Assembly: GCF_039545795.1 (NCBI RefSeq)
Contig: NZ_CP154260.1
Span: 6,205,001 to 6,269,000, forward strand
Reading direction: 5' to 3'
Origin: Chitinophaga niabensis
GTDB lineage: Bacteria > Bacteroidota > Bacteroidia > Chitinophagales > Chitinophagaceae
Length of the DNA: 64,000 nucleotides
Under the pieces are notes generated by a model that did no database searches, was not told the DNA's origin, and worked only from the letters and a program-made list of their open reading frames with translations. Shown here one piece after another: positions 1 to 64,000 of this stretch. The stretch's first letter is position 1, and each line of letters opens with the position of its first letter. The translations under genes and the position numbers were made by a program.

Positions 1-502
1 GCTGGGTTTCGTATTGAATGTAACCATACCCTGTATCCGGGCGGGTTGGTTTAATACCAAGCGTGAGCAATGCGTTATTCTTTTGTGCAAATAACAGGGC
101 ATTGAGGCAGGTACTGGTGAATTGCGTGGGATCCATGATCAGGTGATCCGCCGGCGCGCAGATGATGCTGGCTTTGGGATCTTTCTTATGGATCTTATGA
201 GAGATGTATGCCACACAGGGTGCTGTATTTTTCCGGGAGGGCTCGCTGACGATATTGTCCTGGGGCAATAAAGGCAGCTGTTTGGCTACTGTGGAAGCAT
301 AGTTGTGATGTGTAACCACAAAAATATTCTCTGCCGGTACGAACTGTGTGAACCGTTCATAGGTCCATTGTAACAGGGTTTTACCTGTGTTCAGAATGTC
401 CAGAAACTGCTTGGGGTAATCCGTCCGGCTATAGGGCCAAAAGCGGCTACCAATTCCTCCGGCCATAATGGCCACGTAAAAATGGTTATTTAAAGATGTC
501 AT
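1..502 (-). CDS. manC: Mannose-1-phosphate guanylyltransferase, N-terminal part (runs off window)
   Basis: About 167 N-terminal residues are present; the rest lies beyond the left edge. The protein would make GDP-mannose from mannose-1-phosphate and GTP in the cytoplasm, feeding polysaccharide or glycan synthesis. The N-terminus carries the nucleotidyltransferase signature MAGGIGSRFWP (about residues 13-23), followed by the PKQFL lysine motif, as in GDP-mannose pyrophosphorylases. The ATG at 502 lies 3 bases after the kdsD stop, so the two genes are very probably co-transcribed. Most of the catalytic domain is not visible, so a related hexose-1-phosphate nucleotidyltransferase cannot be fully excluded. 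Confidence 0.88.
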   Translation of the reverse strand, partial: MTSLNNHFYVAIMAGGIGSRFWPYSRTDYPKQFLDILNTGKTLLQWTYERFTQFVPAENIFVVTHHNYASTVAKQLPLLPQDNIVSEPSRKNTAPCVAYISHKIHKKDPKASIICAPADHLIMDPTQFTSTCLNALLFAQKNNALLTLGIKPTRPDTGYGYIQYETQ

Positions 503-505
503 CGC

Positions 506-1480
506 TCAAATAATTCCTTCTCGGATTAAATCGTGTAAATGTATAATTCCATGATACTGATCACCTTTCATGACCAATAGTTGCGTTATGTCGTATTCTC
601 TCATTAATTCCAGGGCATTTACCGCCAGTTCATCCTGCTGGATGGTTTTGGGATTTTTGCTCATGATGTCCTGTGCTTTTACGCCGGCGGCATCCATGTT
701 TTTCTCCAACATCCTTCTCAGGTCTCCGTCTGTAATGATCCCCTGCAGGTGGCCTTTCTCATCCACTACGCCCGTAACACCCAGCATTTTGGAAGAGATC
801 TCCACGATCACTTCCCGGAGGGTGCTTTGTAGTTTCACGACCGGCAACTGGTGTAATTTGCTCAGGTCGCCCACCTTGAGGTAAAGTTTCTTACCCAGGG
901 TACCGCCGGGGTGGAATTTGGCAAAATCCTCTGCTGTGAACCCTTTCAGCTCTATCAGGCAAACTGCCAGGGCATCTCCCATTACCAATTGTGCCGTGGT
1001 GCTGGTAGTAGGGGCCAGGTTATTAGGACAGGCTTCCTGGGACACGGTAGTGTTCAGCACAAAATGTGCCGACTGGGCCAGGTAAGAGTCTGTTTTGCCT
1101 ACAATAGCCACCAGCGTGTTTCCCAGGTTCCTTACCAGGGGCACCAACACCTTAATTTCCGGGGATTCCCCACTTTTAGAGATGCAAATGACCACATCGT
1201 CCGGGGTTACCATCCCCAGATCGCCATGGATGGCGTCTGCAGCATGCATAAATAAAGCGGGTGTACCGGTAGAATTGAGGGTTGCTACTATTTTTTGGGC
1301 TATTATGGCACTTTTTCCAATGCCGGTGACCACCACACGGCCCTTTATTTGGGCAATCAACTCCACAGTTTGCACAAAGTCGTCATTGACATATTGTTCC
1401 AGGCCCCCAATGGCTGCAGATTCCAGCCTGATAGTCCGTTTTGCTGTATCCTGAATATTTACGATAGTCTTCTGTTTCAT
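506..1480 (-). CDS. kdsD: Arabinose-5-phosphate isomerase, KpsF/GutQ family
   Basis: This 324-residue protein should interconvert ribulose-5-phosphate and arabinose-5-phosphate, the first step towards KDO for lipopolysaccharide. A SIS sugar-isomerase domain occupies roughly residues 35-175 (TGIGKSA near 53, SKSGES near 101). Two CBS domains follow (about 205-260 and 270-324). The linker motif FHPGGTLGKKL is typical of KdsD. Length matches the family. It lies directly upstream of the manC-like gene on the same strand, suggesting a cell-surface sugar operon. The opposite-strand reading frames over it are shadows. Confidence 0.93.
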   Translation of the reverse strand: MKQKTIVNIQDTAKRTIRLESAAIGGLEQYVNDDFVQTVELIAQIKGRVVVTGIGKSAIIAQKIVATLNSTGTPALFMHAADAIHGDLGMVTPDDVVICISKSGESPEIKVLVPLVRNLGNTLVAIVGKTDSYLAQSAHFVLNTTVSQEACPNNLAPTTSTTAQLVMGDALAVCLIELKGFTAEDFAKFHPGGTLGKKLYLKVGDLSKLHQLPVVKLQSTLREVIVEISSKMLGVTGVVDEKGHLQGIITDGDLRRMLEKNMDAAGVKAQDIMSKNPKTIQQDELAVNALELMREYDITQLLVMKGDQYHGIIHLHDLIREGII

Positions 1481-1536
1481 CTGGCAGCTACAAATTTATC
1501 ATTTTTTAAATAAGGGCGGCGATCATATAATTTATA

Positions 1537-1567
1537 TTGACACAAAGTGGTTTTTTAAGTAATTTCG
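1537..1567 (+). promoter_or_regulatory. Candidate Bacteroidota promoter of recQ
   Basis: TTG at 1537-1539 and TAATTTCG at 1560-1567, 20 bases apart, resemble the Bacteroidota -33/-7 pattern (TTTG and TAnnTTTG) with one mismatch in the -7 element. It lies about 80 bases before the recQ start. Inference from pattern only. Confidence 0.35.
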
Positions 1568-1649
1568 TGTCCCCCAAAAATACATGCTGAAATTTTTTCA
1601 TCTATCAGCTTCGAATATCTCAGGATATAACTAGTATTAAACTTTATAT

Positions 1650-3860
1650 GTGATGGCTGTTGCAAAGGTAAGTTTGTTGGATGCATTACACGAACATTTC
1701 GGATTTGATTCCTTTAAGGGTAACCAGGAGAAGATCATAAAAAATATACTTTCCGGAAAAGATACTTTCGTGATAATGCCAACGGGTGGCGGTAAGTCTT
1801 TATGCTACCAGCTGCCTGCATTGATGAGTCCAGGAGTGGCACTCATTGTAAGTCCGTTAATTGCTTTGATGAAGAATCAGGTGGACCTGATCCGTTCATA
1901 CAGCAGCAAGGATAACGTGGCGCATTTTCTCAACTCCACGCTCACCAAGGCGCAGATTAAAAAAGTGCGCTCGGATCTGACCAGCGGCAAAACCAAGATG
2001 CTGTATGTGGCACCGGAAACACTCACCAAGCAGGAAAATATAGACTTCTTCAAAGAGCTGGAAATATCATTCATTGCTGTTGATGAGGCACACTGTATCT
2101 CTGAATGGGGGCACGACTTCCGGCCAGAGTACCGCAGGTTGAGGGAAATGATTGAAATGATCAACCCTGAATTGCCCATTATTGCTTTAACAGCTACAGC
2201 CACCCCCAAGGTGCAGAGCGATATTGTGAAGAACCTGGAATTGCGTACACCGGAGATCTTTATTTCCTCCTTTAACCGCCCGAACCTTTATTATGAGATC
2301 CGCGCCAAGCGGAAAAAGGACCTGGTGATCAAGGATATCGTGAAGTTCATTCACCAGCATAAAGGCAAAAGCGGCATTATCTATACGCTGAACCGTAAAA
2401 CCACAGAAGAACTGGCAGATATGCTGGTGGCCAACGGCATCAAATCCGTAGCCTACCATGCCGGTCTGGATTCCACCACCCGTGCCGGGCGGCAGGATAT
2501 GTTCCTGCATGAGGATGTGGAAGTGATTGTTGCCACTATCGCCTTTGGCATGGGGATCGACAAACCGGATGTGCGTTTTGTGATCCACTACAATATTCCC
2601 AAAAGCCTGGAGAACTACTACCAGGAGACCGGCCGCAGTGGTCGTGATGGCCTTGAAGGGATCTGTCTCTGCTTCTATTCCTACAAGGATGTGCAGAAGC
2701 TGGAGCACCTGATGCGGGATAAACCACTTTCCGAAAGGGAAATGGGGGCACAGCTCATTAACGAAACCGTGGCTTATGCGGAAAGTTCCGTTTGCCGCCG
2801 TAAAGTGATCCTGCATTATTTCGGGGAGAAATACGAAGAGGAGAACTGCGGTAAATGTGATAACTGCCTTCATCCGAAAGAGAAGATAGAGGTAAAGAAC
2901 CGCGCATTTATCGTTTTAAAGGCCATACAGCAGCTTGAAGAACGTTTTGGCACCGACTACGTGGTGAACATCATTACGGGGCAAAGCAACCCCCAAATCA
3001 CCACTTTCCAGCACGATAAACTGGAGGTGTTCGGAGAAGGGAAGGAATTCGATGCGCATTTCTGGAATTCCCTGATCCGCCAGATGATGCTGGAGGGGTT
3101 GATCGAAAAAGACATTGAAGAATATGGCTTGTTGAAGATCACGGCCAAAGGAAATAAATTCATCAAAAAACCATTCTCCATCTGGTTCTCCCTGAACCAC
3201 CAGTTTGATGAAAGCGATGGGGGTGGAGAAGATGAAGATGGCGGTACCGGGGAAACACAGGCTTCTGCGGACCCTGTGCTGGTAGAGATGTTAAAGGAAC
3301 TGCGCAAGAAAGTGGCAAAGGAAAAGAACCTGCCTCCGTTTGTGATCTTCCTGGAAACATCCCTGGAAGATATGGCTACGCAATATCCCACCACAGTTCA
3401 GGAGTTGGAAAAGATCTCTGGCGTAAGTAAAGGGAAGGCCATCCGTTATGGTAAGAAGTTTGTGGATGTAATTGCGAAGTACGTGGAGGAGAATGACATT
3501 GTGAAACCGGATGACTTTGTGATGAAGAGCGTGGTGAACAAAAGCGGGCTGAAGGTATTCATCATTCAGAACATCGACAAAAAGATGCCGCTTGAAACCA
3601 TTGCGAAGAACAAGGAACTGACCATTCCCCAACTGCTGGATGAAATGGAAACGATTGTGGCCAGCGGTACCAAGCTGAACCTGGATTATTGTATCGATGA
3701 GGAGCTGGATGATTACGCGCAGGACGAGATCATTGAGTACTTTAAGGGCTGTGAGACTTCCAGTTTGCAGATTGCGAAAGAGGAGCTGACGGAAGGGAAT
3801 TATACGATTGAGCAGTTGAAGCTGGTGCGGATTAAGTTCCTTGTTGAGTATGGTAATTAA
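1650..3860 (+). CDS. recQ: ATP-dependent DNA helicase RecQ
   Basis: This 736-residue 3'-5' DNA helicase serves recombination and fork repair. Visible parts in order: Walker A with TGGGKS (about 45-50), DEAH box (145-148) followed by CISEWGHDFR, the second RecA lobe with a GRSGRDG arginine-finger motif, a zinc-binding RQC region with the cysteines of CGKCDNC, a winged helix, and an HRDC domain near 540-620. A C-terminal extension of about 100 residues with a helix-turn-helix look follows; it is common in Bacteroidota RecQ. Two adjacent ATGs (1650, 1653) could both serve as start. Transcribed alone, convergent to nothing nearby. Confidence 0.96.
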   Translation: MMAVAKVSLLDALHEHFGFDSFKGNQEKIIKNILSGKDTFVIMPTGGGKSLCYQLPALMSPGVALIVSPLIALMKNQVDLIRSYSSKDNVAHFLNSTLTKAQIKKVRSDLTSGKTKMLYVAPETLTKQENIDFFKELEISFIAVDEAHCISEWGHDFRPEYRRLREMIEMINPELPIIALTATATPKVQSDIVKNLELRTPEIFISSFNRPNLYYEIRAKRKKDLVIKDIVKFIHQHKGKSGIIYTLNRKTTEELADMLVANGIKSVAYHAGLDSTTRAGRQDMFLHEDVEVIVATIAFGMGIDKPDVRFVIHYNIPKSLENYYQETGRSGRDGLEGICLCFYSYKDVQKLEHLMRDKPLSEREMGAQLINETVAYAESSVCRRKVILHYFGEKYEEENCGKCDNCLHPKEKIEVKNRAFIVLKAIQQLEERFGTDYVVNIITGQSNPQITTFQHDKLEVFGEGKEFDAHFWNSLIRQMMLEGLIEKDIEEYGLLKITAKGNKFIKKPFSIWFSLNHQFDESDGGGEDEDGGTGETQASADPVLVEMLKELRKKVAKEKNLPPFVIFLETSLEDMATQYPTTVQELEKISGVSKGKAIRYGKKFVDVIAKYVEENDIVKPDDFVMKSVVNKSGLKVFIIQNIDKKMPLETIAKNKELTIPQLLDEMETIVASGTKLNLDYCIDEELDDYAQDEIIEYFKGCETSSLQIAKEELTEGNYTIEQLKLVRIKFLVEYGN

Positions 3861-3936
3861 CAGCAATTCCCTGTTTTACAAAGTGAAAGGAAAGTATTAT
3901 TTTTATAGTGCGTTAGTGAGATTTTTTCAAAAAGTT

Positions 3937-3966
3937 TTTGTTTTTTCGAAGAATATCTTACTTTTG
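3937..3966 (+). promoter_or_regulatory. Promoter of tRNA-Phe
   Basis: TTTG at 3937-3940 and TACTTTTG at 3959-3966, separated by 18 bases, fit the Bacteroidota vegetative promoter (TTTG-N18-TAnnTTTG) exactly. The -7 element ends 26 bases before the mature tRNA 5' end. Confidence 0.7.
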
Positions 3967-3992
3967 CATTCCCCTAGCGAAAAGGGGTAGTT

Positions 3993-4065
3993 GGTGCGGT
4001 AGCTCAGTTGGTAGAGCAAAGGACTGAAAATCCTTGTGTCGCCGGTTCGATCCCGGCTCACACCA
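3993..4065 (+). tRNA. tRNA-Phe (GAA)
   Basis: A 73-base cloverleaf is readable: D stem GCTC/GAGC, anticodon stem AAGGA/TCCTT around loop CTGAAAA (anticodon GAA), T stem GCCGG/CCGGC with loop TTCGATC, discriminator A. CCA is not encoded. The acceptor stem has one C-A mismatch at pair 5-68 and a G-U at 7-66. A strong promoter lies upstream and a terminator directly downstream, so it is a single-gene unit. Confidence 0.95.
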
Positions 4066-4073
4066 CGGAAAAG

Positions 4074-4103
4074 AGATCATCGGAAACGGTGGTCTTTTTT
4101 TTT
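4074..4103 (+). terminator. Intrinsic terminator of tRNA-Phe
   Basis: An 8-bp stem including G-U pairs (4074-4081 with 4088-4095) around a 6-base loop runs into nine T residues (4095-4103). It lies 9 bases after the tRNA. Confidence 0.75.
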
Positions 4104-4138
4104 GTGCCTATATGATATCTTTACTAAAAAAGATATCT

Positions 4139-5236
4139 ATGAAACGAACTCTCCTATGCTTTGTTTTCCTGTTTCCCCTTGCCCTTACTTCAACAGCCCA
4201 AACTACACCCGACCCTTTTATTCTTGATAATGGCACAGGTAAAGGCAGGTTAACCCTTTTTAATGAGAATAATATTTCAAAACTCTTTGGTACTACTACT
4301 GGATTCGGTGCATTTCAACCTATTGGCCTTATAGGATCAAGAACACTTGTTGCATCAAATGGAATCTTGCCTGCAGATGATGGATCAACGGCATTACAGG
4401 TAAACGGAAATGTGTCATTCACAGCTACACCTGCTGCCACAAAACGCGGGGCCAGATTCTTTTTTGATGAATACCGTGGAGGCAGAAGTGTGCTGGTATT
4501 GGATGCAAACGGGGGCAATTTTTCAGGGGTGGATTATTTTTATGTGGAACATTCTCAGGGTGATCTTGGAACCGGTTTAATAAATGCGGCAGCCGCTCCT
4601 TTAATGTTGGGCACCTATGATCAGGAAAGAATGAGGATCTCCGGAGATGGAAATGTTGGTATTGGTACTGCTTCTCCCTCTGCCAAATTGCATGTTGATC
4701 AGGGAACCGCTTCTCCCCAACAGGAATTAAATGCTTTTTCCATTTCAAGAAATGGATCGGACCATGGGTTCTATCAATTTGTAACGAATTATGATGCTGC
4801 AATCTCCGTGAACAATTACCTCTCTATCAAAACCGGTGGGGCGCACACTGCCTTAACGATTAATAATAACACCGGAAACGTGGCTATTGGCGGGATAGAC
4901 TCCAAGGGTTATAAACTCTCTGTTGCGGGAACTATGATAGCGGAAAAAATAAAAGTAAAAAATCAATCCGCCTGGCCTGATTTTGTTTTCGATGCAGGTT
5001 ATCAGCTTCCCAGCCTGAAGTACGTAGAAAACTTCATAAAGACGAATAAACATCTTCCTGAAATTCCTTCTGCCAACGACATTGCCCGTGATGATCACGA
5101 CCTTGCAGAAATGAATAAAAGGCTCCTGCAGAAAGTAGAGGAACTAACGCTTTATCTTATTGATCAACAAAAACAGCTGACTGAGCAGAAGGCAGAATTA
5201 TCTAAACTGAAAAAACAGGTTGGCGGAAAAAGATAA
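4139..5236 (+). CDS. Secreted protein with tail-fibre-like body and C-terminal coiled coil
   Basis: About 365 residues. I chose the ATG at 4139 because it opens a clear Sec signal peptide (MKRTLLCFVF..., cleavage after TAQ); the longer frame would run back into the tRNA. The middle has glycine/asparagine-rich beta-type sequence with GNVGIGT and TGNVAIGG motifs, as seen in phage tail-spike-like surface proteins of Bacteroidota. The last 100 residues hold a conserved block (KYVENFIKTNKHLPEIPSA) and a long heptad coiled coil (NKRLLQKVEELTLYLIDQQ...), which suggests a trimer. Related proteins often carry an intramolecular-chaperone end; here the coiled coil terminates the protein. Substrate or role unknown; probably exported and surface-exposed. 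Confidence 0.75.
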   Translation: MKRTLLCFVFLFPLALTSTAQTTPDPFILDNGTGKGRLTLFNENNISKLFGTTTGFGAFQPIGLIGSRTLVASNGILPADDGSTALQVNGNVSFTATPAATKRGARFFFDEYRGGRSVLVLDANGGNFSGVDYFYVEHSQGDLGTGLINAAAAPLMLGTYDQERMRISGDGNVGIGTASPSAKLHVDQGTASPQQELNAFSISRNGSDHGFYQFVTNYDAAISVNNYLSIKTGGAHTALTINNNTGNVAIGGIDSKGYKLSVAGTMIAEKIKVKNQSAWPDFVFDAGYQLPSLKYVENFIKTNKHLPEIPSANDIARDDHDLAEMNKRLLQKVEELTLYLIDQQKQLTEQKAELSKLKKQVGGKR

Positions 5237-5304
5237 TCTTGTCTCACTAAAAAGCCCTTCCATAACGGTTATTAAAGTATCCGGAAATTTTACCGGGCAC
5301 TGCA

Positions 5305-5337
5305 TAAAAACAATAAAGCCCTCGAAGACTCGAGGGC
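5305..5337 (-). terminator. Terminator downstream of the histidine kinase gene
   Basis: GCCCTCG/CGAGGGC (5318-5337) forms a 7-bp stem with a 6-base loop. On the minus strand it is followed by a T-rich run (CTTTATTGTTTTT), so it should stop transcripts arriving from the kinase gene at 5409. Confidence 0.6.
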
Positions 5338-5353
5338 CATCTGCATGTGATAA

Positions 5354-5408
5354 CGATAGCTTTTCTCTGCTATCGATTCGTCGTCTTCCCCAAACGTCTC
5401 TACGAGAC
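5354..5408. other. Two further hairpins between converging genes
   Basis: CGATAGC/GCTATCG (5354-5375, 8-base loop) and GTCTC/GAGAC (5396-5408, 3-base loop) follow one another directly after the kinase stop. Neither has a T-run. With the terminator next to them they form a three-hairpin 3' untranslated region. Confidence 0.45.
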
Positions 5409-6143
5409 TTATTTCTTTAGCGGGAGGGTTACGGTGAAAGTGCTTCCTTCGCCCACTTCACTCTTTACTTCTATATCTCCTCCCATGATGGTTGTTAAGT
5501 TCTTTGCTATAGATAACCCCAAGCCCATTCCTCCGAACTTTGTTTTATAACCGGAAACGATCTGGTGGTACTCTTTGAATAGATGCGGCAGGTCTGTGGA
5601 AGGGATGCCTATTCCCTGATCTGTAATTTCTATACAGGCGGTGTCCTCCTCCCGTACATAACAAACAATGGTTACGCCGGTGGATTTAGGACTGTATTTC
5701 AATGCGTTAGCTAAGATGTTATAGATGACCTGGGTTAGATAAGTTCTGTCTGCATAAATGGTGGAGGGGAAATCATTGGCAACGCGTTTGACGATAGAGA
5801 TCTCCTTTTCCATGAACATGGCAGCCATGGAATGCAGCAGATTGTCCATCCACTTCCGGAAATCAAAGATGATCTCGTCCATCTGGAACTTTTGCATGTT
5901 CTCCTGCTGGGCAGCCAGCCTTACCCGTTCGAATATTTCATGCAGGTAGTTAGAGGAAGAAAAGATCATCTGGATCAGCTCGTGGGCAAATTCTGTGTTT
6001 CCGTTGTCCAGCTCCAGCTTTAATAAACGGGAAGCCGATACAACAGCATTGATCGGGGTACCGATCTCGTGGAGAGTGGTGCGAAAAATGGATTTCATTA
6101 TTTCGCCGGATGTTTGTTCGTCAAGGATATCGTGGGAAGCCAT
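5409..6143 (-). CDS. Histidine kinase without sensor domain (HisKA-HATPase_c)
   Basis: With the ATG at 6143 the protein has 244 residues; a longer frame exists only from a TTG at 6173. It begins almost at once with the phospho-acceptor helix (H-box LHEIGTPINA, His about residue 25). The ATP-binding domain follows, with N-box (NILANALKYSP), G1 box (DQGIGIP) and G2 box (GMGLGLS). No transmembrane, PAS or GAF domain is visible, so it must take its signal from a partner. The hybrid kinase gene ends 93 bases upstream on the same strand and is the obvious partner. Probably cytoplasmic. Confidence 0.85.
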   Translation of the reverse strand: MASHDILDEQTSGEIMKSIFRTTLHEIGTPINAVVSASRLLKLELDNGNTEFAHELIQMIFSSSNYLHEIFERVRLAAQQENMQKFQMDEIIFDFRKWMDNLLHSMAAMFMEKEISIVKRVANDFPSTIYADRTYLTQVIYNILANALKYSPKSTGVTIVCYVREEDTACIEITDQGIGIPSTDLPHLFKEYHQIVSGYKTKFGGMGLGLSIAKNLTTIMGGDIEVKSEVGEGSTFTVTLPLKK

Positions 6144-6266
6144 GTGGGTTAGGATTAGGTATACAGGAACCAAATTTCGGCTGCGGGGCAGAGAAAAACA
6201 ATAAGGAACCTGCCCTATATTTATGCGTATAAAGGAGTAGTGGTGCCTGCCATGGCGGGTTTGGGG

Positions 6267-8456
6267 CTACGATTCGAGCTTATTGATCAGCTGTACTTTG
6301 TTGGTGATGGCTACTTTTTCGAAGATGTTCTGGACGTGTTTTTTCACCGTTCTTTCCGCAATGAAGAGGGTATCACCAATTTGTTTGTAGGAATAACCTT
6401 CGCTGATCAGTTTGGTGATGTCTATTTCGCGGGGGGTTAACTGATAGGCTTTGCAGTTTTTCTCAAACTTGCTTGTGGTGTCTTTTTGTTTAAAATCGAG
6501 GTGTCCTCCGGTCTTGAGGGCTTTTATGGCATTGTCGTAAAAGGCATGTTTTTGTTTGGCGGTGTTTTCCAGTACGGAGCTGACCTTTAGGATCAGTTCA
6601 TCAGAGCTGAAAGGCTTCTGTATAAAGTCGATCGCGCCAAGCTTCAGGCCTTGCGCTCTGTCCTGGGGAGTATGTTTGGCGGACAGGAAGATGAAGGGGA
6701 TGTGTTTATACTCCGGATCTTCGGTAAGTATTTTGGCCAGCTTAAATCCATCTACCTTATCCATCATCACATCTGAAATAATGAGGTCTGGCAATACGGG
6801 GTATTCCCTCATTTTTAGCAGGGCTTCTGCTCCATTGAAGGCAACCGTTACGTTATACTTCGGGCTCAATTTTTTGAACAGGTAGCTGACCATGGTGGTA
6901 TTATCCTCTACGATCAGCACGGTCTGTTTTTTTTCATCATAGATGGAATCTGCAATGCTGAGCTTACTTATTTCCAGGCCGGCATAATTATTCACATTGT
7001 AACCGGGGTTGGTTTCTTCTTTTTCCTGCTGTTCATGTTTCAGCAGGATGACCCTGACCTTTGTGCCGGGGTCATTTTCAGGATTACTTTCAATGATGAT
7101 CTCTCCCAACAGGTCGTTGACTGTTTTTTTAACGATCGGCAAGCCCAATCCCATTCCCTGGGAACCGCCTTTCTCTGAATTGATCTGGTAATAGGGTTCA
7201 AAGATCCTTTCGTGTAATCCGCGGGTAATGCCAATGCCATTATCACTTACCGCAAAAATGATCTTATTGCCTTCTGTTGTTAGTTCTATATTGATGTGTC
7301 CGCCTTCGTTGGTATATTTTATAGCATTCTCGGTAAGGTTAACAACAATGCCGTTGACGGCTCCGGGGTCTGCTTTGATCATGAGCCCCTCTGTTATGTT
7401 TTCCTGGAGAGAGATGTTTTTGTTGCGGCAATAGTTTTTAAACAGTACGAGGTTATCTTTCAGTATACGGCTGAAATTGGCTACCTGATTGTGGTTATAG
7501 ATCTCAAAGCCCTTGTTATATCTTTCCAGGTCAAAGAGATTGCTGATGTCTTTATTCAGTTTGTCGATGTTATTCTTTACAATGCCGAGCTCTTCTTTAA
7601 ACCCATACTTATTAATGTACTCATCCAGGTAGTTCTTTATCAGGGTGAGAGGGGTTTTTGTTTCATGTACCAGGTTTACCAATGCATTTGTTCTTTGCTC
7701 ATTCGATCTTTCCAGCTGATAGGTTTTTTCTTTTACTTTCTCTGTTAAAGTATCTTTTGCTTCCCGCAACTGGTCCCGTTCTTCCATGAACTTCCTCACA
7801 GATTTGACCATAAAGAAGGAGCTGAGCAATAGAAAGTTAAGGTTATTGAACAATGCGCCCAATAACCATTTTTCTGCATCGGATATAAGGTCGATAGCAG
7901 GTGAAGCACACCAGATCACAACAGCCCAATAGATCCATAACCGCTGGTGATACCCTTTTTTATCTTTATCTTCCTTATACTTTGAACGGATGGCACGATA
8001 AGAAGCGATGAGTGCTGTCACTGCATAACAGGCCGGAAGATAATAAGCGTAATTTTTTACAAAATCGAAATCGTTAGTCAGCGGATAATAGATCAGGTAT
8101 AAGCCCCCAACAGGCACCAAAAGAAATAAAAAGCCGTATTTACCGTGAAAACGCAGCCCTTTTAATTCCAGTGTTTTATAGCAATAGAAAGGGATGTACA
8201 TGGTTACAAAATACCCGGTGCTTTCACTTAGGATATTCTGCAGCATGATGGGAACAGGGATCAATGGATCCGGAAGTATAAACAGGTTTTCCGCGATGTT
8301 ATAAAGGATCAGCAATACGGAGAGTATCATATGATACTTCCTGTTCTTCTCGTGTTTGCGCGCGAGGAAGAACAGGAATTGATTAAAAAAGATGGCAATT
8401 TCAAGCACAATGATCGCGAGGATCACAAAATTCACATGAATGGGGGGAAGGAGCAT
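6267..8456 (-). CDS. Hybrid histidine kinase with 7-TM sensor, receiver and LuxR DNA-binding domain
   Basis: This 729-residue protein is a whole two-component pathway in one chain. Residues 1-220 hold about seven hydrophobic helices with little extracytoplasmic sequence. A coiled linker leads to the H-box (VHETKTP, His264). The ATPase domain (about 360-475) has NLTENAIKY, DNGIGI and GMGLGL. A receiver domain (511-630) has Asp562 in ISDVMMD plus the conserved acidic pair (VED), Ser592 and Lys614. The C-terminus (671-729) is a LuxR/GerE helix-turn-helix (LTPREIDI...IAERTVKKHV). A membrane-anchored DNA-binding regulator is implied unless it is processed. The sensorless kinase lies downstream in the same direction. 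Confidence 0.9.
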   Translation of the reverse strand: MLLPPIHVNFVILAIIVLEIAIFFNQFLFFLARKHEKNRKYHMILSVLLILYNIAENLFILPDPLIPVPIMLQNILSESTGYFVTMYIPFYCYKTLELKGLRFHGKYGFLFLLVPVGGLYLIYYPLTNDFDFVKNYAYYLPACYAVTALIASYRAIRSKYKEDKDKKGYHQRLWIYWAVVIWCASPAIDLISDAEKWLLGALFNNLNFLLLSSFFMVKSVRKFMEERDQLREAKDTLTEKVKEKTYQLERSNEQRTNALVNLVHETKTPLTLIKNYLDEYINKYGFKEELGIVKNNIDKLNKDISNLFDLERYNKGFEIYNHNQVANFSRILKDNLVLFKNYCRNKNISLQENITEGLMIKADPGAVNGIVVNLTENAIKYTNEGGHINIELTTEGNKIIFAVSDNGIGITRGLHERIFEPYYQINSEKGGSQGMGLGLPIVKKTVNDLLGEIIIESNPENDPGTKVRVILLKHEQQEKEETNPGYNVNNYAGLEISKLSIADSIYDEKKQTVLIVEDNTTMVSYLFKKLSPKYNVTVAFNGAEALLKMREYPVLPDLIISDVMMDKVDGFKLAKILTEDPEYKHIPFIFLSAKHTPQDRAQGLKLGAIDFIQKPFSSDELILKVSSVLENTAKQKHAFYDNAIKALKTGGHLDFKQKDTTSKFEKNCKAYQLTPREIDITKLISEGYSYKQIGDTLFIAERTVKKHVQNIFEKVAITNKVQLINKLES

Positions 8457-8683
8457 AATTGGCTTTTAAACCAACACCAAGAAACTATATATATCCTATC
8501 ACGAACGTTAATTATTTGTTAATGAAGCGGTTGTTTGTTTTTAACTTGTTGAATAACAGTAGGCTGAGTGTTTTTTGAGGTCTTTCGGAAGATGCGTATA
8601 TTTAGTAAGCATAGATACCCCGATTCCGAATAGCCAGGATTTACACGTACCCCAGAATCCACAGCACGACAATACAATCAGGA

Positions 8684-9085
8684 ATGGACATCAAAGTACA
8701 GGCGTTATTATTGGCAGATCATATTTACCGTGACCATAACACGGGTAAATTTGTGATTGCCGGCACATTCCACCAATTGAATGTGGCTGCGTTCCCTGCT
8801 ACCTTCGGGCATTCCGTGGGTGTTTTTGTTTCACTTTCCAATGTGATCGGGAAGAAGGAGATCACGCTTCATTTTGTGGATGCTGTTACACATGAGGTGT
8901 TACTGAATACAAGGGCGATGGAGATCTTTGGAAATGATCCGCATCTGCCCATAGAGTTTGCGGTGGAAGTTCCGCCACTTCCTTTGCCCCATGCCGGCAT
9001 GTATTGGCTTCAATTAAAAACGAATGGCATCATGGCAGGGTCTATACAAGTGTTTGTATATGGCCCTCCGGAAAACAGAAAATAA
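8684..9085 (+). CDS. Small conserved protein, DUF6941-like
   Basis: 133 residues, starting MDIKVQALLLADHIYRD. No signal peptide or membrane segment. The sequence looks like a compact beta-sandwich (FHQLNVAAFPATF, VEVPPLPLPHAG). I associate it with the DUF6941 family from the N-terminal ALLLADHVYRD-type pattern, but this is from memory. The next gene begins 10 bases downstream, so the two form one transcript. Function unknown; probably cytoplasmic. Confidence 0.7.
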   Translation: MDIKVQALLLADHIYRDHNTGKFVIAGTFHQLNVAAFPATFGHSVGVFVSLSNVIGKKEITLHFVDAVTHEVLLNTRAMEIFGNDPHLPIEFAVEVPPLPLPHAGMYWLQLKTNGIMAGSIQVFVYGPPENRK

Positions 9086-9095
9086 ATTATCTATC

Positions 9096-9629
9096 ATGAA
9101 CGCGCTGCTGAATAAAGTGCTGCATACACCTGTAGAGACATACAATCCTGCTGATGTGATGGCTGTGGTGAATACACTGATCCCGTTGGGAAAAACAAAA
9201 GCACTGGAAGAGATGATCTCCGCTGTCATTCCGGCTAATACGTTGGATGTGGTAGGTGCTTTCTGGGTATTGAGGGTACTCTTTGAACTTCCTCCGGAAG
9301 AATTTTATCCTACGGTAAAAATTGGCCGGCCGGATATTCCTCCTCCGGAAGCGGCTTATATCATGCCACGATTCCCAATTGTGATCATCTGGGATATTCC
9401 TTTTCTTGTTGTTAAAGGTTATGATCTGAATGGTGTGCCGGAGCGGGTGGAAGGGCATATCAATTACTTCCGGGAATATGGGATCATCCGGCACCAGGAG
9501 TTGACGCTGCCAAAATCATCCACGGGTATTGAAGCGGAATTTCTCACACTGTGGGAATCTGCATATGGTGATGCGTATCTCCGGGAGGGAACGAGTACTT
9601 TTAAAGAACAATTGAATAAAGTGTTTTAA
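9096..9629 (+). CDS. Hypothetical protein, 177 residues
   Basis: I place the start at the ATG at 9096 (MNALLNKVLHTPVE), 10 bases after the preceding stop; upstream in-frame starts would overlap the previous gene. The protein is soluble, with alternating helices (DVMAVVNTLIPLGKTKALEEMI) and a proline-rich centre (GRPDIPPPEAAYIMPRFPIV). I do not recognise a family. Pairing with the DUF6941-like gene suggests a joint role. A strong terminator follows 4 bases after the stop. Confidence 0.65.
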   Translation: MNALLNKVLHTPVETYNPADVMAVVNTLIPLGKTKALEEMISAVIPANTLDVVGAFWVLRVLFELPPEEFYPTVKIGRPDIPPPEAAYIMPRFPIVIIWDIPFLVVKGYDLNGVPERVEGHINYFREYGIIRHQELTLPKSSTGIEAEFLTLWESAYGDAYLREGTSTFKEQLNKVF

Positions 9630-9632
9630 TAG

Positions 9633-9662
9633 AAAGGGGCCGATTTGCATCGGCCCCTTTTA
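9633..9662. terminator. Bidirectional terminator between converging transcripts
   Basis: AAGGGGCCGA and TCGGCCCCTT (within 9633-9660) form a perfect long stem around a short TTTGCA loop, flanked by A's on one side and T's on the other. It lies between a plus-strand gene (stop 9629) and the SusD gene stop (9667) and can serve both. Confidence 0.85.
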
Positions 9663-9666
9663 CGTA

Positions 9667-11154
9667 TTACTTGGCTAGTGGATTGTTCTGCAATTCCAGG
9701 TCAGGTAAGGCAAACAGGAATCTCGTAGGAACGGGTTTCCTTGCTGGTGTTGGTATCGCTGCCCTTGCTGCTCCTATGACCGCAGTGGCTCTTCCGGTAC
9801 GCACCAGGTCAAACCAACGTTTGAATTCCCCGATAAATTCGTATCCTCTTTCGCGGAACACCATGTCGTCAAAGGCTGCCTGTGTTAGTCCGGCTGGCAG
9901 GTCTGCTACTGCGCTCGGGGTTGTCATGCTTATACCGAAAGCCCTTCTTCTCAAAGTATTAACGGCAGCATAAGCATTGGCAGGGCCATTGAGTTTATTC
10001 TCTGCTTCTGCGTAGATCAGCAACACATCTGCGTAACGCCAGAAATACAGATCATTTCCATTACCGGTATCGATTGGTGCGTTGGGGTCTCTGTATTTAC
10101 CCATGCGCATGTCGTAGATACCCGGTTCTACTTCTGCGGCTGTTACTACGCCGTTGATGAGATAACTATTGTAAACACTTAGTTTTTTGCGGAGGTCGTT
10201 ATTATCCCAATCCCTGATCAAAGGGGCTTGCGACATAATACCTCCAAATTTATTTCCGCTCACGGAAAAGCCCGCAGCCTTTGCTTTTGAGTCCGCCCAA
10301 TATGACGCCATAAAGTTTCCTCTTTCCTGTACCTGTGAAAACTTCAGGGAAAAGATATCTTCTTTATTGGTGGCAAGTGTGGGAGAATACACCGTGGTTA
10401 ATGATGGTTCGATATCATAACCGTAGGTGGCTTTGTTATCTATTATTTCTTTTGCTTTATCGCGCGCATTCTGATAATCGCCCTTTGTAAGATAAACATC
10501 TGCCAGCGCAGCTTTTGCGGCACCGGATGTAGCCCTTCCTGCCTTAGATTCCGCCACGGTTGCCGGTAGAGCTGCTTCTGCGGCCTTCAGGTCTGTGATG
10601 ATCTGATCATAAATAGCTGTGGTTTCTGATAAAGCCAATGCTACATCGCTTGAGTTAAGAATGGGTTTTAAGCGTAAAGGCACTTTACCCCATACCCGCA
10701 CGGCAAAATAATAACATACGGCCCTTACGAAATAGGCTTCTGCGTATGCGGTCTTTTTCAGGTTTTCCGCCAAGGTGGTGTTAGCATCCAGGTTGGCGAT
10801 CAGGAGGTTGGCCCTTCCGATAGCTTCGTATAAAGTGACCCATGGCTGGCTCATGCTGTTTGGTGCATTCATTACGTTATTATAATTGCTCCAGTTCAGT
10901 TGAACAGAACCTCCGTCCGCATATTCTGCCATGAGCTCAAAACCCAGGCCTACTGTGGATTCCCACAAACGGCCACGGCTTCTGGTCATGGGTTCATACA
11001 CGCCAATGATGGTTTGTTCCAGCAGGATGGGGTCCAGATCGCCAAGTGCGATGGTGGCTTTTGGTTTTTCTTCCAACAGCTTATCGCAGGCAGAATTGCT
11101 GAGCATAATAAATGCAAGCGTAGCTATGATGGTATAAATATTTGATCGTTTCAT
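9667..11154 (-). CDS. SusD/RagB family surface lipoprotein
   Basis: 495 residues. A lipoprotein signal peptide with lipobox LSNSAC (Cys about 23) anchors it to the outer membrane. The alpha-helical tetratricopeptide-type scaffold of SusD is evident (AYFVRAVCYYFAVRVWG, SGAAKAALADVYLTKGDYQNAR). The C-terminal SusD block includes DVLLIYAEAENKLNG, LRRRAFG and FRERGYEFIGEFKRWFDLVRTG. It binds a glycan or other oligomer and delivers it to the SusC channel encoded 10 bases upstream. No glycosidase is encoded nearby, so the ligand cannot be deduced. Confidence 0.95.
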   Translation of the reverse strand: MKRSNIYTIIATLAFIMLSNSACDKLLEEKPKATIALGDLDPILLEQTIIGVYEPMTRSRGRLWESTVGLGFELMAEYADGGSVQLNWSNYNNVMNAPNSMSQPWVTLYEAIGRANLLIANLDANTTLAENLKKTAYAEAYFVRAVCYYFAVRVWGKVPLRLKPILNSSDVALALSETTAIYDQIITDLKAAEAALPATVAESKAGRATSGAAKAALADVYLTKGDYQNARDKAKEIIDNKATYGYDIEPSLTTVYSPTLATNKEDIFSLKFSQVQERGNFMASYWADSKAKAAGFSVSGNKFGGIMSQAPLIRDWDNNDLRKKLSVYNSYLINGVVTAAEVEPGIYDMRMGKYRDPNAPIDTGNGNDLYFWRYADVLLIYAEAENKLNGPANAYAAVNTLRRRAFGISMTTPSAVADLPAGLTQAAFDDMVFRERGYEFIGEFKRWFDLVRTGRATAVIGAARAAIPTPARKPVPTRFLFALPDLELQNNPLAK

Positions 11155-11164
11155 AAAGTAAGAA

Positions 11165-14100
11165 TTAAAAAGTAATGCTAAATCCTAAGGTCACGGTTTT
11201 TGCTGCAGGATAAGATCCCAGGTCAACTCCCTGCCTGCGGTCGTTCCCATTAAATGTATTCACTTCCGGGTCGAAGCCTGAATAGTTGGTAAAGGTGATC
11301 AGGTTTTGTCCGCTCGCGTATACATTCAGGTTTTTAACGGTTTTGCTGTTACCCAGGTTGAAGCTATAATCCAGTCTTATGTTCCTCATGCGGAAGAATG
11401 ATCCGTCTTCCATATAACGGGAAGAACGGAAGTGCTGATTGCTGGCAGCAAGACTTGGTTTCGGATAATATTCCTTAGCTGCTTTCATCTTGTTGTATTG
11501 TTGTACAACGTTTGGACCCGCTAGTTCAAACAAGGCGAAATTGTTAATCTTTGATCCGCTTACACCAGCCCATACGGAAGTGAGTGTGAGTTTTTTATAG
11601 CGGATGGTGGGATTGATACCATAATACAGATCAGGGTAGGGGCTTCCGAGGATCTGGTTATCCAATGCATTGATAACATCCAGACCATTTTGATCTTTAT
11701 CTCCATTCACATTCAGGTGAATGGGTACCCCGTCCTTATCCAGGCCCAGGAATTGGGGGCCAAGGAAAGCAGAGAGCGGTACACCTACACGGATAATACT
11801 GTTTGAGCCGGATGCATCATTACCGCCGGATATGGTTGGAATATCCTTACCATCCTTGGTTTTGGTAACCTTGTTCTTATTCTGGGAAAGGTTCACGTCC
11901 ACGGAGAATCCCCAGTCTGAAGTATTCACAATGTTGGCGCCCAGCGTAAGTTCCCATCCCTTGTTCTGTACTTCTCCCACATTATCCAGGATCTGACCAG
12001 CCCCGGAACCAATACCGGCACCTACTCCGGCGGATGGTGGTAATTGTACCAACGCCAGGAGATCTGTGGTTGTTTTAACATAGTAATCGAAAGTGAGACG
12101 GAATTTTTCATTTAAGAAGCCTGCATCCAAACCGATGTTTGTCTGAGAAGTAGTTTCCCATTTCAGATTAGGGTTAGGGAAAGTAGGCGCAAGCCCAACC
12201 GCCTGGCCAGTTCCAGCTCCCTGACCTGTGTTCACTGTTCTGCCTAATAATAAAGACTGGTAAGGTTTGATAGCAGGGTTACCTGCCTGGCCCCAGCTGG
12301 CCCTTAGTTTTAAATTAGACAGCCATTGGCTTTCTTTCAGGAAGTCTTCTTCTGAAACACGCCACGCTGCTGAAACAGAAGGGAACACGCCATATTTATT
12401 GTTCTCTGCAAATACAGAGGCGCCATCTCTTCTGATGCTGGCAGCGAGCAGGTATTTATTTTTCAGGGTCAGCCTTACTCTTGCAAAACCTGATATGATG
12501 GTGTTTTCCGTTACATCTGTTAGCGGTTTGCTCACCGTGTTGGCAGAATTGAAATTATAATTCTTCAGCGCATCGCTACCAAAACCGGAAGCGGCAAGAT
12601 CTACTGTATTTAAACGGTCCTTTTGGAAAGATACCCCGGCAATGGCTTCCAGGTAAGTATCCTGTGAGAAGTCGTATTTATATTCCAGGAAGTCTTCTGC
12701 GAGTACGGATGTTTTATCATAGAGCCCCAGCTCTGCGGAGCCGATGGCATTTCCTAAACGGGGAAGCAGTCTTGGAAAATAAAGGTCTCTGCGGATATGA
12801 TAAAAGTCGGCAGAAACGCGGGTGGTATTGGAGAGGCCCTTTATGATCTGGGCTTTGAAATCAAGGCCGCCCTGTATACGGGTGGTGGTATTTCTATCCA
12901 GCACTTCTTTTGCAACGGCTACCGGGTTTTCCACATCAATACCATTAAAACTGAAGGGCGATGTATCTGTATAAGTTCCATCAGGATTATATACCCCTAC
13001 TGTTGTGATGGAGCGGAGGATGGAGCCTACACCCGATTTACCGAAGTTGCGGATATTGTCTCCCACAGAAGGAGAGAATCCGTCCTGTATAGCGCGGGAG
13101 GCCATAATGCGGGATTGTACGCTAAAGCGTTCACTTATTTTACTGTCCACATTAACTCTAACGGATGCACGTTTATACCCGCTGTTCATTACAATACCTT
13201 GTTGGTTCGTATAACCGGCAGAAATAAAATACCGGTTCCTTTCCGTACCGCCGCCGATGCTTAAACTGCTGTTGGATAAAGCGGCTGTGCGGAACACTTC
13301 ATCCTGCCAGTCTGTATTAATGGCTGCAGAAGCATTGGCGAGATCAGTGGGAACAGGCAGACCTGTATTATTGTAAAAGGCTTTGGAATAATCGATGTAT
13401 TCCTGGCTGTTCATCATTTCAAGTTTCTTGCGGATCTTTTGAAAACCGAGAGAACTTTCGAACGTGACCCTGGGCTGGCCAACCTTACCAGATTTGGTGG
13501 TCACCATCACTACGCCGTTTGCAGCCCTTGATCCATAAATGGCCGTGGCAGCAGCATCCTTCAATACTTCTATGGATTCAATATCCGAAGGGTTGATAGT
13601 GGATAATCCGTTAGCACCACGCACATCATCATTGAATTGGGGGAGACCATCAATTACATACAATGGTTCATTTCCGCCGGCGATAGAGGAAACACCCCTG
13701 ATACGGATACTGATGCCGGCACCAGGCTGGCCGGAAGTTTGTTGCACCTGTACACCTGCCATCCTTCCCTGGATAGCCTGTTCAATACTTACGGCAGGGA
13801 TCTCCTTGAGCTTATCCGCTTTGAGGGAAGTAACCGAACCGGTGAGGTCTGTTTTCTTAACAGCACCATACCCTACAACAACTACATCGCTGAGGTTCCG
13901 GGTATCGTCTTTCAATTCAACATCTAAAGGCACACCTGTTGTGGCGGCTACTTCTTTGGGCTCAAAGCCAATGGAGGAAAAAACCAGGGTGACCCTATCG
14001 TCTCCCGAGGCCGTTAGTACAAAGGAACCGTCTTCCGTTGTGGCTGTGGCAATTTTTGTGTTTTTGATCTGGACGGTAACCCCGGGGATGGGGCCTTTTT

Positions 14101-14200
14101 CCGGAGATGTTACTTTACCTGAGAATCGCTTGGTCTGTGAAAAGACGGATAGGCTTGAAAGCAAAGCTAATGTCACAAACAAGACTTTGTTTCTGTACAT
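11165..14200 (-). CDS. SusC/RagA family TonB-linked outer membrane transporter
   Basis: 1011 residues. Signal peptide (MYRNKVLFVTLALLSS, ending FSQ), then a carboxypeptidase-D-like beta-sandwich (about 25-105; GKVTSPEKGPIPGVTVQI, FSSIGFE). Next come the TonB-box/plug (VVVGYG, RMAGVQVQ, IRIRGVSS, PLYVIDGLP) and a 22-strand barrel ending in phenylalanine (LGFSITF). No STN domain for anti-sigma signalling is present, so control is more likely through the LacI gene next door than through an ECF sigma. It forms a unit with SusD for energised uptake of an oligosaccharide-like ligand. A palindromic candidate operator lies 86 bases before the start. Confidence 0.96.
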   Translation of the reverse strand: MYRNKVLFVTLALLSSLSVFSQTKRFSGKVTSPEKGPIPGVTVQIKNTKIATATTEDGSFVLTASGDDRVTLVFSSIGFEPKEVAATTGVPLDVELKDDTRNLSDVVVVGYGAVKKTDLTGSVTSLKADKLKEIPAVSIEQAIQGRMAGVQVQQTSGQPGAGISIRIRGVSSIAGGNEPLYVIDGLPQFNDDVRGANGLSTINPSDIESIEVLKDAAATAIYGSRAANGVVMVTTKSGKVGQPRVTFESSLGFQKIRKKLEMMNSQEYIDYSKAFYNNTGLPVPTDLANASAAINTDWQDEVFRTAALSNSSLSIGGGTERNRYFISAGYTNQQGIVMNSGYKRASVRVNVDSKISERFSVQSRIMASRAIQDGFSPSVGDNIRNFGKSGVGSILRSITTVGVYNPDGTYTDTSPFSFNGIDVENPVAVAKEVLDRNTTTRIQGGLDFKAQIIKGLSNTTRVSADFYHIRRDLYFPRLLPRLGNAIGSAELGLYDKTSVLAEDFLEYKYDFSQDTYLEAIAGVSFQKDRLNTVDLAASGFGSDALKNYNFNSANTVSKPLTDVTENTIISGFARVRLTLKNKYLLAASIRRDGASVFAENNKYGVFPSVSAAWRVSEEDFLKESQWLSNLKLRASWGQAGNPAIKPYQSLLLGRTVNTGQGAGTGQAVGLAPTFPNPNLKWETTSQTNIGLDAGFLNEKFRLTFDYYVKTTTDLLALVQLPPSAGVGAGIGSGAGQILDNVGEVQNKGWELTLGANIVNTSDWGFSVDVNLSQNKNKVTKTKDGKDIPTISGGNDASGSNSIIRVGVPLSAFLGPQFLGLDKDGVPIHLNVNGDKDQNGLDVINALDNQILGSPYPDLYYGINPTIRYKKLTLTSVWAGVSGSKINNFALFELAGPNVVQQYNKMKAAKEYYPKPSLAASNQHFRSSRYMEDGSFFRMRNIRLDYSFNLGNSKTVKNLNVYASGQNLITFTNYSGFDPEVNTFNGNDRRQGVDLGSYPAAKTVTLGFSITF

Positions 14201-14283
14201 ACATTTTCATTTAAGTGGAATCAATAATCGAATAACGGGAATCTAGTGCTGTTGGTTAAAATGTCCTTCCTTTTGGTTGCTGA

Positions 14284-14298
14284 AACAATCGATTGCAA
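14284..14298. promoter_or_regulatory. Candidate LacI-family operator upstream of susC
   Basis: AACAATCGATTGCAA contains the perfect 10-base palindrome CAATCGATTG (14286-14295) with the central CG typical of LacI/PurR/CcpA-type operators. It lies in the 214-base gap between the regulator gene and susC. Binding by the neighbouring LacI protein is inference. Confidence 0.5.
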
Positions 14299-14414
14299 TA
14301 GTTAGATCTTCTACATTTAAGCTACTATTTTTATTTCAAATAAGCGCTGTTTATTTCTTAGAAACTTGTCTAATAACATGTAATTGGTACGTGTTTTATT
14401 TACACATTGGTTGC

Positions 14415-15431
14415 TTAGATCTTCAAGCTGCTGGCCCTTATATCGAGGGTGGTATTCAATTGGATGGTTTTGTAAGCTACCGGAGCAGAAGGATCTTCTA
14501 TCTGCTCTATCAACAGTTCGGCTGAGATCTGTCCTATTTCAAAAGTCGGTTGCCGGATAGAAGTAAGGGCGGGAGCCAGGTAGGGGCTTACCGGATTATC
14601 TGAGAACCCGGCTAAAGCCACATCTTCCGGAATGCGTAACCCTAATTCTCCCAAAACTTTCAGGCAGCTGATGGCTAATCTTTCTACAGAAAAGAATAAA
14701 GCATTTGGTTTGATGTTTCCGGAGAAAAGGTGACGGATGGCGGCGTCCATCGCTGTTGTATTAAAATCACAATGCACCATCCATTCTTTACGCAGGGGGA
14801 TGTCATATTTCTTCAATGCTTCTTTATACCCGTTCAACCTATTCTCTGTGATGGATAACCATGGCGCCATGGAAATAATCGCAACATCTCTGAAACCCTG
14901 TTGGATCAAATGTTCCACACCCTGAAAAGCACCTATCTTATCATCTACCACTACTTTATGTGCGGGAATCCCTTCATGGATGCGATCGAACATTACCATG
15001 GGGGCATTCATTTCTTCAAGATGATCAAACTGGCGGGTTTCCCCGGATACAGAAATGATCAGTCCATCCATCCGGCGGGATTCCAGTAAATGCACACTGG
15101 CCACTTCCCGCTCATAGGCTTCATGGCTTTGGAAGATCATCACATGATAACCTCTTTTGTATGCGATATCCTCTATTCCTGCTATGGTAGCGGAACAGAA
15201 GGTGTTTGCAATTTCCGGGACGATCACACCGATGATCTTACTGCGTTTTTCTTTTAAAGAGAGAGCAATGGGATTGGGGCTATAGTGCAGTTCTTCCGCC
15301 ACCTGCCGAACGAGTAAACGCGTTTCCGGTTTGATGTCCTTGCTATCACGCAAGGCCCTCGAAACGGTGGAAGGCGATAACTTCAGCTGTTGAGCAATAT
15401 CCTTGATGGTTACAGAATGCGGTTTATTCAT
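14415..15431 (-). CDS. LacI family transcriptional regulator
   Basis: 338 residues from the ATG at 15431; a TTG 12 bases earlier is the only alternative. The N-terminal helix-turn-helix (VTIKDIAQQLKLSPSTVSRAL, about 7-27) and hinge helix (SPNPIALSLKEKRS) are classical. A periplasmic-binding-protein-like sensor domain follows (IGVIVPEIANTF, DGLIISVSGE, LALAGFSDNPVSPYL), expected to bind a sugar or sugar phosphate. It sits between susCD and the divergent oxidoreductase operon and probably controls both; candidate operators lie on each side at 14284 and 15528. Confidence 0.94.
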   Translation of the reverse strand: MNKPHSVTIKDIAQQLKLSPSTVSRALRDSKDIKPETRLLVRQVAEELHYSPNPIALSLKEKRSKIIGVIVPEIANTFCSATIAGIEDIAYKRGYHVMIFQSHEAYEREVASVHLLESRRMDGLIISVSGETRQFDHLEEMNAPMVMFDRIHEGIPAHKVVVDDKIGAFQGVEHLIQQGFRDVAIISMAPWLSITENRLNGYKEALKKYDIPLRKEWMVHCDFNTTAMDAAIRHLFSGNIKPNALFFSVERLAISCLKVLGELGLRIPEDVALAGFSDNPVSPYLAPALTSIRQPTFEIGQISAELLIEQIEDPSAPVAYKTIQLNTTLDIRASSLKI

Positions 15432-15527
15432 GTGTTTTGCCAATTCTCTAATAAAGCCCCATTTTTGGGGGGCGCTTATAACTGTATCGTAAATTTTCCC
15501 TGAATTAAATGTAATATATTTAATGCA

Positions 15528-15545
15528 AACGTTACCGGTATCGTT
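15528..15545. promoter_or_regulatory. Candidate LacI-family operator in the divergent promoter region
   Basis: AACGTTACCGGTATCGTT is an 18-base inverted repeat with only one mismatched pair, centred on CCGG. It lies 97 bases before the LacI start and 112 bases before the ThuA start, a position suited to autoregulation and control of the operon. It differs in core from the 14284 site. Confidence 0.5.
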
Positions 15546-15656
15546 GTAGGTGTTTTGTAAGGAACGGAAATTTCCCCTGATCTTGTATTACAACACGTAT
15601 ATAGCTACTTTTAGTGGGTGCTTCTAAATTCCACATTAAATTTTCAATTATTTCTT

Positions 15657-16508
15657 ATGATGAGCTATCGCTTTTCCAGACTGCTGGTGTATCTTTTCCT
15701 GTTCTCGTGTCTGGCTTGTAAAACTACCGGCAAAATGGAAAGCAGCCAGGTGAACTGGAAAAACATCCAGGTACTGGTGTATACAAAGAACGGCAAGGGT
15801 TATGTACATGACAATATTCCGAATGCGGTAGCGGCATTTCAGAAAATGGGGAAGGAGCATGGGTTTACAGTGGATGTATCTGATGATCCGAAAGTTTTTA
15901 CTGACGATAACCTGCATAAATACGCAGCGCTGATCTTTACGAGCACAAACAATGAAGTGTTTGATACAGAACAGCAGAAAGTTGCCTTCATGCGGTATAT
16001 TCAATCCGGCGGCGGATTTATGGGTGTTCACTCAGCCATTGGTACAGAACGCAGCTGGACCTGGTTTAAACAATTACTGGGTGGAACTTTCCTCTGGCAT
16101 GCGCGGTCCCAGTCGTTCAAGGTGAATGTGATAGATGCTTCGCATCCATCCGTAAAAGATGTGCCGAAAGTATGGACGCGGTTTGACGAATGTTATTTTT
16201 CAAAGGAACTGTATCCGGGCATAAAGGTGGTAATGGCACATGATGTATCCAGCCTGAACCCTAACCAGGATACCCTGATCAAAAAGAGCATGGGTTCTTA
16301 CGGGAACCTTTACCCGGCAGTATGGTACCAGGATTTTGATGGCGGGCATGTTTGGTTCACGGCTTTGGGGCATCATAAAGAAGATTATGAAAAAGCGGAT
16401 CTTGTGAACCATCTTTACCAGGGACTTCATTGGCTGGTTGGACAAACAAGGGTGAGAGACCTTTCCAAAGCCTATGCTACCAGTCCACAGACACCGGTTC
16501 GTTATTAA
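15657..16508 (+). CDS. ThuA-domain lipoprotein
   Basis: About 283 residues; ATGs at 15657 and 15660 are both possible. Signal peptide with lipobox LFSCLAC, so an exported lipoprotein. The ThuA fold (a class I glutamine-amidotransferase-like alpha/beta domain) spans most of the rest: VLVYTKNGKGYVHDN, then GGGFMGVHSA (about 120-130), TWFKQLLGGTF, and WYQDFDGGHVWFTALGHH. ThuA proteins occur in sugar loci and some are linked to keto-sugar turnover, but the chemistry is unsettled. First gene of a four-gene operon; the next starts 15 bases after its stop. Confidence 0.9.
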   Translation: MMSYRFSRLLVYLFLFSCLACKTTGKMESSQVNWKNIQVLVYTKNGKGYVHDNIPNAVAAFQKMGKEHGFTVDVSDDPKVFTDDNLHKYAALIFTSTNNEVFDTEQQKVAFMRYIQSGGGFMGVHSAIGTERSWTWFKQLLGGTFLWHARSQSFKVNVIDASHPSVKDVPKVWTRFDECYFSKELYPGIKVVMAHDVSSLNPNQDTLIKKSMGSYGNLYPAVWYQDFDGGHVWFTALGHHKEDYEKADLVNHLYQGLHWLVGQTRVRDLSKAYATSPQTPVRY

Positions 16509-16523
16509 TAAATTTATAGATTG

Positions 16524-17888
16524 ATGAAATATTCCTACATCCTGGCTTTAGGCTTGTTTACAGTAGCCTGCAATCAGCCAACGGCAAACGACAAAACCGA
16601 TATGGTACAGCTGATCACTTTGGACCCCGGGCATTTTCATGCGGCCCTTGTGCAAAAGTCCATGTATCCGGGTATTGACAGTGTGGTAAATGTTTATGCG
16701 CCTGATGGTGCAGAACTGAATGCACACCTTGCACTGATTGATTCTTATAATGCAAGGTCTGAAAATCCTACACATTGGAAAGAGGTGGTGTATAAAGGAC
16801 CGGACTTCCTGGAGAAAATGCTGGCAGAGAAAAAAGGCAATGTGGTGATCCTGGCGGGAAACAATAAATTGAAAACATCTTATATCAACAAGTCTATCGC
16901 CGCAGGATTAAATGTACTGGGAGATAAACCCATGGCCATTTCCGAAGCGGATTTCCAGTTGCTGGAAAAGACCTTTGCGGATGCGGATGAAAAAAAGGTA
17001 TTGCTGTATGATATTATGACGGAGCGTTCCGAGATCACCAATATCCTGCAAAAAGAACTGGCTCATCAGCCGGCTGTTTTTGGTGAGCTGGAAAAAGGTT
17101 CTGTGGAAAAACCAGCTATTGAAATTGAAAGTATCCATCACTTTTATAAATACGTTTCCGGCAAGATCTTAAGAAGGCCATCCTGGTTCTTTGATCCTGC
17201 ACAACAGGGAGACGCCATCGTAGATGTGAACACACACCTGGTGGATATTGTACAATGGATGGCTTTTGATACCACCATCATTGATTACAAAAAAGATATC
17301 GAAGTACAACAGGCTGAAAAATGGCCTACTCCTTTAAAACAATCTGAGTTCACTGCCATCACCGGTGCCGAAGTGATCCCGGATAACCTGAAACCATTTG
17401 TGGTACAGGATTCTATTATCAACGTTCCCGCCAATGGTGCTATCCATTATGCGATCAATGGTGTGAATGCAAAAGTTACTGCGCTTTGGAACTACCAGGC
17501 TCCGGAAGGCGGGGGAGATAGTCATTATGCTTTGGTGCGTGGTACAAAAGCAAATCTGGTGATCCGCCAGGGCAAAGAGGAAAATTGGAAACCGGAGTTA
17601 TATATAGAGCCGCTGGAGAATGATGAAAAGTTTGCGCAGGACCTTCAGGCAACAATACAATCGTTACAGCAAAAGTATCCCGGCATCGGTGTGGAGAAAA
17701 AAGAAACAAACTGGAAGATCACTATTCCTGATAATCTCAAGACAGGCCATGAAGCACATTTCGCAGATGTAATGCAGCGTTATCTGCAATTCCTGAAAAA
17801 TGGTAAAGTACCAGAATGGGAAGTACGCAACATGATCGCTAAATATTACGTGACCACAAAAGGATTGGCAATCGCCAAGCAACAATAA
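16524..17888 (+). CDS. Gfo/Idh/MocA-type oxidoreductase lipoprotein (Oxidoreduct_C-like)
   Basis: 454 residues from the ATG at 16524. The N-terminus MKYSYILALGLFTVAC is a lipoprotein signal, so the mature protein starts at Cys16 outside the cytoplasm. A Rossmann-type half follows (VQLITLDPGHFHAALVQ, then VVILAGNNK and NVLGDKPMAI, the EKP-like lysine motif of the family) and a C-terminal alpha/beta half (DAIVDVNTHLVDIVQWM, EVRNMIAKYYV). The C-terminus resembles the Oxidoreduct_C variant (from memory). The classical GxGxxG nucleotide motif is replaced by LDPGHFHAA, so cofactor binding is uncertain. The SDR gene begins 6 bases downstream. Confidence 0.85.
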   Translation: MKYSYILALGLFTVACNQPTANDKTDMVQLITLDPGHFHAALVQKSMYPGIDSVVNVYAPDGAELNAHLALIDSYNARSENPTHWKEVVYKGPDFLEKMLAEKKGNVVILAGNNKLKTSYINKSIAAGLNVLGDKPMAISEADFQLLEKTFADADEKKVLLYDIMTERSEITNILQKELAHQPAVFGELEKGSVEKPAIEIESIHHFYKYVSGKILRRPSWFFDPAQQGDAIVDVNTHLVDIVQWMAFDTTIIDYKKDIEVQQAEKWPTPLKQSEFTAITGAEVIPDNLKPFVVQDSIINVPANGAIHYAINGVNAKVTALWNYQAPEGGGDSHYALVRGTKANLVIRQGKEENWKPELYIEPLENDEKFAQDLQATIQSLQQKYPGIGVEKKETNWKITIPDNLKTGHEAHFADVMQRYLQFLKNGKVPEWEVRNMIAKYYVTTKGLAIAKQQ

Positions 17889-17894
17889 GGTTAT

Positions 17895-18659
17895 ATGATC
17901 ACAAGCAGTGAATTTGAATTGTCCGGAAAACTGGCCTTGGTAACAGGTGGAGGCTCCGGACTAGGGCTTTCTATCGCTCAAAAATTCGTTACATATGGCG
18001 CCCGCGTAGTTATTGCAGGCCGCCGGGAAGATGTTTTGCAGGCTGCTGTGGCCAAGCTCGGCGCAAATGCAGCTTATAAAGTGTGTGATCTCTCACAGCT
18101 TTCCGGAATAGGAGCTTTGGTGGAAGGTGTGGAAAAGGATTTTGGCGAGATTGATATCCTGGTGAATAATGCGGGTATCAATCTGAAGAAAAATGTGCTG
18201 GAAGTGAGTGATGAGGATTTTGCTGAAGTGGTGCGCACGAATCAACTTGCCGTTTTTTCTCTCACGCGGGAAGTGGCTAAAAAAATGACGGACAGAAAAC
18301 GGGGCAACATTATTATGATCAGCTCCATGGCCTCGCAGTATGGTATTCCCAAGGTGATTGCGTATACAGCAGCAAAATCTGCGGTGGAAGGAATGACCAG
18401 GGCACTGGCAGTTGAATTGTCGCCGCTGGGGCTTCGTGTCAATTGTATTGCGCCGGGGTTTATAGAAACGGATATGTCTGCCAAAGCATTGAACAACGAC
18501 CCGGAAAGGAAAAACCGCGTACTAAGCAGAACACCTATGCAACATTTAGGCAAACCGGATGATATAGGACTGGCAGCTGTATTCCTTGCTTCCGACGCCG
18601 CGAAATATATCACCGGAGTAGTTCTGCCAGTTGATGGCGGAAATTCAATCGGATTCTAA
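17895..18659 (+). CDS. Short-chain dehydrogenase/reductase (sugar or gluconate dehydrogenase type)
   Basis: 254 residues, classical SDR. Nucleotide motif TGGGSGLG at 17-24, NNAG at 91-94, catalytic Ser143/144, Tyr157 and Lys161 (YTAAK), and the C-terminal glycine motif VLPVDGGNS. ARVVIAGRRE after the second strand suggests NADP(H) preference. No signal peptide, so cytoplasmic, unlike its operon partners. Gluconate-5-dehydrogenase or a 3-keto-sugar reductase are plausible; the sequence alone does not fix the substrate. Confidence 0.92.
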   Translation: MITSSEFELSGKLALVTGGGSGLGLSIAQKFVTYGARVVIAGRREDVLQAAVAKLGANAAYKVCDLSQLSGIGALVEGVEKDFGEIDILVNNAGINLKKNVLEVSDEDFAEVVRTNQLAVFSLTREVAKKMTDRKRGNIIMISSMASQYGIPKVIAYTAAKSAVEGMTRALAVELSPLGLRVNCIAPGFIETDMSAKALNNDPERKNRVLSRTPMQHLGKPDDIGLAAVFLASDAAKYITGVVLPVDGGNSIGF

Positions 18660-18680
18660 ATCGTCTAAATATAATTCCAC

Positions 18681-20093
18681 ATGAATAAAAAGAAGAACCC
18701 GGAAAAGGAATCTTCCCGCAGGAAATTCCTTAAAAATTCTCTCAAAGGTGCTGTTGGTACGCTAGCGTTAACCAACTTCCCTACCATTGTTCCCGCCCAT
18801 GTGGTGAGTGGCCCGCTGGCTCCCAGCAACCGCATCAATGTTGGATGTATCGGTAACGGACGTATTGCCCGTGAACATGATATGCCCGGTGTATGGAAAC
18901 ATGATGTAGCCCGCATTATTGCTGTATGTGATCTGGATAAGAACAGGCTGCAGTCTGCTCAGAAACTCGTAACAGATTATTACACTAAAAAAGGGCAGGC
19001 TTCCTCTGATGCGGTTAAAATGTATGACGACTACCGCGAGCTTTTAAATAATAAAGACATAGATGCCGTTACCATCAGTACGCCTGATCACTGGCACGTG
19101 TTGCCAGCTATCCATGCTGTACGTGCAGGAAAGGATGTATATCTTCAAAAACCTGCATCGCTCACTATTTCGGAAGGAAGGGCATTGAGCAATGAAGTAC
19201 ATAAATCCGGCCGTATTCTGCAAATAGGCAGCCAGCAACGTTCCATGCCACAGTTCAAAAAAGCCTGTGAGCTGGTGCGTAACGGGCGCATCGGGAAACT
19301 GCATACGATTTATGTTGGGCTGCCGATCGATAATCCAGCAGAAAGTACAGTAGAAACAGATATGCCTATCCCCGCAGGATTGAACTACGAAAAATGGCTG
19401 GGAGAAACGCCTTATGTTCCTTACACTTTGAAGCGGGTACATCCAACCAATGATTTTTCAAGACCGGGATGGTTGCGTTGTGAACAATTTGGTGCCGGTA
19501 TGATCACCGGCTGGGGTGCTCACCATTTTGATATTGTGAACTGGGGTATGGGTACTGAATATACCGGGCCTATTGAAATTACCGCCAGCGCTGAGTTTCC
19601 GCCTGCCGGAAATCTTTGGGATGTACACGGGCCATTCAAATCTGAAAACCTGTACGCCAATGGTGTGAAGGTATTGGCCAGTAACAGTTATCCCAATGGC
19701 GTGAAGTTCATTGGTTCTGAAGGATGGATCTTTGTTTCCCGCGGCAACTATTCTGCTACAGCAAACGATCCCACTTCTGCAGCGAAGAATAGCAAAGCGC
19801 TGGATGCAAGTGATCCACGTATTTTATCTTCCGTGATAGGACCGAATGAAATTCATCTGATAGACAGTAAAGACCATCATGGTAACTGGCTGGAATCTGT
19901 TATCAGCCGGAATCCTCCGCTGGCGCCGATTGAGGTAGGGCATAGGGCTTGTACGGTTTGCCTCCTGAATCATGCAGGCATGAAACTGAAACGGAAATTA
20001 TATTGGGATCCGATCAAAGAAGTGTTTAAAAATGATGATGAAGCGAATGCGATGCTGACCCGTCCGCAACGTTTTCCTTATGCATTAGATTGA
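18681..20093 (+). CDS. Tat-exported Gfo/Idh/MocA oxidoreductase
   Basis: 470 residues. A twin-arginine signal (SSRRKFLKNSLKG, residues 11-23) implies folded export to the periplasm with bound cofactor. The Rossmann motif INVGCIGNGRIA (about 53-64), TPDHWH and KDVYLQKP (catalytic lysine motif), and the C-terminal GWGAHHFDIVNWGMG identify the family. Glucose-fructose oxidoreductase and related sugar oxidoreductases use the same export route. Last gene of the operon, 21 bases after the SDR stop; a long hairpin terminator follows. Confidence 0.93.
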   Translation: MNKKKNPEKESSRRKFLKNSLKGAVGTLALTNFPTIVPAHVVSGPLAPSNRINVGCIGNGRIAREHDMPGVWKHDVARIIAVCDLDKNRLQSAQKLVTDYYTKKGQASSDAVKMYDDYRELLNNKDIDAVTISTPDHWHVLPAIHAVRAGKDVYLQKPASLTISEGRALSNEVHKSGRILQIGSQQRSMPQFKKACELVRNGRIGKLHTIYVGLPIDNPAESTVETDMPIPAGLNYEKWLGETPYVPYTLKRVHPTNDFSRPGWLRCEQFGAGMITGWGAHHFDIVNWGMGTEYTGPIEITASAEFPPAGNLWDVHGPFKSENLYANGVKVLASNSYPNGVKFIGSEGWIFVSRGNYSATANDPTSAAKNSKALDASDPRILSSVIGPNEIHLIDSKDHHGNWLESVISRNPPLAPIEVGHRACTVCLLNHAGMKLKRKLYWDPIKEVFKNDDEANAMLTRPQRFPYALD

Positions 20094-20119
20094 TCTCTTT
20101 TATAGCATACATTAGAAAA

Positions 20120-20156
20120 GGGCTGTTCTGAAAATTTTCGGGACAGCCCATTTTCT
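20120..20156 (+). terminator. Terminator of the ThuA-oxidoreductase operon
   Basis: GGGCTGT...ACAGCCC (20120-20149) closes over an inner GAAAATTTTC palindrome, giving a stem of more than 12 pairs with G-U, followed by TTTTCTTA. It lies 27 bases after the stop. Confidence 0.75.
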
Positions 20157-20169
20157 TATATTTGATATC

Positions 20170-21237
20170 ATGACAGCCCGGGACCTTATTCATCTTCGTC
20201 TTCATCATCAACTCCTTTCTCAAACAACCGCCACTTCGGTTGCTGATGTGGTTACACATCTCTGTGCCATGCAGGCGCAGGATTATGCTGGTGCAAAATG
20301 GTCTATAGGCCTGCGTTTACCGGGGATCACAGATGCAGGTATTGAAGCGGCCATCTCTGCAAAATCTATTGTACGCGCAACTACTATCAGGGGCACCTTA
20401 CATTTTGTTTCGCCGGCAGATATACGCTGGATCAATGCATTTGTACGGCCACGTATTGTTTCAAAATATGCAGGGCGTTATAAACAATTGGAGCTTGACG
20501 ATGCCGTGGTTACGAAAAGCAATATCGTTTTTGAAAAGGTATTGGCAAAGGAAGAGCTGACACGTAAAGAACTTGAGGTGTTGCTCGTAAAAAATGGCAT
20601 CGTGGTTACGAATGAAAGGATGAATCATTTCCTTAGCCGCGCTGCATTAGACCAGGTGATCTGTTGTGGTGCTCGCCGGGGTAAGGAATTCACCTATGCA
20701 TTGCTGGATAGCTGGGCGCCTTCTTCTCCAGCCATCACTGCTGAAGAGGCAAGGGCGAAATTAGCGCTGCGTTATTTTACAGGGCATGGGCCCGCTACAG
20801 CAAACGATTTTGCTTCATGGGCAGGATTGACGTTGGGTGAAGCAAGAGCGGGTTTGGCATCTGTTGCCGGAGAGCTTTCTTTACTCACTTATAATGATAC
20901 GGAGTATTGGATGAAACCCGCAAGTGGGCCTTACAAAAATACTTCCGGCGTTTTTCTATTGCCGGGGTTTGATGAATATTATATCGGGTATGAAGACAGG
21001 TCGCTGATTGTAGATGAGGACCGTGAAAAGAAATTAATTCCTTTGAATGGGATCTTCAGTCCTACTATTGTAGTGAACGGAAAAATAGAGGGTACCTGGA
21101 AACGGACGGTGAAAAAGAATGTAATGCAAATGGAAAGCGCTCCTTTCCAGCCATTCAGTGATGCCCGTCAACAAGCTATGGTTAAGGCATCCAAGCCTTT
21201 TTCGAAGTTTATGGAACTACCAGTTGAATGGATATAG
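20170..21237 (+). CDS. Winged-helix DNA-binding protein, AlkZ/YcaQ-like DNA glycosylase superfamily
   Basis: 355 residues of the HTH_42 superfamily, which includes DNA glycosylases removing alkylated or crosslinked bases. The N-terminal winged helix leads to the QxQ motif (MQAQDYAGAKW, about residues 35-45); in AlkZ and YcaQ these glutamines are catalytic. RGTLHFVSPADIRW and the C-terminal FDEYYIGYEDRS are typical. A -7-like TATATTTG lies only 5 bases before the ATG, so the message could be nearly leaderless. Its 3' end overlaps a small minus-strand gene by 21 bases. Confidence 0.85.
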   Translation: MTARDLIHLRLHHQLLSQTTATSVADVVTHLCAMQAQDYAGAKWSIGLRLPGITDAGIEAAISAKSIVRATTIRGTLHFVSPADIRWINAFVRPRIVSKYAGRYKQLELDDAVVTKSNIVFEKVLAKEELTRKELEVLLVKNGIVVTNERMNHFLSRAALDQVICCGARRGKEFTYALLDSWAPSSPAITAEEARAKLALRYFTGHGPATANDFASWAGLTLGEARAGLASVAGELSLLTYNDTEYWMKPASGPYKNTSGVFLLPGFDEYYIGYEDRSLIVDEDREKKLIPLNGIFSPTIVVNGKIEGTWKRTVKKNVMQMESAPFQPFSDARQQAMVKASKPFSKFMELPVEWI

Positions 21238-21408
21238 ATCTTCTTTTTTAGACAATACGAGTAGTTCTTGGTAATCTACCGGTGTCCTCCAAAGTTTTTC
21301 CAGCCGGTCCATCTGCTCCTGCAACCTTTCTGTTTTTTCTAATAGCGGCTGCTGCTTTGTGGCGAGACGCTTTTTCATTTTCTTTAGTTCTTTGCGAAGC
21401 TTTTTCAT
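21217..21408 (-). CDS. Small charged coiled-coil protein
   Basis: 63 residues. The first 40 are an unbroken charged helix (KKLRKELKKMKKRLATKQQP, then heptads to DRLEKLW), the tail is YPFNW. No family recognised. It converges on the glycosylase gene with a 21-base overlap, and its start lies 54 bases from the divergent MHS transporter start. The helical composition and intact frame favour a real gene, but with only this sequence it is uncertain. Confidence 0.5.
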   Translation of the reverse strand: MKKLRKELKKMKKRLATKQQPLLEKTERLQEQMDRLEKLWRTPVDYQELLVLSKKEDLYPFNW

Positions 21409-21462
21409 CTTTTGAATTTCGGGATATTTTGCTAAATACTATTTAACAATTATTTTTGATAT

Positions 21463-22764
21463 ATGTCCACAAACCAGCTTCCCCGGAATGCTTCCACTGC
21501 CTGGCGATTAAAGGCAATTTTTACCGGCTCTATTGGCAACCTGGTTGAGTGGTATGATTGGTATGCCTATGCAGCCTTTGCCATTTACTTTGCGCCGGTA
21601 TTTTTTCCAGAGGGTAATTCCACTGTACAGTTATTGAATACTGCTGCCATCTTTGCTGTAGGTTTTCTCATGCGGCCCATTGGTGGCTGGTTATTTGGGA
21701 GTATTGCAGATAAACAGGGGAGGAAAGCATCCATGACCTTATCCGTGTTACTGATGTCTTTCGGTTCCATGATGATTGCCTTCACACCATCCTATGAATC
21801 CATTGGTATGGCTGCGCCCATACTTTTGTTGCTGGCAAGGCTTTTACAGGGATTGAGTGTGGGTGGTGAATATGGTACTTCTGCAACTTACCTGAGTGAA
21901 GTGGCCTCCTCAGACAGAAGGGGATTTTTTTCCAGCTTTCAATATGTGACTTTAATCGGCGGTCAGTTATTCGCATTGGGGATCCAGTTGTTGTTGCAGA
22001 AAGTTTTTCTCACGCCGGCTGAATTAAGTGAATGGGGGTGGCGTATTCCTTTTGTGATCGGTGCATTGCTGGCGCTGGTGGCTTTATACCTTCGCCGGAA
22101 TATGCATGAGTCTGTAGACCTGCATGATAAAAAGAAAGAACGCGGTTCCGTAATGGTGTTACTGAAGAAACATCCGCAAGCGGTGTTAACCGTAGTGGGA
22201 CTAACATTGGGCGGAACGATCGCGTTTTATACTTACACTACTTACATGCAAAAGTTCCTGGTGAATACGGTGAAGTTATCCAAGGAACATTCCACGATCA
22301 TTTCTTTTTCCCTGATGCTGATCTATGCCTGCTTGCAACCTGCATTCGGATGGCTGTCAGATAAAGTTGGTCGAAAACCTTTGCTGGTGGGGTTTGGCGT
22401 GTTGGGTACATTATTGACTGTTCCCATCCTTACTGCAGTGAGTGAAACTACTTCGGCCTGGAGTGCCTTCTTCCTCATACTGATGGCATTGTTAATTGTG
22501 AGCGGTTATACTTCTATTAATGCGGTGGTGAAAGCAGAATTATTTCCTGCGGAAGTGAGGGCTTTGGGTGTTGGTTTACCCTATGCATTAACGGTAGCCA
22601 TTTTTGGCGGAACGGCAGAATATCTTGCGCTTTATTTTAAGAACATCGGGCATGAGTCCTGGTACTACTGGTATGTAACGGCATGCATCTTTGTGTCGCT
22701 GTTAGTATATATTACTGCAAAGGACAGTCAGAAGAATTCCTACATGGATAAAGAACAATTATAA
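21463..22764 (+). CDS. MFS transporter, metabolite:H+ symporter (MHS) family
   Basis: 433 residues with 12 hydrophobic segments. The N-terminal IGNLVEWYDWYAYAAF, GFLMRPIGGWLFGSIADKQGRK and LLQGLSVGGEYG are hallmark motifs of the KgtP/ProP group, which imports 2-oxoglutarate, citrate, proline/betaine or related organic acids with protons. Inner membrane. The second half repeats the loop motif (GWLSDKVGRKP). The next gene starts 11 bases on, so it opens an operon of three membrane proteins. Confidence 0.93.
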   Translation: MSTNQLPRNASTAWRLKAIFTGSIGNLVEWYDWYAYAAFAIYFAPVFFPEGNSTVQLLNTAAIFAVGFLMRPIGGWLFGSIADKQGRKASMTLSVLLMSFGSMMIAFTPSYESIGMAAPILLLLARLLQGLSVGGEYGTSATYLSEVASSDRRGFFSSFQYVTLIGGQLFALGIQLLLQKVFLTPAELSEWGWRIPFVIGALLALVALYLRRNMHESVDLHDKKKERGSVMVLLKKHPQAVLTVVGLTLGGTIAFYTYTTYMQKFLVNTVKLSKEHSTIISFSLMLIYACLQPAFGWLSDKVGRKPLLVGFGVLGTLLTVPILTAVSETTSAWSAFFLILMALLIVSGYTSINAVVKAELFPAEVRALGVGLPYALTVAIFGGTAEYLALYFKNIGHESWYYWYVTACIFVSLLVYITAKDSQKNSYMDKEQL

Positions 22765-22775
22765 ACAACATCACT

Positions 22776-23726
22776 ATGTTTCCTTTTCGTGGAATGCCCT
22801 ATGGTTATCCTCCCGGGTTTTGTTATCCGCTTACGGAGATCTGCATGTACATCCTGTTCCTGTTATGTTGCCGGCATGCCTGGAAAAAAGGGCCAGGCAG
22901 TATGGCTTACTTGTTGGGTGGATTAGGGTTCGGATTATTATTGGAGTATGTGAATGTATCCAGCAGTGGGGCTTATGTGTATGGTAAGTTTATGGTAATG
23001 TTCGGCACAGCACCTAACGATATTCCTTTATGCATTGGTATGGGTTGGGCCGTGATCATGTATACCGCACGATTAATTACAGATGCTTTAGGTATTCCGC
23101 TCTGGGCAGCCGCGGCTATCGATACTTTACTGGCTATCAATATTGACCTGAGTATGGATGTGGTGGCTTATCGTTTACATATGTGGCATTGGGATTGGGA
23201 AGGCCGCACGACTGTTGCAGATTCTTTAACCGGCCAGTGGTTTGGTATTCCTTACGGGAATTTTTATGGCTGGTTGCTGGTGGTGTTCTATTATTCCGTG
23301 TTTGCGCGGTTACTGGAAAAAAACCGCTGGACGAAATTCACCGCTTGGCGTATTGCTATTCCATTATTGTCCATCCTCATTTCGCAGGTGGCATTGTATA
23401 TTTCTTTATTTCCTTTGGCGGACTGGTTGAAAACTTTTGGTGTAACAAGCATGCATCGTTTTGTGGCCTTGCTGGTGGTGTTTTCTGTAATGGCTATTAT
23501 AGGGTTTAGAAGGCGGATTAACGTTAGTGCTTCCCGCTTACCTTTGGTAACCTGGTTGGTGCCCGGCTGGTTCCACGTGTATTTCACCTGTTGGTTCTTT
23601 GCTGCGGGCTTTTATATGGAGAATAAGTGGATGACCTTCTGGTGCATTGTGAATTTGTGTGTGGGTGTGGTGATGCACATTTTATTACACAGGCATCTTT
23701 CCCGTAAATACAACAATCTTCCTTAA
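22776..23726 (+). CDS. Multi-pass membrane protein, carotenoid biosynthesis (CruF/DUF422)-like
   Basis: 316 residues with about eight hydrophobic helices. Features recalling DUF422/CruF carotenoid hydratase-type proteins are FGLLLEYVNVSSSGAY, DIPLCIGMGWAVIMY and INIDLSMDVVAYRLHMW with WFGIPYGNFYGWL. Conserved Glu, Asp and His residues inside the helices suggest an intramembrane enzyme. No other carotenoid gene is present in the window, so the substrate is open. Lies between an MHS transporter and HemJ, each separated by about 11 bases. Confidence 0.65.
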   Translation: MFPFRGMPYGYPPGFCYPLTEICMYILFLLCCRHAWKKGPGSMAYLLGGLGFGLLLEYVNVSSSGAYVYGKFMVMFGTAPNDIPLCIGMGWAVIMYTARLITDALGIPLWAAAAIDTLLAINIDLSMDVVAYRLHMWHWDWEGRTTVADSLTGQWFGIPYGNFYGWLLVVFYYSVFARLLEKNRWTKFTAWRIAIPLLSILISQVALYISLFPLADWLKTFGVTSMHRFVALLVVFSVMAIIGFRRRINVSASRLPLVTWLVPGWFHVYFTCWFFAAGFYMENKWMTFWCIVNLCVGVVMHILLHRHLSRKYNNLP

Positions 23727-23737
23727 TTTCGCAGGAT

Positions 23738-24280
23738 ATGTATTTATACATTAAAGCGCTTCATATCATTTTCATCGTTACCTGGTTCGCCGGGCTTTTT
23801 TACATTGTGCGATTATTTGTTTATCACACGGAAGCACAATCTGCTGAAGAACCCCGCCGCAGTATTTTACAGGAACAGTTTAAGATCATGATGAAGCGGT
23901 TGTGGTATGGGATCACCTGGCCATCTGCAGTGCTCACCCTGATCTTCGGACCCTGGATGGTTATTTTGCTGGGAGATATTCCCGGTTGGTTATGGGTAAA
24001 ACTTGTTTTTGTATTAGGCCTCTACATTTACCACTTTATACTACATGGGATCTTCAAAGGATTTTTAAAAGATCAGTTCCGTTATACTTCTACACAGTTA
24101 AGGGTATGGAACGAAGTAGCCACTATTTTTTTAGTGGCCATCGTTTTTCTTGTTGTGCTGAAAAGCTTGCTGAGCATGGTATGGGCACTGGTTGGGCTGG
24201 TTGCTTTCACCGGTGTGTTGCTCATTGCAATACGTTTGTATAAAAAGGCCCGTGAGGCCCGCGAGAAAAAATCTTCTTAA
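23738..24280 (+). CDS. hemJ: Protoporphyrinogen IX oxidase HemJ / CopD-like membrane protein
   Basis: 180 residues with four or five membrane helices. The N-terminus YIKALHIIFIVTWFAGLFYIVRLFVY carries the conserved His9 and Trp/Phe pattern of HemJ (UPF0093), which oxidises protoporphyrinogen IX to protoporphyrin IX during haem synthesis. The third helix region has WVKLVFVLGLYIYH. Some annotation pipelines name such proteins CopD. Last of the three-gene operon; it converges on the membrane-anchored sigma partner with a 4-base overlap. Confidence 0.8.
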   Translation: MYLYIKALHIIFIVTWFAGLFYIVRLFVYHTEAQSAEEPRRSILQEQFKIMMKRLWYGITWPSAVLTLIFGPWMVILLGDIPGWLWVKLVFVLGLYIYHFILHGIFKGFLKDQFRYTSTQLRVWNEVATIFLVAIVFLVVLKSLLSMVWALVGLVAFTGVLLIAIRLYKKAREAREKKSS

Positions 24281-25560
24281 TCTTTTTTACCTAAACTCAG
24301 TTGCAGAGATACGCCTGCAGAACTGAGTTTTACTTTTCCTTCTCCCACTCCGTTCAGCGGAACTTTCACATAGGGTTGTAATCCCCATTTCAATCTTCCT
24401 GATGTTTTTCTTTCGTACGTAACACCGAGGTTAAGTACGGAAAAATAATGTTGGTTTTGATTGCTGAATTCGCGGGTGCGTTTGGTATTGTTTGCCCAAT
24501 AATAATCATACTTTTCTTTCAGCATGAAATATGAGGATGCTCCGGCCATAGCACTCCAGCTGCTCTTCGGACGATCGAGGAATGTATAGTTTACATTCAA
24601 AGGAACATCCAGCACATTACAATCCGCATCGATCTTTACATAGTTGGTGGGGTAGGTGAATTGATAATCTTTGGGCGTGGCGCCGTATACTTTTTTTGCG
24701 TACACTGCGGCTACACTCAGGCTGAGGCGGTTATTCACATGATAGCGCAAAAATAATCCGCCGTTGAAACCAATTTTTCCCATTGTGAAAGAAGGGGCGA
24801 TATTATAATCAGGGCCGAGGGTAATACCACCATCGAATCCGGATTTCTTCTTTTTAGCTTTTTTCGTATAGTTATTGACGGTAGTATCTGTGTGTATGTT
24901 AATTACCGGTGAGTTATTCACATTGGCCGGTATGGAAGTTTTTTGCAGTTGGTTAAATGGTATTGGTTGAATGTCGTAACGCAGTGGGGTTGATTCTTCG
25001 GGTGCGATTGTTGATTCTTTGGTTATTGCTTCGTTGGTGGATGTTTGTGTTTGTTCCTTTGATGGGTGTGTTGTTTTTTTATTGGACGCGAAATTGGGCA
25101 CGGTAGTTTTTTCTGAAGATGATGCGTTTGTTGTTTTTTCTGATAGCGATGTATTTGGTGTTTTTTCTGTTGGTATTATAGTTGCTTTTTCTGAAGGCGT
25201 TGCTTCGTTGGTGTGGCTTAGTTTTTCTGATAACGGTGTTGCCTCATTTTTTTCAGAAGAAGGTGATGTTACTTTATCAGTTCCGGTAACAGCCGGTGTA
25301 TGCACATTATTTCCCCCTGCGATATTCTCAATCGGCACTTTTTGCAACGCGGTGGACTGGTCTTGCTGGGCATACCACCACCAGCCGCCTCCGCCAAGCA
25401 GAAGAAGCAGGAGGAGCCCGGAAGTCCACCACCAAAAAACGGGACGGCGCTTATCCGAATCGTCCAGCCGCTTTTTCATATCATCCCAAGCGGCGGGATC
25501 GAAGGGGATATCTACCTCCTCCAGTTTTTTACGAATGCTATTTTCAAATTGTTCACTCAT
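24277..25560 (-). CDS. Single-pass protein: cytoplasmic N-end, Ser/Thr-Glu-Lys linker, beta-barrel-like C-terminus
   Basis: 427 residues. The first 40 are charged and cytoplasmic-looking (FDPAAWDDMKKRLDD), the place where anti-sigma factors bind. One membrane segment follows (41-63). Residues 70-190 are low-complexity with repeated SEKTT/SEK-type units. The C-terminal 190 residues look like an outer-membrane porin-type domain (GGITLGPDYN, GGLFLRYHVNNRLSLSVAAVY, ending VSLQLSLGKKD). Its start overlaps the ECF sigma stop (ATGA), so the two are translationally coupled and it is probably that sigma factor's partner. The protein could link inner and outer membranes. Confidence 0.75.
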   Translation of the reverse strand: MSEQFENSIRKKLEEVDIPFDPAAWDDMKKRLDDSDKRRPVFWWWTSGLLLLLLLGGGGWWWYAQQDQSTALQKVPIENIAGGNNVHTPAVTGTDKVTSPSSEKNEATPLSEKLSHTNEATPSEKATIIPTEKTPNTSLSEKTTNASSSEKTTVPNFASNKKTTHPSKEQTQTSTNEAITKESTIAPEESTPLRYDIQPIPFNQLQKTSIPANVNNSPVINIHTDTTVNNYTKKAKKKKSGFDGGITLGPDYNIAPSFTMGKIGFNGGLFLRYHVNNRLSLSVAAVYAKKVYGATPKDYQFTYPTNYVKIDADCNVLDVPLNVNYTFLDRPKSSWSAMAGASSYFMLKEKYDYYWANNTKRTREFSNQNQHYFSVLNLGVTYERKTSGRLKWGLQPYVKVPLNGVGEGKVKLSSAGVSLQLSLGKKD

Positions 25561-26132
25561 TTTTGCATTGTTGCGCCGATCTTGCCGGCGTCATTATTTT
25601 GAGACGTTATTTCTTCAATTTTCGTTTTCAATATTCTTTTTGCTTTGAACAAATTAGACTTGGAGGTACCTTCAGAGATACCCAAGAGGTCTGCAATCTC
25701 CTGGTGTTGAAATCCTTCCATAACGTATAGGTTAAAAACGGTCTTATAAGCGGGAGGTAAGTCCTGTACAAGTTGGAGTATTTCTTCATAGGCAAGTTTG
25801 TCCAGCGCTTTATCATCATGCACCCCGAGATCATAGGCTTGTGTAATATCTTCAGAAAACGATATTTTCTTTCTGCTGCGTAAATGATCTATTGCCGTAT
25901 TGGCCATGATCTTACTGAGCCAGCTTTTGAAAGGTCGGGATGTATCGTAAGATTGTATATGGTTAAAAATTTTCAGGAACCCATCGTTTAAGATTTCAAT
26001 CGCCTCGTCCTTGTTAGATGCATAACGCAAACAGATAGCCATGGCATATCCAAAGAATTGCCGGTAAAGTGCTTCCTGGCTGCTACGTTTCAATTGGCGG
26101 CAACCTTCGATGATATCTGCTATGTCCTGCAC
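25557..26132 (-). CDS. ECF RNA polymerase sigma factor
   Basis: 191 residues. Sigma region 2 is clear (LYRQFFGYAMAICLRY, DEAIEILNDGFLKIF, FKSWLSKIMANTAIDHLR) and region 4 has the helix-turn-helix (LPPAYKTVFNLYVMEGFQHQEIADLLGISEGTSKSN). The start must be the GTG at 26132: an in-frame stop lies six codons upstream and no ATG precedes residue 30. Its stop overlaps the next gene's start by 4 bases. It probably responds to an envelope signal passed by that membrane protein. Confidence 0.93.
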   Translation of the reverse strand: MQDIADIIEGCRQLKRSSQEALYRQFFGYAMAICLRYASNKDEAIEILNDGFLKIFNHIQSYDTSRPFKSWLSKIMANTAIDHLRSRKKISFSEDITQAYDLGVHDDKALDKLAYEEILQLVQDLPPAYKTVFNLYVMEGFQHQEIADLLGISEGTSKSNLFKAKRILKTKIEEITSQNNDAGKIGATMQK

Positions 26133-26460
26133 TGTTTTTTTGCTATCTTAACTTACCCTGGAAAATCTCCTTCATTGAAAATCCTCCTCTCTCCATAAGT
26201 TACCGAATCTTTTTTAAAGGTTTAGATGTTGTTCTTCGCTTCACATCTTTTACGTGTTTCAATTCATAGAAGTTGCCTTGGATGTGGAAAAATTAAGTTT
26301 TTTCACCTTCGTAAAAGCCATTTTCCACTGTTTCTTCAAAAACCCTCTTTTTAAGCCTTTTATTGATTTTAGGGCGATTTTGATACTAGTACTTTACCTA
26401 AGTGGAGATCGTTGAAATTTGAGGGTGTTTTTATTTTGTTGATTTTCAATTAGTTATGAT
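26133..26460. other. Intergenic region ahead of the ECF sigma gene
   Basis: About 330 bases before the mnmG terminator. AT-rich, with no ORF or RNA that I recognise. The sigma-factor promoter must lie here, but I see no convincing -7 element. Confidence 0.5.
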
Positions 26461-26491
26461 AAAAATAGAAAAAGCACCCTGTTCGGGTGCC
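26461..26491 (-). terminator. Intrinsic terminator of mnmG
   Basis: GCACCC/GGGTGC (26474-26490) with a 5-base loop; on the minus strand it runs into TTTTTCTATTTTT. It lies 28 bases after the mnmG stop. Confidence 0.8.
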
Positions 26492-26518
26492 TTTTCGTTT
26501 TATGTGCTGCAAGATTTT

Positions 26519-28387
26519 TTATCTGCCCATGAAAACCATGAGAATTTGTACATCGCTTGGATTGACTCCGCTGATCCGGCTCGCTTGTCCTAAAGTGCGC
26601 GGTTTGATGCGGGTGAATTTTTGCCTTGCTTCGTTGGAAAGTGAAACGAGTTTTGTGTAATCGAAAGAATCAGGGATGATCAGATCTTCCAGTTCACTCA
26701 TCCTTTTTACCAGTTCATTTTCTTTTTCGATATAGGTATCGTACTTCACCTGGATTTCTACCTGCTCCAAAACTTCTCTGCTGAATCCGGCGAGTGCATT
26801 TCCTACTTTTCCGATCTGCTCTTTCATAGACATAATATCCAATCCGGGGCGCAATAATATCTGATGTGCTCTTTGTTTTTCCTTCAATGGGGAAGAACCA
26901 TTTTCCTGTAACCAGGCATTCATTTCTTCCGGTTCGAGTGCTAATTCCTTCAGGATGGTTTTTACCTTGTCAACTCCGGAAAGTTTTTCCCTGGTTTTTT
27001 GCATCCTTTCTTCTGTAGCAAGGCCTAATTTATAGCTCTTTTCAGTGAGGCGGAGGTCTGCATTATCCTGGCGGAGCAGTGTTCTGAATTCCGCCCGGGA
27101 GGTGAACATGCGGTAAGGTTCGTCTGTTCCCTTGTTGATCAGGTCGTCAATTAACACGCCGATGTAGGCTTCGCTGCGTTTGAGTACCAATGGTTCGAGG
27201 TCTTTTGCTTTCTGATGAGCATTGATCCCGGCCATTAATCCCTGGCAGGCAGCTTCTTCATAACCCGTTGTTCCATTGATCTGACCGGCAAAAAAGAGGT
27301 TGGATACCTGTTTTGTTTCCAGTGAAAACTGTAACTGGGTAGGTGGGAAGAAGTCGTATTCGATGGCATAGCCCGGGCGGAAGATCCTTACATTTTCAAA
27401 ACCGGGTACTAATTGCAGTGCTTTCAGCTGCACTTCTTCCGGTAAAGAGGTGGAAAATCCGTTCACATAGATCTCTACTGTGTTAAAACCTTCCGGTTCT
27501 ACGAACAATTGATGGCGTTCTCTTTCTGCGAAACGGTTGATCTTATCTTCAATGCTAGGGCAATATCTTGGTCCTGTTCCCTGAATTCTTCCCTGGAACA
27601 TGGGTGATCTGTCGAAACCGGTGCGGAGGATATCATGTACCTGTTCACTTGTGTAGGTGATCCAGCAGCTTCTTTGTTGGGAAGGTTTGATCTTTTCCAC
27701 ATCCATATAAGAGAATCCAACGATCTCCTCATCTCCTTTTTGTTCTTCCATTTTGGAATAATCCAGGCTGCGGCCATCCACACGGGGAGGGGTTCCTGTT
27801 TTGAGACGGTCACTTTCAAAACCCAAGGAAACCAATTGTTCTGTGATTCCGGTGGCTGCTTTTTCTGCTACCCTTCCTCCGCCGAACTGTTTATCGCCGA
27901 TATGGATAACACCATTGAGGAAAGTACCGTTGGTAAGTACAACAGATTTTGCCTGGATTTCATGTCCGAGGCCGGTTATTACACCATGGCAAACACCATT
28001 TTTAATAAGTAATCCTTTCACCATATCCTGGTAAAAGTCTACGTTGGGGGTATTTTCTAATGCTTCTCTCCATTTTGCAGCGAAGAGCATGCGGTCGTTT
28101 TGTGTTCTTGGGCTCCACATGGCTGGGCCTTTGCTCCGGTTCAGCATCCTGAACTGGATCATGGATTGGTCTGTGACGATGCCGGAGTATCCACCGAGGG
28201 CATCTATTTCGCGTACAATTTGTCCTTTAGCGATACCACCCATGGCAGGGTTGCAACTCATTTGGGCGATTGTTTGCATATTCATGGTTACGAGCAACAC
28301 ACGGGAGCCCATGTTGGCTGCAGCAGCTGCAGCTTCACATCCGGCATGTCCGGCACCGACAACAATAACATCGTAAGAAGGGAACAT
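26519..28387 (-). CDS. mnmG: tRNA uridine-5-carboxymethylaminomethyl(34) synthesis protein MnmG (GidA)
   Basis: 622 residues. The FAD enzyme works with MnmE to modify U34 in the wobble position of several tRNAs. The FAD-binding GAGHAGCEAA starts at residue 11; CNPAMGGIAKG, TGTFLNG, GTGPRYCPSIEDK and TGYEEAACQGLMAG are family signatures, and the C-terminal helical domain ends with SGVNPSDVQILMV. In many bacteria this gene lies near the replication origin, which fits the parS sites and DnaA boxes seen a few kilobases to its right. Transcription points away from that origin. Confidence 0.97.
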   Translation of the reverse strand: MFPSYDVIVVGAGHAGCEAAAAAANMGSRVLLVTMNMQTIAQMSCNPAMGGIAKGQIVREIDALGGYSGIVTDQSMIQFRMLNRSKGPAMWSPRTQNDRMLFAAKWREALENTPNVDFYQDMVKGLLIKNGVCHGVITGLGHEIQAKSVVLTNGTFLNGVIHIGDKQFGGGRVAEKAATGITEQLVSLGFESDRLKTGTPPRVDGRSLDYSKMEEQKGDEEIVGFSYMDVEKIKPSQQRSCWITYTSEQVHDILRTGFDRSPMFQGRIQGTGPRYCPSIEDKINRFAERERHQLFVEPEGFNTVEIYVNGFSTSLPEEVQLKALQLVPGFENVRIFRPGYAIEYDFFPPTQLQFSLETKQVSNLFFAGQINGTTGYEEAACQGLMAGINAHQKAKDLEPLVLKRSEAYIGVLIDDLINKGTDEPYRMFTSRAEFRTLLRQDNADLRLTEKSYKLGLATEERMQKTREKLSGVDKVKTILKELALEPEEMNAWLQENGSSPLKEKQRAHQILLRPGLDIMSMKEQIGKVGNALAGFSREVLEQVEIQVKYDTYIEKENELVKRMSELEDLIIPDSFDYTKLVSLSNEARQKFTRIKPRTLGQASRISGVNPSDVQILMVFMGR

Positions 28388-28835
28388 TATGAAAATTTTG
28401 AGAGTGCAAAGTTAAGTATAAAGATTGATGGGAGGGGCTTAAAACAATCTGTTTATCAGGGGGTGTTGTTTTTTCCAGGGGAATTTAGGAGGAGGTATTG
28501 CTGAGGGTGGTGTATTTGGGTGAGTATGTTTTTGCATGTGGGTGTTTTGGAGGGAGGGGTTATAGTTTTTACTGAATTGTTTTGTTTTTCTGAGGGAGCC
28601 TTTTCAGGAAAGATGGAAAGGGTTAGGGTAGTTTTCACTCGAATTGGCTTGGTGAAAAGTAGCTTTTTAGAAGAGGGAGTATGCTCAATAGTTTCCTTTC
28701 TGGGGGAATTATTCGAGAAAGAGGGATACAGGTATTGCGGAGAGTTCTGTAAAAGGAGTTTAGAAGGTGATACTATGACTGGTTCGATGGTGCTATTATC
28801 TATATTTTGATTATAGAAGCAAGGTGTTTTTAGAG

Positions 28836-28924
28836 TTAGAAAGGGATTGTTTAAAGGAGGAAGTAAAATAAAACTGATCCTTTACACAGCGGATTCATTT
28901 AGGGAAAGCCGTTTTTGGCTAAAA
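28836..28924. repeat. Degenerate origin-region repeat, copy 1
   Basis: 89-base unit from TTAGAAAGGGATTGTTT to TTTTTGGCTAAAA. It aligns to copy 2 along its whole length with about 22 differences and two single-base indels, roughly 75% identity by eye. Confidence 0.7.
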
Positions 28925-28974
28925 AAATAGGCTAAGCAAATATGAGAAGGAGGTTTTTTTCACAGAAAGAGGAA

Positions 28975-29063
28975 TTAGAAAGAGATCGTTTGAGGGAAGA
29001 AGTAATTGAATTTGGTTCTTTATACAGTGAATCTATTTAAGAAATGCCGCTTTTTGGCTAAAA
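28975..29063. repeat. Degenerate origin-region repeat, copy 2
   Basis: 89-base unit from TTAGAAAGAGATCGTTT to TTTTTGGCTAAAA, starting 139 bases after copy 1. Shared blocks include CTTTAYACAG, ATTTA and GCCG-TTTTTGGCTAAAA. Confidence 0.7.
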
Positions 29064-29214
29064 AGAAGGTTAGTTAGGTATGCGGAACGCTGTTTATGAA
29101 AGGACATAAGGGATCTTTTTACATGGGGTTTGGTATTAGAGGAAGGGCTTTTACATAGAACCGGAGATAAACAATGCCTTTTGTGAATGCTTTGAGAATT
29201 CCAGAAGCTGATTT

Positions 29215-29299
29215 TTAGAAAGGATTGTATGAAATAAACCTGCGTCCTTAAGGTTCTTGAGGACAGATCTATTTAAGCAATTCTTCTTTCTGCGGAAAA
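29215..29299. repeat. Degenerate origin-region repeat, copy 3
   Basis: More diverged copy starting TTAGAAAGGATTGTATGAAA, with GGACAGATCTATTTAAG in the middle and GCGGAAAA at the end, 240 bases after copy 2. Confidence 0.5.
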
Positions 29300-29448
29300 T
29301 GGGAGGATAAAGGATGAGGTGGGTAGATACATGGGAAGGTGTTTTGAGAAAAAAAAGTAGTAAGCCTGATTTTCTCCAAAGATTGATATTGATTAAGGAG
29401 CATTCTTTCTTTAAACGGGTAAACGAGAAAGATCTTTTAGGGGGAAGT

Positions 29449-29560
29449 TTAGAAGAGATGGAGGATGAATTACGGGAAAGACAGTATTAAGGAAGTACCT
29501 CTTTAGGGCTCTTTGTAGTGGATTCATTTAAAAAGAACATTTTTCTTTTTGGAATGGCAT
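29449..29560. repeat. Degenerate origin-region repeat, copy 4
   Basis: Starts TTTAGAAGAGATGGAGG, contains CTCTTTGTAGTGGATTCATTTAA (first 20 bases comparable to copy 1) and ends TTTCTTTTTGGAATGGCA, 234 bases after copy 3. Longer than the others through an insertion. Confidence 0.5.
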
Positions 29561-30072
29561 AGAAAAAAGGAGGAATAGGTAGGGAACCCGGAGGTGTTTT
29601 TTGATATAGACGAAGAAGGGAAAACTTGATTTTCTATAAGATTGGAGGATAAAGTAGTCATTTCCCCTTTCTAAGAGGTGGGAGAAGGGTAGGTTTCAAG
29701 GAAGATCAGGGTATCTGGAGCGAAAACTATTAGAAGGAAGAGGGTATATAAAGCCGTTTTTCCTTAGAGATTTTGTTCGTTCAAGTGTGTCTTAGATAGA
29801 AGGGAATAGGGGACAGGCTTTTTTTTGGTATTTAATGGTATTGCCCTAGGGGTTACTAAGGATAAAGTAAAAACAAGCTGGCCTCTTTTCAGGCGAATTA
29901 GTGAAGAAAGCTTCTTTTATAAGAAAAGGGTAAATGGGAGGTATGTTTTTAAGTAGGATTTAAAAGCATTGTGAAGAAATCATGGTTAGGAGAGGTAGAT
30001 GGAAGTTGTTTTGAATAAAGCTAATCCCTCACCAAGAGAAAAATATCCCTATTTTCATTATGCTAAGGCAGA

Positions 30073-30088
30073 TGTTCCACGTGGAACA
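30073..30088. promoter_or_regulatory. parS centromere site 1
   Basis: TGTTCCACGTGGAACA, a perfect 16-base palindrome differing from the general ParB-binding consensus TGTTTCACGTGAAACA only by a symmetric pair of changes. First of three sites within 770 bases. Confidence 0.88.
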
Positions 30089-30786
30089 TCTATAAAAATG
30101 AGTACTTCATGTGGATTCCCCTCTACTTAAGACGATTTCAGCGGTAAATGGGCACAGAGAAAAATTCCAAATGGGAAAAACCTAAGTCTATAATAGCTCA
30201 TCCAAGATCAGGTAGACCTTCTAAAGCCAGTTTTCCTCACAGAAATACTAAAGAATCAACAAATAAAGAGGAAATTAATCAAGAATGAAGGGAACCGGTA
30301 CACAAATAATGGAAAGCTTGGGGGATTTTGTATCAAAAGGACTCCAAAGAACTATTAAAGGATTAGTAATCTAAAAAGGAAGGAATTTAATCATTTTAGT
30401 AGCAGCATTAATACACACGTAAGGGAAGTTGAAACCATATTTTTTCTACTAAGGAGGGTAGAAGAATCATTAAACCAGGGAAAAGAGAATCGTTAAAATA
30501 GAAAGAAAGCAATGATTCAAGATGTATTTGTGTGTCTTCTATAGAAAACGGAGAATTAAGGAACATTTTTTTCAATTATAGTTTTAAAAAGACTTCTACA
30601 ACAGGGATCCTTAGAGAAGGGAGCGCAGAAAATACCTTTCAGAAACATCAGTATAAAGCTCAAAAATGATCCTAATTTTATTAAAACAATCATAAACAAA
30701 ACCAGCAAGTAAGCTAAAAAGGATTTCTCGACCTGGCTGATAAACCTCTGAAGGAACATCCAAACAACCACTTTCTTAACAGCAGA

Positions 30787-30802
30787 TGTTCCACGTGAAA
30801 CA
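30787..30802. promoter_or_regulatory. parS centromere site 2
   Basis: TGTTCCACGTGAAACA matches the ParB consensus at 15 of 16 positions. It is 714 bases from site 1 and 37 bases (start to start) from site 3. Confidence 0.9.
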
Positions 30803-30816
30803 TTTGTAGTAAATAA

Positions 30817-30846
30817 AAAGGGATGTTCCACGTGGAACATCCCTTT
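30817..30846. promoter_or_regulatory. parS centromere site 3 inside a 30-bp palindrome, also a hairpin after ybeY
   Basis: TGTTCCACGTGGAACA at 30824-30839 is the core of a perfect 30-base palindrome extended by AAAGGGA/TCCCTTT. On the minus strand the arm is followed by TTTTTATTTA, so the transcript of ybeY (stop at 30845) would form a terminator-like hairpin from the same bases. Confidence 0.88.
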
Positions 30847-31270
30847 ACTTTTCGAAGTATAAATTAAGATACTCATCTTCTTTCTCTCTCATAAGTGCTT
30901 CTTCCTTCTTTGTCTTATCCTTATATCCGCACAAATGTAAAGCCCCATGAAAAATAACCCGGTGCAACTCGTAGTTTTCCGTTACTTCAAAGTTCGCCGC
31001 GTTCTCTTTAACTCTGTCAATGCTGATATATATTTCGCCTTCCGTTACCTCTGGGTCATCGGATAATTCAAAGGTGACTATATCTGTGTAAGTATCATGC
31101 TGCAAAAACTCCTCGTTTAACTGCAAGAGATATTCATCTGTACAGAAAACATACTGTAGATGTTTCAATCCCTGTTCCTCTCTCCTGAATAAATCCTCGA
31201 TAAAAGCTTTGAGCCTGGTCCGGTCTTTCATCCCTACCTTGACCTCATGCGCTGAAAATTGTACTGCCAT
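30845..31270 (-). CDS. ybeY: Endoribonuclease YbeY (16S rRNA maturation)
   Basis: 141 residues. The metal-binding motif FHGALHLCGYKD (about 106-117) is the YbeY zinc site; the third histidine of the usual HGxLHLxGYxH is replaced by Asp/Lys, as I recall for other Bacteroidota YbeY proteins. DEYLLQLNEEFLQHDTYTDIVTF is also diagnostic. It processes 16S rRNA 3' ends and takes part in ribosome quality control. Its stop codon lies in the parS-3 palindrome, and it is transcribed away from the proposed oriC. Confidence 0.94.
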   Translation of the reverse strand: MAVQFSAHEVKVGMKDRTRLKAFIEDLFRREEQGLKHLQYVFCTDEYLLQLNEEFLQHDTYTDIVTFELSDDPEVTEGEIYISIDRVKENAANFEVTENYELHRVIFHGALHLCGYKDKTKKEEALMREKEDEYLNLYFEK

Positions 31271-31394
31271 CCTGTAAAATTAAAATGAAAAGTTGGTTCC
31301 GCCATAAGGCTTTCTATTTGAGCTTCTACCAGGTAAAAAATTAAGGGTAGATGATTACTTTTAACCCTATAAAACAACCCAGCCAAGGAAAATA

Positions 31395-31988
31395 ATGAAT
31401 AACGACCGCACTAAAATAATTCCCAGAAGAACACCAGCATCAGCGGAGATGGTAGCAAACGTTAAACGCGCGACAGCTCTCTCTGCAAAACTTAACCAAC
31501 TAACCTTCGATGATCTTGAAGAAATCCGGATGCTGTTCAGCGAACTCATCGGAAAAGAGGTAGATCAAAGCTTCTTGTTGATCCCACCATTCTATACTGC
31601 CGGCGGAACAGAGATCCGCATCGGCCAAAATGTTTTCGTAAATCAGAACTGTACCTTCTATGACCTCGGTGGTCTTGATATCGGAGATGATGTAATGATC
31701 GGGCCGAATGTAAGTATCATTACAACAGGTCATCCTCTTGAACCATCACAACGCCGGGGCATTACCATCGGAAAGCCCATCGTGATTGAAAGAAATGTTT
31801 GGATCGCAGCTGGTGCAATAATTATTGGGGGTGTGACCATAGGTGAAAATTCAGTTGTGGCTGCAGGTGCTGTAGTCACAAAAGATGTTCCTCCCAATAC
31901 CTTGGTTGGAGGAAATCCTGCAAGGATCATTCGCGCAATTAGTAGTGATGATATCAATAGGGAGGAAGTTCAGGGAGATTCAAACTGA
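31395..31988 (+). CDS. Sugar O-acetyltransferase, maltose/galactoside type (left-handed beta helix)
   Basis: 197 residues. An N-terminal helical part (KRATALSAKLNQLTFDDLEEIRMLFSELIG) precedes hexapeptide repeats (IRIGQNVFVNQNCTF, LDIGDDVMIGPNVSI, ITIGKPIVIERNVWIAAGA, GVTIGENSVVAAGAVVTKDV). The catalytic histidine lies in TTGHPL. Enzymes of this LacA/Maa/NodL group acetylate sugars with acetyl-CoA and act as trimers in the cytoplasm. Lies alone, 124 bases from the divergent ybeY start. Confidence 0.93.
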   Translation: MNNDRTKIIPRRTPASAEMVANVKRATALSAKLNQLTFDDLEEIRMLFSELIGKEVDQSFLLIPPFYTAGGTEIRIGQNVFVNQNCTFYDLGGLDIGDDVMIGPNVSIITTGHPLEPSQRRGITIGKPIVIERNVWIAAGAIIIGGVTIGENSVVAAGAVVTKDVPPNTLVGGNPARIIRAISSDDINREEVQGDSN

Positions 31989-32122
31989 AGCAAACACATT
32001 ACTAAAGACAATAAAACCGGCCATCCCTCTTTTTTGCATATTCCCCTTTGTACCATACCTTTGCACCGTAATTAGCTGGGGCTATGGTCACAGATTGGTT
32101 TTAACTCGATCAATAAATCATT

Positions 32123-32353
32123 ATGATTAAACTTTCTTCCCTTACGCTTGGCAAAAGTGCAGTGATCCGGGATTTCGAGAAAAGTGATATCCATATTAAA
32201 CTAATGGAAATGGGTTGTGTACCAGGAGAAACAGTTAAAGTAGAAAAGATTGCACCTATGGGAGATCCAATCTGTATTATTGTTGCAGGATACAACTTAT
32301 CCCTTCGTAAAACAGAAGCAGATCATATCTGGGTAGAAGAGATCGCTATCTAA
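32123..32353 (+). CDS. feoA: FeoA family ferrous-iron transport accessory protein
   Basis: 76 residues with the SH3-like FeoA fold: LSSLTLGKSAVIRDFE, KLMEMGCVPGETVKVEK, GDPICIIVAGYNLSLRKTEA. FeoA normally binds the FeoB Fe(II) transporter in the inner membrane. Here no feoB follows; the gene stands alone with its own terminator 24 bases downstream. A distant feoB elsewhere in the genome, or another regulatory role, is possible. Confidence 0.9.
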   Translation: MIKLSSLTLGKSAVIRDFEKSDIHIKLMEMGCVPGETVKVEKIAPMGDPICIIVAGYNLSLRKTEADHIWVEEIAI

Positions 32354-32376
32354 AACAATATCAAAAAAGATTTTAC

Positions 32377-32408
32377 AAGGATGTCTGATAAAGGCATCCT
32401 TTTTTATT
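32377..32408 (+). terminator. Intrinsic terminator of feoA
   Basis: AAGGATG/CATCCTT (32377-32401) with an 11-base loop, followed by TTTTTATTT. Confidence 0.75.
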
Positions 32409-32875
32409 TGTACGAAGGAGAGGGTCTTTGGAAAAAAGCACTTATGAAGGCATCTCTTTTAACGGTACGAAGGAAGAGCTTTTCTAAACGAACTGAAACC
32501 TACGAAGCATCTTTTCAATATTTAGAAAACTTAGTTTATCCAGGTTATGCGATCGGCTCTTCTACCTCACGCCCCAGCTCCAAAAAATTTCCTGAACTAA
32601 CGAATTCCTTTTCCCAGACAGGAGAGGGTTATATATTCTTTCTTCACCGCGTTCCACCACTGCTCATATTGCTCTCCTCTGTTGAAGGAGTAAGTTTCAA
32701 CATGCATTGACAAAGTCAATTGAAGACAGGTAAATAGGCTGATCCATACTTATACTCTACAAACCTCGCTGAAATCTAACGCATCAAAATAGTAAACGAT
32801 CGACAATAAAATACCCTATCTCAAGCCTATGTCAACCCTATCTAAAATATGTTGATCCTATTCTCAAACCGGCAT
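32409..32875. other. Gene-free stretch between feoA and nadA
   Basis: About 470 bases without a convincing gene. A 109-codon frame starting inside the feoA terminator (32381-32710) crosses it but has no domain or ribosome site. Three short look-alikes, TACGAAGGAGAGG (32411), GTACGAAGGAAGAG (about 32466) and CCTACGAAGC (about 32507), suggest degenerate repetition similar in style to the parS-side region. Confidence 0.45.
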
Positions 32876-32909
32876 AAAAAAGCCCCGGAAGAAATATTCT
32901 CCCAGGGCT
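32876..32909 (-). terminator. Intrinsic terminator of nadA
   Basis: AGCCCCGGAAG and CTCCCAGGGCT (32881-32909) pair over 11 positions with G-U, loop about 7 bases; the minus strand continues into TTTTTTATG. Confidence 0.75.
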
Positions 32910-32932
32910 GGTATCTGAAAATTCTCTATGAA

Positions 32933-33940
32933 TTATAATCCTGCCTGTGCACTTATCTCCAACATTCTGTCAATCGGTTTCTTAGCAGCGATACGCAATC
33001 CTTCTTCCATGGTGATCTCTGGTTCTTCGTATTCCATGCACAGATACAATTTCTCCAGGGTGTTCAATTTCATATGCGGACAATCATTACATGCGCAGGC
33101 ATTATTTGGTGGCGCGGGAATAAACGTCTTGGCAGGATTTTCTTTTTGCATCTGATGGAGGATCCCTGTTTCCGTTACCACGATGTATTCCTGGGCATCA
33201 TCCCGCTGAGTGAATTTCAGCAGACCTGTAGTAGAACCAATAAAATCTGCAATAGCCAGTACGTTTGCTTCACATTCCGGGTGTGCAATGATCTTGGCTT
33301 CCGGATGGCGCACCTTTAATTTGGTGATCTTTTCCAGGCTGAAGATCTCGTGTACCATACAGGCTCCATTCCACAACACCATATCCCTACCCGTTTTCTT
33401 GATCAAATAAGACCCCAGGTTGCGGTCGGGTGCAAAAATGATCGGCTGGTCCTTGGGAACGCTTTCGATGATCTTTTCGGCATTAGAGCTCGTGCAAATG
33501 ATATCGCTGAGCGCTTTGATACCTGCAGAACAGTTTATGTAAGAGATAACAATGTGATCGGGGTATTTGTCCCTGAACTTTTTGAACAGCTCGGGAGGTG
33601 CACTGTCTGCCAGAGAACAACCTGCTTTCAGGTCCGGCAGCAGCACTTTTTTCTGTGGACTGAGGATCTTAGCTGTTTCGGCCATGAAGTGCACGCCCGC
33701 GAAAACGATAATGTCCGCATCTGTTTTTGCAGCCTGCTGGCTCAGCCCAAGGCTGTCTCCAATATAATCTGCCACGTCCTGGATATCCGGCTCCTGGTAA
33801 TAGTGTGCCAGGATGATCGCGTTCTTTTCTTTTTTCAGTCGGTCTATTTCCGCAAAAAGGTCCAGCTTAACGTCCACCTCTACGTCAAGGAACCCTTTTT
33901 TCTGTAAATTTTTTTTTGCTTCCGCTAATTCTATAATCAT
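32933..33940 (-). CDS. nadA: Quinolinate synthase NadA
   Basis: 335 residues. This [4Fe-4S] enzyme condenses iminoaspartate with dihydroxyacetone phosphate to quinolinate in NAD synthesis. Three cluster cysteines are visible in [27 protein letters not shown] and [39 protein letters not shown] and [10 protein letters not shown] are further signatures. Length is standard. It points leftwards, away from the adjacent DnaA-box cluster. No nadB or nadC is next to it. Confidence 0.96.
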
Positions 33941-34694
33941 AACTATAGATTAATTTTTCTTTTTAAAAAGAAGAGAAAACCCACTACTATTAGGGGTGTG
34001 AATATGGGGGAAACTCAGCTCCTTACCCTGATACAAATGTACTTGTTATTATTATTTCAGTGACTATCCACAGCAAATTAACATTGCTTTTTCCTATCAA
34101 TGCTGAGTTTGGCATGCTTTATCCACAGTGTTAACAGGGAATCAACTGAACAACTTTTTTGGGCTGTGGGTATTAAGAAATTGTTAAAAGAGCAAGGTTA
34201 TCCACCGCCTGAGGTTTGAAAATTATCCGCCGAAGAAAAACAAATTTAGTTTTACCTCCTTCTCAAGGGGTGTTTACCCACAGAAAACAGCGTTAACCCC
34301 ATGGTTATTCACAACAACTGTGAACAAACTGACCCGCTTTTCTGAAATTCCAGCGGCCGAAAAATTTTTCTGTTTTCTTTAAATCAATCCACATTTTCTT
34401 GTGGATTATATCGGGCATATGCTTATTTTGTGGATAACCACGTGTTTATTCTACCGGGGGCCAAACCCGGAAATAGCCAAATGGCGGGCCTTTAACAAGA
34501 TTTATAACAACCAATACCTATCTCTTAATTTCGGGCAAAATGTGGATAAAGTGTGCATGAAGATAGAAATCCACCCCCTTTCCGTACCGCTCAAACCCTT
34601 TGCTGTATTGACTTTCGGGGTTAAAAAACCTATTTTGCAGTTACAACTATTTTATTCTATTTTTGCTTCCTCTAAAATTTAGACTATATAATAT
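33941..34694. other. Proposed chromosomal replication origin (oriC)
   Basis: 754 gene-free bases. Exact matches to the DnaA box TTATNCACA lie at 34119 (+), 34305 (+), 34429 (-) and 34541 (-). One-mismatch boxes lie at 34064 (+), 34198 (+), 34274 (+), 34319 (-) and 34400 (-); weaker ones at 34165, 34223 and 34385. AT-rich tracts (34330-34385 and 34600-34690) could unwind. The flanking genes diverge (nadA left, ppiD right), mnmG and ybeY also point away, and parS sites lie 3-4 kb off. Origin status is inferred from this pattern; GC-skew has not been computed. Confidence 0.85.
34634..34665 (+). promoter_or_regulatory. Promoter of the ppiD-like gene
   Basis: TTTG at 34634-34637 and TATTTTTG at 34658-34665, 20 bases apart, fit the Bacteroidota TTTG/TAnnTTTG promoter. 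The leader would be about 20-25 bases. It sits at the right edge of the proposed oriC. Confidence 0.6.
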
Positions 34695-36812
34695 ATGTCA
34701 GTTATTCAGAAAATCAGGGACAAATATGCCGTTGCTATCATTGTAGTGATCTGCGTGGCTATTGTGAGCTTTTTGCTACAGGATGTATTTTTCGGAAAAA
34801 GTTCCATGTTTTCACAAAGTACCACAGCAGGTAAAGTGAATGGCGAAGAACTGGATTACCGCGAATATCTCCGGAGAATAGATGTTGCGCAAAACCAGGC
34901 ACGTCAGCAACTGCAAGGTGCTACCCTCGGTGATGAAGATCAACAAAGAATTCGTGAACAGGTTTGGAACGAATTCATCCGCGAGCAGATCATGACCGCA
35001 CAGTATAATGAACTGGGCATTGAAGTGACCACTGCTGAAATTGCTGATCAGATCAATGGTAAAAACCCTAACCCACTTGTACTCCAAAATTTCTCCGATC
35101 CTCAAACTGGTCAATTCGACCGCTCTATCCTGGACCGTGTAAGAGAAAATGCAAGACAGGATCAAACCGGTCAGCTGAGTGCTCAGCTGGTACAGTTCGA
35201 CAACATGATCGCTGAATACCAAAAGAACCTTAAATATATTACGTTGGTTCACCAGGGTATTTATTATCCTAAATGGTTGTCTCAAATGCAGACCGCAGAA
35301 AATGCACAAACCGCTAACATCAGTTATGTGCAGGTTCCTTATGCTACTATTTCAGACAGCACCATTAAAGTGACCGATGCAGAATTGAATAAATATATCC
35401 AGGACAACAAAGCACGTTTTGAAGTTCCGGAAAGCCGCAGGGTAGAATATGTTTCTTTTGATGCATTGCCATCTGCTGCAGATAGCGCTGCTGCTATGAG
35501 CGAACTGGTAAAACTGAAAGCAGAAATGGATACTACTCCGGACATTGCTGGTTTTATCAAACTGAATTCTGAATTACCTTATTATGATGGTTTCGCTTCC
35601 CGCAGTACTATTCAGGTGCCAGGTAAAGATTCCATCCTTGATATTCCTGTAGGTACAGTGTATGGACCTTACCAGGATAATAACCTGGTGGTGTATGCAA
35701 AAATGATTGCGCGTAAAACCATGCCGGACACTGCAAAGATCCGTCAGATCTTTATCGCTGTGCAACCAGGTCTTACTGACTCTGCTGCAAAACAACGTGC
35801 GGACAGTTTAGAAACTGCTATCAAAGGTGGTGCTGATATTGCTGCACTCGCACTGCAATTCTCTGATGATCCAAACAGTAAACAAACCGGCGGTGAGTAT
35901 ACACTTACTCCCAGCGGATACTTTGCACCAGAACTGCAACTCGTAAAAGATTTTGCTTTTGAAGGAACCACTGGTGCTATCAAAACTGTGAAACTGCCGA
36001 TCGGTTATGTAGTTGTAAAGATCACAGAACAAAAGAATTTTGGACCAGCATTGAAAATCGCTTACCTCGCTAAACGTGTGGATGCGAGCAGCACAACCAG
36101 CAGCGAAGCTTTAGGCCGCGCGAATGATTTTGCTACTGCCAACCAGGACCAAAAAACTTTTGAGAAAACCGTACAGGAGAAAGGACTGAACAAACGTATT
36201 GCTGATAACATCAGCCCAATGGATTTTGTACTGCCAGGTTTGGGTAGCTCCCGTGAAATTGTAAGCTGGGCTTATAAAGCGAAGAAAGGAGATGTGAGCC
36301 CTGTGTTCACATTGGAAGATAAATTTGTAGTGGGTGTATTAACCGGCGCACGTGAAAAAGGTATTGCTCCACTTTCTGAAGTTCGCCCGATGGTAGAAGC
36401 TGAAGTGAAGAAAGATAAAAAAGCAGAACAAATTATTGCCAAACTGAAAGAGCCGGCAACTATTGAAGCTGCAGCCAGCGCCACTAACCAACCTGTATTA
36501 ACTGCAGAAGGTGTTAGTTTTGCGCAGCCTTTCATTGCTTCTATTGGTTATGAGCCCCGCCTGAGTGGTGCTGCTTTCAATAAAGCATGGGGTACTGCAA
36601 AAGTTTCTGCTCCTATAAAAGGTAATACTGGTGTATTTGTTATTAAAGTGAGCAGTTATGTACCGTCTCCTCAGCCAGCTATGGATTATGCACAGCAACG
36701 CCAGGCATATGAACAAAGCCTGAAACAATTTGCTGATCAGCAATTGTTTGAAGCACTGAAGAAGAAAAGCGACATTAAGGATAACCGCGCTACCTTCTTC
36801 CCAGGTAATTAA
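34695..36812 (+). CDS. Membrane-anchored peptidyl-prolyl isomerase, PpiD/SurA_N type
   Basis: 705 residues. A short cytoplasmic N-terminus (SVIQKIRDKYA) and one membrane helix (about 13-30) precede a SurA_N chaperone domain (KVNGEELDYREYLRRIDVAQNQ, EFIREQIMTAQYNELGIEVT). A parvulin rotamase domain lies near 340-440 (KIRQIFIAVQPG, FSDDPNSKQTGGEYTL), with a second, less obvious repeat further on. It should help fold outer-membrane and secreted proteins leaving the Sec channel. Single gene with its own promoter and terminator, directed away from oriC. Confidence 0.9.
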   Translation: MSVIQKIRDKYAVAIIVVICVAIVSFLLQDVFFGKSSMFSQSTTAGKVNGEELDYREYLRRIDVAQNQARQQLQGATLGDEDQQRIREQVWNEFIREQIMTAQYNELGIEVTTAEIADQINGKNPNPLVLQNFSDPQTGQFDRSILDRVRENARQDQTGQLSAQLVQFDNMIAEYQKNLKYITLVHQGIYYPKWLSQMQTAENAQTANISYVQVPYATISDSTIKVTDAELNKYIQDNKARFEVPESRRVEYVSFDALPSAADSAAAMSELVKLKAEMDTTPDIAGFIKLNSELPYYDGFASRSTIQVPGKDSILDIPVGTVYGPYQDNNLVVYAKMIARKTMPDTAKIRQIFIAVQPGLTDSAAKQRADSLETAIKGGADIAALALQFSDDPNSKQTGGEYTLTPSGYFAPELQLVKDFAFEGTTGAIKTVKLPIGYVVVKITEQKNFGPALKIAYLAKRVDASSTTSSEALGRANDFATANQDQKTFEKTVQEKGLNKRIADNISPMDFVLPGLGSSREIVSWAYKAKKGDVSPVFTLEDKFVVGVLTGAREKGIAPLSEVRPMVEAEVKKDKKAEQIIAKLKEPATIEAAASATNQPVLTAEGVSFAQPFIASIGYEPRLSGAAFNKAWGTAKVSAPIKGNTGVFVIKVSSYVPSPQPAMDYAQQRQAYEQSLKQFADQQLFEALKKKSDIKDNRATFFPGN

Positions 36813-36838
36813 TTTTAGAAAGATATATAGTCTATACA

Positions 36839-36867
36839 GGGCCGGGTTCATCACCCGGCCCTTTTTT
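36839..36867 (+). terminator. Intrinsic terminator of the ppiD-like gene
   Basis: GGGCCGGGT/ACCCGGCCC perfect 9-bp stem with a 5-base loop, then TTTTTT. Confidence 0.9.
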
Positions 36868-36928
36868 GTGCGAAGCCCTGATACCCCGGAATTTCGTAAA
36901 TTTGCAGTATAATTTAAGAGAAAGAGCC

Positions 36929-37432
36929 ATGGACGAGATTATTAATAAAGTAGCGCAGAGCGCACTGACCACCATAGATCTGGAAAATTACTACCCACAG
37001 GGAGAAACAGCCGTGTTTGATCTGAAGGACCATCTTTTTATGGAGCTGATCCTGAAGGAAAAAGATTTCAGGGCGGGGTTACTCACTACGGACTGGGAAC
37101 AGTACAGGGATAAAAATGTAGCCATCATTTGCAGTGCGGATGCGATTGTTCCTATCTGGGCTTATATGCTGGTAGCCAGCTACTTAGAACCCGTTGCGCG
37201 TTTTTATGCATTTGGGGATGAAGACTTTGTGCAGAAGACCCTGTTCCTGAAAAATCTCGGAAGCATTGATCCTCAAAGGTTTCAGGACCAAAGGGTAGTG
37301 GTGAAAGGTTGTGGGGATAAATCCATTACCGAAGCTGCGTATGTGGAGATCACCCGTTTGCTCCGCCCGGTTGCGAAAAGTATTATGTATGGGGAGCCTT
37401 GTTCTACGGTGCCTGTGTATAAGAAAAAGTGA
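36929..37432 (+). CDS. DUF2480 family protein
   Basis: 167 residues from the ATG at 36929; the longer frame would start in the preceding terminator. Typical Bacteroidota DUF2480 sequence: EIINKVAQSALTTIDLENYYP, DLKDHLFMELILKEKDFR and the C-terminal VVVKGCGDKSITEAAYVEIT. Soluble and cytoplasmic; function unknown. A -7-like TAAATTTG lies at 36897-36904, but a matching -33 element at the right distance is missing. Confidence 0.88.
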   Translation: MDEIINKVAQSALTTIDLENYYPQGETAVFDLKDHLFMELILKEKDFRAGLLTTDWEQYRDKNVAIICSADAIVPIWAYMLVASYLEPVARFYAFGDEDFVQKTLFLKNLGSIDPQRFQDQRVVVKGCGDKSITEAAYVEITRLLRPVAKSIMYGEPCSTVPVYKKK

Positions 37433-37494
37433 CCAGGAATAGCCAAAGACAACAGCCTTGAGAAAGGTAAACCCATAACCGTTGTTACAAAAAC

Positions 37495-38592
37495 TTAAAA
37501 CCAACCCCGTTTCCTGAAGATCATCAGCATGGAAACGAAGATGAATAACATCACTGCCAACACAATGAAGTAACCGTAAGGGCTTCTCAGCTCCGGCATT
37601 ACATCGAAGTTCATTCCGTAAATTCCTGTGATCACCGTGAGTGGCGCCAGGAGTGTTGTTACCACCGCCAATACTTTCATCACCTCATTCAGCTTCTGGT
37701 TCATCTGTGCATGATATAGTTCCTGCAGGTTCATCACCAGCTCGCGATAGTTTTCGGAAAGATCAACAGCCTGTACAATGTGATCGTATACATCCTTGAA
37801 ATACTTTACGGTATTCTCATGCAGCAGATCATTCTCTGATTTCATCAAACCGTTCATAACCTCACGGACAGGGGTGATGCCTCTTTTGAATACGAGCATT
37901 TCTTTCCGTAAAAAGTTGATACGGGCCAAGGTACGGTTGTTCGGTTGGCGGGGGATGATCTCTTCCAATACTTCTATCCGCTCGCCCAGGCTATCCATTA
38001 CCATAAAGTAGTTATCCACAATAATATCCAGCAAAGCGTATAAAAGGTAATCTGCCCCTGAGTGCCGGATCTTTGTTCCGCCGGTGCGGAGTCTGTCCCG
38101 GATGGGATTGAATACATCGCGGTCCGGGTCGTCCTGGAAGGAGATCACCACATTTTTTGCGAGAACGAGGCTTACCTGTTCCTGATCGATAGTAGAACTT
38201 TCGGACAAGAAATACATCATGGGCAGGAGGCAGAAAACGTTTTCTCCTATCTCATCCATTTTGGCGCGCTGGCCTTCGCTCATGATATCCTCCATGAGCA
38301 GGTAGTGGATGTGGAAATGTTCACAGATCTTTTCCACTTCTTCCCGGCGGACCCCATCCACATTGATCCACTTAATGGTTTTGGTTTCCCGGAATTTGAA
38401 ACAATCGGATACCGAATCCATCACCTCTTCCCGGATGCTGTGGGCATCGAATTCGAAAACGGTGATCTTCACTTTATCCACTTTTTTGCGGGACGTGCTT
38501 GCCGTTACGGGGTTGAAGTTCATGAGGCGCTGCTTCCTTACTTTGAAAGGATTGATCGCATCAGGAATTGGAATTAAACCGTGCTTGCCCAT
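37495..38592 (-). CDS. corA: CorA family Mg2+/Co2+ channel
   Basis: 365 residues from the ATG at 38592 (MGKHGLIPIPDAINPF); the frame is open 28 codons further but without a better start. Long cytoplasmic alpha/beta funnel with acidic helices, then two C-terminal membrane helices with the channel motif YGMNFDVMPE between them. It forms a pentameric inner-membrane magnesium/cobalt channel. Converges on DUF2480 with 62 bases between. I see no M-box-like magnesium riboswitch in the 200 bases before it. Confidence 0.95.
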   Translation of the reverse strand: MGKHGLIPIPDAINPFKVRKQRLMNFNPVTASTSRKKVDKVKITVFEFDAHSIREEVMDSVSDCFKFRETKTIKWINVDGVRREEVEKICEHFHIHYLLMEDIMSEGQRAKMDEIGENVFCLLPMMYFLSESSTIDQEQVSLVLAKNVVISFQDDPDRDVFNPIRDRLRTGGTKIRHSGADYLLYALLDIIVDNYFMVMDSLGERIEVLEEIIPRQPNNRTLARINFLRKEMLVFKRGITPVREVMNGLMKSENDLLHENTVKYFKDVYDHIVQAVDLSENYRELVMNLQELYHAQMNQKLNEVMKVLAVVTTLLAPLTVITGIYGMNFDVMPELRSPYGYFIVLAVMLFIFVSMLMIFRKRGWF

Positions 38593-38798
38593 TCTTGGAG
38601 ATTTTATGCTAAAATAGGATAAATCTCTCTGCAAGCGGAATGCCACAGTACTTGTTAAATTAAATGTTCGTAACACTGAGGTAACATAGAAGTGTTAGTT
38701 TCAGGTAATCCAATTTCTTTTTTAACCCTGGAAAAGTATAAGGGCCTCTCCGGGAGGAGGGGCTCTTTCATCCGATTATCCCTTTTTAATGATAACAT

Positions 38799-39509
38799 AT
38801 GCGCCCAGGTATCTTTATTGTAGTAGCATTCTTCGCCGGAATTTTTTCTATCATCAATGGTAATCGTGCGAAAAAAATGTCTTCGGAAGCAGCACATTCC
38901 ATTGACTGGTATGGTATACAATTACGTGTGCTGCAAAAAGAATCACAACAATTTCTGCAGGCCGTGATGGCACATAGAAAAGAAAAAGAAATAGAAAAAC
39001 AATTCAGGGATACAAGAGCCGCTTACAAGAAACTTGAATTGTTTGCAGCTTACTTTGATCCGGCCACCGCTACGGCTTTGAGCGGATGGAACAGTATTAC
39101 TTTAAATGATACGGCGGCAATGAGAAGAGAAACCATCCAGGTGATCAGCCATATTGAACATTTAAAAAACACAACGGATTCTTTGGTTTCTACCGATGCA
39201 CAATTGTTTGATGCGATGATGATGGAAATGGGGAAAGTGAAAGATTTTGAGGCGAATGAAAATGGTGTAGCGGAAACGAAAGAAGCACTGGGTGGTGTGA
39301 AGGCTATCTGGTTATTTTACCAGGATAAACTGGACGGCCATTTATCCGAACAAACCCGCGAACTCTTTATGGAAGCGGAAAGGATGCTGGATACCACTAA
39401 AGGATTTAACGATAATCTGCGGACGAAGTTTGTGGTGCAATATGCGGATCCGCTGGCAATGAATATTGGGCAAACGAAAACGGCGTTAAAGATCGGCGCG
39501 CGGAAATGA
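38799..39509 (+). CDS. Exported helical protein resembling the N-terminal domain of cytochrome-c peroxidase-like proteins
   Basis: 236 residues. One N-terminal hydrophobic helix (signal or anchor, RPGIFIVVAFFAGIFSII), then a mostly helical soluble part. FRDTRAAYKKLELFAAYFDPATATALSGW and DPLAMNIGQTKTAL resemble the N-terminal non-haem module that precedes the di-haem domain in some Bacteroidota cytochrome-c peroxidases. No CxxCH haem motif follows in any frame, so this is either a free-standing module or a truncated gene. The relation is from memory and needs a profile search. Confidence 0.55.
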   Translation: MRPGIFIVVAFFAGIFSIINGNRAKKMSSEAAHSIDWYGIQLRVLQKESQQFLQAVMAHRKEKEIEKQFRDTRAAYKKLELFAAYFDPATATALSGWNSITLNDTAAMRRETIQVISHIEHLKNTTDSLVSTDAQLFDAMMMEMGKVKDFEANENGVAETKEALGGVKAIWLFYQDKLDGHLSEQTRELFMEAERMLDTTKGFNDNLRTKFVVQYADPLAMNIGQTKTALKIGARK

Positions 39510-39652
39510 ATTTATTTGTGGATAACCTGCGGGCGAATACCGCAAAATGCAAAAGAGCGAAATGTAAACTGTTTGTAAATCCCCGGCGGCCAAAACTAAA
39601 CCTGAATAGAAAACCAACCGCCGAAGTGAGTGACACAACGGCGGCTGAATAA
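39506..39652 (+). CDS. Possible small basic protein, 48 residues
   Basis: The ATG overlaps the stop of the preceding gene by 4 bases (ATGA), a layout that favours translational coupling. The peptide is rich in Lys, Arg and Asn (MNLFVDNLRANTAKCKRAKC...) and has no recognisable domain. A perfect DnaA-box-like word TGTGGATAA happens to lie at 39517. It may equally be non-coding tail. Confidence 0.25.
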   Translation: MNLFVDNLRANTAKCKRAKCKLFVNPRRPKLNLNRKPTAEVSDTTAAE

Positions 39653-39670
39653 TGATCAGCTGCCGGTTAC

Positions 39671-39871
39671 CTAATCTCCTTCTTCCAACTCAAAAACTTC
39701 TTCCAGCGGCTTTTCGAATACCCTCGAAATTTTCAGGGCCAGAATGGTGGAAGGCACATATTTATTGGATTCGATGGTATTGATGGTTTGCCTGGAAACG
39801 CCTACCAGCCTGGCCAGTTCATCCTGCGTGAGGTTCTTTCTGGCGCGTTCCACTTTGATGCTGTTCTTCAT
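39671..39871 (-). CDS. XRE-type transcriptional regulator
   Basis: 66 residues, a single helix-turn-helix (KVERARKNLTQDELARLVGVSRQTINTIESNKYVPS) plus a short acidic tail (PLEEVFELEEGD). It belongs to the small YozG-like repressors that pair with a membrane protein gene. Starts 6 bases after the stop of that partner. Probably represses its own operon through the palindrome at 40329-40356. Confidence 0.93.
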   Translation of the reverse strand: MKNSIKVERARKNLTQDELARLVGVSRQTINTIESNKYVPSTILALKISRVFEKPLEEVFELEEGD

Positions 39872-39877
39872 AAGGCG

Positions 39878-40297
39878 TTACTTGTTGCGGTAAATTATAA
39901 AATTAAACCGGATGATGAAAAGAAGCAGAATGGTGAACATGTTATATGTCATCACCGAAAGGAATTCCACATCATAGATCAAAAGTATGCAAATGATGAG
40001 TAACAGATAATTGATCAGCACCGAGATCTGGAGAGATTCCAACCGGACCTTGTTGATATATTCATCTTCAATTTTTTCCTTGCTGAAGGCTACGAGCAAC
40101 ATACCAATGATCAAACCGGCAGCAATTACTTCATCTGTATACTGGCCGGGAAATTTATCGAGGAAGGTGAGCCATTTAGCGCCCTCGAAAAGAAGGTCTC
40201 CCAATGGGAAAAGGAGGATGCCAATTATAAGGAAAGGGATGGTGATAGACCAGCCGATCTTTTTGTACAGGTGCGGTAAGAGATACTTTGATTTCAT
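39878..40297 (-). CDS. Four-helix membrane protein paired with XRE regulator
   Basis: 139 residues with about four hydrophobic helices (SITIPFLIIGILLFPLGDLL, VIAAGLIIGMLLVAF, ISVLINYLLLIICILLIYDV, MFTILLLFIIRFNFII). Charged loop SKEKIEDEYINKVRLESLQ lies in the middle. Such XRE plus membrane-protein pairs are widespread in Bacteroidota and Firmicutes, with unknown function. First gene of the two-gene unit. Confidence 0.82.
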   Translation of the reverse strand: MKSKYLLPHLYKKIGWSITIPFLIIGILLFPLGDLLFEGAKWLTFLDKFPGQYTDEVIAAGLIIGMLLVAFSKEKIEDEYINKVRLESLQISVLINYLLLIICILLIYDVEFLSVMTYNMFTILLLFIIRFNFIIYRNK

Positions 40298-40328
40298 GGC
40301 GGAAGTATTTATACCAAAGATAGGAATG

Positions 40329-40356
40329 TTTTACAAAATGTAAAATATATTTTACA
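40329..40356. promoter_or_regulatory. Overlapping palindromes, likely operator of the XRE regulator
   Basis: TGTAAAATATATTTTACA (40339-40356) is a perfect 18-base palindrome. Its left arm is shared with a second one, TTTTACA-AAA-TGTAAAA (40329-40345). The result is three TTTTACA-type half-sites in 28 bases, 32-59 bases before the start of the membrane-protein/XRE operon. Confidence 0.6.
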
Positions 40357-40410
40357 CAAAGAATAGCTAGCTTGACAAAATGCAGGTCTAACTTACGGGT
40401 TATCAGGGGC

Positions 40411-40437
40411 AAAAAAACGCCCGGATGAACCGGGCGC
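40411..40437 (-). terminator. Intrinsic terminator of the DUF3472 gene
   Basis: CGCCCGG/CCGGGCG with a 5-base loop; on the minus strand it is followed by TTTTTTT. Confidence 0.85.
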
Positions 40438-40459
40438 TTATATTTTAATGGTGGTTGTA

Positions 40460-41728
40460 TCAGAACTTTGGCAGGTCTATTTCAGGATGTTTTCCTAATG
40501 CGGGGCGTTCGAAAATGTCTCCCAGCTTGGCATTCGCGGGAATGAAACCAGCAGTCCAGAGATAGAACATGCCATTTTCAGAGCCGCCGCCAAAATCCAA
40601 CCGGTCTTTTGCCTTAGCCGTAGCATCATTGGTAAAGCGGGCTTTGGTTAGTTCTATCCATTCGCCGGTATTGGTTTTTACCCAATGGTTACCAAAATAT
40701 CCTTTGCGGTGGAGGTACCCGTTTTCAAAGCTGAAGTTTTCCAGGAAAGAATAGAGGTGGCCCATGTATTTTCCATCTTTCGGTGCGCGGAAGCTGGCAA
40801 TCAGTTTCCACTCTTTATGTTCGGGCACATAAAAGTAGGCCGTGTATTGTGTGTTGGTTCCGAAAGGTACGGCGTGCATGAGGAAGCGGTAAGTTTCACC
40901 GGCTTTCCAGTTGTAGACCCAATGGCTGTGGCCACCAGTACCTTCTCCGCCAAAACCGGAAGCGACCACACTATCTCCTTTTGCGGTGAGCGTTACCTGG
41001 TCTTCATACTTTACCTTAGCACGGCTATCCGGTTCTTTGCCGGAATCCCATACAGAAAAGATGATCCTTCTTTCCTGTGGGCCGTTCACCTGCATTCCAA
41101 AATAACCACGGTGGAATCCGCAGGACATAAAATAGGTACCTAGTTTATCCTGCCCCTCTGGTACTTTGATCTCACCATAGAACCATTCTACTTTTTTATC
41201 ATCCGGTACCGTATATCCTAAATGGACTGATGCGGAACGGCGCCATGGTTTTGGATTGAACTGAATATCCTTTGTGGCAGGACCTTCCAGGGTAATGCTT
41301 TTTACATCGGCATATACGGAGCCTTGTTTTTCCAGGCCTTTGAGGCTGATCGTATAAAAGCCCGTGTCCTTCAGTTTTGTTTGTAAAACCGGAATACTCG
41401 TGTAGTCTGTGCCGTTAGGAATGGAAATTATTTTTTCTACACCATTAAGTGTAACCCTGATCTTTGCAGGTGCATCGCTTTTGGCTTGCAGTGCGAGTTT
41501 CAGAGATCCGGTATGCGATGTGTGGAAATAAAAATTCACGGCATTGGTATTGTCCGTCCATTTTACCACACCATTTCTTCCGGAGATATCCACACCATTT
41601 TCTTCCGGAACGGCGTATGCGGTAAAACCAGGTAAAGTAACGGGAGTGTTCTGTGTCTTCTGTGCAAGAGACAGGTTTGCGATGGCCAGGCATGCCAGCG
41701 TTAAGAGAGAGTAGCGTTGCTTATTCAT
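40460..41728 (-). CDS. Exported DUF3472 protein with DUF5077 domain
   Basis: 422 residues from the ATG at 41728, which opens a Sec signal (NKQRYSLLTLACLAIANLSLAQ). A jelly-roll-like N-terminal domain (about 30-150; YAVPEENGVDISGRNGVVKW, KIRVTLNGVEKIISI) fits DUF5077. The DUF3472 domain follows (RRSASVHLGYTVPDDKKVEWFYGEIKVP, YFMSCGFHRGYFGMQVNG, RRIIFSVWDSG, ending in KLGDIFERP). These domains occur in periplasmic or surface proteins of glycan degraders, presumably carbohydrate-binding; no enzyme activity is established to my knowledge. Confidence 0.85.
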   Translation of the reverse strand: MNKQRYSLLTLACLAIANLSLAQKTQNTPVTLPGFTAYAVPEENGVDISGRNGVVKWTDNTNAVNFYFHTSHTGSLKLALQAKSDAPAKIRVTLNGVEKIISIPNGTDYTSIPVLQTKLKDTGFYTISLKGLEKQGSVYADVKSITLEGPATKDIQFNPKPWRRSASVHLGYTVPDDKKVEWFYGEIKVPEGQDKLGTYFMSCGFHRGYFGMQVNGPQERRIIFSVWDSGKEPDSRAKVKYEDQVTLTAKGDSVVASGFGGEGTGGHSHWVYNWKAGETYRFLMHAVPFGTNTQYTAYFYVPEHKEWKLIASFRAPKDGKYMGHLYSFLENFSFENGYLHRKGYFGNHWVKTNTGEWIELTKARFTNDATAKAKDRLDFGGGSENGMFYLWTAGFIPANAKLGDIFERPALGKHPEIDLPKF

Positions 41729-41869
41729 ATATACAAATAAAACAGACGGAAGGCGCAGATGCAAGGGGTTACCTGAAAAAGTGACAATTAGCTGAAAGAT
41801 GGGGGAGGGGCCATGTGGGTATTGTCAGGGCTACCAATGCTTGGGGTCAGTTGCAGCATATTTCCTTTC

Positions 41870-42400
41870 TCAGGGCGTTTGAATATTACAGTTATACCAA
41901 TTCACAAAAATGAGGGAGAAGGATCTGATGATGCGGGAAATTTCCCGTTCTGCGGGTGGCAGGCTGTGGTGCATGCAGAGGTATTTTACTACTCCATTTT
42001 CTTCCAGGCCGTAATAGCAGCTGGCTGCAGTAGTTAATGCAAATCCGTTTTTCACGAAGCCGGGTTGCTGATCAAAAGCTATACTGCCAAGGGAATCACT
42101 ACGTAGTAATGCTTTGAGTTCAAAGAGAGGGATGAATAATTCAGCAGGGCCGATCTGCTTACGGATATGCAATTGATGAAACAAGCGTATACCTTCTGCG
42201 GATTCTTTGCTGTGATTGATCCAGATGTCTTTGATCTCATCCACCTCTTCACCAACAGCGCAGAGCTTGCTGATGTTGATGAATTCTGCCTGCCTCCAAT
42301 CGTCACGGGAAAGTGTTATGGTGAAATCCGGGTAAGCGGGAAGGTTATTCATCTGCGGGCGTTCATCGGAAACGGTAGGTAGGGTAAACCAGGTATCCAT
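41870..42400 (-). CDS. Hypothetical cytoplasmic protein, 176 residues
   Basis: No signal peptide, no membrane helix and no motif I recognise. It contains mixed alpha/beta sequence (PDFTITLSRDDWRQAEFINISKL, FIPLFELKALLRSD) and ends CNIQTP. The intact frame and typical codon use suggest a real gene. It follows rlpA at some distance on the same strand, without clear coupling. Confidence 0.6.
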   Translation of the reverse strand: MDTWFTLPTVSDERPQMNNLPAYPDFTITLSRDDWRQAEFINISKLCAVGEEVDEIKDIWINHSKESAEGIRLFHQLHIRKQIGPAELFIPLFELKALLRSDSLGSIAFDQQPGFVKNGFALTTAASCYYGLEENGVVKYLCMHHSLPPAEREISRIIRSFSLIFVNWYNCNIQTP

Positions 42401-42458
42401 ATGTCAACACATCAATTACCCCGAATATATGACGAAAAAACGATACTAGAAAGATGTA

Positions 42459-42821
42459 CTAGCGTTTCTTCTTGTATTTCAGCTTTACATTGGCAACTCC
42501 TGTTTGCAGCATACCTAATTTGCGGGCTGCTTTTTTGGAAAGGTCGATGATGCGGCCGGCAACAAAAGGACCTCTGTCGTTCACCCGCACTTTTACACTG
42601 CGGCCATTGTTCAGATTGGTGACCTTTACTTTGGTGCCGAAGGGGAGGGTTGGATGCGCAGCCGTCATCCGTTGTTGTTTGAAGGTTTCGCCATTGGCGG
42701 TTTTGCGGCCCTGGAACTTATCTGCGTAGTAAGAGGCTTTTCCGCTTTCCGTTATTTTGCGGGCGCAGGATGTGGAAAAGCACAGGATGGCGATCAGCCA
42801 AATGTAATAGCGTTGTATCAT
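42459..42821 (-). CDS. rlpA: RlpA-like lipoprotein (septal ring lytic transglycosylase family)
   Basis: 120 residues. Lipobox FSTSC at about 15-19 marks an outer-membrane lipoprotein. The double-psi beta-barrel is complete: GKASYYADKFQGRKTANGE, MTAAHPTLPFGTKVKVTN, VRVNDRGPFVAGRIIDLS. RlpA proteins cleave or bind denuded peptidoglycan at the septum. The C-terminal SPOR domain found in longer RlpA proteins is absent. Its start overlaps the GNAT stop (ATGA). Confidence 0.93.
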   Translation of the reverse strand: MIQRYYIWLIAILCFSTSCARKITESGKASYYADKFQGRKTANGETFKQQRMTAAHPTLPFGTKVKVTNLNNGRSVKVRVNDRGPFVAGRIIDLSKKAARKLGMLQTGVANVKLKYKKKR

Positions 42822-43315
42822 AAGGTCATCTGCATAATAGCATCGTTCATAAAATAGCCGTTCCCGATATCGATATCTTCTTCGCCGGTCTTTTCAAAAC
42901 CGTAACGTTGATAGAAACCAACTGCATTATTTCCGCGGTTCACGTTGAGGGTAAGGTATTGCATTCCGGCTTTCCGTGCAATGTCTGCCACTTCCGTCAT
43001 GAGCACTTTACCTATATTTTTACCCTGCATATCCGGCCGGATATAGATCTTGTGCAATTTTGCCGTTAATTCGTTTTTGTAATTTAACTCGTAGGAAGCA
43101 AAACCGCCGAATACACCATCTACATTTGCGAGCAGGAAAACGTGACCACGTTCGGTGATCTGGCTGCGTAGGGATGCATCGTCATACATCATGCCAAGCA
43201 TGTAAGAGATCTGTTCTTTGGAGAGGATCTTTCCAAATGTTTCCGGCCAGGTGATGTAAGCAATCTCCTGGATAATATGGATCTGGTCCGCCGTTGCTTT
43301 GGTGATAGTTAACAT
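42818..43315 (-). CDS. GNAT family N-acetyltransferase
   Basis: 165 residues. The acetyl-CoA-binding core is LHKIYIRPDMQGKNIGKVLMTEV (Q/R-x-x-G-x-G variant), followed by LTLNVNRGNNAVGFYQRYGFEKTGEEDI. Substrate unknown. The 4-base overlap with rlpA indicates co-translation, although no functional tie to the cell wall is obvious. Confidence 0.93.
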   Translation of the reverse strand: MLTITKATADQIHIIQEIAYITWPETFGKILSKEQISYMLGMMYDDASLRSQITERGHVFLLANVDGVFGGFASYELNYKNELTAKLHKIYIRPDMQGKNIGKVLMTEVADIARKAGMQYLTLNVNRGNNAVGFYQRYGFEKTGEEDIDIGNGYFMNDAIMQMTL

Positions 43316-43397
43316 GTTGCGTATAGTTAGTCCTGCAAATTAAAGGATATCAACATTGCTTCTTTCTTTTTGTTATGTTTATTAAAAAATAAAAAAC

Positions 43398-44462
43398 ATG
43401 CGCGGTTTAATTTTCGGATTACTGGCCTGCATCTATTTTCCCCTACAGGCTCAACAACTGAAACCCGGCTTTGACCCCAAAGAATACCACGATCTCCTCA
43501 GCCTCCCGGAAAGAGGAGATAGTAGTATGGACAAACATCCGGACAATTATCAACTCCTCTATACTTCCCCCGAAGTGGGTTTTTATAACCGCTGGTTCTT
43601 ATGGAAACGGAATGATGGTGTGATTGTGATCAATATCCGTGGTACCATTGGAAAAACAGAAAGCTGGCTGGCGAATTTTTATGCGGCCATGATCCCGGCA
43701 ACGGGCTCCCTGCAATTAACGGATAGTACACGATTTGATTATAGGCTGGCGAAGGATAGTGCTGCTCCTTATGTGCATGTGGGCTGGACGGTATCCCTGG
43801 GTTTCCTGGCCCCTGATATTGTAACGCATATCAAAGAGCAATATAAGGCCGGGGCGCGGGAGTTTATTATCATGGGCCATAGCCAGGGTGGGGCGATTGC
43901 TTTTTTAACCCGCTCTTATCTTGAATATTTACCGGGCATGCCAAAGGATATCAAATACAAAACCTATTGCAGTGCGGCACCTAAACCGGGGAACCTTTAT
44001 TATGCGTATGATTTTGATTTCATTACAAGAGATGGATGGGGATTCAGGGTTGTGAACAGCGCGGACTGGGTTCCGGAAACGCCATTGTCCTTGCAAAGGG
44101 TAACCGACTTTAATCCTGTGAATCCGTTTATAGATATACCGGGAACTTTGAAAAAGCAGAAATTCTTTGTGCGGCTTTATGGCAAGATGGTATATAATAA
44201 ACTCACGCGTGCAACGAACCGTTCTGTTCGCCGTTACCGGAAATACCTCGGCAACTTTGTGTATAAGTTATCAAAGAAACAACTGTCGCAACTCCAGCAG
44301 CCGGCCTATATGTACAGCAATAATTACATGACGGCCGGATCACCGGTTATACTGAAGGCAGATGAGGAATATTTTAAGCAATATCCATTTGATGGTAAAA
44401 ATGTGTTCATCCATCACATGCCTGCGCATTATCTCTTCTTATTAAAGAAGTATTACCCTTAA
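43398..44462 (+). CDS. Secreted lipase-like protein (class 3 alpha/beta hydrolase)
   Basis: 354 residues with a Sec signal (MRGLIFGLLACIYFPLQAQ). The nucleophile elbow MGHSQGG puts the catalytic serine at 162; VINIRGTIGKTESW forms the oxyanion strand. KTYCSAAPKPGNLYYAYDF and NSADWVPETP resemble the acid region of Lipase_3 proteins. A catalytic His is likely in the C-terminal IHHMPAHYL. It should act outside the cytoplasm on esters of unknown nature. Overlaps the convergent glycolipid-binding-type gene by 4 bases. Confidence 0.88.
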   Translation: MRGLIFGLLACIYFPLQAQQLKPGFDPKEYHDLLSLPERGDSSMDKHPDNYQLLYTSPEVGFYNRWFLWKRNDGVIVINIRGTIGKTESWLANFYAAMIPATGSLQLTDSTRFDYRLAKDSAAPYVHVGWTVSLGFLAPDIVTHIKEQYKAGAREFIIMGHSQGGAIAFLTRSYLEYLPGMPKDIKYKTYCSAAPKPGNLYYAYDFDFITRDGWGFRVVNSADWVPETPLSLQRVTDFNPVNPFIDIPGTLKKQKFFVRLYGKMVYNKLTRATNRSVRRYRKYLGNFVYKLSKKQLSQLQQPAYMYSNNYMTAGSPVILKADEEYFKQYPFDGKNVFIHHMPAHYLFLLKKYYP

Positions 44463-45013
44463 GACTGGATGCGGGAGAAGAGTGTGGGATAGTCTATGAC
44501 CAATCCATCTTCGTCTACTTTCAAATCAGCCGTGAAATCTCTGAACACACCTTCGTATTTATATATGTCATCGCCGAGATTGGTGTAAAACTGTTTTACG
44601 GGTTTGATCTCGTCTTTGAAAATATTGATGTAAAGCACATCAATTTCCCGCCTGTCTTTAGGTTCCAGCTGAAGCCTGTTGATGGGGAGGGTATTGGTAA
44701 GCGGGGTGAGAGAAATATCTATGTCTATACACTTAGCCCATTCCGGCCGGGTGTGGCCGCTTTGGGTCCATACGCCATCCTGGTCCCGCTGGAGAGAGAT
44801 CCAGGAATATTCTCCGGCTTTTTCCACCGCCATTTCCAGCGAGCTTACCTGCCAGAGGCGGTCTAATATAATATCATAGTTAACAGAGAACGGGGTATCT
44901 TCTCCATAACCTACAATTGTTCCGTCTATTCGTATATCGGTTTCCGTTGTTTCCACATTGCAATACTCCATCATTTGCTGGAAGAGGCCCTTCCAGACTA
45001 TTTGTTTTTTCAT
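44459..45013 (-). CDS. Putative glycolipid-binding protein (DUF1089-like)
   Basis: 184 residues, soluble, without signal peptide. QIVWKGLFQQMMEYCNVE at the start and RPEWAKCIDIDISLTPLTNTLPINRL in the middle match my memory of the DUF1089/glycolipid-binding family, a beta-rich fold related to LolA/LppX-like proteins. Function unproven. The zinc metallopeptidase gene ends 5 bases upstream, so both are probably one transcript. Confidence 0.75.
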   Translation of the reverse strand: MKKQIVWKGLFQQMMEYCNVETTETDIRIDGTIVGYGEDTPFSVNYDIILDRLWQVSSLEMAVEKAGEYSWISLQRDQDGVWTQSGHTRPEWAKCIDIDISLTPLTNTLPINRLQLEPKDRREIDVLYINIFKDEIKPVKQFYTNLGDDIYKYEGVFRDFTADLKVDEDGLVIDYPTLFSRIQS

Positions 45014-45018
45014 GACAT

Positions 45019-45867
45019 CTATTGATTACTGTTAAAAGTATCACCCTGGCGTACATCGCCGGTTTCGAAACCTTTTTTGAACCAGTACATCCTTTGGGCT
45101 GAGGTACCATGTGTGAAGGCATCGGGTACTACTACTCCGCGGGATTGTTTCTGGAGGCGGTCGTCTCCAATGGCGTTGGCGGCATTGAGGGCTTCTTCAA
45201 TATCGCCGGCTTCCAGGATGTTTTGCATTTTCTGGGCGTGATTAGCCCAAACGCCTGCAAAGAAATCCGCCTGTAGTTCCAGTTTTACGGAGAGTTTATT
45301 GTATTCCGTTTCGCTGAGCTGGGAGCGGGCGCGTTGCACTTTTTCAGAGATGCCGAGGAGGTTTTGCACGTGATGACCCACTTCATGGGCAATCACATAA
45401 GCCATGGCAAAGTCTCCCGGGGCGTTCAGTTTATCTTTCAGTTCATCGTAAAAAGAAAGGTCGATATAAACTTTCCGGTCTGCGGGGCAATAGAAAGGGC
45501 CGGATGCGCTGCTGGCATTACCGCAGGCAGATTCCACCACGCCGGTGAACATTACCAGGGTGGGTTCCTGGTATTGCTGATTCATTTCGGAAAAGAGTTT
45601 GTTCCACACATCCTCTGTATCTGCCAATACCACTTTGACAAAGCCGGCCGCTTCTTTTTCCGCAGCTTCCTGTTGCGGGGAAAGCTGGCCCTGGCTGGGG
45701 GCTTGCTGTTGCTGAAGGTCCATTACCTGGGAGGGGTCCCCGCCAAGGAAGTAAATAATAACAGCAATAACAATAGTACCGATGCCGCCTCCGGCGATAA
45801 GCCCGCCACGGGATGAACCACGGCGATCTTCAACATTTCCGCTTTCGCGACGTCCTTGCCAACGCAT
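45019..45867 (-). CDS. Neutral zinc metallopeptidase (YpfJ family)
   Basis: 282 residues. Positively charged start with RRGSS, one membrane helix (about 25-43), a Gln/Pro/Glu-rich linker, then the peptidase domain. The zinc motif is AHEVGHHVQ (about 165-173), preceded by ASGPFYCPADRKVYIDLSFYDEL; ELQADFFAGVWANH supplies the third ligand. The catalytic domain should face the periplasm. Family function is unsettled. Confidence 0.9.
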   Translation of the reverse strand: MRWQGRRESGNVEDRRGSSRGGLIAGGGIGTIVIAVIIYFLGGDPSQVMDLQQQQAPSQGQLSPQQEAAEKEAAGFVKVVLADTEDVWNKLFSEMNQQYQEPTLVMFTGVVESACGNASSASGPFYCPADRKVYIDLSFYDELKDKLNAPGDFAMAYVIAHEVGHHVQNLLGISEKVQRARSQLSETEYNKLSVKLELQADFFAGVWANHAQKMQNILEAGDIEEALNAANAIGDDRLQKQSRGVVVPDAFTHGTSAQRMYWFKKGFETGDVRQGDTFNSNQ

Positions 45868-46223
45868 ATGAGAATGGTTTTAGTTAGATAAATTTAAGAA
45901 ATAAAAGAATGGTGCGCGTGCCTGTTTCAGGAGTTAACACCCGGAGGCAAAATGAATAAATTGAACGATGGTAACTTCGTTGGCACTGCCTATATTCGTT
46001 CCGTAAGTTAGCCCGGTTTACCTAAAACTTTTGTTGTCGGATTTTTTGTCTTTGTTATGGATGTTGTCCCATAGCAGGGTTGGTAGCTATTTCGGTTGCG
46101 GGTTTCTACCTGTACTGATTTTTAAAAATGCCTGGAAAGCAAAAGGCCGGATGAAAATCCGGCCCGGCTGAAGGTTACAACAAAATCTAAACCTGCTTAT
46201 GAGAAAACTTAAAAAATTCTTTT
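45868..46223. other. Intergenic region between gltD and the zinc peptidase gene
   Basis: 356 bases. It contains the gltD terminator (46141-46164) and presumably the promoter of the peptidase gene. No RNA gene or riboswitch was recognised, although 46000-46120 is moderately structured. Confidence 0.5.
46141..46164 (-). terminator. Intrinsic terminator of the glutamate synthase operon
   Basis: GGCCGGAT/ATCCGGCC perfect 8-bp stem with GAAA loop; on the minus strand it is followed by TTTTGC, so a short T-run. Confidence 0.65.
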
Positions 46224-47699
46224 TTATAAGGACAGGAACATCAAAGAATGATCTTTGCTTTCCAGTTGTGAAGAACCCATCAGGAACTCGTCCACTTTAC
46301 GGGCACATTCACGTCCTTCACTAATTGCCCACACTACCAAAGACTGGCCACGGCGCATATCGCCGGCAGCAAATACTTTAGCAACGGAGGTTTCATATGC
46401 TTTTTCGGAAGCCTTCACATTTCCACGATCGTCTGTTTCCACACCCAGGTCATCCAGCATACCGGTATGTTGTGGTTGAATAAAGCCCATGGCCAGTAAT
46501 GCCAGTTCGCAGGGAACTTCTCTTTCTGAACCTGGTACTTCCGTGAACCTTGCCGGTCTGCCATCTGTGCCGAGCGACCATTGCAGATCCACCAGCAGCA
46601 AACCTTTGAGGTTACCTTTATCATCACCCACAAATGCTTTTGTAGCAATTGCCCACTGACGGTCTGCCCCTTCATCATGAGAAGAAGAAGTTTTCAATAC
46701 CATGGGATAAGTAGGCCATGGCATATAAGGCGTCCGCTCTCCGGGAGGTTTTGGTAATAATTCTAATTGTGTGATGCTAACGGCACCATGGCGGTTGGAA
46801 GTTCCTACACAATCCGAACCGGTATCGCCACCACCTATCACCACTACATTTTTACCAGTGGCAAAAATATCTTCACCTTCTACAGGTAATTTACTTACAC
46901 GCTTGTTTTGTTGCTTCAGGAAGTCCATCGCAAAATGCACACCTTTCAATTCACGGCCCGGGATAGCGAGGTCACGGGGAATGGTAGAACCACCTGCCAG
47001 CACAATTGCATTGTATTCACGCTGCAGATCATTCACACTAACGTTCACGCCTACGTTTGCATTGCATTGAAACACAATTCCTTCTTCTTCCAACAAAGTG
47101 ATCCTGCGGTCTATCACCCATTTTTCAAGTTTGAAATCCGGGATGCCGTAACGGAGTAGTCCGCCTGGTTTATCATCTCTTTCAAATACTGTAACATGGT
47201 GGCCGGCAGAGTTCAGTTGTGCGGCGGCAGCCAGACCCGCAGGGCCGGAACCGATCACTGCCACTTTTTTGCCAGTACGTACACGCGGTACTTTGGCTTT
47301 TATCAGTCCTTTATCAAAACCTATTTCAATGATGTGCCTTTCAATTTCCTCGATAGCTACCGGCGGTTGGTTAATTCCCAAAACGCAGGCACTTTCGCAG
47401 GGGGCCGGACAAATACGGCCGGTGAATTCAGGGAAGTTATTGGTAGACGATAAGATGTCCAGCGCTTCCTGCCAGTCTTTTCTGTATACCGCATCATTAA
47501 ACTCAGGGATCACATTACCCAGCGGGCATCCGCTATGGCAAAAGGGAACACCACAGTTCATGCAACGCGCAGCCTGCTCATTCAGCTTTGGCTCGGGGAA
47601 ACGTTCTACAAATTCATTGTAGTGTTTTACCCGTCCTTTCGGATCAGCCTTTCCGGGAAGCTCCCGTGTAAATTCCAGAAATCCTGTTGGTTTACCCAT
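46224..47699 (-). CDS. gltD: Glutamate synthase, small (beta) subunit
   Basis: 491 residues. It feeds electrons from NADPH to the large subunit. The N-terminal iron-sulfur domain has [17 protein letters not shown] (about 42-58) and [15 protein letters not shown] motif [14 protein letters not shown] near 150 and NADPH motif [14 protein letters not shown] near 290 follow; the C-terminal [17 protein letters not shown] is diagnostic. The gene lies 33 bases after gltB, forming the complete enzyme that makes two glutamates from glutamine and 2-oxoglutarate. Confidence 0.96.
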
Positions 47700-47732
47700 A
47701 TCTCTGCTTAGTCTCTTGTTAAAATTTGGTTC

Positions 47733-50700
47733 CTACTTTTTTGCATTGCTTTTTACGCCTTTTTGTTCGGCATGTTTCAATGCTGCCTTGTATTCTTTCG
47801 GGAATACTTTCACGAAGTGGCGTAATTGGTTCTCCCAGTCTTTCAGGATGAACTTGGCTACAGTACTGTTCGTGTAGGCGTGGTGTTTGGTGATCAGGTC
47901 GTGCAGTTGTGCTGCATCTTCTTCGCTCAATGGATCCAGATCGATCATATCCAGGTTGCAACGGCTGGCGAACACATTCTTCACATCATATATAAATGCA
48001 AGACCTCCACTCATACCTGCACCAAAGTTGCGGCCTGTTTCTCCCAGGATCACTGCGCGGCCGCCAGTCATGTATTCACAACCATGGTCTCCTGTTCCTT
48101 CCGTTACAACGGTTGCGCCGGAATTCCTTACACAGAACCTTTCACCTGCTTTACCGCGGATGTAAGCTTCTCCGGAAGTAGAACCATACAATGCCACATT
48201 ACCGGCAATGATGTTTTCTTCTGCTTTGAAACCTGCTTCATTAGAAGGGTAGAGGATCAGTTTGGCGCCGGATAAACCTTTACCAAAGTAATCGTTTGCC
48301 TCACCTTCCAGTTCCAGCGTTACACCTTTTGTATTGAATGCGCCAAAGCTCTGACCTGCAGAACCGGTGAATTTGAAATGGATCGTATCCTCCGGTAAGC
48401 CTTCGCTCTTGTATATTTTTGATATTTCGTTGGACAGGATGGTACCGATGGTACGGTCTGTATTCCTTACAGCGTATTTTCCGAACACGCGGGTTTTGTT
48501 CTCCAGCGCGGGTTTGGATGCTTTCAGCAATTGCCAGTCCAGCACCTCTGAAATGCCATGGTCCTGTTCTTCCTGTTTGTAAAGACCGGTGTCGTCTGAA
48601 GCGGGTTCACGATACAAGATCGGAGAAAGATCCAGGTTCTTGTATTTCCAGTGTGTTACGTTTTCGCGAACTTTTAATACTTCTACCTGGCCCACCATTT
48701 CCTCTACTTTGCGGAAACCAAGTTCAGCCATGATCTCCCGTAATTCTGCCACCAGGAAGTGGAAGAAGTTCACCACGTGCTGTGCGTTTCCTTCAAAACG
48801 TTTCCGCAATTCAGGATCCTGTGTAGCTACCCCAACAGGGCAGGTGTTCAGGTGGCATTTCCGCATCATTATACAACCTTCTACAACAAGTGCGGCTGTG
48901 GCAACACCCCATTCTTCCGCTCCCAGTAAGGTAGCGATGGCAATGTCCCTTCCGGTTTTCAGCTGGCCATCCGTTTGAACGGTTACGCGGCTGCGGAGTT
49001 TATTACGAACAAGTGTTTGATGTGTTTCCGCCAGACCCAGTTCCCAGGGTAAACCGGCATGTTTGATAGAACTGATCGGAGAAGCCCCTGTTCCGCCATC
49101 ATAGCCGGAAACGAGGATCACATCCGCATGTGCTTTTGCCACACCTGCTGCGATAGTTCCCACCCCAGCTTTGGAAACCAGCTTTACGCTGATCCTTGCT
49201 GCACGGTTAGCATTCTTCAGATCAAAGATCAGCTGCGCCAGGTCCTCGATAGAATAGATATCGTGGTGTGGTGGCGGAGAGATCAAACCTACGCCAGGGG
49301 TAGCGTGACGAACCTTTGCGATCCATTCATCTACTTTATGACCTGGCAGCTGGCCACCTTCTCCGGGTTTAGCACCCTGTGCCATCTTGATCTGCAATTC
49401 GTCTGCATTCGTAAGATAGTAGCTGGTTACACCAAAACGTGCAGAAGCTACCTGCTTAATGGCAGAACGCATGTTATCTCCATTAGCGGCAATCTCGTAA
49501 CGCATTTCATCTTCACCACCCTCCCCGGTATTGCTTTTTGCACCAATGCGGTTCATGGCAATAGCCAGTGTGGAGTGTGCTTCGTGGCTGATGGAGCCAA
49601 AGCTCATAGCCCCTGTGGCAAAGCGTTTCAGGATAGACTCAGCTGGTTCTACTTCTTCCAGTGGAACAGGGTTGCGATTACGTTTGAACGTAAACAGGCT
49701 CCGCAGCGTAGCTGCTTTTTCCATCTGGTCGTTTATAGACTTGGAGTATTTTTTAAAAACGTTATAGTCGTTTAGCCTTGTTGAATACTGCAGCAGGTGA
49801 ATGGTAGTAGGATTGAAGAGGTGGAACTCTCCTTTCCTTTTCCACTGATACACCCCGCCAGAGTTGAGACGTTGCACCGGAGTTTCTTTACGGCCATAAC
49901 CGATCCAGTGTTTCGCCAGTGTTTCTTTTGCCAGTTCATCCAGGCCCATTCCCTGGATACGGGAAACGGCACCAGAGAAATATTTATCTACAACGGATTT
50001 GTTGATACCGAGTATTTCGAAGATCTGTGCACCCTGGTATGATTGCAGGGTAGAGATGCCCATCTTGGAGAACACTTTCAGCAATCCTTCGCAAACCGCC
50101 TTGATGTAATTCTTTTTCAGTTTATCCACATCCAGGTCCGTCTGCATTTTACCAGCCAGGCGCATATCGCGGATAGTGCTCAATGCGAGGTATGGATTGA
50201 TGGCAGTGGCGCCGAATCCGAGTAAACATGCAAAGTGATGTACCTCCCAAACATCGCCGGCTTCTACTACCAGCCCAACCTGACCACGGTATCCTTTACG
50301 GATAAGGTGATGGTGTACGGCTGAAAGTGCCAGCAGAGACGGGATTGCAGCATGTTCAGAATCAATGGCGCGGTCAGAAAGTATGATCACTTCAAAACCA
50401 TCATCCACGGCATCTACTGCATAACGGCATAAACGGGCGAGGCCTTTTTCCAGGGAGCCTGGTTTACCGTCTGCTTTAAAGTATGTGTGTAAAGTTTTGG
50501 CCTGGAAGATACCGGTATCGATACTGCGGATCTTTTCCAGATCATAGTTGTTCAGGATTGGATGCGGCAGTGCAACACTGTGGCAATGCAAAGGATTTTC
50601 GTCCAGCAGGTTTCCGTTGTTGCCAAGGAAAGTTGCGAGGGACATTACCAGCCTTTCCCTGATCGGATCGATGGGAGGGTTGGTTACCTGTGCAAACAGT

Positions 50701-52268
50701 TGTTTGAAATAACTGGTGAGGTGTTGCGGCTGATCGCTCAGCACAGCTAAAGGCACATCGGTTCCCATAGAGCCAACCGGTTCTTTACCATCGAGGGCCA
50801 TTGGCGCGATGATGGTTTCCAGGTCTTCTGTGGAATATCCGAATGCACGCTGATATTTGAAGATCTGCTCTTGTTCCAGGTGCGTGAAAGTTACACGTGG
50901 TTCAGGCAGTTCGTCAATACGGATCTTGTATTTGTTCAGCCATTCTGCATAAGGTTGCTGAGAGCAGATAGATTGTTTCAGTTCCTCATCACCAATGATG
51001 CGGCCCTGTTCCATATCCACCACAAACATTTTACCGGGTTGCAGGCGGCCTTTTTCTTTTACATTTTTTGGATCGATAGGCAAAACACCAGCTTCAGAAG
51101 CCATGATCACGCGATCATCTTTTGTTACCACAAAGCGGGAAGGGCGGAGACCGTTACGATCCAAAGTTGCGCCAATGATCTTTCCGTCTGTGAAAGAAAT
51201 AGAAGCCGGGCCATCCCAGGGTTCCATCAGTGAAGCATGGTATTCATAGAATGCTTTCTTCACCGGGTCCATATCATTATTACCATCCCAGGCTTCAGGG
51301 ATCAGCATCATCATTACATGCGGTAAAGAACGGCCGGTAAGGTTCAGCAGTTCTATCACGTTATCCAGGCAGGCGGAGTCAGACTGGCCTTCATCTACGA
51401 TGGGGGACAGCATTTCCATTTCTTCCGGCGTGAAGTATTTGGTAGCAAAACTGTTTTCGCCGGCACGTAACCAGTTGAGGTTACCTTTCAGCGTATTGAT
51501 CTCACCATTGTGTGCAATGAAGCGGAATGGGTGAGCCAGTTTCCAGCTGGGGAAAGTATTGGTGGCAAAACGGCTGTGGATAAGACCGAATGCAGAAACC
51601 ATCCTTTCATCGCGCAAGTCTGTATAATAGTGACCAACCTGGTAAGTGGTCAGCTGGCCCTTATATACTACAGTGCGGGAAGAGAGAGAAGCGAAATAGA
51701 TCTCCGCTTTATCTTTTGGAATGGAATTGCGAACCGTTTTGGTAATATAATTACGGAGTACAAACAGTTTGCGTTCAAAATCATCATCATCTGCCACATC
51801 AATAGCAGCAGTGATGAACAGTTGTTCGATCTGTGGCTCAACAGACAATGCGGTTTCCCCTATACCATCCGGACGGACAGGAACAAGGCGGTAACCGAGT
51901 ACATTAAGGCCTAATTTTTCAGCGCAGCGTTGTATGATCTCGCGGCACTCATCGCGCCAGCGTTGTTCTTTTGGAAAGAAAACCATTCCCACACCATATT
52001 TACCATTGGCGGGGAGGCGGATGCCCAGTTTCAGGCACTCATCATATAAAAACTCATGCGGCATCTGGATAAGAATGCCGGCACCGTCACCAGTTGTACG
52101 TTCGCAACCACTTGCGCCGCGATGTTCCATGCATTCCAGCATGCTCAACGCATCACGAATGATCGTATGTGACTTTCTTCCTTTAATATGGGCGGTAAAG
52201 CCCGTACCGCAGGCATCATGCTCAAATTCAGAACGATACAAACCCAGCTCTTGGCTCACATTACTCAT
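47733..52268 (-). CDS. gltB: Glutamate synthase, large (alpha) subunit
   Basis: 1511 residues from the ATG at 52268. This start leaves a 19-residue propeptide before the nucleophile Cys20 (HDACGTGF), as usual for the class II amidotransferase; the longer frame adds 24 residues without family resemblance. Further domains: glutaminase (about 20-420), central domain, FMN/2-oxoglutarate domain (GEGGEDEMRY, KPGEGGQLPGHKV), 3Fe-4S cluster cysteines in CHLNTCPVGVATQDP, and the GXGXG beta-helix at the end (GRNFGAGMSGGLAF). Expected length is about 1500. Confidence 0.97.
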   Translation of the reverse strand: MSNVSQELGLYRSEFEHDACGTGFTAHIKGRKSHTIIRDALSMLECMEHRGASGCERTTGDGAGILIQMPHEFLYDECLKLGIRLPANGKYGVGMVFFPKEQRWRDECREIIQRCAEKLGLNVLGYRLVPVRPDGIGETALSVEPQIEQLFITAAIDVADDDDFERKLFVLRNYITKTVRNSIPKDKAEIYFASLSSRTVVYKGQLTTYQVGHYYTDLRDERMVSAFGLIHSRFATNTFPSWKLAHPFRFIAHNGEINTLKGNLNWLRAGENSFATKYFTPEEMEMLSPIVDEGQSDSACLDNVIELLNLTGRSLPHVMMMLIPEAWDGNNDMDPVKKAFYEYHASLMEPWDGPASISFTDGKIIGATLDRNGLRPSRFVVTKDDRVIMASEAGVLPIDPKNVKEKGRLQPGKMFVVDMEQGRIIGDEELKQSICSQQPYAEWLNKYKIRIDELPEPRVTFTHLEQEQIFKYQRAFGYSTEDLETIIAPMALDGKEPVGSMGTDVPLAVLSDQPQHLTSYFKQLFAQVTNPPIDPIRERLVMSLATFLGNNGNLLDENPLHCHSVALPHPILNNYDLEKIRSIDTGIFQAKTLHTYFKADGKPGSLEKGLARLCRYAVDAVDDGFEVIILSDRAIDSEHAAIPSLLALSAVHHHLIRKGYRGQVGLVVEAGDVWEVHHFACLLGFGATAINPYLALSTIRDMRLAGKMQTDLDVDKLKKNYIKAVCEGLLKVFSKMGISTLQSYQGAQIFEILGINKSVVDKYFSGAVSRIQGMGLDELAKETLAKHWIGYGRKETPVQRLNSGGVYQWKRKGEFHLFNPTTIHLLQYSTRLNDYNVFKKYSKSINDQMEKAATLRSLFTFKRNRNPVPLEEVEPAESILKRFATGAMSFGSISHEAHSTLAIAMNRIGAKSNTGEGGEDEMRYEIAANGDNMRSAIKQVASARFGVTSYYLTNADELQIKMAQGAKPGEGGQLPGHKVDEWIAKVRHATPGVGLISPPPHHDIYSIEDLAQLIFDLKNANRAARISVKLVSKAGVGTIAAGVAKAHADVILVSGYDGGTGASPISSIKHAGLPWELGLAETHQTLVRNKLRSRVTVQTDGQLKTGRDIAIATLLGAEEWGVATAALVVEGCIMMRKCHLNTCPVGVATQDPELRKRFEGNAQHVVNFFHFLVAELREIMAELGFRKVEEMVGQVEVLKVRENVTHWKYKNLDLSPILYREPASDDTGLYKQEEQDHGISEVLDWQLLKASKPALENKTRVFGKYAVRNTDRTIGTILSNEISKIYKSEGLPEDTIHFKFTGSAGQSFGAFNTKGVTLELEGEANDYFGKGLSGAKLILYPSNEAGFKAEENIIAGNVALYGSTSGEAYIRGKAGERFCVRNSGATVVTEGTGDHGCEYMTGGRAVILGETGRNFGAGMSGGLAFIYDVKNVFASRCNLDMIDLDPLSEEDAAQLHDLITKHHAYTNSTVAKFILKDWENQLRHFVKVFPKEYKAALKHAEQKGVKSNAKK

Positions 52269-52504
52269 TAGCTTTAGATTTTTTCCTTTTATATCAGATA
52301 CCAGATACACTCCTCCCTGAAGGAGCAAACCCCCGGGCATTGGTACCGTAATTGCTTTGGGAACGGTTTAAAGATACTAAAGGAATGCGGTATTTTTTAT
52401 AGAAAGTTCTATTAAAGGCCTAAAATTTGGAAAACTTTAAAAAGACCCGGGTCTTCATTTGATAATATTAAAAAATGAACGGCCTCCGGAACCCATTCCG
52501 GGCA

Positions 52505-52530
52505 CAAGAAAGCCGGGAGAATATCCCGGC
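52505..52530 (-). terminator. Terminator of the GH10-like gene
   Basis: GCCGGGA/TCCCGGC (52512-52530), 5-base loop; the following minus-strand run (TTTCTTG) is weak. Confidence 0.6.
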
Positions 52531-52559
52531 TGGTAATAAGTTGTGTAAAACAATGTGGA

Positions 52560-54101
52560 TCAAGGTTCAAATTCAAATTTCGGCTTGCCATTTTCTATTT
52601 CTACCCTCAGCGGATCGCTGATCATGCTTTCATTTTGCATACGGTCCAGAGCCGTAACTATATAAATATATTTTCGTCCTCTAATATAAGTGCGGTCGAT
52701 GAAAACGGGGTCCGGCATCTGTAAAACGATGCTGAGGATCTTCGTGGGGTCGTTCACGTTCACCACATCCGTCTCCTCAAAGCGGTACAGCACGTACTGT
52801 TTGGTTTGGTGAGAAGTATCGTCATCTGCCCAACGCACCTCCAGCCCTTCCGGTTTTTCAAAAGCATCTGTGAAGTAAGGGGCTTCAGGCGCTTTGTTAT
52901 CCAGCCAGGGCATAGTGGGCCGCAGAGCCGGGTAACGGTAAAAATGGTTCCGGAGAGAATCCACCACACCTAAAGCATTGTCTGCGAAACATTTGGAACT
53001 GTAGTAGATACTGCCCTGCACTGTGCTGAGGGCACGGGTGGCTGTGATCTGCCTTGGAATTTCCGCAGGATCTTTCCAGCTGGCGTTGCTGCCGATGCGG
53101 TAGGGGGCATGTCCTATATATATATGTCTGCCATATCCGTGTTTGCTCCACCAGTTCACTAACAAACCAAACGGCACCAGGCGGTGACCGGATTCCCAAT
53201 ACAATTGCGGGGCGAGGTAATCTATCCAGCCGAGCCGCTGCCATTTGATCACATCTGCATAAAGATCATCGTAGTTGGTGAGGCTTCCGCGGGTAGGCGT
53301 TCCATCAGGGTCTTTATCATTACTGCGCCAGACACCAAAAGGACTGATCCCGAATTTCACCCAGGGCTTTTCAGCTTTGATGGCCGTGTTGAGCATTTGT
53401 ATGATGGTATCCACATTGGAACGGCGCCAATCATCTATGTAGAGATTTTTGCCGTACATGCGGTAAGAGTTTTTATCCGGGAAGTCCCTGTTGGCAATAC
53501 GGTAGGGGTAAAAGTAATCATCGAAATGCACGGCATCAATGTCGTACCGTTTTACCACATCGCGGATCACTTCTGTTACATAACTGCGTGCTTCGGGAAT
53601 ACCGGGGTCGAAATATTTTTTGTCACCATAAGTTACAAACCACTGTGGTTTGAGGCGGGTGATGTGATTGGCTGCGATACTGCTGCTGCGGATATTGGCT
53701 ACGGCGCGATAGGGATTGAACCATGCGTGGAATTCCATGCCCCGTTTGTGCGTTTCCGTTACCATAAATTCCAGGGGATCATAATAAGGGTAGGGCGGTT
53801 TTCCCTGTACCCCGGTGAGGTATTCGCTCCAGGGTTCATATGGGGAAGCATAAAAAGCATCACTTACCGGCCGCACCTGGAAAACAATAGCATTCATGCC
53901 ATTCCGCTGATGCTGGTCCAGCAGGCGAATGAACTCCTGTTGTTGTTCTTCGGAAGACAAACCTTTCCGTGATGGAAAGTCGATATTTTCAATCGTGGCT
54001 ATCCATACAGCCCGCAGCTCCCGTTTAGGCGGTAGTTGTGCTTTACTTGTGAGTACCATGCTGCCACACAGTAGTAATCCTGCCAAAAAGTGCTTCACCA
54101 T
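52560..54101 (-). CDS. Exported GH10-like glycosylhydrolase (DUF187/GHL10)
   Basis: 513 residues from the ATG at 54101, which begins a signal peptide (VKHFLAGLLLCGSMVLTSKAQ). A TIM-barrel domain follows: RELRAVWIATIENIDFPS, NAIVFQVRPVSDAFYASPYEPWSE, GMEFHAWFNPYRA, DAVHFDDYFYPY (likely catalytic acidic pair) and KFGISPFGVWR, IDYLAPQLYW. A C-terminal Fn3-like domain (about 430-510) closes it. GHL10 proteins are thought to act on peptidoglycan-type or other glycans; substrate uncertain. Confidence 0.92.
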   Translation of the reverse strand: MVKHFLAGLLLCGSMVLTSKAQLPPKRELRAVWIATIENIDFPSRKGLSSEEQQQEFIRLLDQHQRNGMNAIVFQVRPVSDAFYASPYEPWSEYLTGVQGKPPYPYYDPLEFMVTETHKRGMEFHAWFNPYRAVANIRSSSIAANHITRLKPQWFVTYGDKKYFDPGIPEARSYVTEVIRDVVKRYDIDAVHFDDYFYPYRIANRDFPDKNSYRMYGKNLYIDDWRRSNVDTIIQMLNTAIKAEKPWVKFGISPFGVWRSNDKDPDGTPTRGSLTNYDDLYADVIKWQRLGWIDYLAPQLYWESGHRLVPFGLLVNWWSKHGYGRHIYIGHAPYRIGSNASWKDPAEIPRQITATRALSTVQGSIYYSSKCFADNALGVVDSLRNHFYRYPALRPTMPWLDNKAPEAPYFTDAFEKPEGLEVRWADDDTSHQTKQYVLYRFEETDVVNVNDPTKILSIVLQMPDPVFIDRTYIRGRKYIYIVTALDRMQNESMISDPLRVEIENGKPKFEFEP

Positions 54102-54264
54102 TCCTGATACTTTTTCCTTTAATCCTGAAAACTGCGAAAATAACCCACCAATCGCCAAATCCCAAATGCGGAAGTCCTTCATTTCCAGCAAAAGCGGAGC
54201 CAAACCTATTCGCTATATACTTTGATAAAAGATTTGTATTTTGTTTATAACACATTCCAGCGTT

Positions 54265-55275
54265 ATGAAAAAGCGGGTATTCCTCTTCCTCTCCATCCTT
54301 ATTCCCTTTGCTGCGCAGGCACAATCTTCCGTAAAAGCTGCCAAAGAATTCATCGCATTGCTGGATGCGCCGCTTCGTGAACAAGCCTGCATGAGCTGGG
54401 AAGATGCAGAACGCTTCAACTGGCATTTTGTTCCGCGTGAAAGGAAGGGGCTTCCTTTACGGGCCATGAGCAAGGAGCAACGCGCAAAGGCATATGAACT
54501 GCTGAAAACATGCATGAGTGCAGAGGGATATAAAAAAGCATCCGCGATCGTGGAGCTGGAACTGGTGCTCCGTGTACTGGAAGGGCGCGGCGATAGTGAT
54601 GAATACCGTAATCCCGGGAAATATTACTTTACCATTTTTGGTGAGCCGGGGACAAAAAATCCCTGGGGCTGGCGGATGGAAGGGCATCATCTTTCCCTGA
54701 ACTTCTCCGCTTTGGATGGAACGTTGCTTTCAGGAACACCCGCATTCATGGGTTCCAATCCTGCTATTGTTCCGGATGGGCCTAAAAAAGGAACACAGAT
54801 CCTGAAAGAAGAGACGGAACTGGGCTTTCAGCTGCTGAACACATTGGAGCCGGAACAGTTGAAAGTAGCGCTGGTGGCAGAAAAAGCACCGGCGGATATT
54901 ATCACCGGCAACAAAAGAACGGCCTGGTTGCAAGACCCACCCGGTTTAGCTTTTACCAAACTGAAACCCGCGCAACAGCAATTACTCAAAAAATTGCTGG
55001 CCGTGTATATAGACCGCTATACCAAGCTGATGGCGGATATCCTGTTAAAAGAGATAGGGCAGGCGGGTTGGGACAAGCTGCATTTTGCCTGGGCAGGCAG
55101 CCGGGCCATGGGAATGGGTCATTACTACAGGATCCAGGGGCCCACCTTTATTGTAGAATATGATAACACCCAGAACGGGGCGAACCATGTTCATACTACT
55201 TTCCGGGACCTGAAGAATGATTTTGGGGAAGATGTGCTGAAACAGCATTATGATAAAGCACATGTAGGGAAATAA
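54265..55275 (+). CDS. Exported DUF3500 protein
   Basis: 336 residues from the ATG at 54265 (signal KKRVFLFLSILIPFAAQAQ). DUF3500 hallmarks: WEDAERFNWHFVPRERKGLPL, NPWGWRMEGHHLSLNF, FMGSNPA, HFAWAGSRAMGMGHYYRIQGP, FIVEYDNTQNGANHVHT. Conserved His/Glu residues suggest a metal-dependent enzyme, but none is established. Divergent from the GH10-like gene with 163 bases between. Confidence 0.92.
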   Translation: MKKRVFLFLSILIPFAAQAQSSVKAAKEFIALLDAPLREQACMSWEDAERFNWHFVPRERKGLPLRAMSKEQRAKAYELLKTCMSAEGYKKASAIVELELVLRVLEGRGDSDEYRNPGKYYFTIFGEPGTKNPWGWRMEGHHLSLNFSALDGTLLSGTPAFMGSNPAIVPDGPKKGTQILKEETELGFQLLNTLEPEQLKVALVAEKAPADIITGNKRTAWLQDPPGLAFTKLKPAQQQLLKKLLAVYIDRYTKLMADILLKEIGQAGWDKLHFAWAGSRAMGMGHYYRIQGPTFIVEYDNTQNGANHVHTTFRDLKNDFGEDVLKQHYDKAHVGK

Positions 55276-55336
55276 GAAGCCCGTGTTCCGAAAAGACAAG
55301 AACGTTTCCCGTGGAACCAAGCTGAAAAGGGCGCCC

Positions 55337-55792
55337 TTACACTTTGCGGCCCAGGTATAAACTGTAGTCCGGCAGACTAACCGTATATTCCTGGTGCATC
55401 AGGGGAGAGGTCATCAGGAAGTCCGCAGAGGCCCTGTTACTGGCCATCGGGATATTCCAAACCACACCCAAACGCAGCAGAGCCTTGATATCCGGGTCAT
55501 GCGGCAAAGCCTCCATCGGGTCCCAGAAGAAAATGATCACGTCAATCCTTCCTTCCGCAACAGCAGCGCCAATTTGCTGATCCCCACCCAGGGGGCCGCT
55601 CAGCAGTTTACGAACAGATACGTCCAGCGCCTCTTCCAGTAATTTGCCGGTTGTGCCGGTGGCATAGAGTTCGTGACGAGCCAATACTGTTTTGTTGTAA
55701 ACCGCCCAATCCAATAATTCTGCCTTTTTGTGGTCATGCGCAATCAGTGCTATCCTTTTGCGGGCATGAAGCGTTTTGCTGTTTGACATCAT
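55337..55792 (-). CDS. mgsA: Methylglyoxal synthase
   Basis: About 151 residues from the ATG at 55792 (another at 55789). It converts dihydroxyacetone phosphate to methylglyoxal, a bypass of glycolysis under phosphate limitation. Motifs: KRIALIAHDHKKAELLDW, TGTTGKL, LLSGPLGGDQQIGA, FFWDPMEALPHDPDIKALLR (catalytic Asp) and NIPMASNRASADFL. Single gene, cytoplasmic. Confidence 0.95.
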   Translation of the reverse strand: MMSNSKTLHARKRIALIAHDHKKAELLDWAVYNKTVLARHELYATGTTGKLLEEALDVSVRKLLSGPLGGDQQIGAAVAEGRIDVIIFFWDPMEALPHDPDIKALLRLGVVWNIPMASNRASADFLMTSPLMHQEYTVSLPDYSLYLGRKV

Positions 55793-55913
55793 ATATGCAA
55801 AAGTAATCAAATAGATTACAGTTGCTATAACAAGCTTTAGTGAAGAAGACCGTATTTCGTAAATGAACTCTCGCTAAATTTCGTTAATTTTGCAGGAGAA
55901 AATAGTTAAAGTA

Positions 55914-56495
55914 ATGATCAAAACAGGAAATCCAATCATCAGTATCTATACGGAAATGACGCCGAACCCGGAAACGATGAAGTTTGTGGTAAACAAACTC
56001 CTGTATCCGAATAAATCGATCGATTTCCCTGATGCAGCCAGTACAACACCTTCACCACTGGCAGCTGAGCTGTTCACTTTCCCCTTTATCCGGGGCGTGT
56101 TCATCTGCAGCAACTTTGTAACGCTTACAAAAACCAATGATACAGACTGGACGGATGTAATTCCAACCATCAAACAATTCCTGAAAGAATACCTGGAAGA
56201 CAACCGTGCTGTTATCAATGAGGACGATATCGTAGCGGCTCCCGTTTTCAGCGGAGACGAAAGCGATGTTGTTCAACGTATTAAAGAATTACTCGAGAAT
56301 TATGTGAAACCTGCAGTTGAAATGGACGGCGGTGCTATCCAGTTCAAAGATTATGATGACGGTGTTGTAACCGTTATGCTGCAAGGTTCCTGTTCAGGCT
56401 GCCCATCTTCCATGATCACGCTCAAGGCGGGTATTGAAGGAATGATGAAACGTATGATCCCTGAGGTGAAAGAAGTAGTGGCAGAAGCAGAATAA
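55914..56495 (+). CDS. NifU-like Fe-S cluster carrier (Nfu type)
   Basis: 193 residues from the ATG at 55914. An N-terminal Nfu_N domain (EMTPNPETMKFVVNKLLYP, LAAELFTFPFIRGVFICSNF) precedes the NifU C-terminal domain with the cluster motif GSCSGCPSS. Such proteins pass iron-sulfur clusters to target enzymes. A -7 element TAATTTTG lies at 55885-55892, giving a leader of about 15-20 bases. A strong terminator follows 30 bases after the stop. Confidence 0.93.
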   Translation: MIKTGNPIISIYTEMTPNPETMKFVVNKLLYPNKSIDFPDAASTTPSPLAAELFTFPFIRGVFICSNFVTLTKTNDTDWTDVIPTIKQFLKEYLEDNRAVINEDDIVAAPVFSGDESDVVQRIKELLENYVKPAVEMDGGAIQFKDYDDGVVTVMLQGSCSGCPSSMITLKAGIEGMMKRMIPEVKEVVAEAE

Positions 56496-56524
56496 GCCAT
56501 AGTTGAGTGAATGATAGTGTTATC

Positions 56525-56551
56525 AAGCGCAGCCTCAGGCTGCGCTTTTTT
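56525..56551 (+). terminator. Intrinsic terminator after the Nfu gene
   Basis: AGCGCAGCC/GGCTGCGCT 9-bp stem with a TCA loop, followed by TTTTT. Confidence 0.9.
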
Positions 56552-56576
56552 CATTTATGATCCTTAGCTTTACAAA

Positions 56577-58247
56577 ATGAGAGGGATTATAATCGGATGT
56601 GCACTGGCCATTACCTGTGCGCCCTTGTTTGCACAGACACAAACAGAGGCAGTAGTTACTTATGGGTTCCGCAACAATGGGAAGGAATCCCGCGGAGAAC
56701 AAAAGCTCTTTATTAAAGGTAACCGGGTACGCCTGGCTCCCCAGGGCAGGCAAACAGAACAACAATTCCTCCAGCTTTCAGAAAAAACGAGTTACCAGGT
56801 GCTCAATAGCAACGGCAGCTTTTACACCCTGAAGAAACCATTTTCAGAATACGTAAAAGCAGAACTGCTGCCCGGCATAGATACCATTATTGGTATCCCC
56901 TGTAAAAAAGCCAAACTCTTTATCCGCTCCAATACCATAGAAGTATGGTACACGAACGATCTGAAAATAAAAGGCACACCCAGTATTTCCATTGCACCCG
57001 GCATGGGGCTGGTGTTAAAAACTATCCGCAATGGTAATTCTGAAACAATAGCAAAGAACATTGAATACAGGACCATTACGGCAGATGAATTGGCCTGGCC
57101 ATCCAGCATGGGCACCATCGTGGATGAACCTACCTATCAACGCCAGGTGATTGAAAGCAGGTACACCACGCTTACTATTTTCGACAGGGAGCAGATCAGT
57201 TTTGGCAATCCGATCAATAACCCAGCAGGCGAGCAGTTGGATGCCGTGTATCATTTCTCCGGCGGCACCGTGATCCTCAAAAAAGTAAAACTCCCTGTGG
57301 CAAAACCAGGCCAGCGGCTGTTTGCAGAACTGGTGCAGTATTCCAATGGAGATGCGTATGACCGTACAGGTTCGGTTTTTATGATCCCTGCGAATCAGCC
57401 TTTATCTTTCCTGAACGGATTACAAAATGGCGTGCAGGCATTGCCGGTATATACAGGCAGGAACGGAAAGAAATACCAGGGCGTTGTAGCCACAGATAAT
57501 TATTTACCACCACTGGAACTCATGCGTTTTTTCACTCCATTCGGTGTAAGGCATTTTAACGCGCAGGCAAAGATCAAGGGATACGACTGGGCGGATTCAG
57601 CAGTATATAAACAGGATATTTCCGTGTTGCTGCCCAGCCTGCAGGGAGAAGTATGGATTGGTGTATTCATTGGTAATTATGATAAAGGCGGGCATAAGGC
57701 CAGTTTGCAATTCAAATATTATCCAGGGTATGATGGGGAAGGAGCTGTGGAAAATAAAACGTGGATCCTGCCAGTATTCAACAGTACCAACCTGATGGAA
57801 ATGGGCGGGCAGGAATACGGCACCATGTTCGATAAAGATTCTCTCACCGTAACAGTAGAAGTACCACAAGGTGTAAAGAACCTCAAATTACGTTACCTCA
57901 CAACAGGCCATGGTGGCTGGGGTGGAGGAGATGAATTTGTTCCCAAGCTGAATGAGATCTTTACGGATGGCAAAAGGGTGTATCACTTTATTCCCTGGAG
58001 AGAGGATTGCGCAACTTACCGTTTATTAAATCCTGCGTCCGGCAACTTTGGGAACGGGTTATCTTCATCAGACCTGAGCCGTTCCAACTGGTGCCCCGGT
58101 ACCATTACATTACCCGTGGAAATTCCCTTACCAGATCTGGCGCCGGGCAAACATACTTTCCAGGTGGCCATTCCATTAGGTAAACCGGAAGGCGGAAGTT
58201 TCAGTGCCTGGAACGTTTCCGGTGTACTGATTGGCGATAAAGAATAA
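56577..58247 (+). CDS. Exported PNGase F-like amidase with GLPGLI-like N-terminal domain
   Basis: 556 residues. Signal peptide (MRGIIIGCALAITCAPLFAQ), then about 170 residues resembling GLPGLI-family beta proteins (VVTYGFRN, LFIKGNRVRL, IDTIIGIPCKKAKL, YTNDLKI). The rest matches peptide-N-glycosidase F: RYTTLTIFDREQISFGN, HFNAQAKIKGYDWADSAVYK (catalytic Asp region), WILPVFNSTNLMEMGGQEYG, HGGWGGGDEF (catalytic Glu region), PWREDCATYRLLNP and GLSSSDLSRSNWCPGT. PNGase F removes N-glycans from Asn in glycoproteins. Secreted or periplasmic. PnuC starts 6 bases later. Confidence 0.88.
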   Translation: MRGIIIGCALAITCAPLFAQTQTEAVVTYGFRNNGKESRGEQKLFIKGNRVRLAPQGRQTEQQFLQLSEKTSYQVLNSNGSFYTLKKPFSEYVKAELLPGIDTIIGIPCKKAKLFIRSNTIEVWYTNDLKIKGTPSISIAPGMGLVLKTIRNGNSETIAKNIEYRTITADELAWPSSMGTIVDEPTYQRQVIESRYTTLTIFDREQISFGNPINNPAGEQLDAVYHFSGGTVILKKVKLPVAKPGQRLFAELVQYSNGDAYDRTGSVFMIPANQPLSFLNGLQNGVQALPVYTGRNGKKYQGVVATDNYLPPLELMRFFTPFGVRHFNAQAKIKGYDWADSAVYKQDISVLLPSLQGEVWIGVFIGNYDKGGHKASLQFKYYPGYDGEGAVENKTWILPVFNSTNLMEMGGQEYGTMFDKDSLTVTVEVPQGVKNLKLRYLTTGHGGWGGGDEFVPKLNEIFTDGKRVYHFIPWREDCATYRLLNPASGNFGNGLSSSDLSRSNWCPGTITLPVEIPLPDLAPGKHTFQVAIPLGKPEGGSFSAWNVSGVLIGDKE

Positions 58248-58253
58248 AAGAAC

Positions 58254-58880
58254 ATGCAGGAAATATCACAGGAGATCCTTACGGGCTTTCAACAAATGAC
58301 CTTACTGGAAGCCATCGCTGTTTTCTTTGGTGTACTCAGCGTATTATGTTCCCGGCAGAACAGCGTGTGGGTATATCCCACAGGGCTGATCAGTACGGGC
58401 ATTTATACTTATATGCTGGCCCAGCAACATTTTAAGCTCTATGCAGAAGCTGCATTGAATGCTTATTACTTCATCATGAGCGTATACGGTTGGTATTACT
58501 GGATGAAGAAAGATACCACGCAGCATGTAACATCCATCACCCGCGTGAATAGAAAAGAGCTGATCACCGCCATTGCCATTGCTTTATTGGGTTGGGGGAT
58601 CATCTACCTGCTGCTGCGCAACTTTTCCAATTCAGATGTGCCAGCCATAGATGCATTTGTTTCTGCAACCGCCTGCAGCGGCATGTGGTTGCTGGCCAAA
58701 CGGAAAATAGAGAACTGGATCTTTCTGAATATTTCAAACTTTGTAGCGGTGCCGCTGTTGTTCCATAAACACCTGGCGCTGACAGCCACACTCACCATCT
58801 TTTTATTCATCGTTGCGGTAACCGGGTATTTTCATTGGTTAAAGCTCTATCGCGCACAGCTAAACGAAACCCGATCTTGA
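58254..58880 (+). CDS. pnuC: Nicotinamide riboside transporter PnuC
   Basis: 208 residues with seven hydrophobic helices. Signatures: EAIAVFFGVLSVLCSRQNSVWVYPTGLIS, LYAEAALNAYYFIMSVYGWYYW. PnuC moves nicotinamide riboside by facilitated diffusion, trapped by phosphorylation inside. The downstream gene supplies exactly such a kinase; its TTG start overlaps the PnuC stop. Inner membrane. Confidence 0.95.
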   Translation: MQEISQEILTGFQQMTLLEAIAVFFGVLSVLCSRQNSVWVYPTGLISTGIYTYMLAQQHFKLYAEAALNAYYFIMSVYGWYYWMKKDTTQHVTSITRVNRKELITAIAIALLGWGIIYLLLRNFSNSDVPAIDAFVSATACSGMWLLAKRKIENWIFLNISNFVAVPLLFHKHLALTATLTIFLFIVAVTGYFHWLKLYRAQLNETRS

Positions 58881-59395
58881 AGAAAATAGTGGTCATAGGT
58901 CCGGAGTCCACCGGCAAAAGTACATTGAGCGCACAACTGGCGGCACATTACCAAACACTGTGGGTGCCTGAGTTTGCGCGGGAATACCTGACGCAGCTGA
59001 ACCGGCCTTATGAACAGGAAGATCTTTTACACATGGCAAAAGGCCAGCTAAAAACAGAAGATGCCGCTGCTGAAAAAGCGAATGAATTACTGATCTGTGA
59101 TACAGACCTGCATGTGATCAAAGTATGGAGTGAAGCGAAATATGGAGACTGTGATCCCCGCATACTGGAACTGATCGCCTCGCGGAAATATGATCTTTAC
59201 CTGCTCACGTATATTGATATTGCCTGGGAAGATGATCCTTTAAGGGAGCATCCCCAGCCGGAAGAAAGAGAATACTTCTACCAGATCTACCGGGATATTG
59301 TAATGAATTCCGGAACGCCATGGGCGGACATCCGGGGGACTTATGAGCAACGATTACAAACTGCGATCAAGGCTATTTCTTTTTTGAAAGATTAG
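58877..59395 (+). CDS. NadR-type ribosylnicotinamide kinase
   Basis: 172 residues. I choose the TTG at 58877, whose third and second bases form the PnuC stop (TTGA overlap); it gives MKKIVVIGPESTGKST with the P-loop at 8-15. A longer frame starts only from another TTG at 58835, inside pnuC. EFAREYLTQLNRPYEQEDLLHMAKGQ and LICDTDLHVIKVWSEAKYG match the kinase domain of NadR. The adenylyltransferase domain of full NadR is missing. It should phosphorylate imported nicotinamide riboside to NMN. Confidence 0.88.
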   Translation: MKKIVVIGPESTGKSTLSAQLAAHYQTLWVPEFAREYLTQLNRPYEQEDLLHMAKGQLKTEDAAAEKANELLICDTDLHVIKVWSEAKYGDCDPRILELIASRKYDLYLLTYIDIAWEDDPLREHPQPEEREYFYQIYRDIVMNSGTPWADIRGTYEQRLQTAIKAISFLKD

Positions 59396-60104
59396 CCGCC
59401 GTTACCAAAGCTGAAATATCCGGGTCCGGCCCAATGAACCGCATCTGTGTTAAGATCCTGCGCTGCCGCCAGGAAGTAATGCGTGCAGGAGGTACAACAG
59501 TATATTTAACAGGATTGGGTAAACAAGCTGCGATCATGGCAGCCTCTTCCCTGTTAAGAGATGCTGCTGCTTTATGATAATAAGCTTGCGCCGCTGCTTC
59601 AATGCCAAAGACCCCTTCACCCATTTCAGCCACATTGAGGTAAACAGCCAGGATCCTTTTTTTACCCCAGATCTTTTCTATCATAAAAGTAAAATACACT
59701 TCCAATCCTTTTCGGAACCATCCGCCACCCTGCCAGAGGAACACATTCTTTGCTACCTGCTGGCTAATGGTACTGGCACCCCGGATCTTTTTGCTTTTCT
59801 GGTTGTGCTTCATGGCCTTTTCGATGGATTTGAAATCAAAGCCATTATGATCAGGAAATAGCTGATCTTCACTGGCCAGCACAGCCAGCTTAGCATAAGG
59901 GGATATTTCATCCATACTCACATAATCCCTTTTGAATGATTTATCGGTGCCCCAGAGACTGAACCAGCTGGCAATCATAGTTGTTGTCACAGGAGGGTTC
60001 ACCCAGCGGAGCAGGATGATGTACAACAGTTGCGCGATAAAAAGAATGATGAATATTTTCTTGAGTACTCGCCAGGTTCTGGGGACTATACCTTTTAATT
60101 TCAT
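59373..60104 (-). CDS. mtgA: Monofunctional peptidoglycan glycosyltransferase MtgA
   Basis: 243 residues. One N-terminal membrane helix (about 13-30), then the GT51 domain: LAVLASEDQLFPDHNGFDF (catalytic Glu), KIRGASTISQQVAKNVFLWQ and KKRILAVYLNVAEMGEGVFG. It polymerises lipid II into glycan strands at the periplasmic face and lacks a transpeptidase domain. Its end overlaps the NR kinase gene end by 23 bases. Confidence 0.95.
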   Translation of the reverse strand: MKLKGIVPRTWRVLKKIFIILFIAQLLYIILLRWVNPPVTTTMIASWFSLWGTDKSFKRDYVSMDEISPYAKLAVLASEDQLFPDHNGFDFKSIEKAMKHNQKSKKIRGASTISQQVAKNVFLWQGGGWFRKGLEVYFTFMIEKIWGKKRILAVYLNVAEMGEGVFGIEAAAQAYYHKAAASLNREEAAMIAACLPNPVKYTVVPPARITSWRQRRILTQMRFIGPDPDISALVTAANLSKKK

Positions 60105-60174
60105 TCAATAGCTTTTCAATACCGGCCGGAAAGTTAGCAAGATTATTGTTATATATAAAGATAAAAACAGGAAC

Positions 60175-60792
60175 ATGCTTTTAGAACTGCATCCACAAAA
60201 TCCGAATCCGAGGAACCTGCATAAGGTGATAGAATGCCTGAAAGACGGAGGTGTGGTTATTTATCCAACTGATACTGTTTATGGAATGGGTTGCGATATT
60301 TCCAAAAGCGAAGCTGTGGAACGCATTTGCCGGATCAAGGGCATTGATCCTAAAAAGGCACATTTCTCATTTATCTGTTCAGACCTCAGCCACCTCACGG
60401 ATTATACCAAAAGCGTGGATACGCCGCTGTTCCGTTTACTGAAGAAAACATTACCCGGCCCATATACTTTCATTCTGCCTGCCAGCAGGCAGGTGCCAAA
60501 ACTCCTGAAAACCAAAAGAGATACCGTGGGTATCCGGGTGCCGGATAATTTAATCTGCCGGACCATTGTGAAGGAACTGGGTAATCCCATCATGAGCACT
60601 TCCCTTCCCATTGATGCATATGTGGAAGAATATACAGATCCGGAGATCATCCATGAAAAATTCGGGAAGCTGGTGGATATTGTAATTGACGGAGGGCCGG
60701 GAGGAATGATCACATCTACCGTGATAGATTGTACGGGCCCGGAAATAGAACTGATCCGGGAAGGGGCTGGTAGTTGGGAAGAATTTGCATAA
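60175..60792 (+). CDS. yciO: Sua5/YciO/YrdC family protein, YciO-like
   Basis: 205 residues. GGVVIYPTDTVYGMGCDISK (about 24-43), ERICRIKGIDPKKAHFSF, LKKTLPGPYTFIL and GNPIMSTSLP place it in the threonylcarbamoyl-AMP synthase superfamily. The RICRIKG and PGPYTFIL wording is closer to E. coli YciO than to TsaC, so true threonylcarbamoyl-adenylate synthesis for tRNA t6A is not certain. Cytoplasmic; single gene; shares a bidirectional terminator with the peptidase gene. Confidence 0.9.
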   Translation: MLLELHPQNPNPRNLHKVIECLKDGGVVIYPTDTVYGMGCDISKSEAVERICRIKGIDPKKAHFSFICSDLSHLTDYTKSVDTPLFRLLKKTLPGPYTFILPASRQVPKLLKTKRDTVGIRVPDNLICRTIVKELGNPIMSTSLPIDAYVEEYTDPEIIHEKFGKLVDIVIDGGPGGMITSTVIDCTGPEIELIREGAGSWEEFA

Positions 60793-60827
60793 AAAAAGCG
60801 GGCTATTTAAAACAGCCCGCCTTTTTT
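60791..60827. terminator. Bidirectional terminator between yciO and the C1 peptidase
   Basis: GCGGGCT/AGCCCGC (60798-60820) with a 9-base loop, flanked by AAAAAAA on the left and TTTTTT on the right, so it works on both strands. Confidence 0.85.
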
Positions 60828-60958
60828 ATATACCCATTTTCTTAGCAAGATCTGCAGGGATCGCTTTTTTATTCACCATAAAGCAGGTGCTTTTTTATAT
60901 ACCCATTTTCTTAGCAAGATCTGCAGGGATCGCTTTTTTATTCACCATAAAACAGGTG
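60821..60958. repeat. Tandem duplication of 69 bp covering the 3' end of the C1 peptidase gene
   Basis: Bases 60821-60889 and 60890-60958 are identical apart from one position (60883 G, 60952 A). The unit is 23 codons of the peptidase reading frame and includes its stop codon. The gene uses the stop in the right-hand copy; the left-hand copy lies beyond the stop, next to the terminator. The one difference would be a silent Cys codon change (TGT/TGC). Confidence 0.95.
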
Positions 60959-62040
60959 CTTTTGTAAGCGAAATAAGGCACAGAGGCGTAAAAATATCCG
61001 CCGCAGGCATTACCCGTTCCCCAGGAGTTTTTCACAATAAAGAATTTATTGCCATCCTGGTCTTTAGCGAGACCGGTAATGTGCATACCATGATCGTCCT
61101 GTGTTTCGTAATTATCGAAAGCCAGCTGACGATTTTCCTGTGTGATCACTTTTTCTTTGGCAGGCGTTGTGAAAAGGTTCAGGCGCTCCTGCTCAGAATA
61201 ATCTGCCCAGTCCTTTTCAGGAACAATGGCCAGCCCGTTATTATAAGAGAATCCTTTTTCACTTACATCAGCCGCCCATGCAAGGGTGTAGCCATTGAGC
61301 ACAGCCTGTTCCGCAATAGTGGTGAATTCATTCAAAGGCACATTATATACTTTCTCCCAATTCCAGTTGTCCGGCACTTCCAGTACAAATTGCTGGTAGA
61401 ACGGATGGTGATTGAAAGAAGAGATGATCACATAATCATCTGCATTCAGGCCCAGTTCTTTGGCAAAAGACTGTGGGGTATAAGACTTGCCGTTGTATTG
61501 GAATTTCTCAGGGGTAGCGCCAAGATAAGCATCCAGCACGCCATCCATGGCTTTTTGCCATGCAGGGTTTACCGAGTTGGCATTGCCTAAGGGTTTCAGC
61601 ATACTTTCCAGCAGGCCCACCATTTCAGCATGGTTATAGGTTTTCTGGCGGTTGCCGTCATATACATCCTGCGGAACCAGCCCGAAATTTTTGAGGCAGA
61701 GCAGATCATCAGGGAATCCGCCACCTTCGCCGAAGTTAGCTTTGCCATGCATTCTTACATAATTGGCAGCTTTCAGCGGGTACATTTTACGTACCACGAA
61801 CATTTCGCTGAGGTTCAGGTTTTTGCCTTTTCCTTTGCGTAAAAGCTCGGACTCAAAAAAGGAAAGACCAGAAAAAGACCAGCAGGTACCGGTTTGGCCC
61901 TGATTCTGTACGCCAAAGGCATCCTGACTTTTCAGTACGGTGAATTGATATTTGCTGCCCTCCTTATTGGTGAGCGGAATGTTTTGTGCAACCGCGGTCA
62001 TGCTGCATAACAGCGCTGCGCCCATGATCAGTTTCTTCAT
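60895..62040 (-). CDS. Exported papain-like (C1) cysteine peptidase, bleomycin-hydrolase type
   Basis: 381 residues with a signal peptide (MKKLIMGAALLCSMTAVAQ). Catalytic residues are visible: Gln/Cys53 in QGQTGTCWSFSG, His320 in DDHGMHITGL and Asn338 in IVKNSWG. A long helical insertion between them is typical of bleomycin hydrolase/aminopeptidase C. Those enzymes are normally cytoplasmic; here the signal peptide places it outside. The C-terminal 19 codons plus stop are repeated downstream by a 69-bp tandem duplication. Confidence 0.93.
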   Translation of the reverse strand: MKKLIMGAALLCSMTAVAQNIPLTNKEGSKYQFTVLKSQDAFGVQNQGQTGTCWSFSGLSFFESELLRKGKGKNLNLSEMFVVRKMYPLKAANYVRMHGKANFGEGGGFPDDLLCLKNFGLVPQDVYDGNRQKTYNHAEMVGLLESMLKPLGNANSVNPAWQKAMDGVLDAYLGATPEKFQYNGKSYTPQSFAKELGLNADDYVIISSFNHHPFYQQFVLEVPDNWNWEKVYNVPLNEFTTIAEQAVLNGYTLAWAADVSEKGFSYNNGLAIVPEKDWADYSEQERLNLFTTPAKEKVITQENRQLAFDNYETQDDHGMHITGLAKDQDGNKFFIVKNSWGTGNACGGYFYASVPYFAYKSTCFMVNKKAIPADLAKKMGI

Positions 62041-62102
62041 GCTCAGGTTTAGATTAAAATAAAAGAATGGAGCAAATGTAAAGGATATGGGCCTTACAGC
62101 AT

Positions 62103-62648
62103 TCAGGATGATTGATGAGCGGTATCTGCGGCTTCAAATTGTTCACGTGTTATTTCCCAGCGCCATAATTCTCCTGCATCCGTACCATTTACGGCGCCGG
62201 CGAAATGAAATCCGTTCTTCTGGAGAACGATCACTGCTGCGTTGTATTCTTCAAGCGTATGGGCGATGACCTTTGTAACATAGGAATGACTAAATGCAAA
62301 ACGGATCAGGGTAGCGGCCATTTCAGTAGCGTATCCCTGTTCCCTGTATTCTAAAGCCACTTCATAACCAATTTCTACCACCCCGTCAGGAGAAGGGCGG
62401 CCTTTAAAGCCACCGGTACCCACCAGGCGTTTGTCGGTTTTATGAATAGCTAAATAGAAAAACCACCCCAGCAGGGATGGGTCATTGCGTAATTTATCAT
62501 AAGCAACCAACACCATTTCAGGATATTCTGTCCACTGTTCTGGTACGTCTATCCCCAACGTTTGGGCTAATGCTTCATTCCCATGCAAAAGCGCTTCAAA
62601 GTGTTTCAACGTGCAGGGCAACAACTGTAACCTCAAGGTTTGGATCAT
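62103..62648 (-). CDS. GNAT N-acetyltransferase, RimJ/RimL type
   Basis: 181 residues. IQTLRLQLLPCTLKHFEALL at the start, then LVGTGGFKGRPSPDGVVEIGYEV and EYREQGYATEMAATLIRFA (acetyl-CoA loop), VIAHTLEEYNAAVIVLQKNGFHF. This pattern is that of RimJ/RimL-like acetyltransferases of protein N-termini or small molecules. Substrate unknown; a single cytoplasmic gene. Confidence 0.92.
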   Translation of the reverse strand: MIQTLRLQLLPCTLKHFEALLHGNEALAQTLGIDVPEQWTEYPEMVLVAYDKLRNDPSLLGWFFYLAIHKTDKRLVGTGGFKGRPSPDGVVEIGYEVALEYREQGYATEMAATLIRFAFSHSYVTKVIAHTLEEYNAAVIVLQKNGFHFAGAVNGTDAGELWRWEITREQFEAADTAHQSS

Positions 62649-62720
62649 AAGCGAAAACTAGTAAAGGATTTTGGGAAAAGCAAGGGGCATGCCAAGAAGA
62701 ATTGACAGATTTTAAATGAC

Positions 62721-62747
62721 AAAAAGCCGGGAGAAATTTCTCCCGGC
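62721..62747 (-). terminator. Intrinsic terminator of polA
   Basis: GCCGGGAGAAA/TTTCTCCCGGC is a perfect 22-base palindrome (62726-62747); the minus strand goes on into TTTTT. Confidence 0.85.
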
Positions 62748-62765
62748 CCTGGAAAGAAAAAGATG

Positions 62766-64000
62766 TTAATGCGCTTCCAGCCAGTTTTTGCCGGTTCCGA
62801 TCTCAGCTTCTACCGGAACTGCCAAGGGCATGGCATTGCGCATGCCTTCAATGATCAGGGGTTTAATGATCTCCACTTCGTCCAGATGGGCATCAAACAC
62901 CAACTCGTCATGCACCTGCAGGATCATTTTGGATTTGAAGTTATGGTCCCGGAAGGTTTTATGCAGGGAGATCATGGCCAGTTTGATCATATCTGCGGCC
63001 GTACCCTGGATGGGCATGTTAATGGCATTCCGTTCTGCGAAACCACGAACCACGGCATTGGAGGAATTGATATCTTTTAACCAGCGTTTGCGGCCCAGCA
63101 ATGTTTGCACATAGCCGGTCTTTTGGGCAAACTTCACCTGGTCTTCCATGTATTTTTTAATGTTGGGATATTGCGCAAAATAGTTATCGATCAGCATTTT
63201 GGCTTCGCCGCGTGCGATGCCCAGGTTTTCACTGAGGCCAAATGCGCTCACGCCGTAAATAATGCCGAAGTTCACACTTTTGGCGTTGCGGCGCATATCA
63301 GAAGAAACGTCTGCAATGTCTACCCCGTATACTTTTGCTGCGGTGGCGGTGTGAATGTCCAGCCCGCTGCGGAAGGCTTCCATCATATTTGCATCCTCAC
63401 TGATGGCGGCAATGATCCGTAATTCTATCTGGGAATAATCCGCGGAAAGTAGTGTGTACTCCTCACTTTTTGGTACAAAAGCTTTCCTTACCTCGCGGCC
63501 CCTTTCTGTACGGATGGGGATGTTCTGGAGATTTGGATTATTGGAGCTGAGTCTGCCCGTTACTGCCACGGCCTGGTTGAAAGAAGTATGTACCCTGTTT
63601 GTACGCGGGTTCAGCATTAAGGGCAGTGCATCCACATAAGTGGATTTCAGTTTGCTCAGTTCCCGGAAGGCCAGGATACTATCTACGATAGGATGTTTGC
63701 TGGCCAGTTTGGTCAGTACATCTTCACCTGTAGCATATTGACCGGTGCGGGTTTTCTTGGCTTTAGGGTCCAGCTGCAATTTGTCAAACAACACTTCGCC
63801 TAATTGTTTGGGAGAAGCCAGGTTAAATCTTACACCCGCCTGCTGGTAAACACTTTCTTCTGATTTGCGGATATCTGTTTCCAGTTCTTTGGAATAGTCT
63901 GCCAGCGCTTTCATATCAATGGCAATACCTTCGTATTCCATATCTGTGAGTACTTTCACCAGCGGGTTCTCCACTTCGTAAAAAACCTTTTCCACATCCT
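62766..64000 (-). CDS. polA: DNA polymerase I, C-terminal polymerase part (runs off window)
   Basis: About 411 C-terminal residues are inside the window; the frame continues open past 64000. Family A polymerase motifs are complete: motif A LLSADYSQIELRIIAAI, motif B RRNAKSVNFGIIYGVSAFGLS and motif C LQVHDELVFD. NPNLQNIPIRTERGREVRKAF precedes motif A. The 5' nuclease and any 3'-5' exonuclease domain lie outside. Role: gap filling in repair and Okazaki-fragment processing. Confidence 0.97.
   Translation of the reverse strand, partial: DVEKVFYEVENPLVKVLTDMEYEGIAIDMKALADYSKELETDIRKSEESVYQQAGVRFNLASPKQLGEVLFDKLQLDPKAKKTRTGQYATGEDVLTKLASKHPIVDSILAFRELSKLKSTYVDALPLMLNPRTNRVHTSFNQAVAVTGRLSSNNPNLQNIPIRTERGREVRKAFVPKSEEYTLLSADYSQIELRIIAAISEDANMMEAFRSGLDIHTATAAKVYGVDIADVSSDMRRNAKSVNFGIIYGVSAFGLSENLGIARGEAKMLIDNYFAQYPNIKKYMEDQVKFAQKTGYVQTLLGRKRWLKDINSSNAVVRGFAERNAINMPIQGTAADMIKLAMISLHKTFRDHNFKSKMILQVHDELVFDAHLDEVEIIKPLIIEGMRNAMPLAVPVEAEIGTGKNWLEAH

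Follow-up and report, generated by a model that had tools for sequence, protein, structure and literature searches.

The parS cluster beside the putative replication origin of Chitinophaga niabensis is separated from the gene mnmG by a gene-free stretch of DNA with an extreme excess of G over C on the plus strand. The window analysed is a stretch of 64,000 nucleotides, positions 6,205,001-6,269,000 of a 7.2 Mb genome in one contig; coordinates up to 64,000 refer to the window and larger ones to the genome. On balance, we favour the reading that 28463-30072 is an unconstrained, fast-evolving spacer, prone to repeats, which separates the parS cluster from the mnmG promoter, with the skew as a lineage-specific by-product. 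The G-rich stretch is probably not a conserved element, because related species have replaced, shrunk or nearly lost it. The conserved working parts of the region would be a 74-bp promoter block and the parS sites, and the spacer would grow and shrink by local head-to-tail duplication followed by decay. Copies lying in the same direction would pass on the composition of a G-rich unit. We infer that duplication and mutation bias, and not selection, made the skew and that the spacer is without function.

Organization of the locus

The gap between the start of mnmG (28388) and the stop of ybeY (30844) spans 2457 bp and contains no credible gene (Table 1). The first-pass annotation of this sequence had described a gene-free region of about 1.6 kb; the absence of genes was confirmed, while the real gap is longer than stated. 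Its placing of the stretch beside the centromere was correct, as three parS sites lie in the same gap, and its description of the genome as compact is not apt at 7.2 Mb. The closest named match of mnmG was from Chitinophaga cymbidii (92%), in a comparison from which the genome's own record is possibly absent. The 74-bp block is probably the mnmG promoter, judged by the promoter motif TAnnTTTG. The 30-bp palindrome that overlaps the ybeY stop might also serve as a transcription terminator. Some close relatives, among them G056 and G021 (G numbers denote the genomes of the genus compared), likewise carry an extended palindrome where ybeY ends.

Table 1. Position and strand of the features found in and around the mnmG-ybeY interval of the window.
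Feature	Position	Strand	Evidence or remark
mnmG (gidA), left border	26519..28387	-	name from the first-pass annotation; fourfold sites G-rich on plus strand, +0.49
74-bp conserved block 5' of mnmG	28388..28461	-	identical in sister G056; probably mnmG promoter; minus strand reads ...TAACTTTGCA
G-rich, C-poor spacer, gene-free, with decayed same-direction repeats	28463..30072	+	no clear alignment to sister species
Decayed repeat copy 1 (model seed)	28827..28960	+	self-comparison, profile
Decayed repeat copy 2 (model seed), 139-140 bp past copy 1	28967..29099	+	self-comparison, profile
Decayed repeat copy 3	29216..29309	+	nhmmer E 0.012
Decayed repeat copy 4, weak	29489..29583	+	nhmmer E 0.2
Decayed repeat copy 5, weak	29858..29933	+	nhmmer E 0.089
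parS1 TGTTCCACGTGGAACA, just past right end of skewed stretch	30073..30088	.	exact motif
Second spacer, A-rich, GC skew +0.06	30089..30786	.	no clear alignment to sister G056
parS2 TGTTCCACGTGAAACA	30787..30802	.	exact motif
30-bp perfect palindrome with parS3 (30824-30839), overlapping ybeY stop	30817..30846	.	
ybeY, right border	30845..31270	-	
oriC-like intergenic region between nadA and SurA-type gene	33941..34694	.	8 DnaA-type boxes (at most 1 mismatch) in 480 bp; likewise in G056 and G021

The sites at 30073, 30787 and 30824 are the only exact TGTTNCACGTGNAACA sites in the genome, which has one match above cut-off to the ParB family TIGR00180, at 4,382,072. The DnaA-box cluster, a putative origin by sequence, is situated 3-4 kb to the right of the parS cluster. 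Judged from these motifs, the cluster of parS sites next to oriC is a ParABS centromere of the ordinary kind. It resembles other chromosomal ParABS centromeres in its exact 16-bp parS palindromes, its distance of less than 5 kb from an oriC-like region and the single ParB-family gene. Unlike in the usual ParABS centromere, the Chitinophaga sites are dispersed over a long interval, in which the filler DNA has been replaced from one sister species to the other. Clusters of parS together with GC skew have served to place the origins of gut bacteria, in a study that found no known condensin homolog in its two Bacteroidetes (PMC10197239); PMC11316580 belongs to the related literature. Among the listed results of literature searches on parS in Chitinophaga or Bacteroidetes, on tandem repeats and on spacers (15 of 316 and 10 of 475 results for the two widest), none described such replaced spacers.

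Searches for genes, RNAs and mobile elements

The longest ORF wholly within 28388-30072 encodes 96 aa. The first-pass annotation had named a diverged gene, detectable by profile search, as the finding that would speak against its proposal. Pfam searches with 10 ORF pieces gave nothing above cut-off (no match for nine and a chance-level match, E 0.47, for the tenth), and a diverged gene was rejected. At gathering score, Rfam detected no family in the interval and none in the loci of 10 relatives scanned, while at E<1 it gave four miRNA or snoRNA matches far below threshold, of which three fall on the parS2-parS3 palindromes and the fourth at 30619-30673. Folding of 28463-29400 was slightly better than that of shuffled sequences on both strands (z -1.7 and -1.8, 20 shuffles each), and a structured RNA was rejected as well. 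Mobile or multicopy DNA was rejected because the stretch matched only its own locus in its own genome and gave weak matches of 24-54 bp in 5 of 78 other genomes of the genus. The idea that the stretch is what remains of a gene, a mobile element or a structured RNA is hardly credible: the slight gain in folding speaks for it, and against it stand the Pfam and Rfam searches, the scarcity of matches outside the locus and the single direction shared by the detected repeat copies.

Composition and skew of the stretch

The plus strand of 28388-30072 is composed of G 0.28, C 0.10, A 0.31 and T 0.31, with a GC skew of +0.48. The count of 28 G and 2 C in 28501-28560 given in the first-pass annotation was exact by recount, and the extreme bias that it reported was found to be beyond chance in a sliding-window scan of a 584-kb sample of this genome (1600-bp windows in 100-bp steps, 5408 in all; mean 0.011, sd 0.070). 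The spacer reached the highest value (0.50), the next separate place 0.29, and no window outside the spacer 0.40 or above. At 60 bases, 56 of 582,380 overlapping windows were equally extreme (|G-C| at least 26), including the 28501-28560 spot itself. Within the minus-strand outer-membrane-type gene at 24277-25560, 25000-25299 showed a GC skew of +0.43 and an AT skew of -0.54, probably as a biased protein segment.

The skew peaks adjoining mnmG, where the first two 100-bp bins have +0.60 and +0.86; the most skewed 100 bp is 28488-28587 (+0.86). The best G-C change point is at 30020, 53 nt before parS1, and beyond parS1 the strand is A-rich (AT skew +0.25). The first parS as a border of the skew fits the window (53-60 nt) and G003 (25), and fails in G056 (880 bp) and G021 (272 bp). 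As the change points of the last two are far from parS, no such rule is claimed.

The interval in the genus Chitinophaga

Among 79 genomes of the genus, 78 had an mnmG match (all except G006), and 77 intervals including that of the window were examined, G084 being left out for its position near a contig end. The order mnmG-parS-ybeY is kept in 77 of 77, with 1-5 parS each. A parS site is situated within 100 bp of mnmG in 64 and within 100 bp of ybeY in 67 of the 77, both being the case in 56. The association of parS with mnmG is judged from sequence to be old. Mostly in other Bacteroidota (76 loci, L065-L140, with mnmG less than 80% identical), exact parS was present within 3 kb upstream of mnmG in 41 and within 130 bp in 38, in a set where contig ends shorten some loci and to which four MAGs labelled C. 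pinensis belong.

The length and composition of the interval are not kept. Its length, set from protein matches and accurate to a few bp, ranges from 142 to 4395 bp with a median of 1722; six intervals are shorter than 200 bp and 51 of 77 are at least 1 kb. An ATG-started ORF of at least 100 aa is present in 15 of 77, so not every interval is strictly gene-free. The 87 segments of at least 300 bp have a mean skew of -0.07, a median of -0.08 and an sd of 0.16. A segment skew above +0.3 is found in five genomes only, namely the window (+0.48), G003 (+0.45), G090 (+0.38), G056 (+0.37) and G021 (+0.32), followed by G041 (+0.15). The first-pass annotation had suggested that the stretch is maintained for a purpose and had named intervals of normal size and composition in close relatives as the finding that would tell against it; the lengths, the six very short intervals and the mean skew largely agree with that finding. 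In the comparison of the mnmG-ybeY interval which it had proposed, here run in the genus, neither size nor skew is conserved, yet G056, G021 and G003 keep both gap and skew despite replaced sequence. A common origin of the G-rich spacers was rejected: in a tree built from 43 mnmG genes, one clade unites the window with G056 and G021, yet G003 groups with G042 (G090 was left out of the tree).

A strand-oriented element under selection, such as a translocase guide, a condensin loader or a ParB lane, would conserve composition and not sequence. The strong plus skew kept in G056, G021 and G003 though the stretch barely aligns, and the +0.38 of G090 elsewhere in the genus, are consistent with it. 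We regard it as quite improbable in view of the lengths down to 142 bp and the slightly negative skew of the 87 segments. Its motif content argues in the same direction. The E. coli KOPS motif is GGGNAGGG, and none of its 11 matches in the window falls within the stretch, by which an array of KOPS-type oriented motifs was rejected. Among words of 6-8 bases, none shows strong enrichment in each of the four G-rich spacers, and those common to all four total 4-6 copies; none was convincing as a shared oriented word.

Speed of sequence change

The mnmG DNA of the sister G056 is 93.9% identical to that of the window. Between the two, the 74 bp adjoining mnmG are identical and parS1-3 are kept, with nothing clearly alignable in between, and the left segment of G056 is 550 bp shorter (1135 bp against 1685 bp). 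The other intergenic regions of this pair are 86-100% identical in 20 of 24 cases, the rest having identities of 0.71, 0.72, 0.75 and 0.76. The strongly plus-skewed segments measure 1135 bp in G056, 1016 bp in G021 and 698 bp in G003, and the stretch of the window gave only short BLAST matches to G021 and G003, mainly adjoining mnmG and at parS.

In G049/G079 the spacer is colinear and 72% identical, a divergence of 0.28 against 0.19 at fourfold sites. The spacer and fourfold divergences are 0.27 and 0.205 in G019/G018, 0.33 and 0.16 in G024/G080, 0.05 and 0.015 in G014/G074, 0.14 and 0.13 in G014/G068, and 0.42 and 0.27 in G061/G085. The spacer thus diverges at least as much as fourfold sites, as expected of neutral DNA, in six pairs, which are not independent since G014 is present in two, and poor alignment inflates the larger values. 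In G014/G074 the 950-bp ybeY-nadA gap diverges more than the parS spacer (0.07). The divergence fits an absence of constraint, perhaps with some extra change; a raised mutation rate is not claimed.

Repeats in the spacers

TRF reported no array in the window. Self-alignment of 28463-30072 scored far above 25 dinucleotide shuffles (z of mean score 12.5), and self-comparison lags of 139, 240 and 255 exceeded all of 12 shuffles. The decayed unit is about 130-140 bp and runs in one direction: a profile built from the two best copies found three more weak copies, all on the plus strand and in the G-rich part, and one match in G056 (E 0.0027), also left of parS1. The z of self-alignment was 1.0 for the second, A-rich spacer, 0.4 for G021, 1.2 for G003, 3.1 (weak) for G056 and 6.7 (strong) for G090.

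In the genus, 15 of 77 spacers carry TRF arrays with a period of at least 60, and all 15 are among the 59 spacers that are at least 700 bp long. The 18 non-overlapping arrays have periods of 68-314 bp and 1.9-5.9 copies, and make up 7.1% of the spacer bases against 0.19% in 1.815 Mb of other DNA from the genus. Array units are common only to close relatives (G024/G080; G061/G063/G085) and none contains parS. Against ordinary intergenic DNA, TRF counted 18 arrays in 130 kb of spacer and 1 in 45 kb. In an unmatched test, matches exceeded their own shuffles in 30 of 59 spacers and in 8 of 40 genomic 2-kb pieces; with length-matched self-alignment, repeats were detected in 17 of 59 spacers and 5 of 35 ordinary intergenic regions, which is not significant (p 0.13). 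The repeats are real and frequent in the spacers, and as their excess over intergenic DNA is weak they may be merely what unconstrained DNA accumulates.

Several observations weigh against a repeat-made, by-product skew. The most skewed 100 bp lies outside the detected copies in a window without TRF array, the matched excess is not significant, and G021 and G003 share the skew without detectable repeats. Moreover, the skew is kept through replacement of the sequence in G056, G021 and G003, which requires an ongoing force.

Strand bias around the origin

In the sampled pieces of the genome, negative skew extends from about 2.3 to 6.12 Mb and the remaining pieces have positive skew, apart from single 10-kb steps that stray. 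The cumulative skew is lowest near 6.125 Mb, at some 114 kb to the left of the DnaA-box cluster. Plus-strand fourfold skew is -0.05 to -0.25 in 10 of 11 20-kb pieces of 5.90-6.125 Mb (+0.02 in the eleventh) and +0.13 to +0.20 over the following 110 kb or so (6.125-6.233 Mb, with window 1-28387 at its right end), where both gene strands are positive. It is +0.49 in mnmG, -0.06 in ybeY, and -0.31 and -0.37 in the next two genes. Right of oriC it is +0.13 over 34695-64000, near zero at 6.27-6.32 and 6.40-6.44 Mb, and +0.12 to +0.21 between these. The first-pass annotation had expected the plus strand left of oriC to be G-poor and had concluded that replication skew cannot explain the stretch. The premise fails for this genome, as fourfold sites are G-rich there for about 110 kb on both gene strands; the domain is still much weaker than the spacer, so that it may account for the sign of the skew but not for its magnitude. 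The spacer shares a G excess on one strand with replication-linked GC skew (for example PMC2099444), and differs from it in being local and much stronger, with a sign that is reversed for about 110 kb left of oriC.

In the favoured reading, strand-biased mutation of the same sign as at the neighbouring neutral sites of mnmG and of the 110 kb leftward would add to the skew. This part meets opposing evidence: noncoding DNA elsewhere in the 110-kb domain shows almost no skew (-0.02 to +0.05), and the skew of the left arm is no predictor of that of the spacer (rho 0.22, p 0.30, n=25 of 30 chosen genomes). In G056 and G021, whose chromosomes are colinear with that of the window there, the left-arm fourfold skew is plus over some 100-120 kb from mnmG leftward. 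It is near zero in G003 (four pieces), has the expected minus sign in G014, G074 and G068 (about -0.27) and in G019/G018 (-0.15, -0.12), and is -0.07 to -0.01 in G049, G079, G024, G080, G061 and G085. The fourfold skew of mnmG itself does correlate with that of the spacer (22 of these 30 genomes, rho 0.61, p 0.003, kinship ignored), the exceptions being G041, G066 and G064, in which mnmG has +0.33 to +0.50 and the whole spacers -0.01 to -0.17.

An altered direction of replication would make the spacer the unconstrained end of a domain of about 110 kb which is replicated rightwards or was inverted temporarily and then restored. The plus fourfold skew of the window genome, G056 and G021 over colinear chromosomes and the displaced cumulative minimum are in line with it. 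However, the only DnaA-box cluster in 6.005-6.289 Mb is that at the usual oriC, the hexapeptide gene and nadA retain minus skew, G043 combines a left-arm skew of +0.13 with a spacer of -0.13, and the spacer skew is far above that of the domain; we give this reading little probability. A large standing inversion was rejected. The genes follow a colinear order in G056, G021 and the parts of G003 covered, and in each of the 29 genomes, out of the 30 chosen, where a single contig holds both genes, the gene at window 1650-3860 is found to the left of mnmG with its orientation unchanged (in 8 of the 30, the gene at 21463-22764 and mnmG are on different contigs). A second origin was rejected on the single DnaA-box cluster in 6.005-6.289 Mb, and among ten genes tested at 6.104-6.134 Mb, dnaN included, there was no replication initiator. 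Two DnaA-type boxes 22 bp apart are situated at 6104861-6104883 beside an lpxD-like gene, and pairs with the same spacing occur in the scanned stretches of G056 and G021. The dnaN gene is at 6132733-6133890 (L270:7733-8890), about 99 kb left of mnmG. In the 30 genomes it lies to the left in the same orientation in 15, to the left and flipped in one (G015), right of oriC in 12 and on another contig in two, differences which are attributed to rearrangements around the origin.

Transcription as a possible source of the skew

Because the skew peaks adjoining mnmG, transcription is the main rival explanation. A rightward noncoding transcript from the mnmG promoter region, through R-loops or an exposed nontemplate strand, would render the plus strand G-rich up to the parS/ParB border. 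The two steep first bins, with T above A in the second, and the fading of the skew just before parS1 fit such a process. The fourfold skew of mnmG is strongest in the 5' third of the gene (+0.77, n=43 here), as in 7 of 8 genomes tested, and bidirectional promoters are reported to be common in bacteria (PMC10268837, PMC12825309). We nevertheless consider it unlikely. The mean plus skew is lost after the first 100 bp in 53 other intervals of the genus of at least 800 bp, by which a transcription-made gradient was rejected as a genus-wide feature. A equals T over the whole stretch, against the T excess expected from C-to-T change alone. No strict TTTG-N17-22-TAnnTTTG match is present in 28388-30060 on either strand, and in G056 and G021 a long distance separates the change point from parS.

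Implications for bacterial centromeres

ParB is known to spread from parS. As a guess, the exclusion of genes by spreading ParB could explain the long gaps. A wider reading, which we hold to be rather doubtful, is that Chitinophaga has a satellite-like centromere: ParB/parS would bar genes from a zone of 1-3 kb by oriC, which would be filled by tandem repeats outpacing silent sites, in parallel to the centromeric satellites of eukaryotes, and in the clade of the window this would go along with a reversal of the replication-type strand bias which covers about 110 kb to the left of oriC and has its end in the spacer. Eukaryotic centromeric satellite DNA consists of fast-changing, lineage-specific head-to-tail repeats. 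The repeats of the Chitinophaga spacers are likewise fast-changing, lineage-specific and head-to-tail, with periods of 68-314 bp, and lie beside centromere sites. Unlike eukaryotic satellites they have few copies, TRF arrays are found in a minority of spacers and the copies in the window are decayed; moreover, the Chitinophaga centromere is set by the parS sequence.

The usual picture of a bacterial centromere is that of short, fixed sites. In Chitinophaga the parS sites persist, while relatives differ by replacement, duplication or near loss of the intervening DNA, so that the genus offers a natural experiment on the demands which ParB, condensin and fork passage make on the DNA around the sites. 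An extreme skew beside an origin need not mark a functional element, and skew alone would put this origin at a distance of more than 100 kb from the cluster of DnaA boxes. Between ybeY and nadA in G079, another gap close to oriC was found to be strongly skewed, with the opposite sign (1341 bp, GC skew -0.44, left half -0.58).
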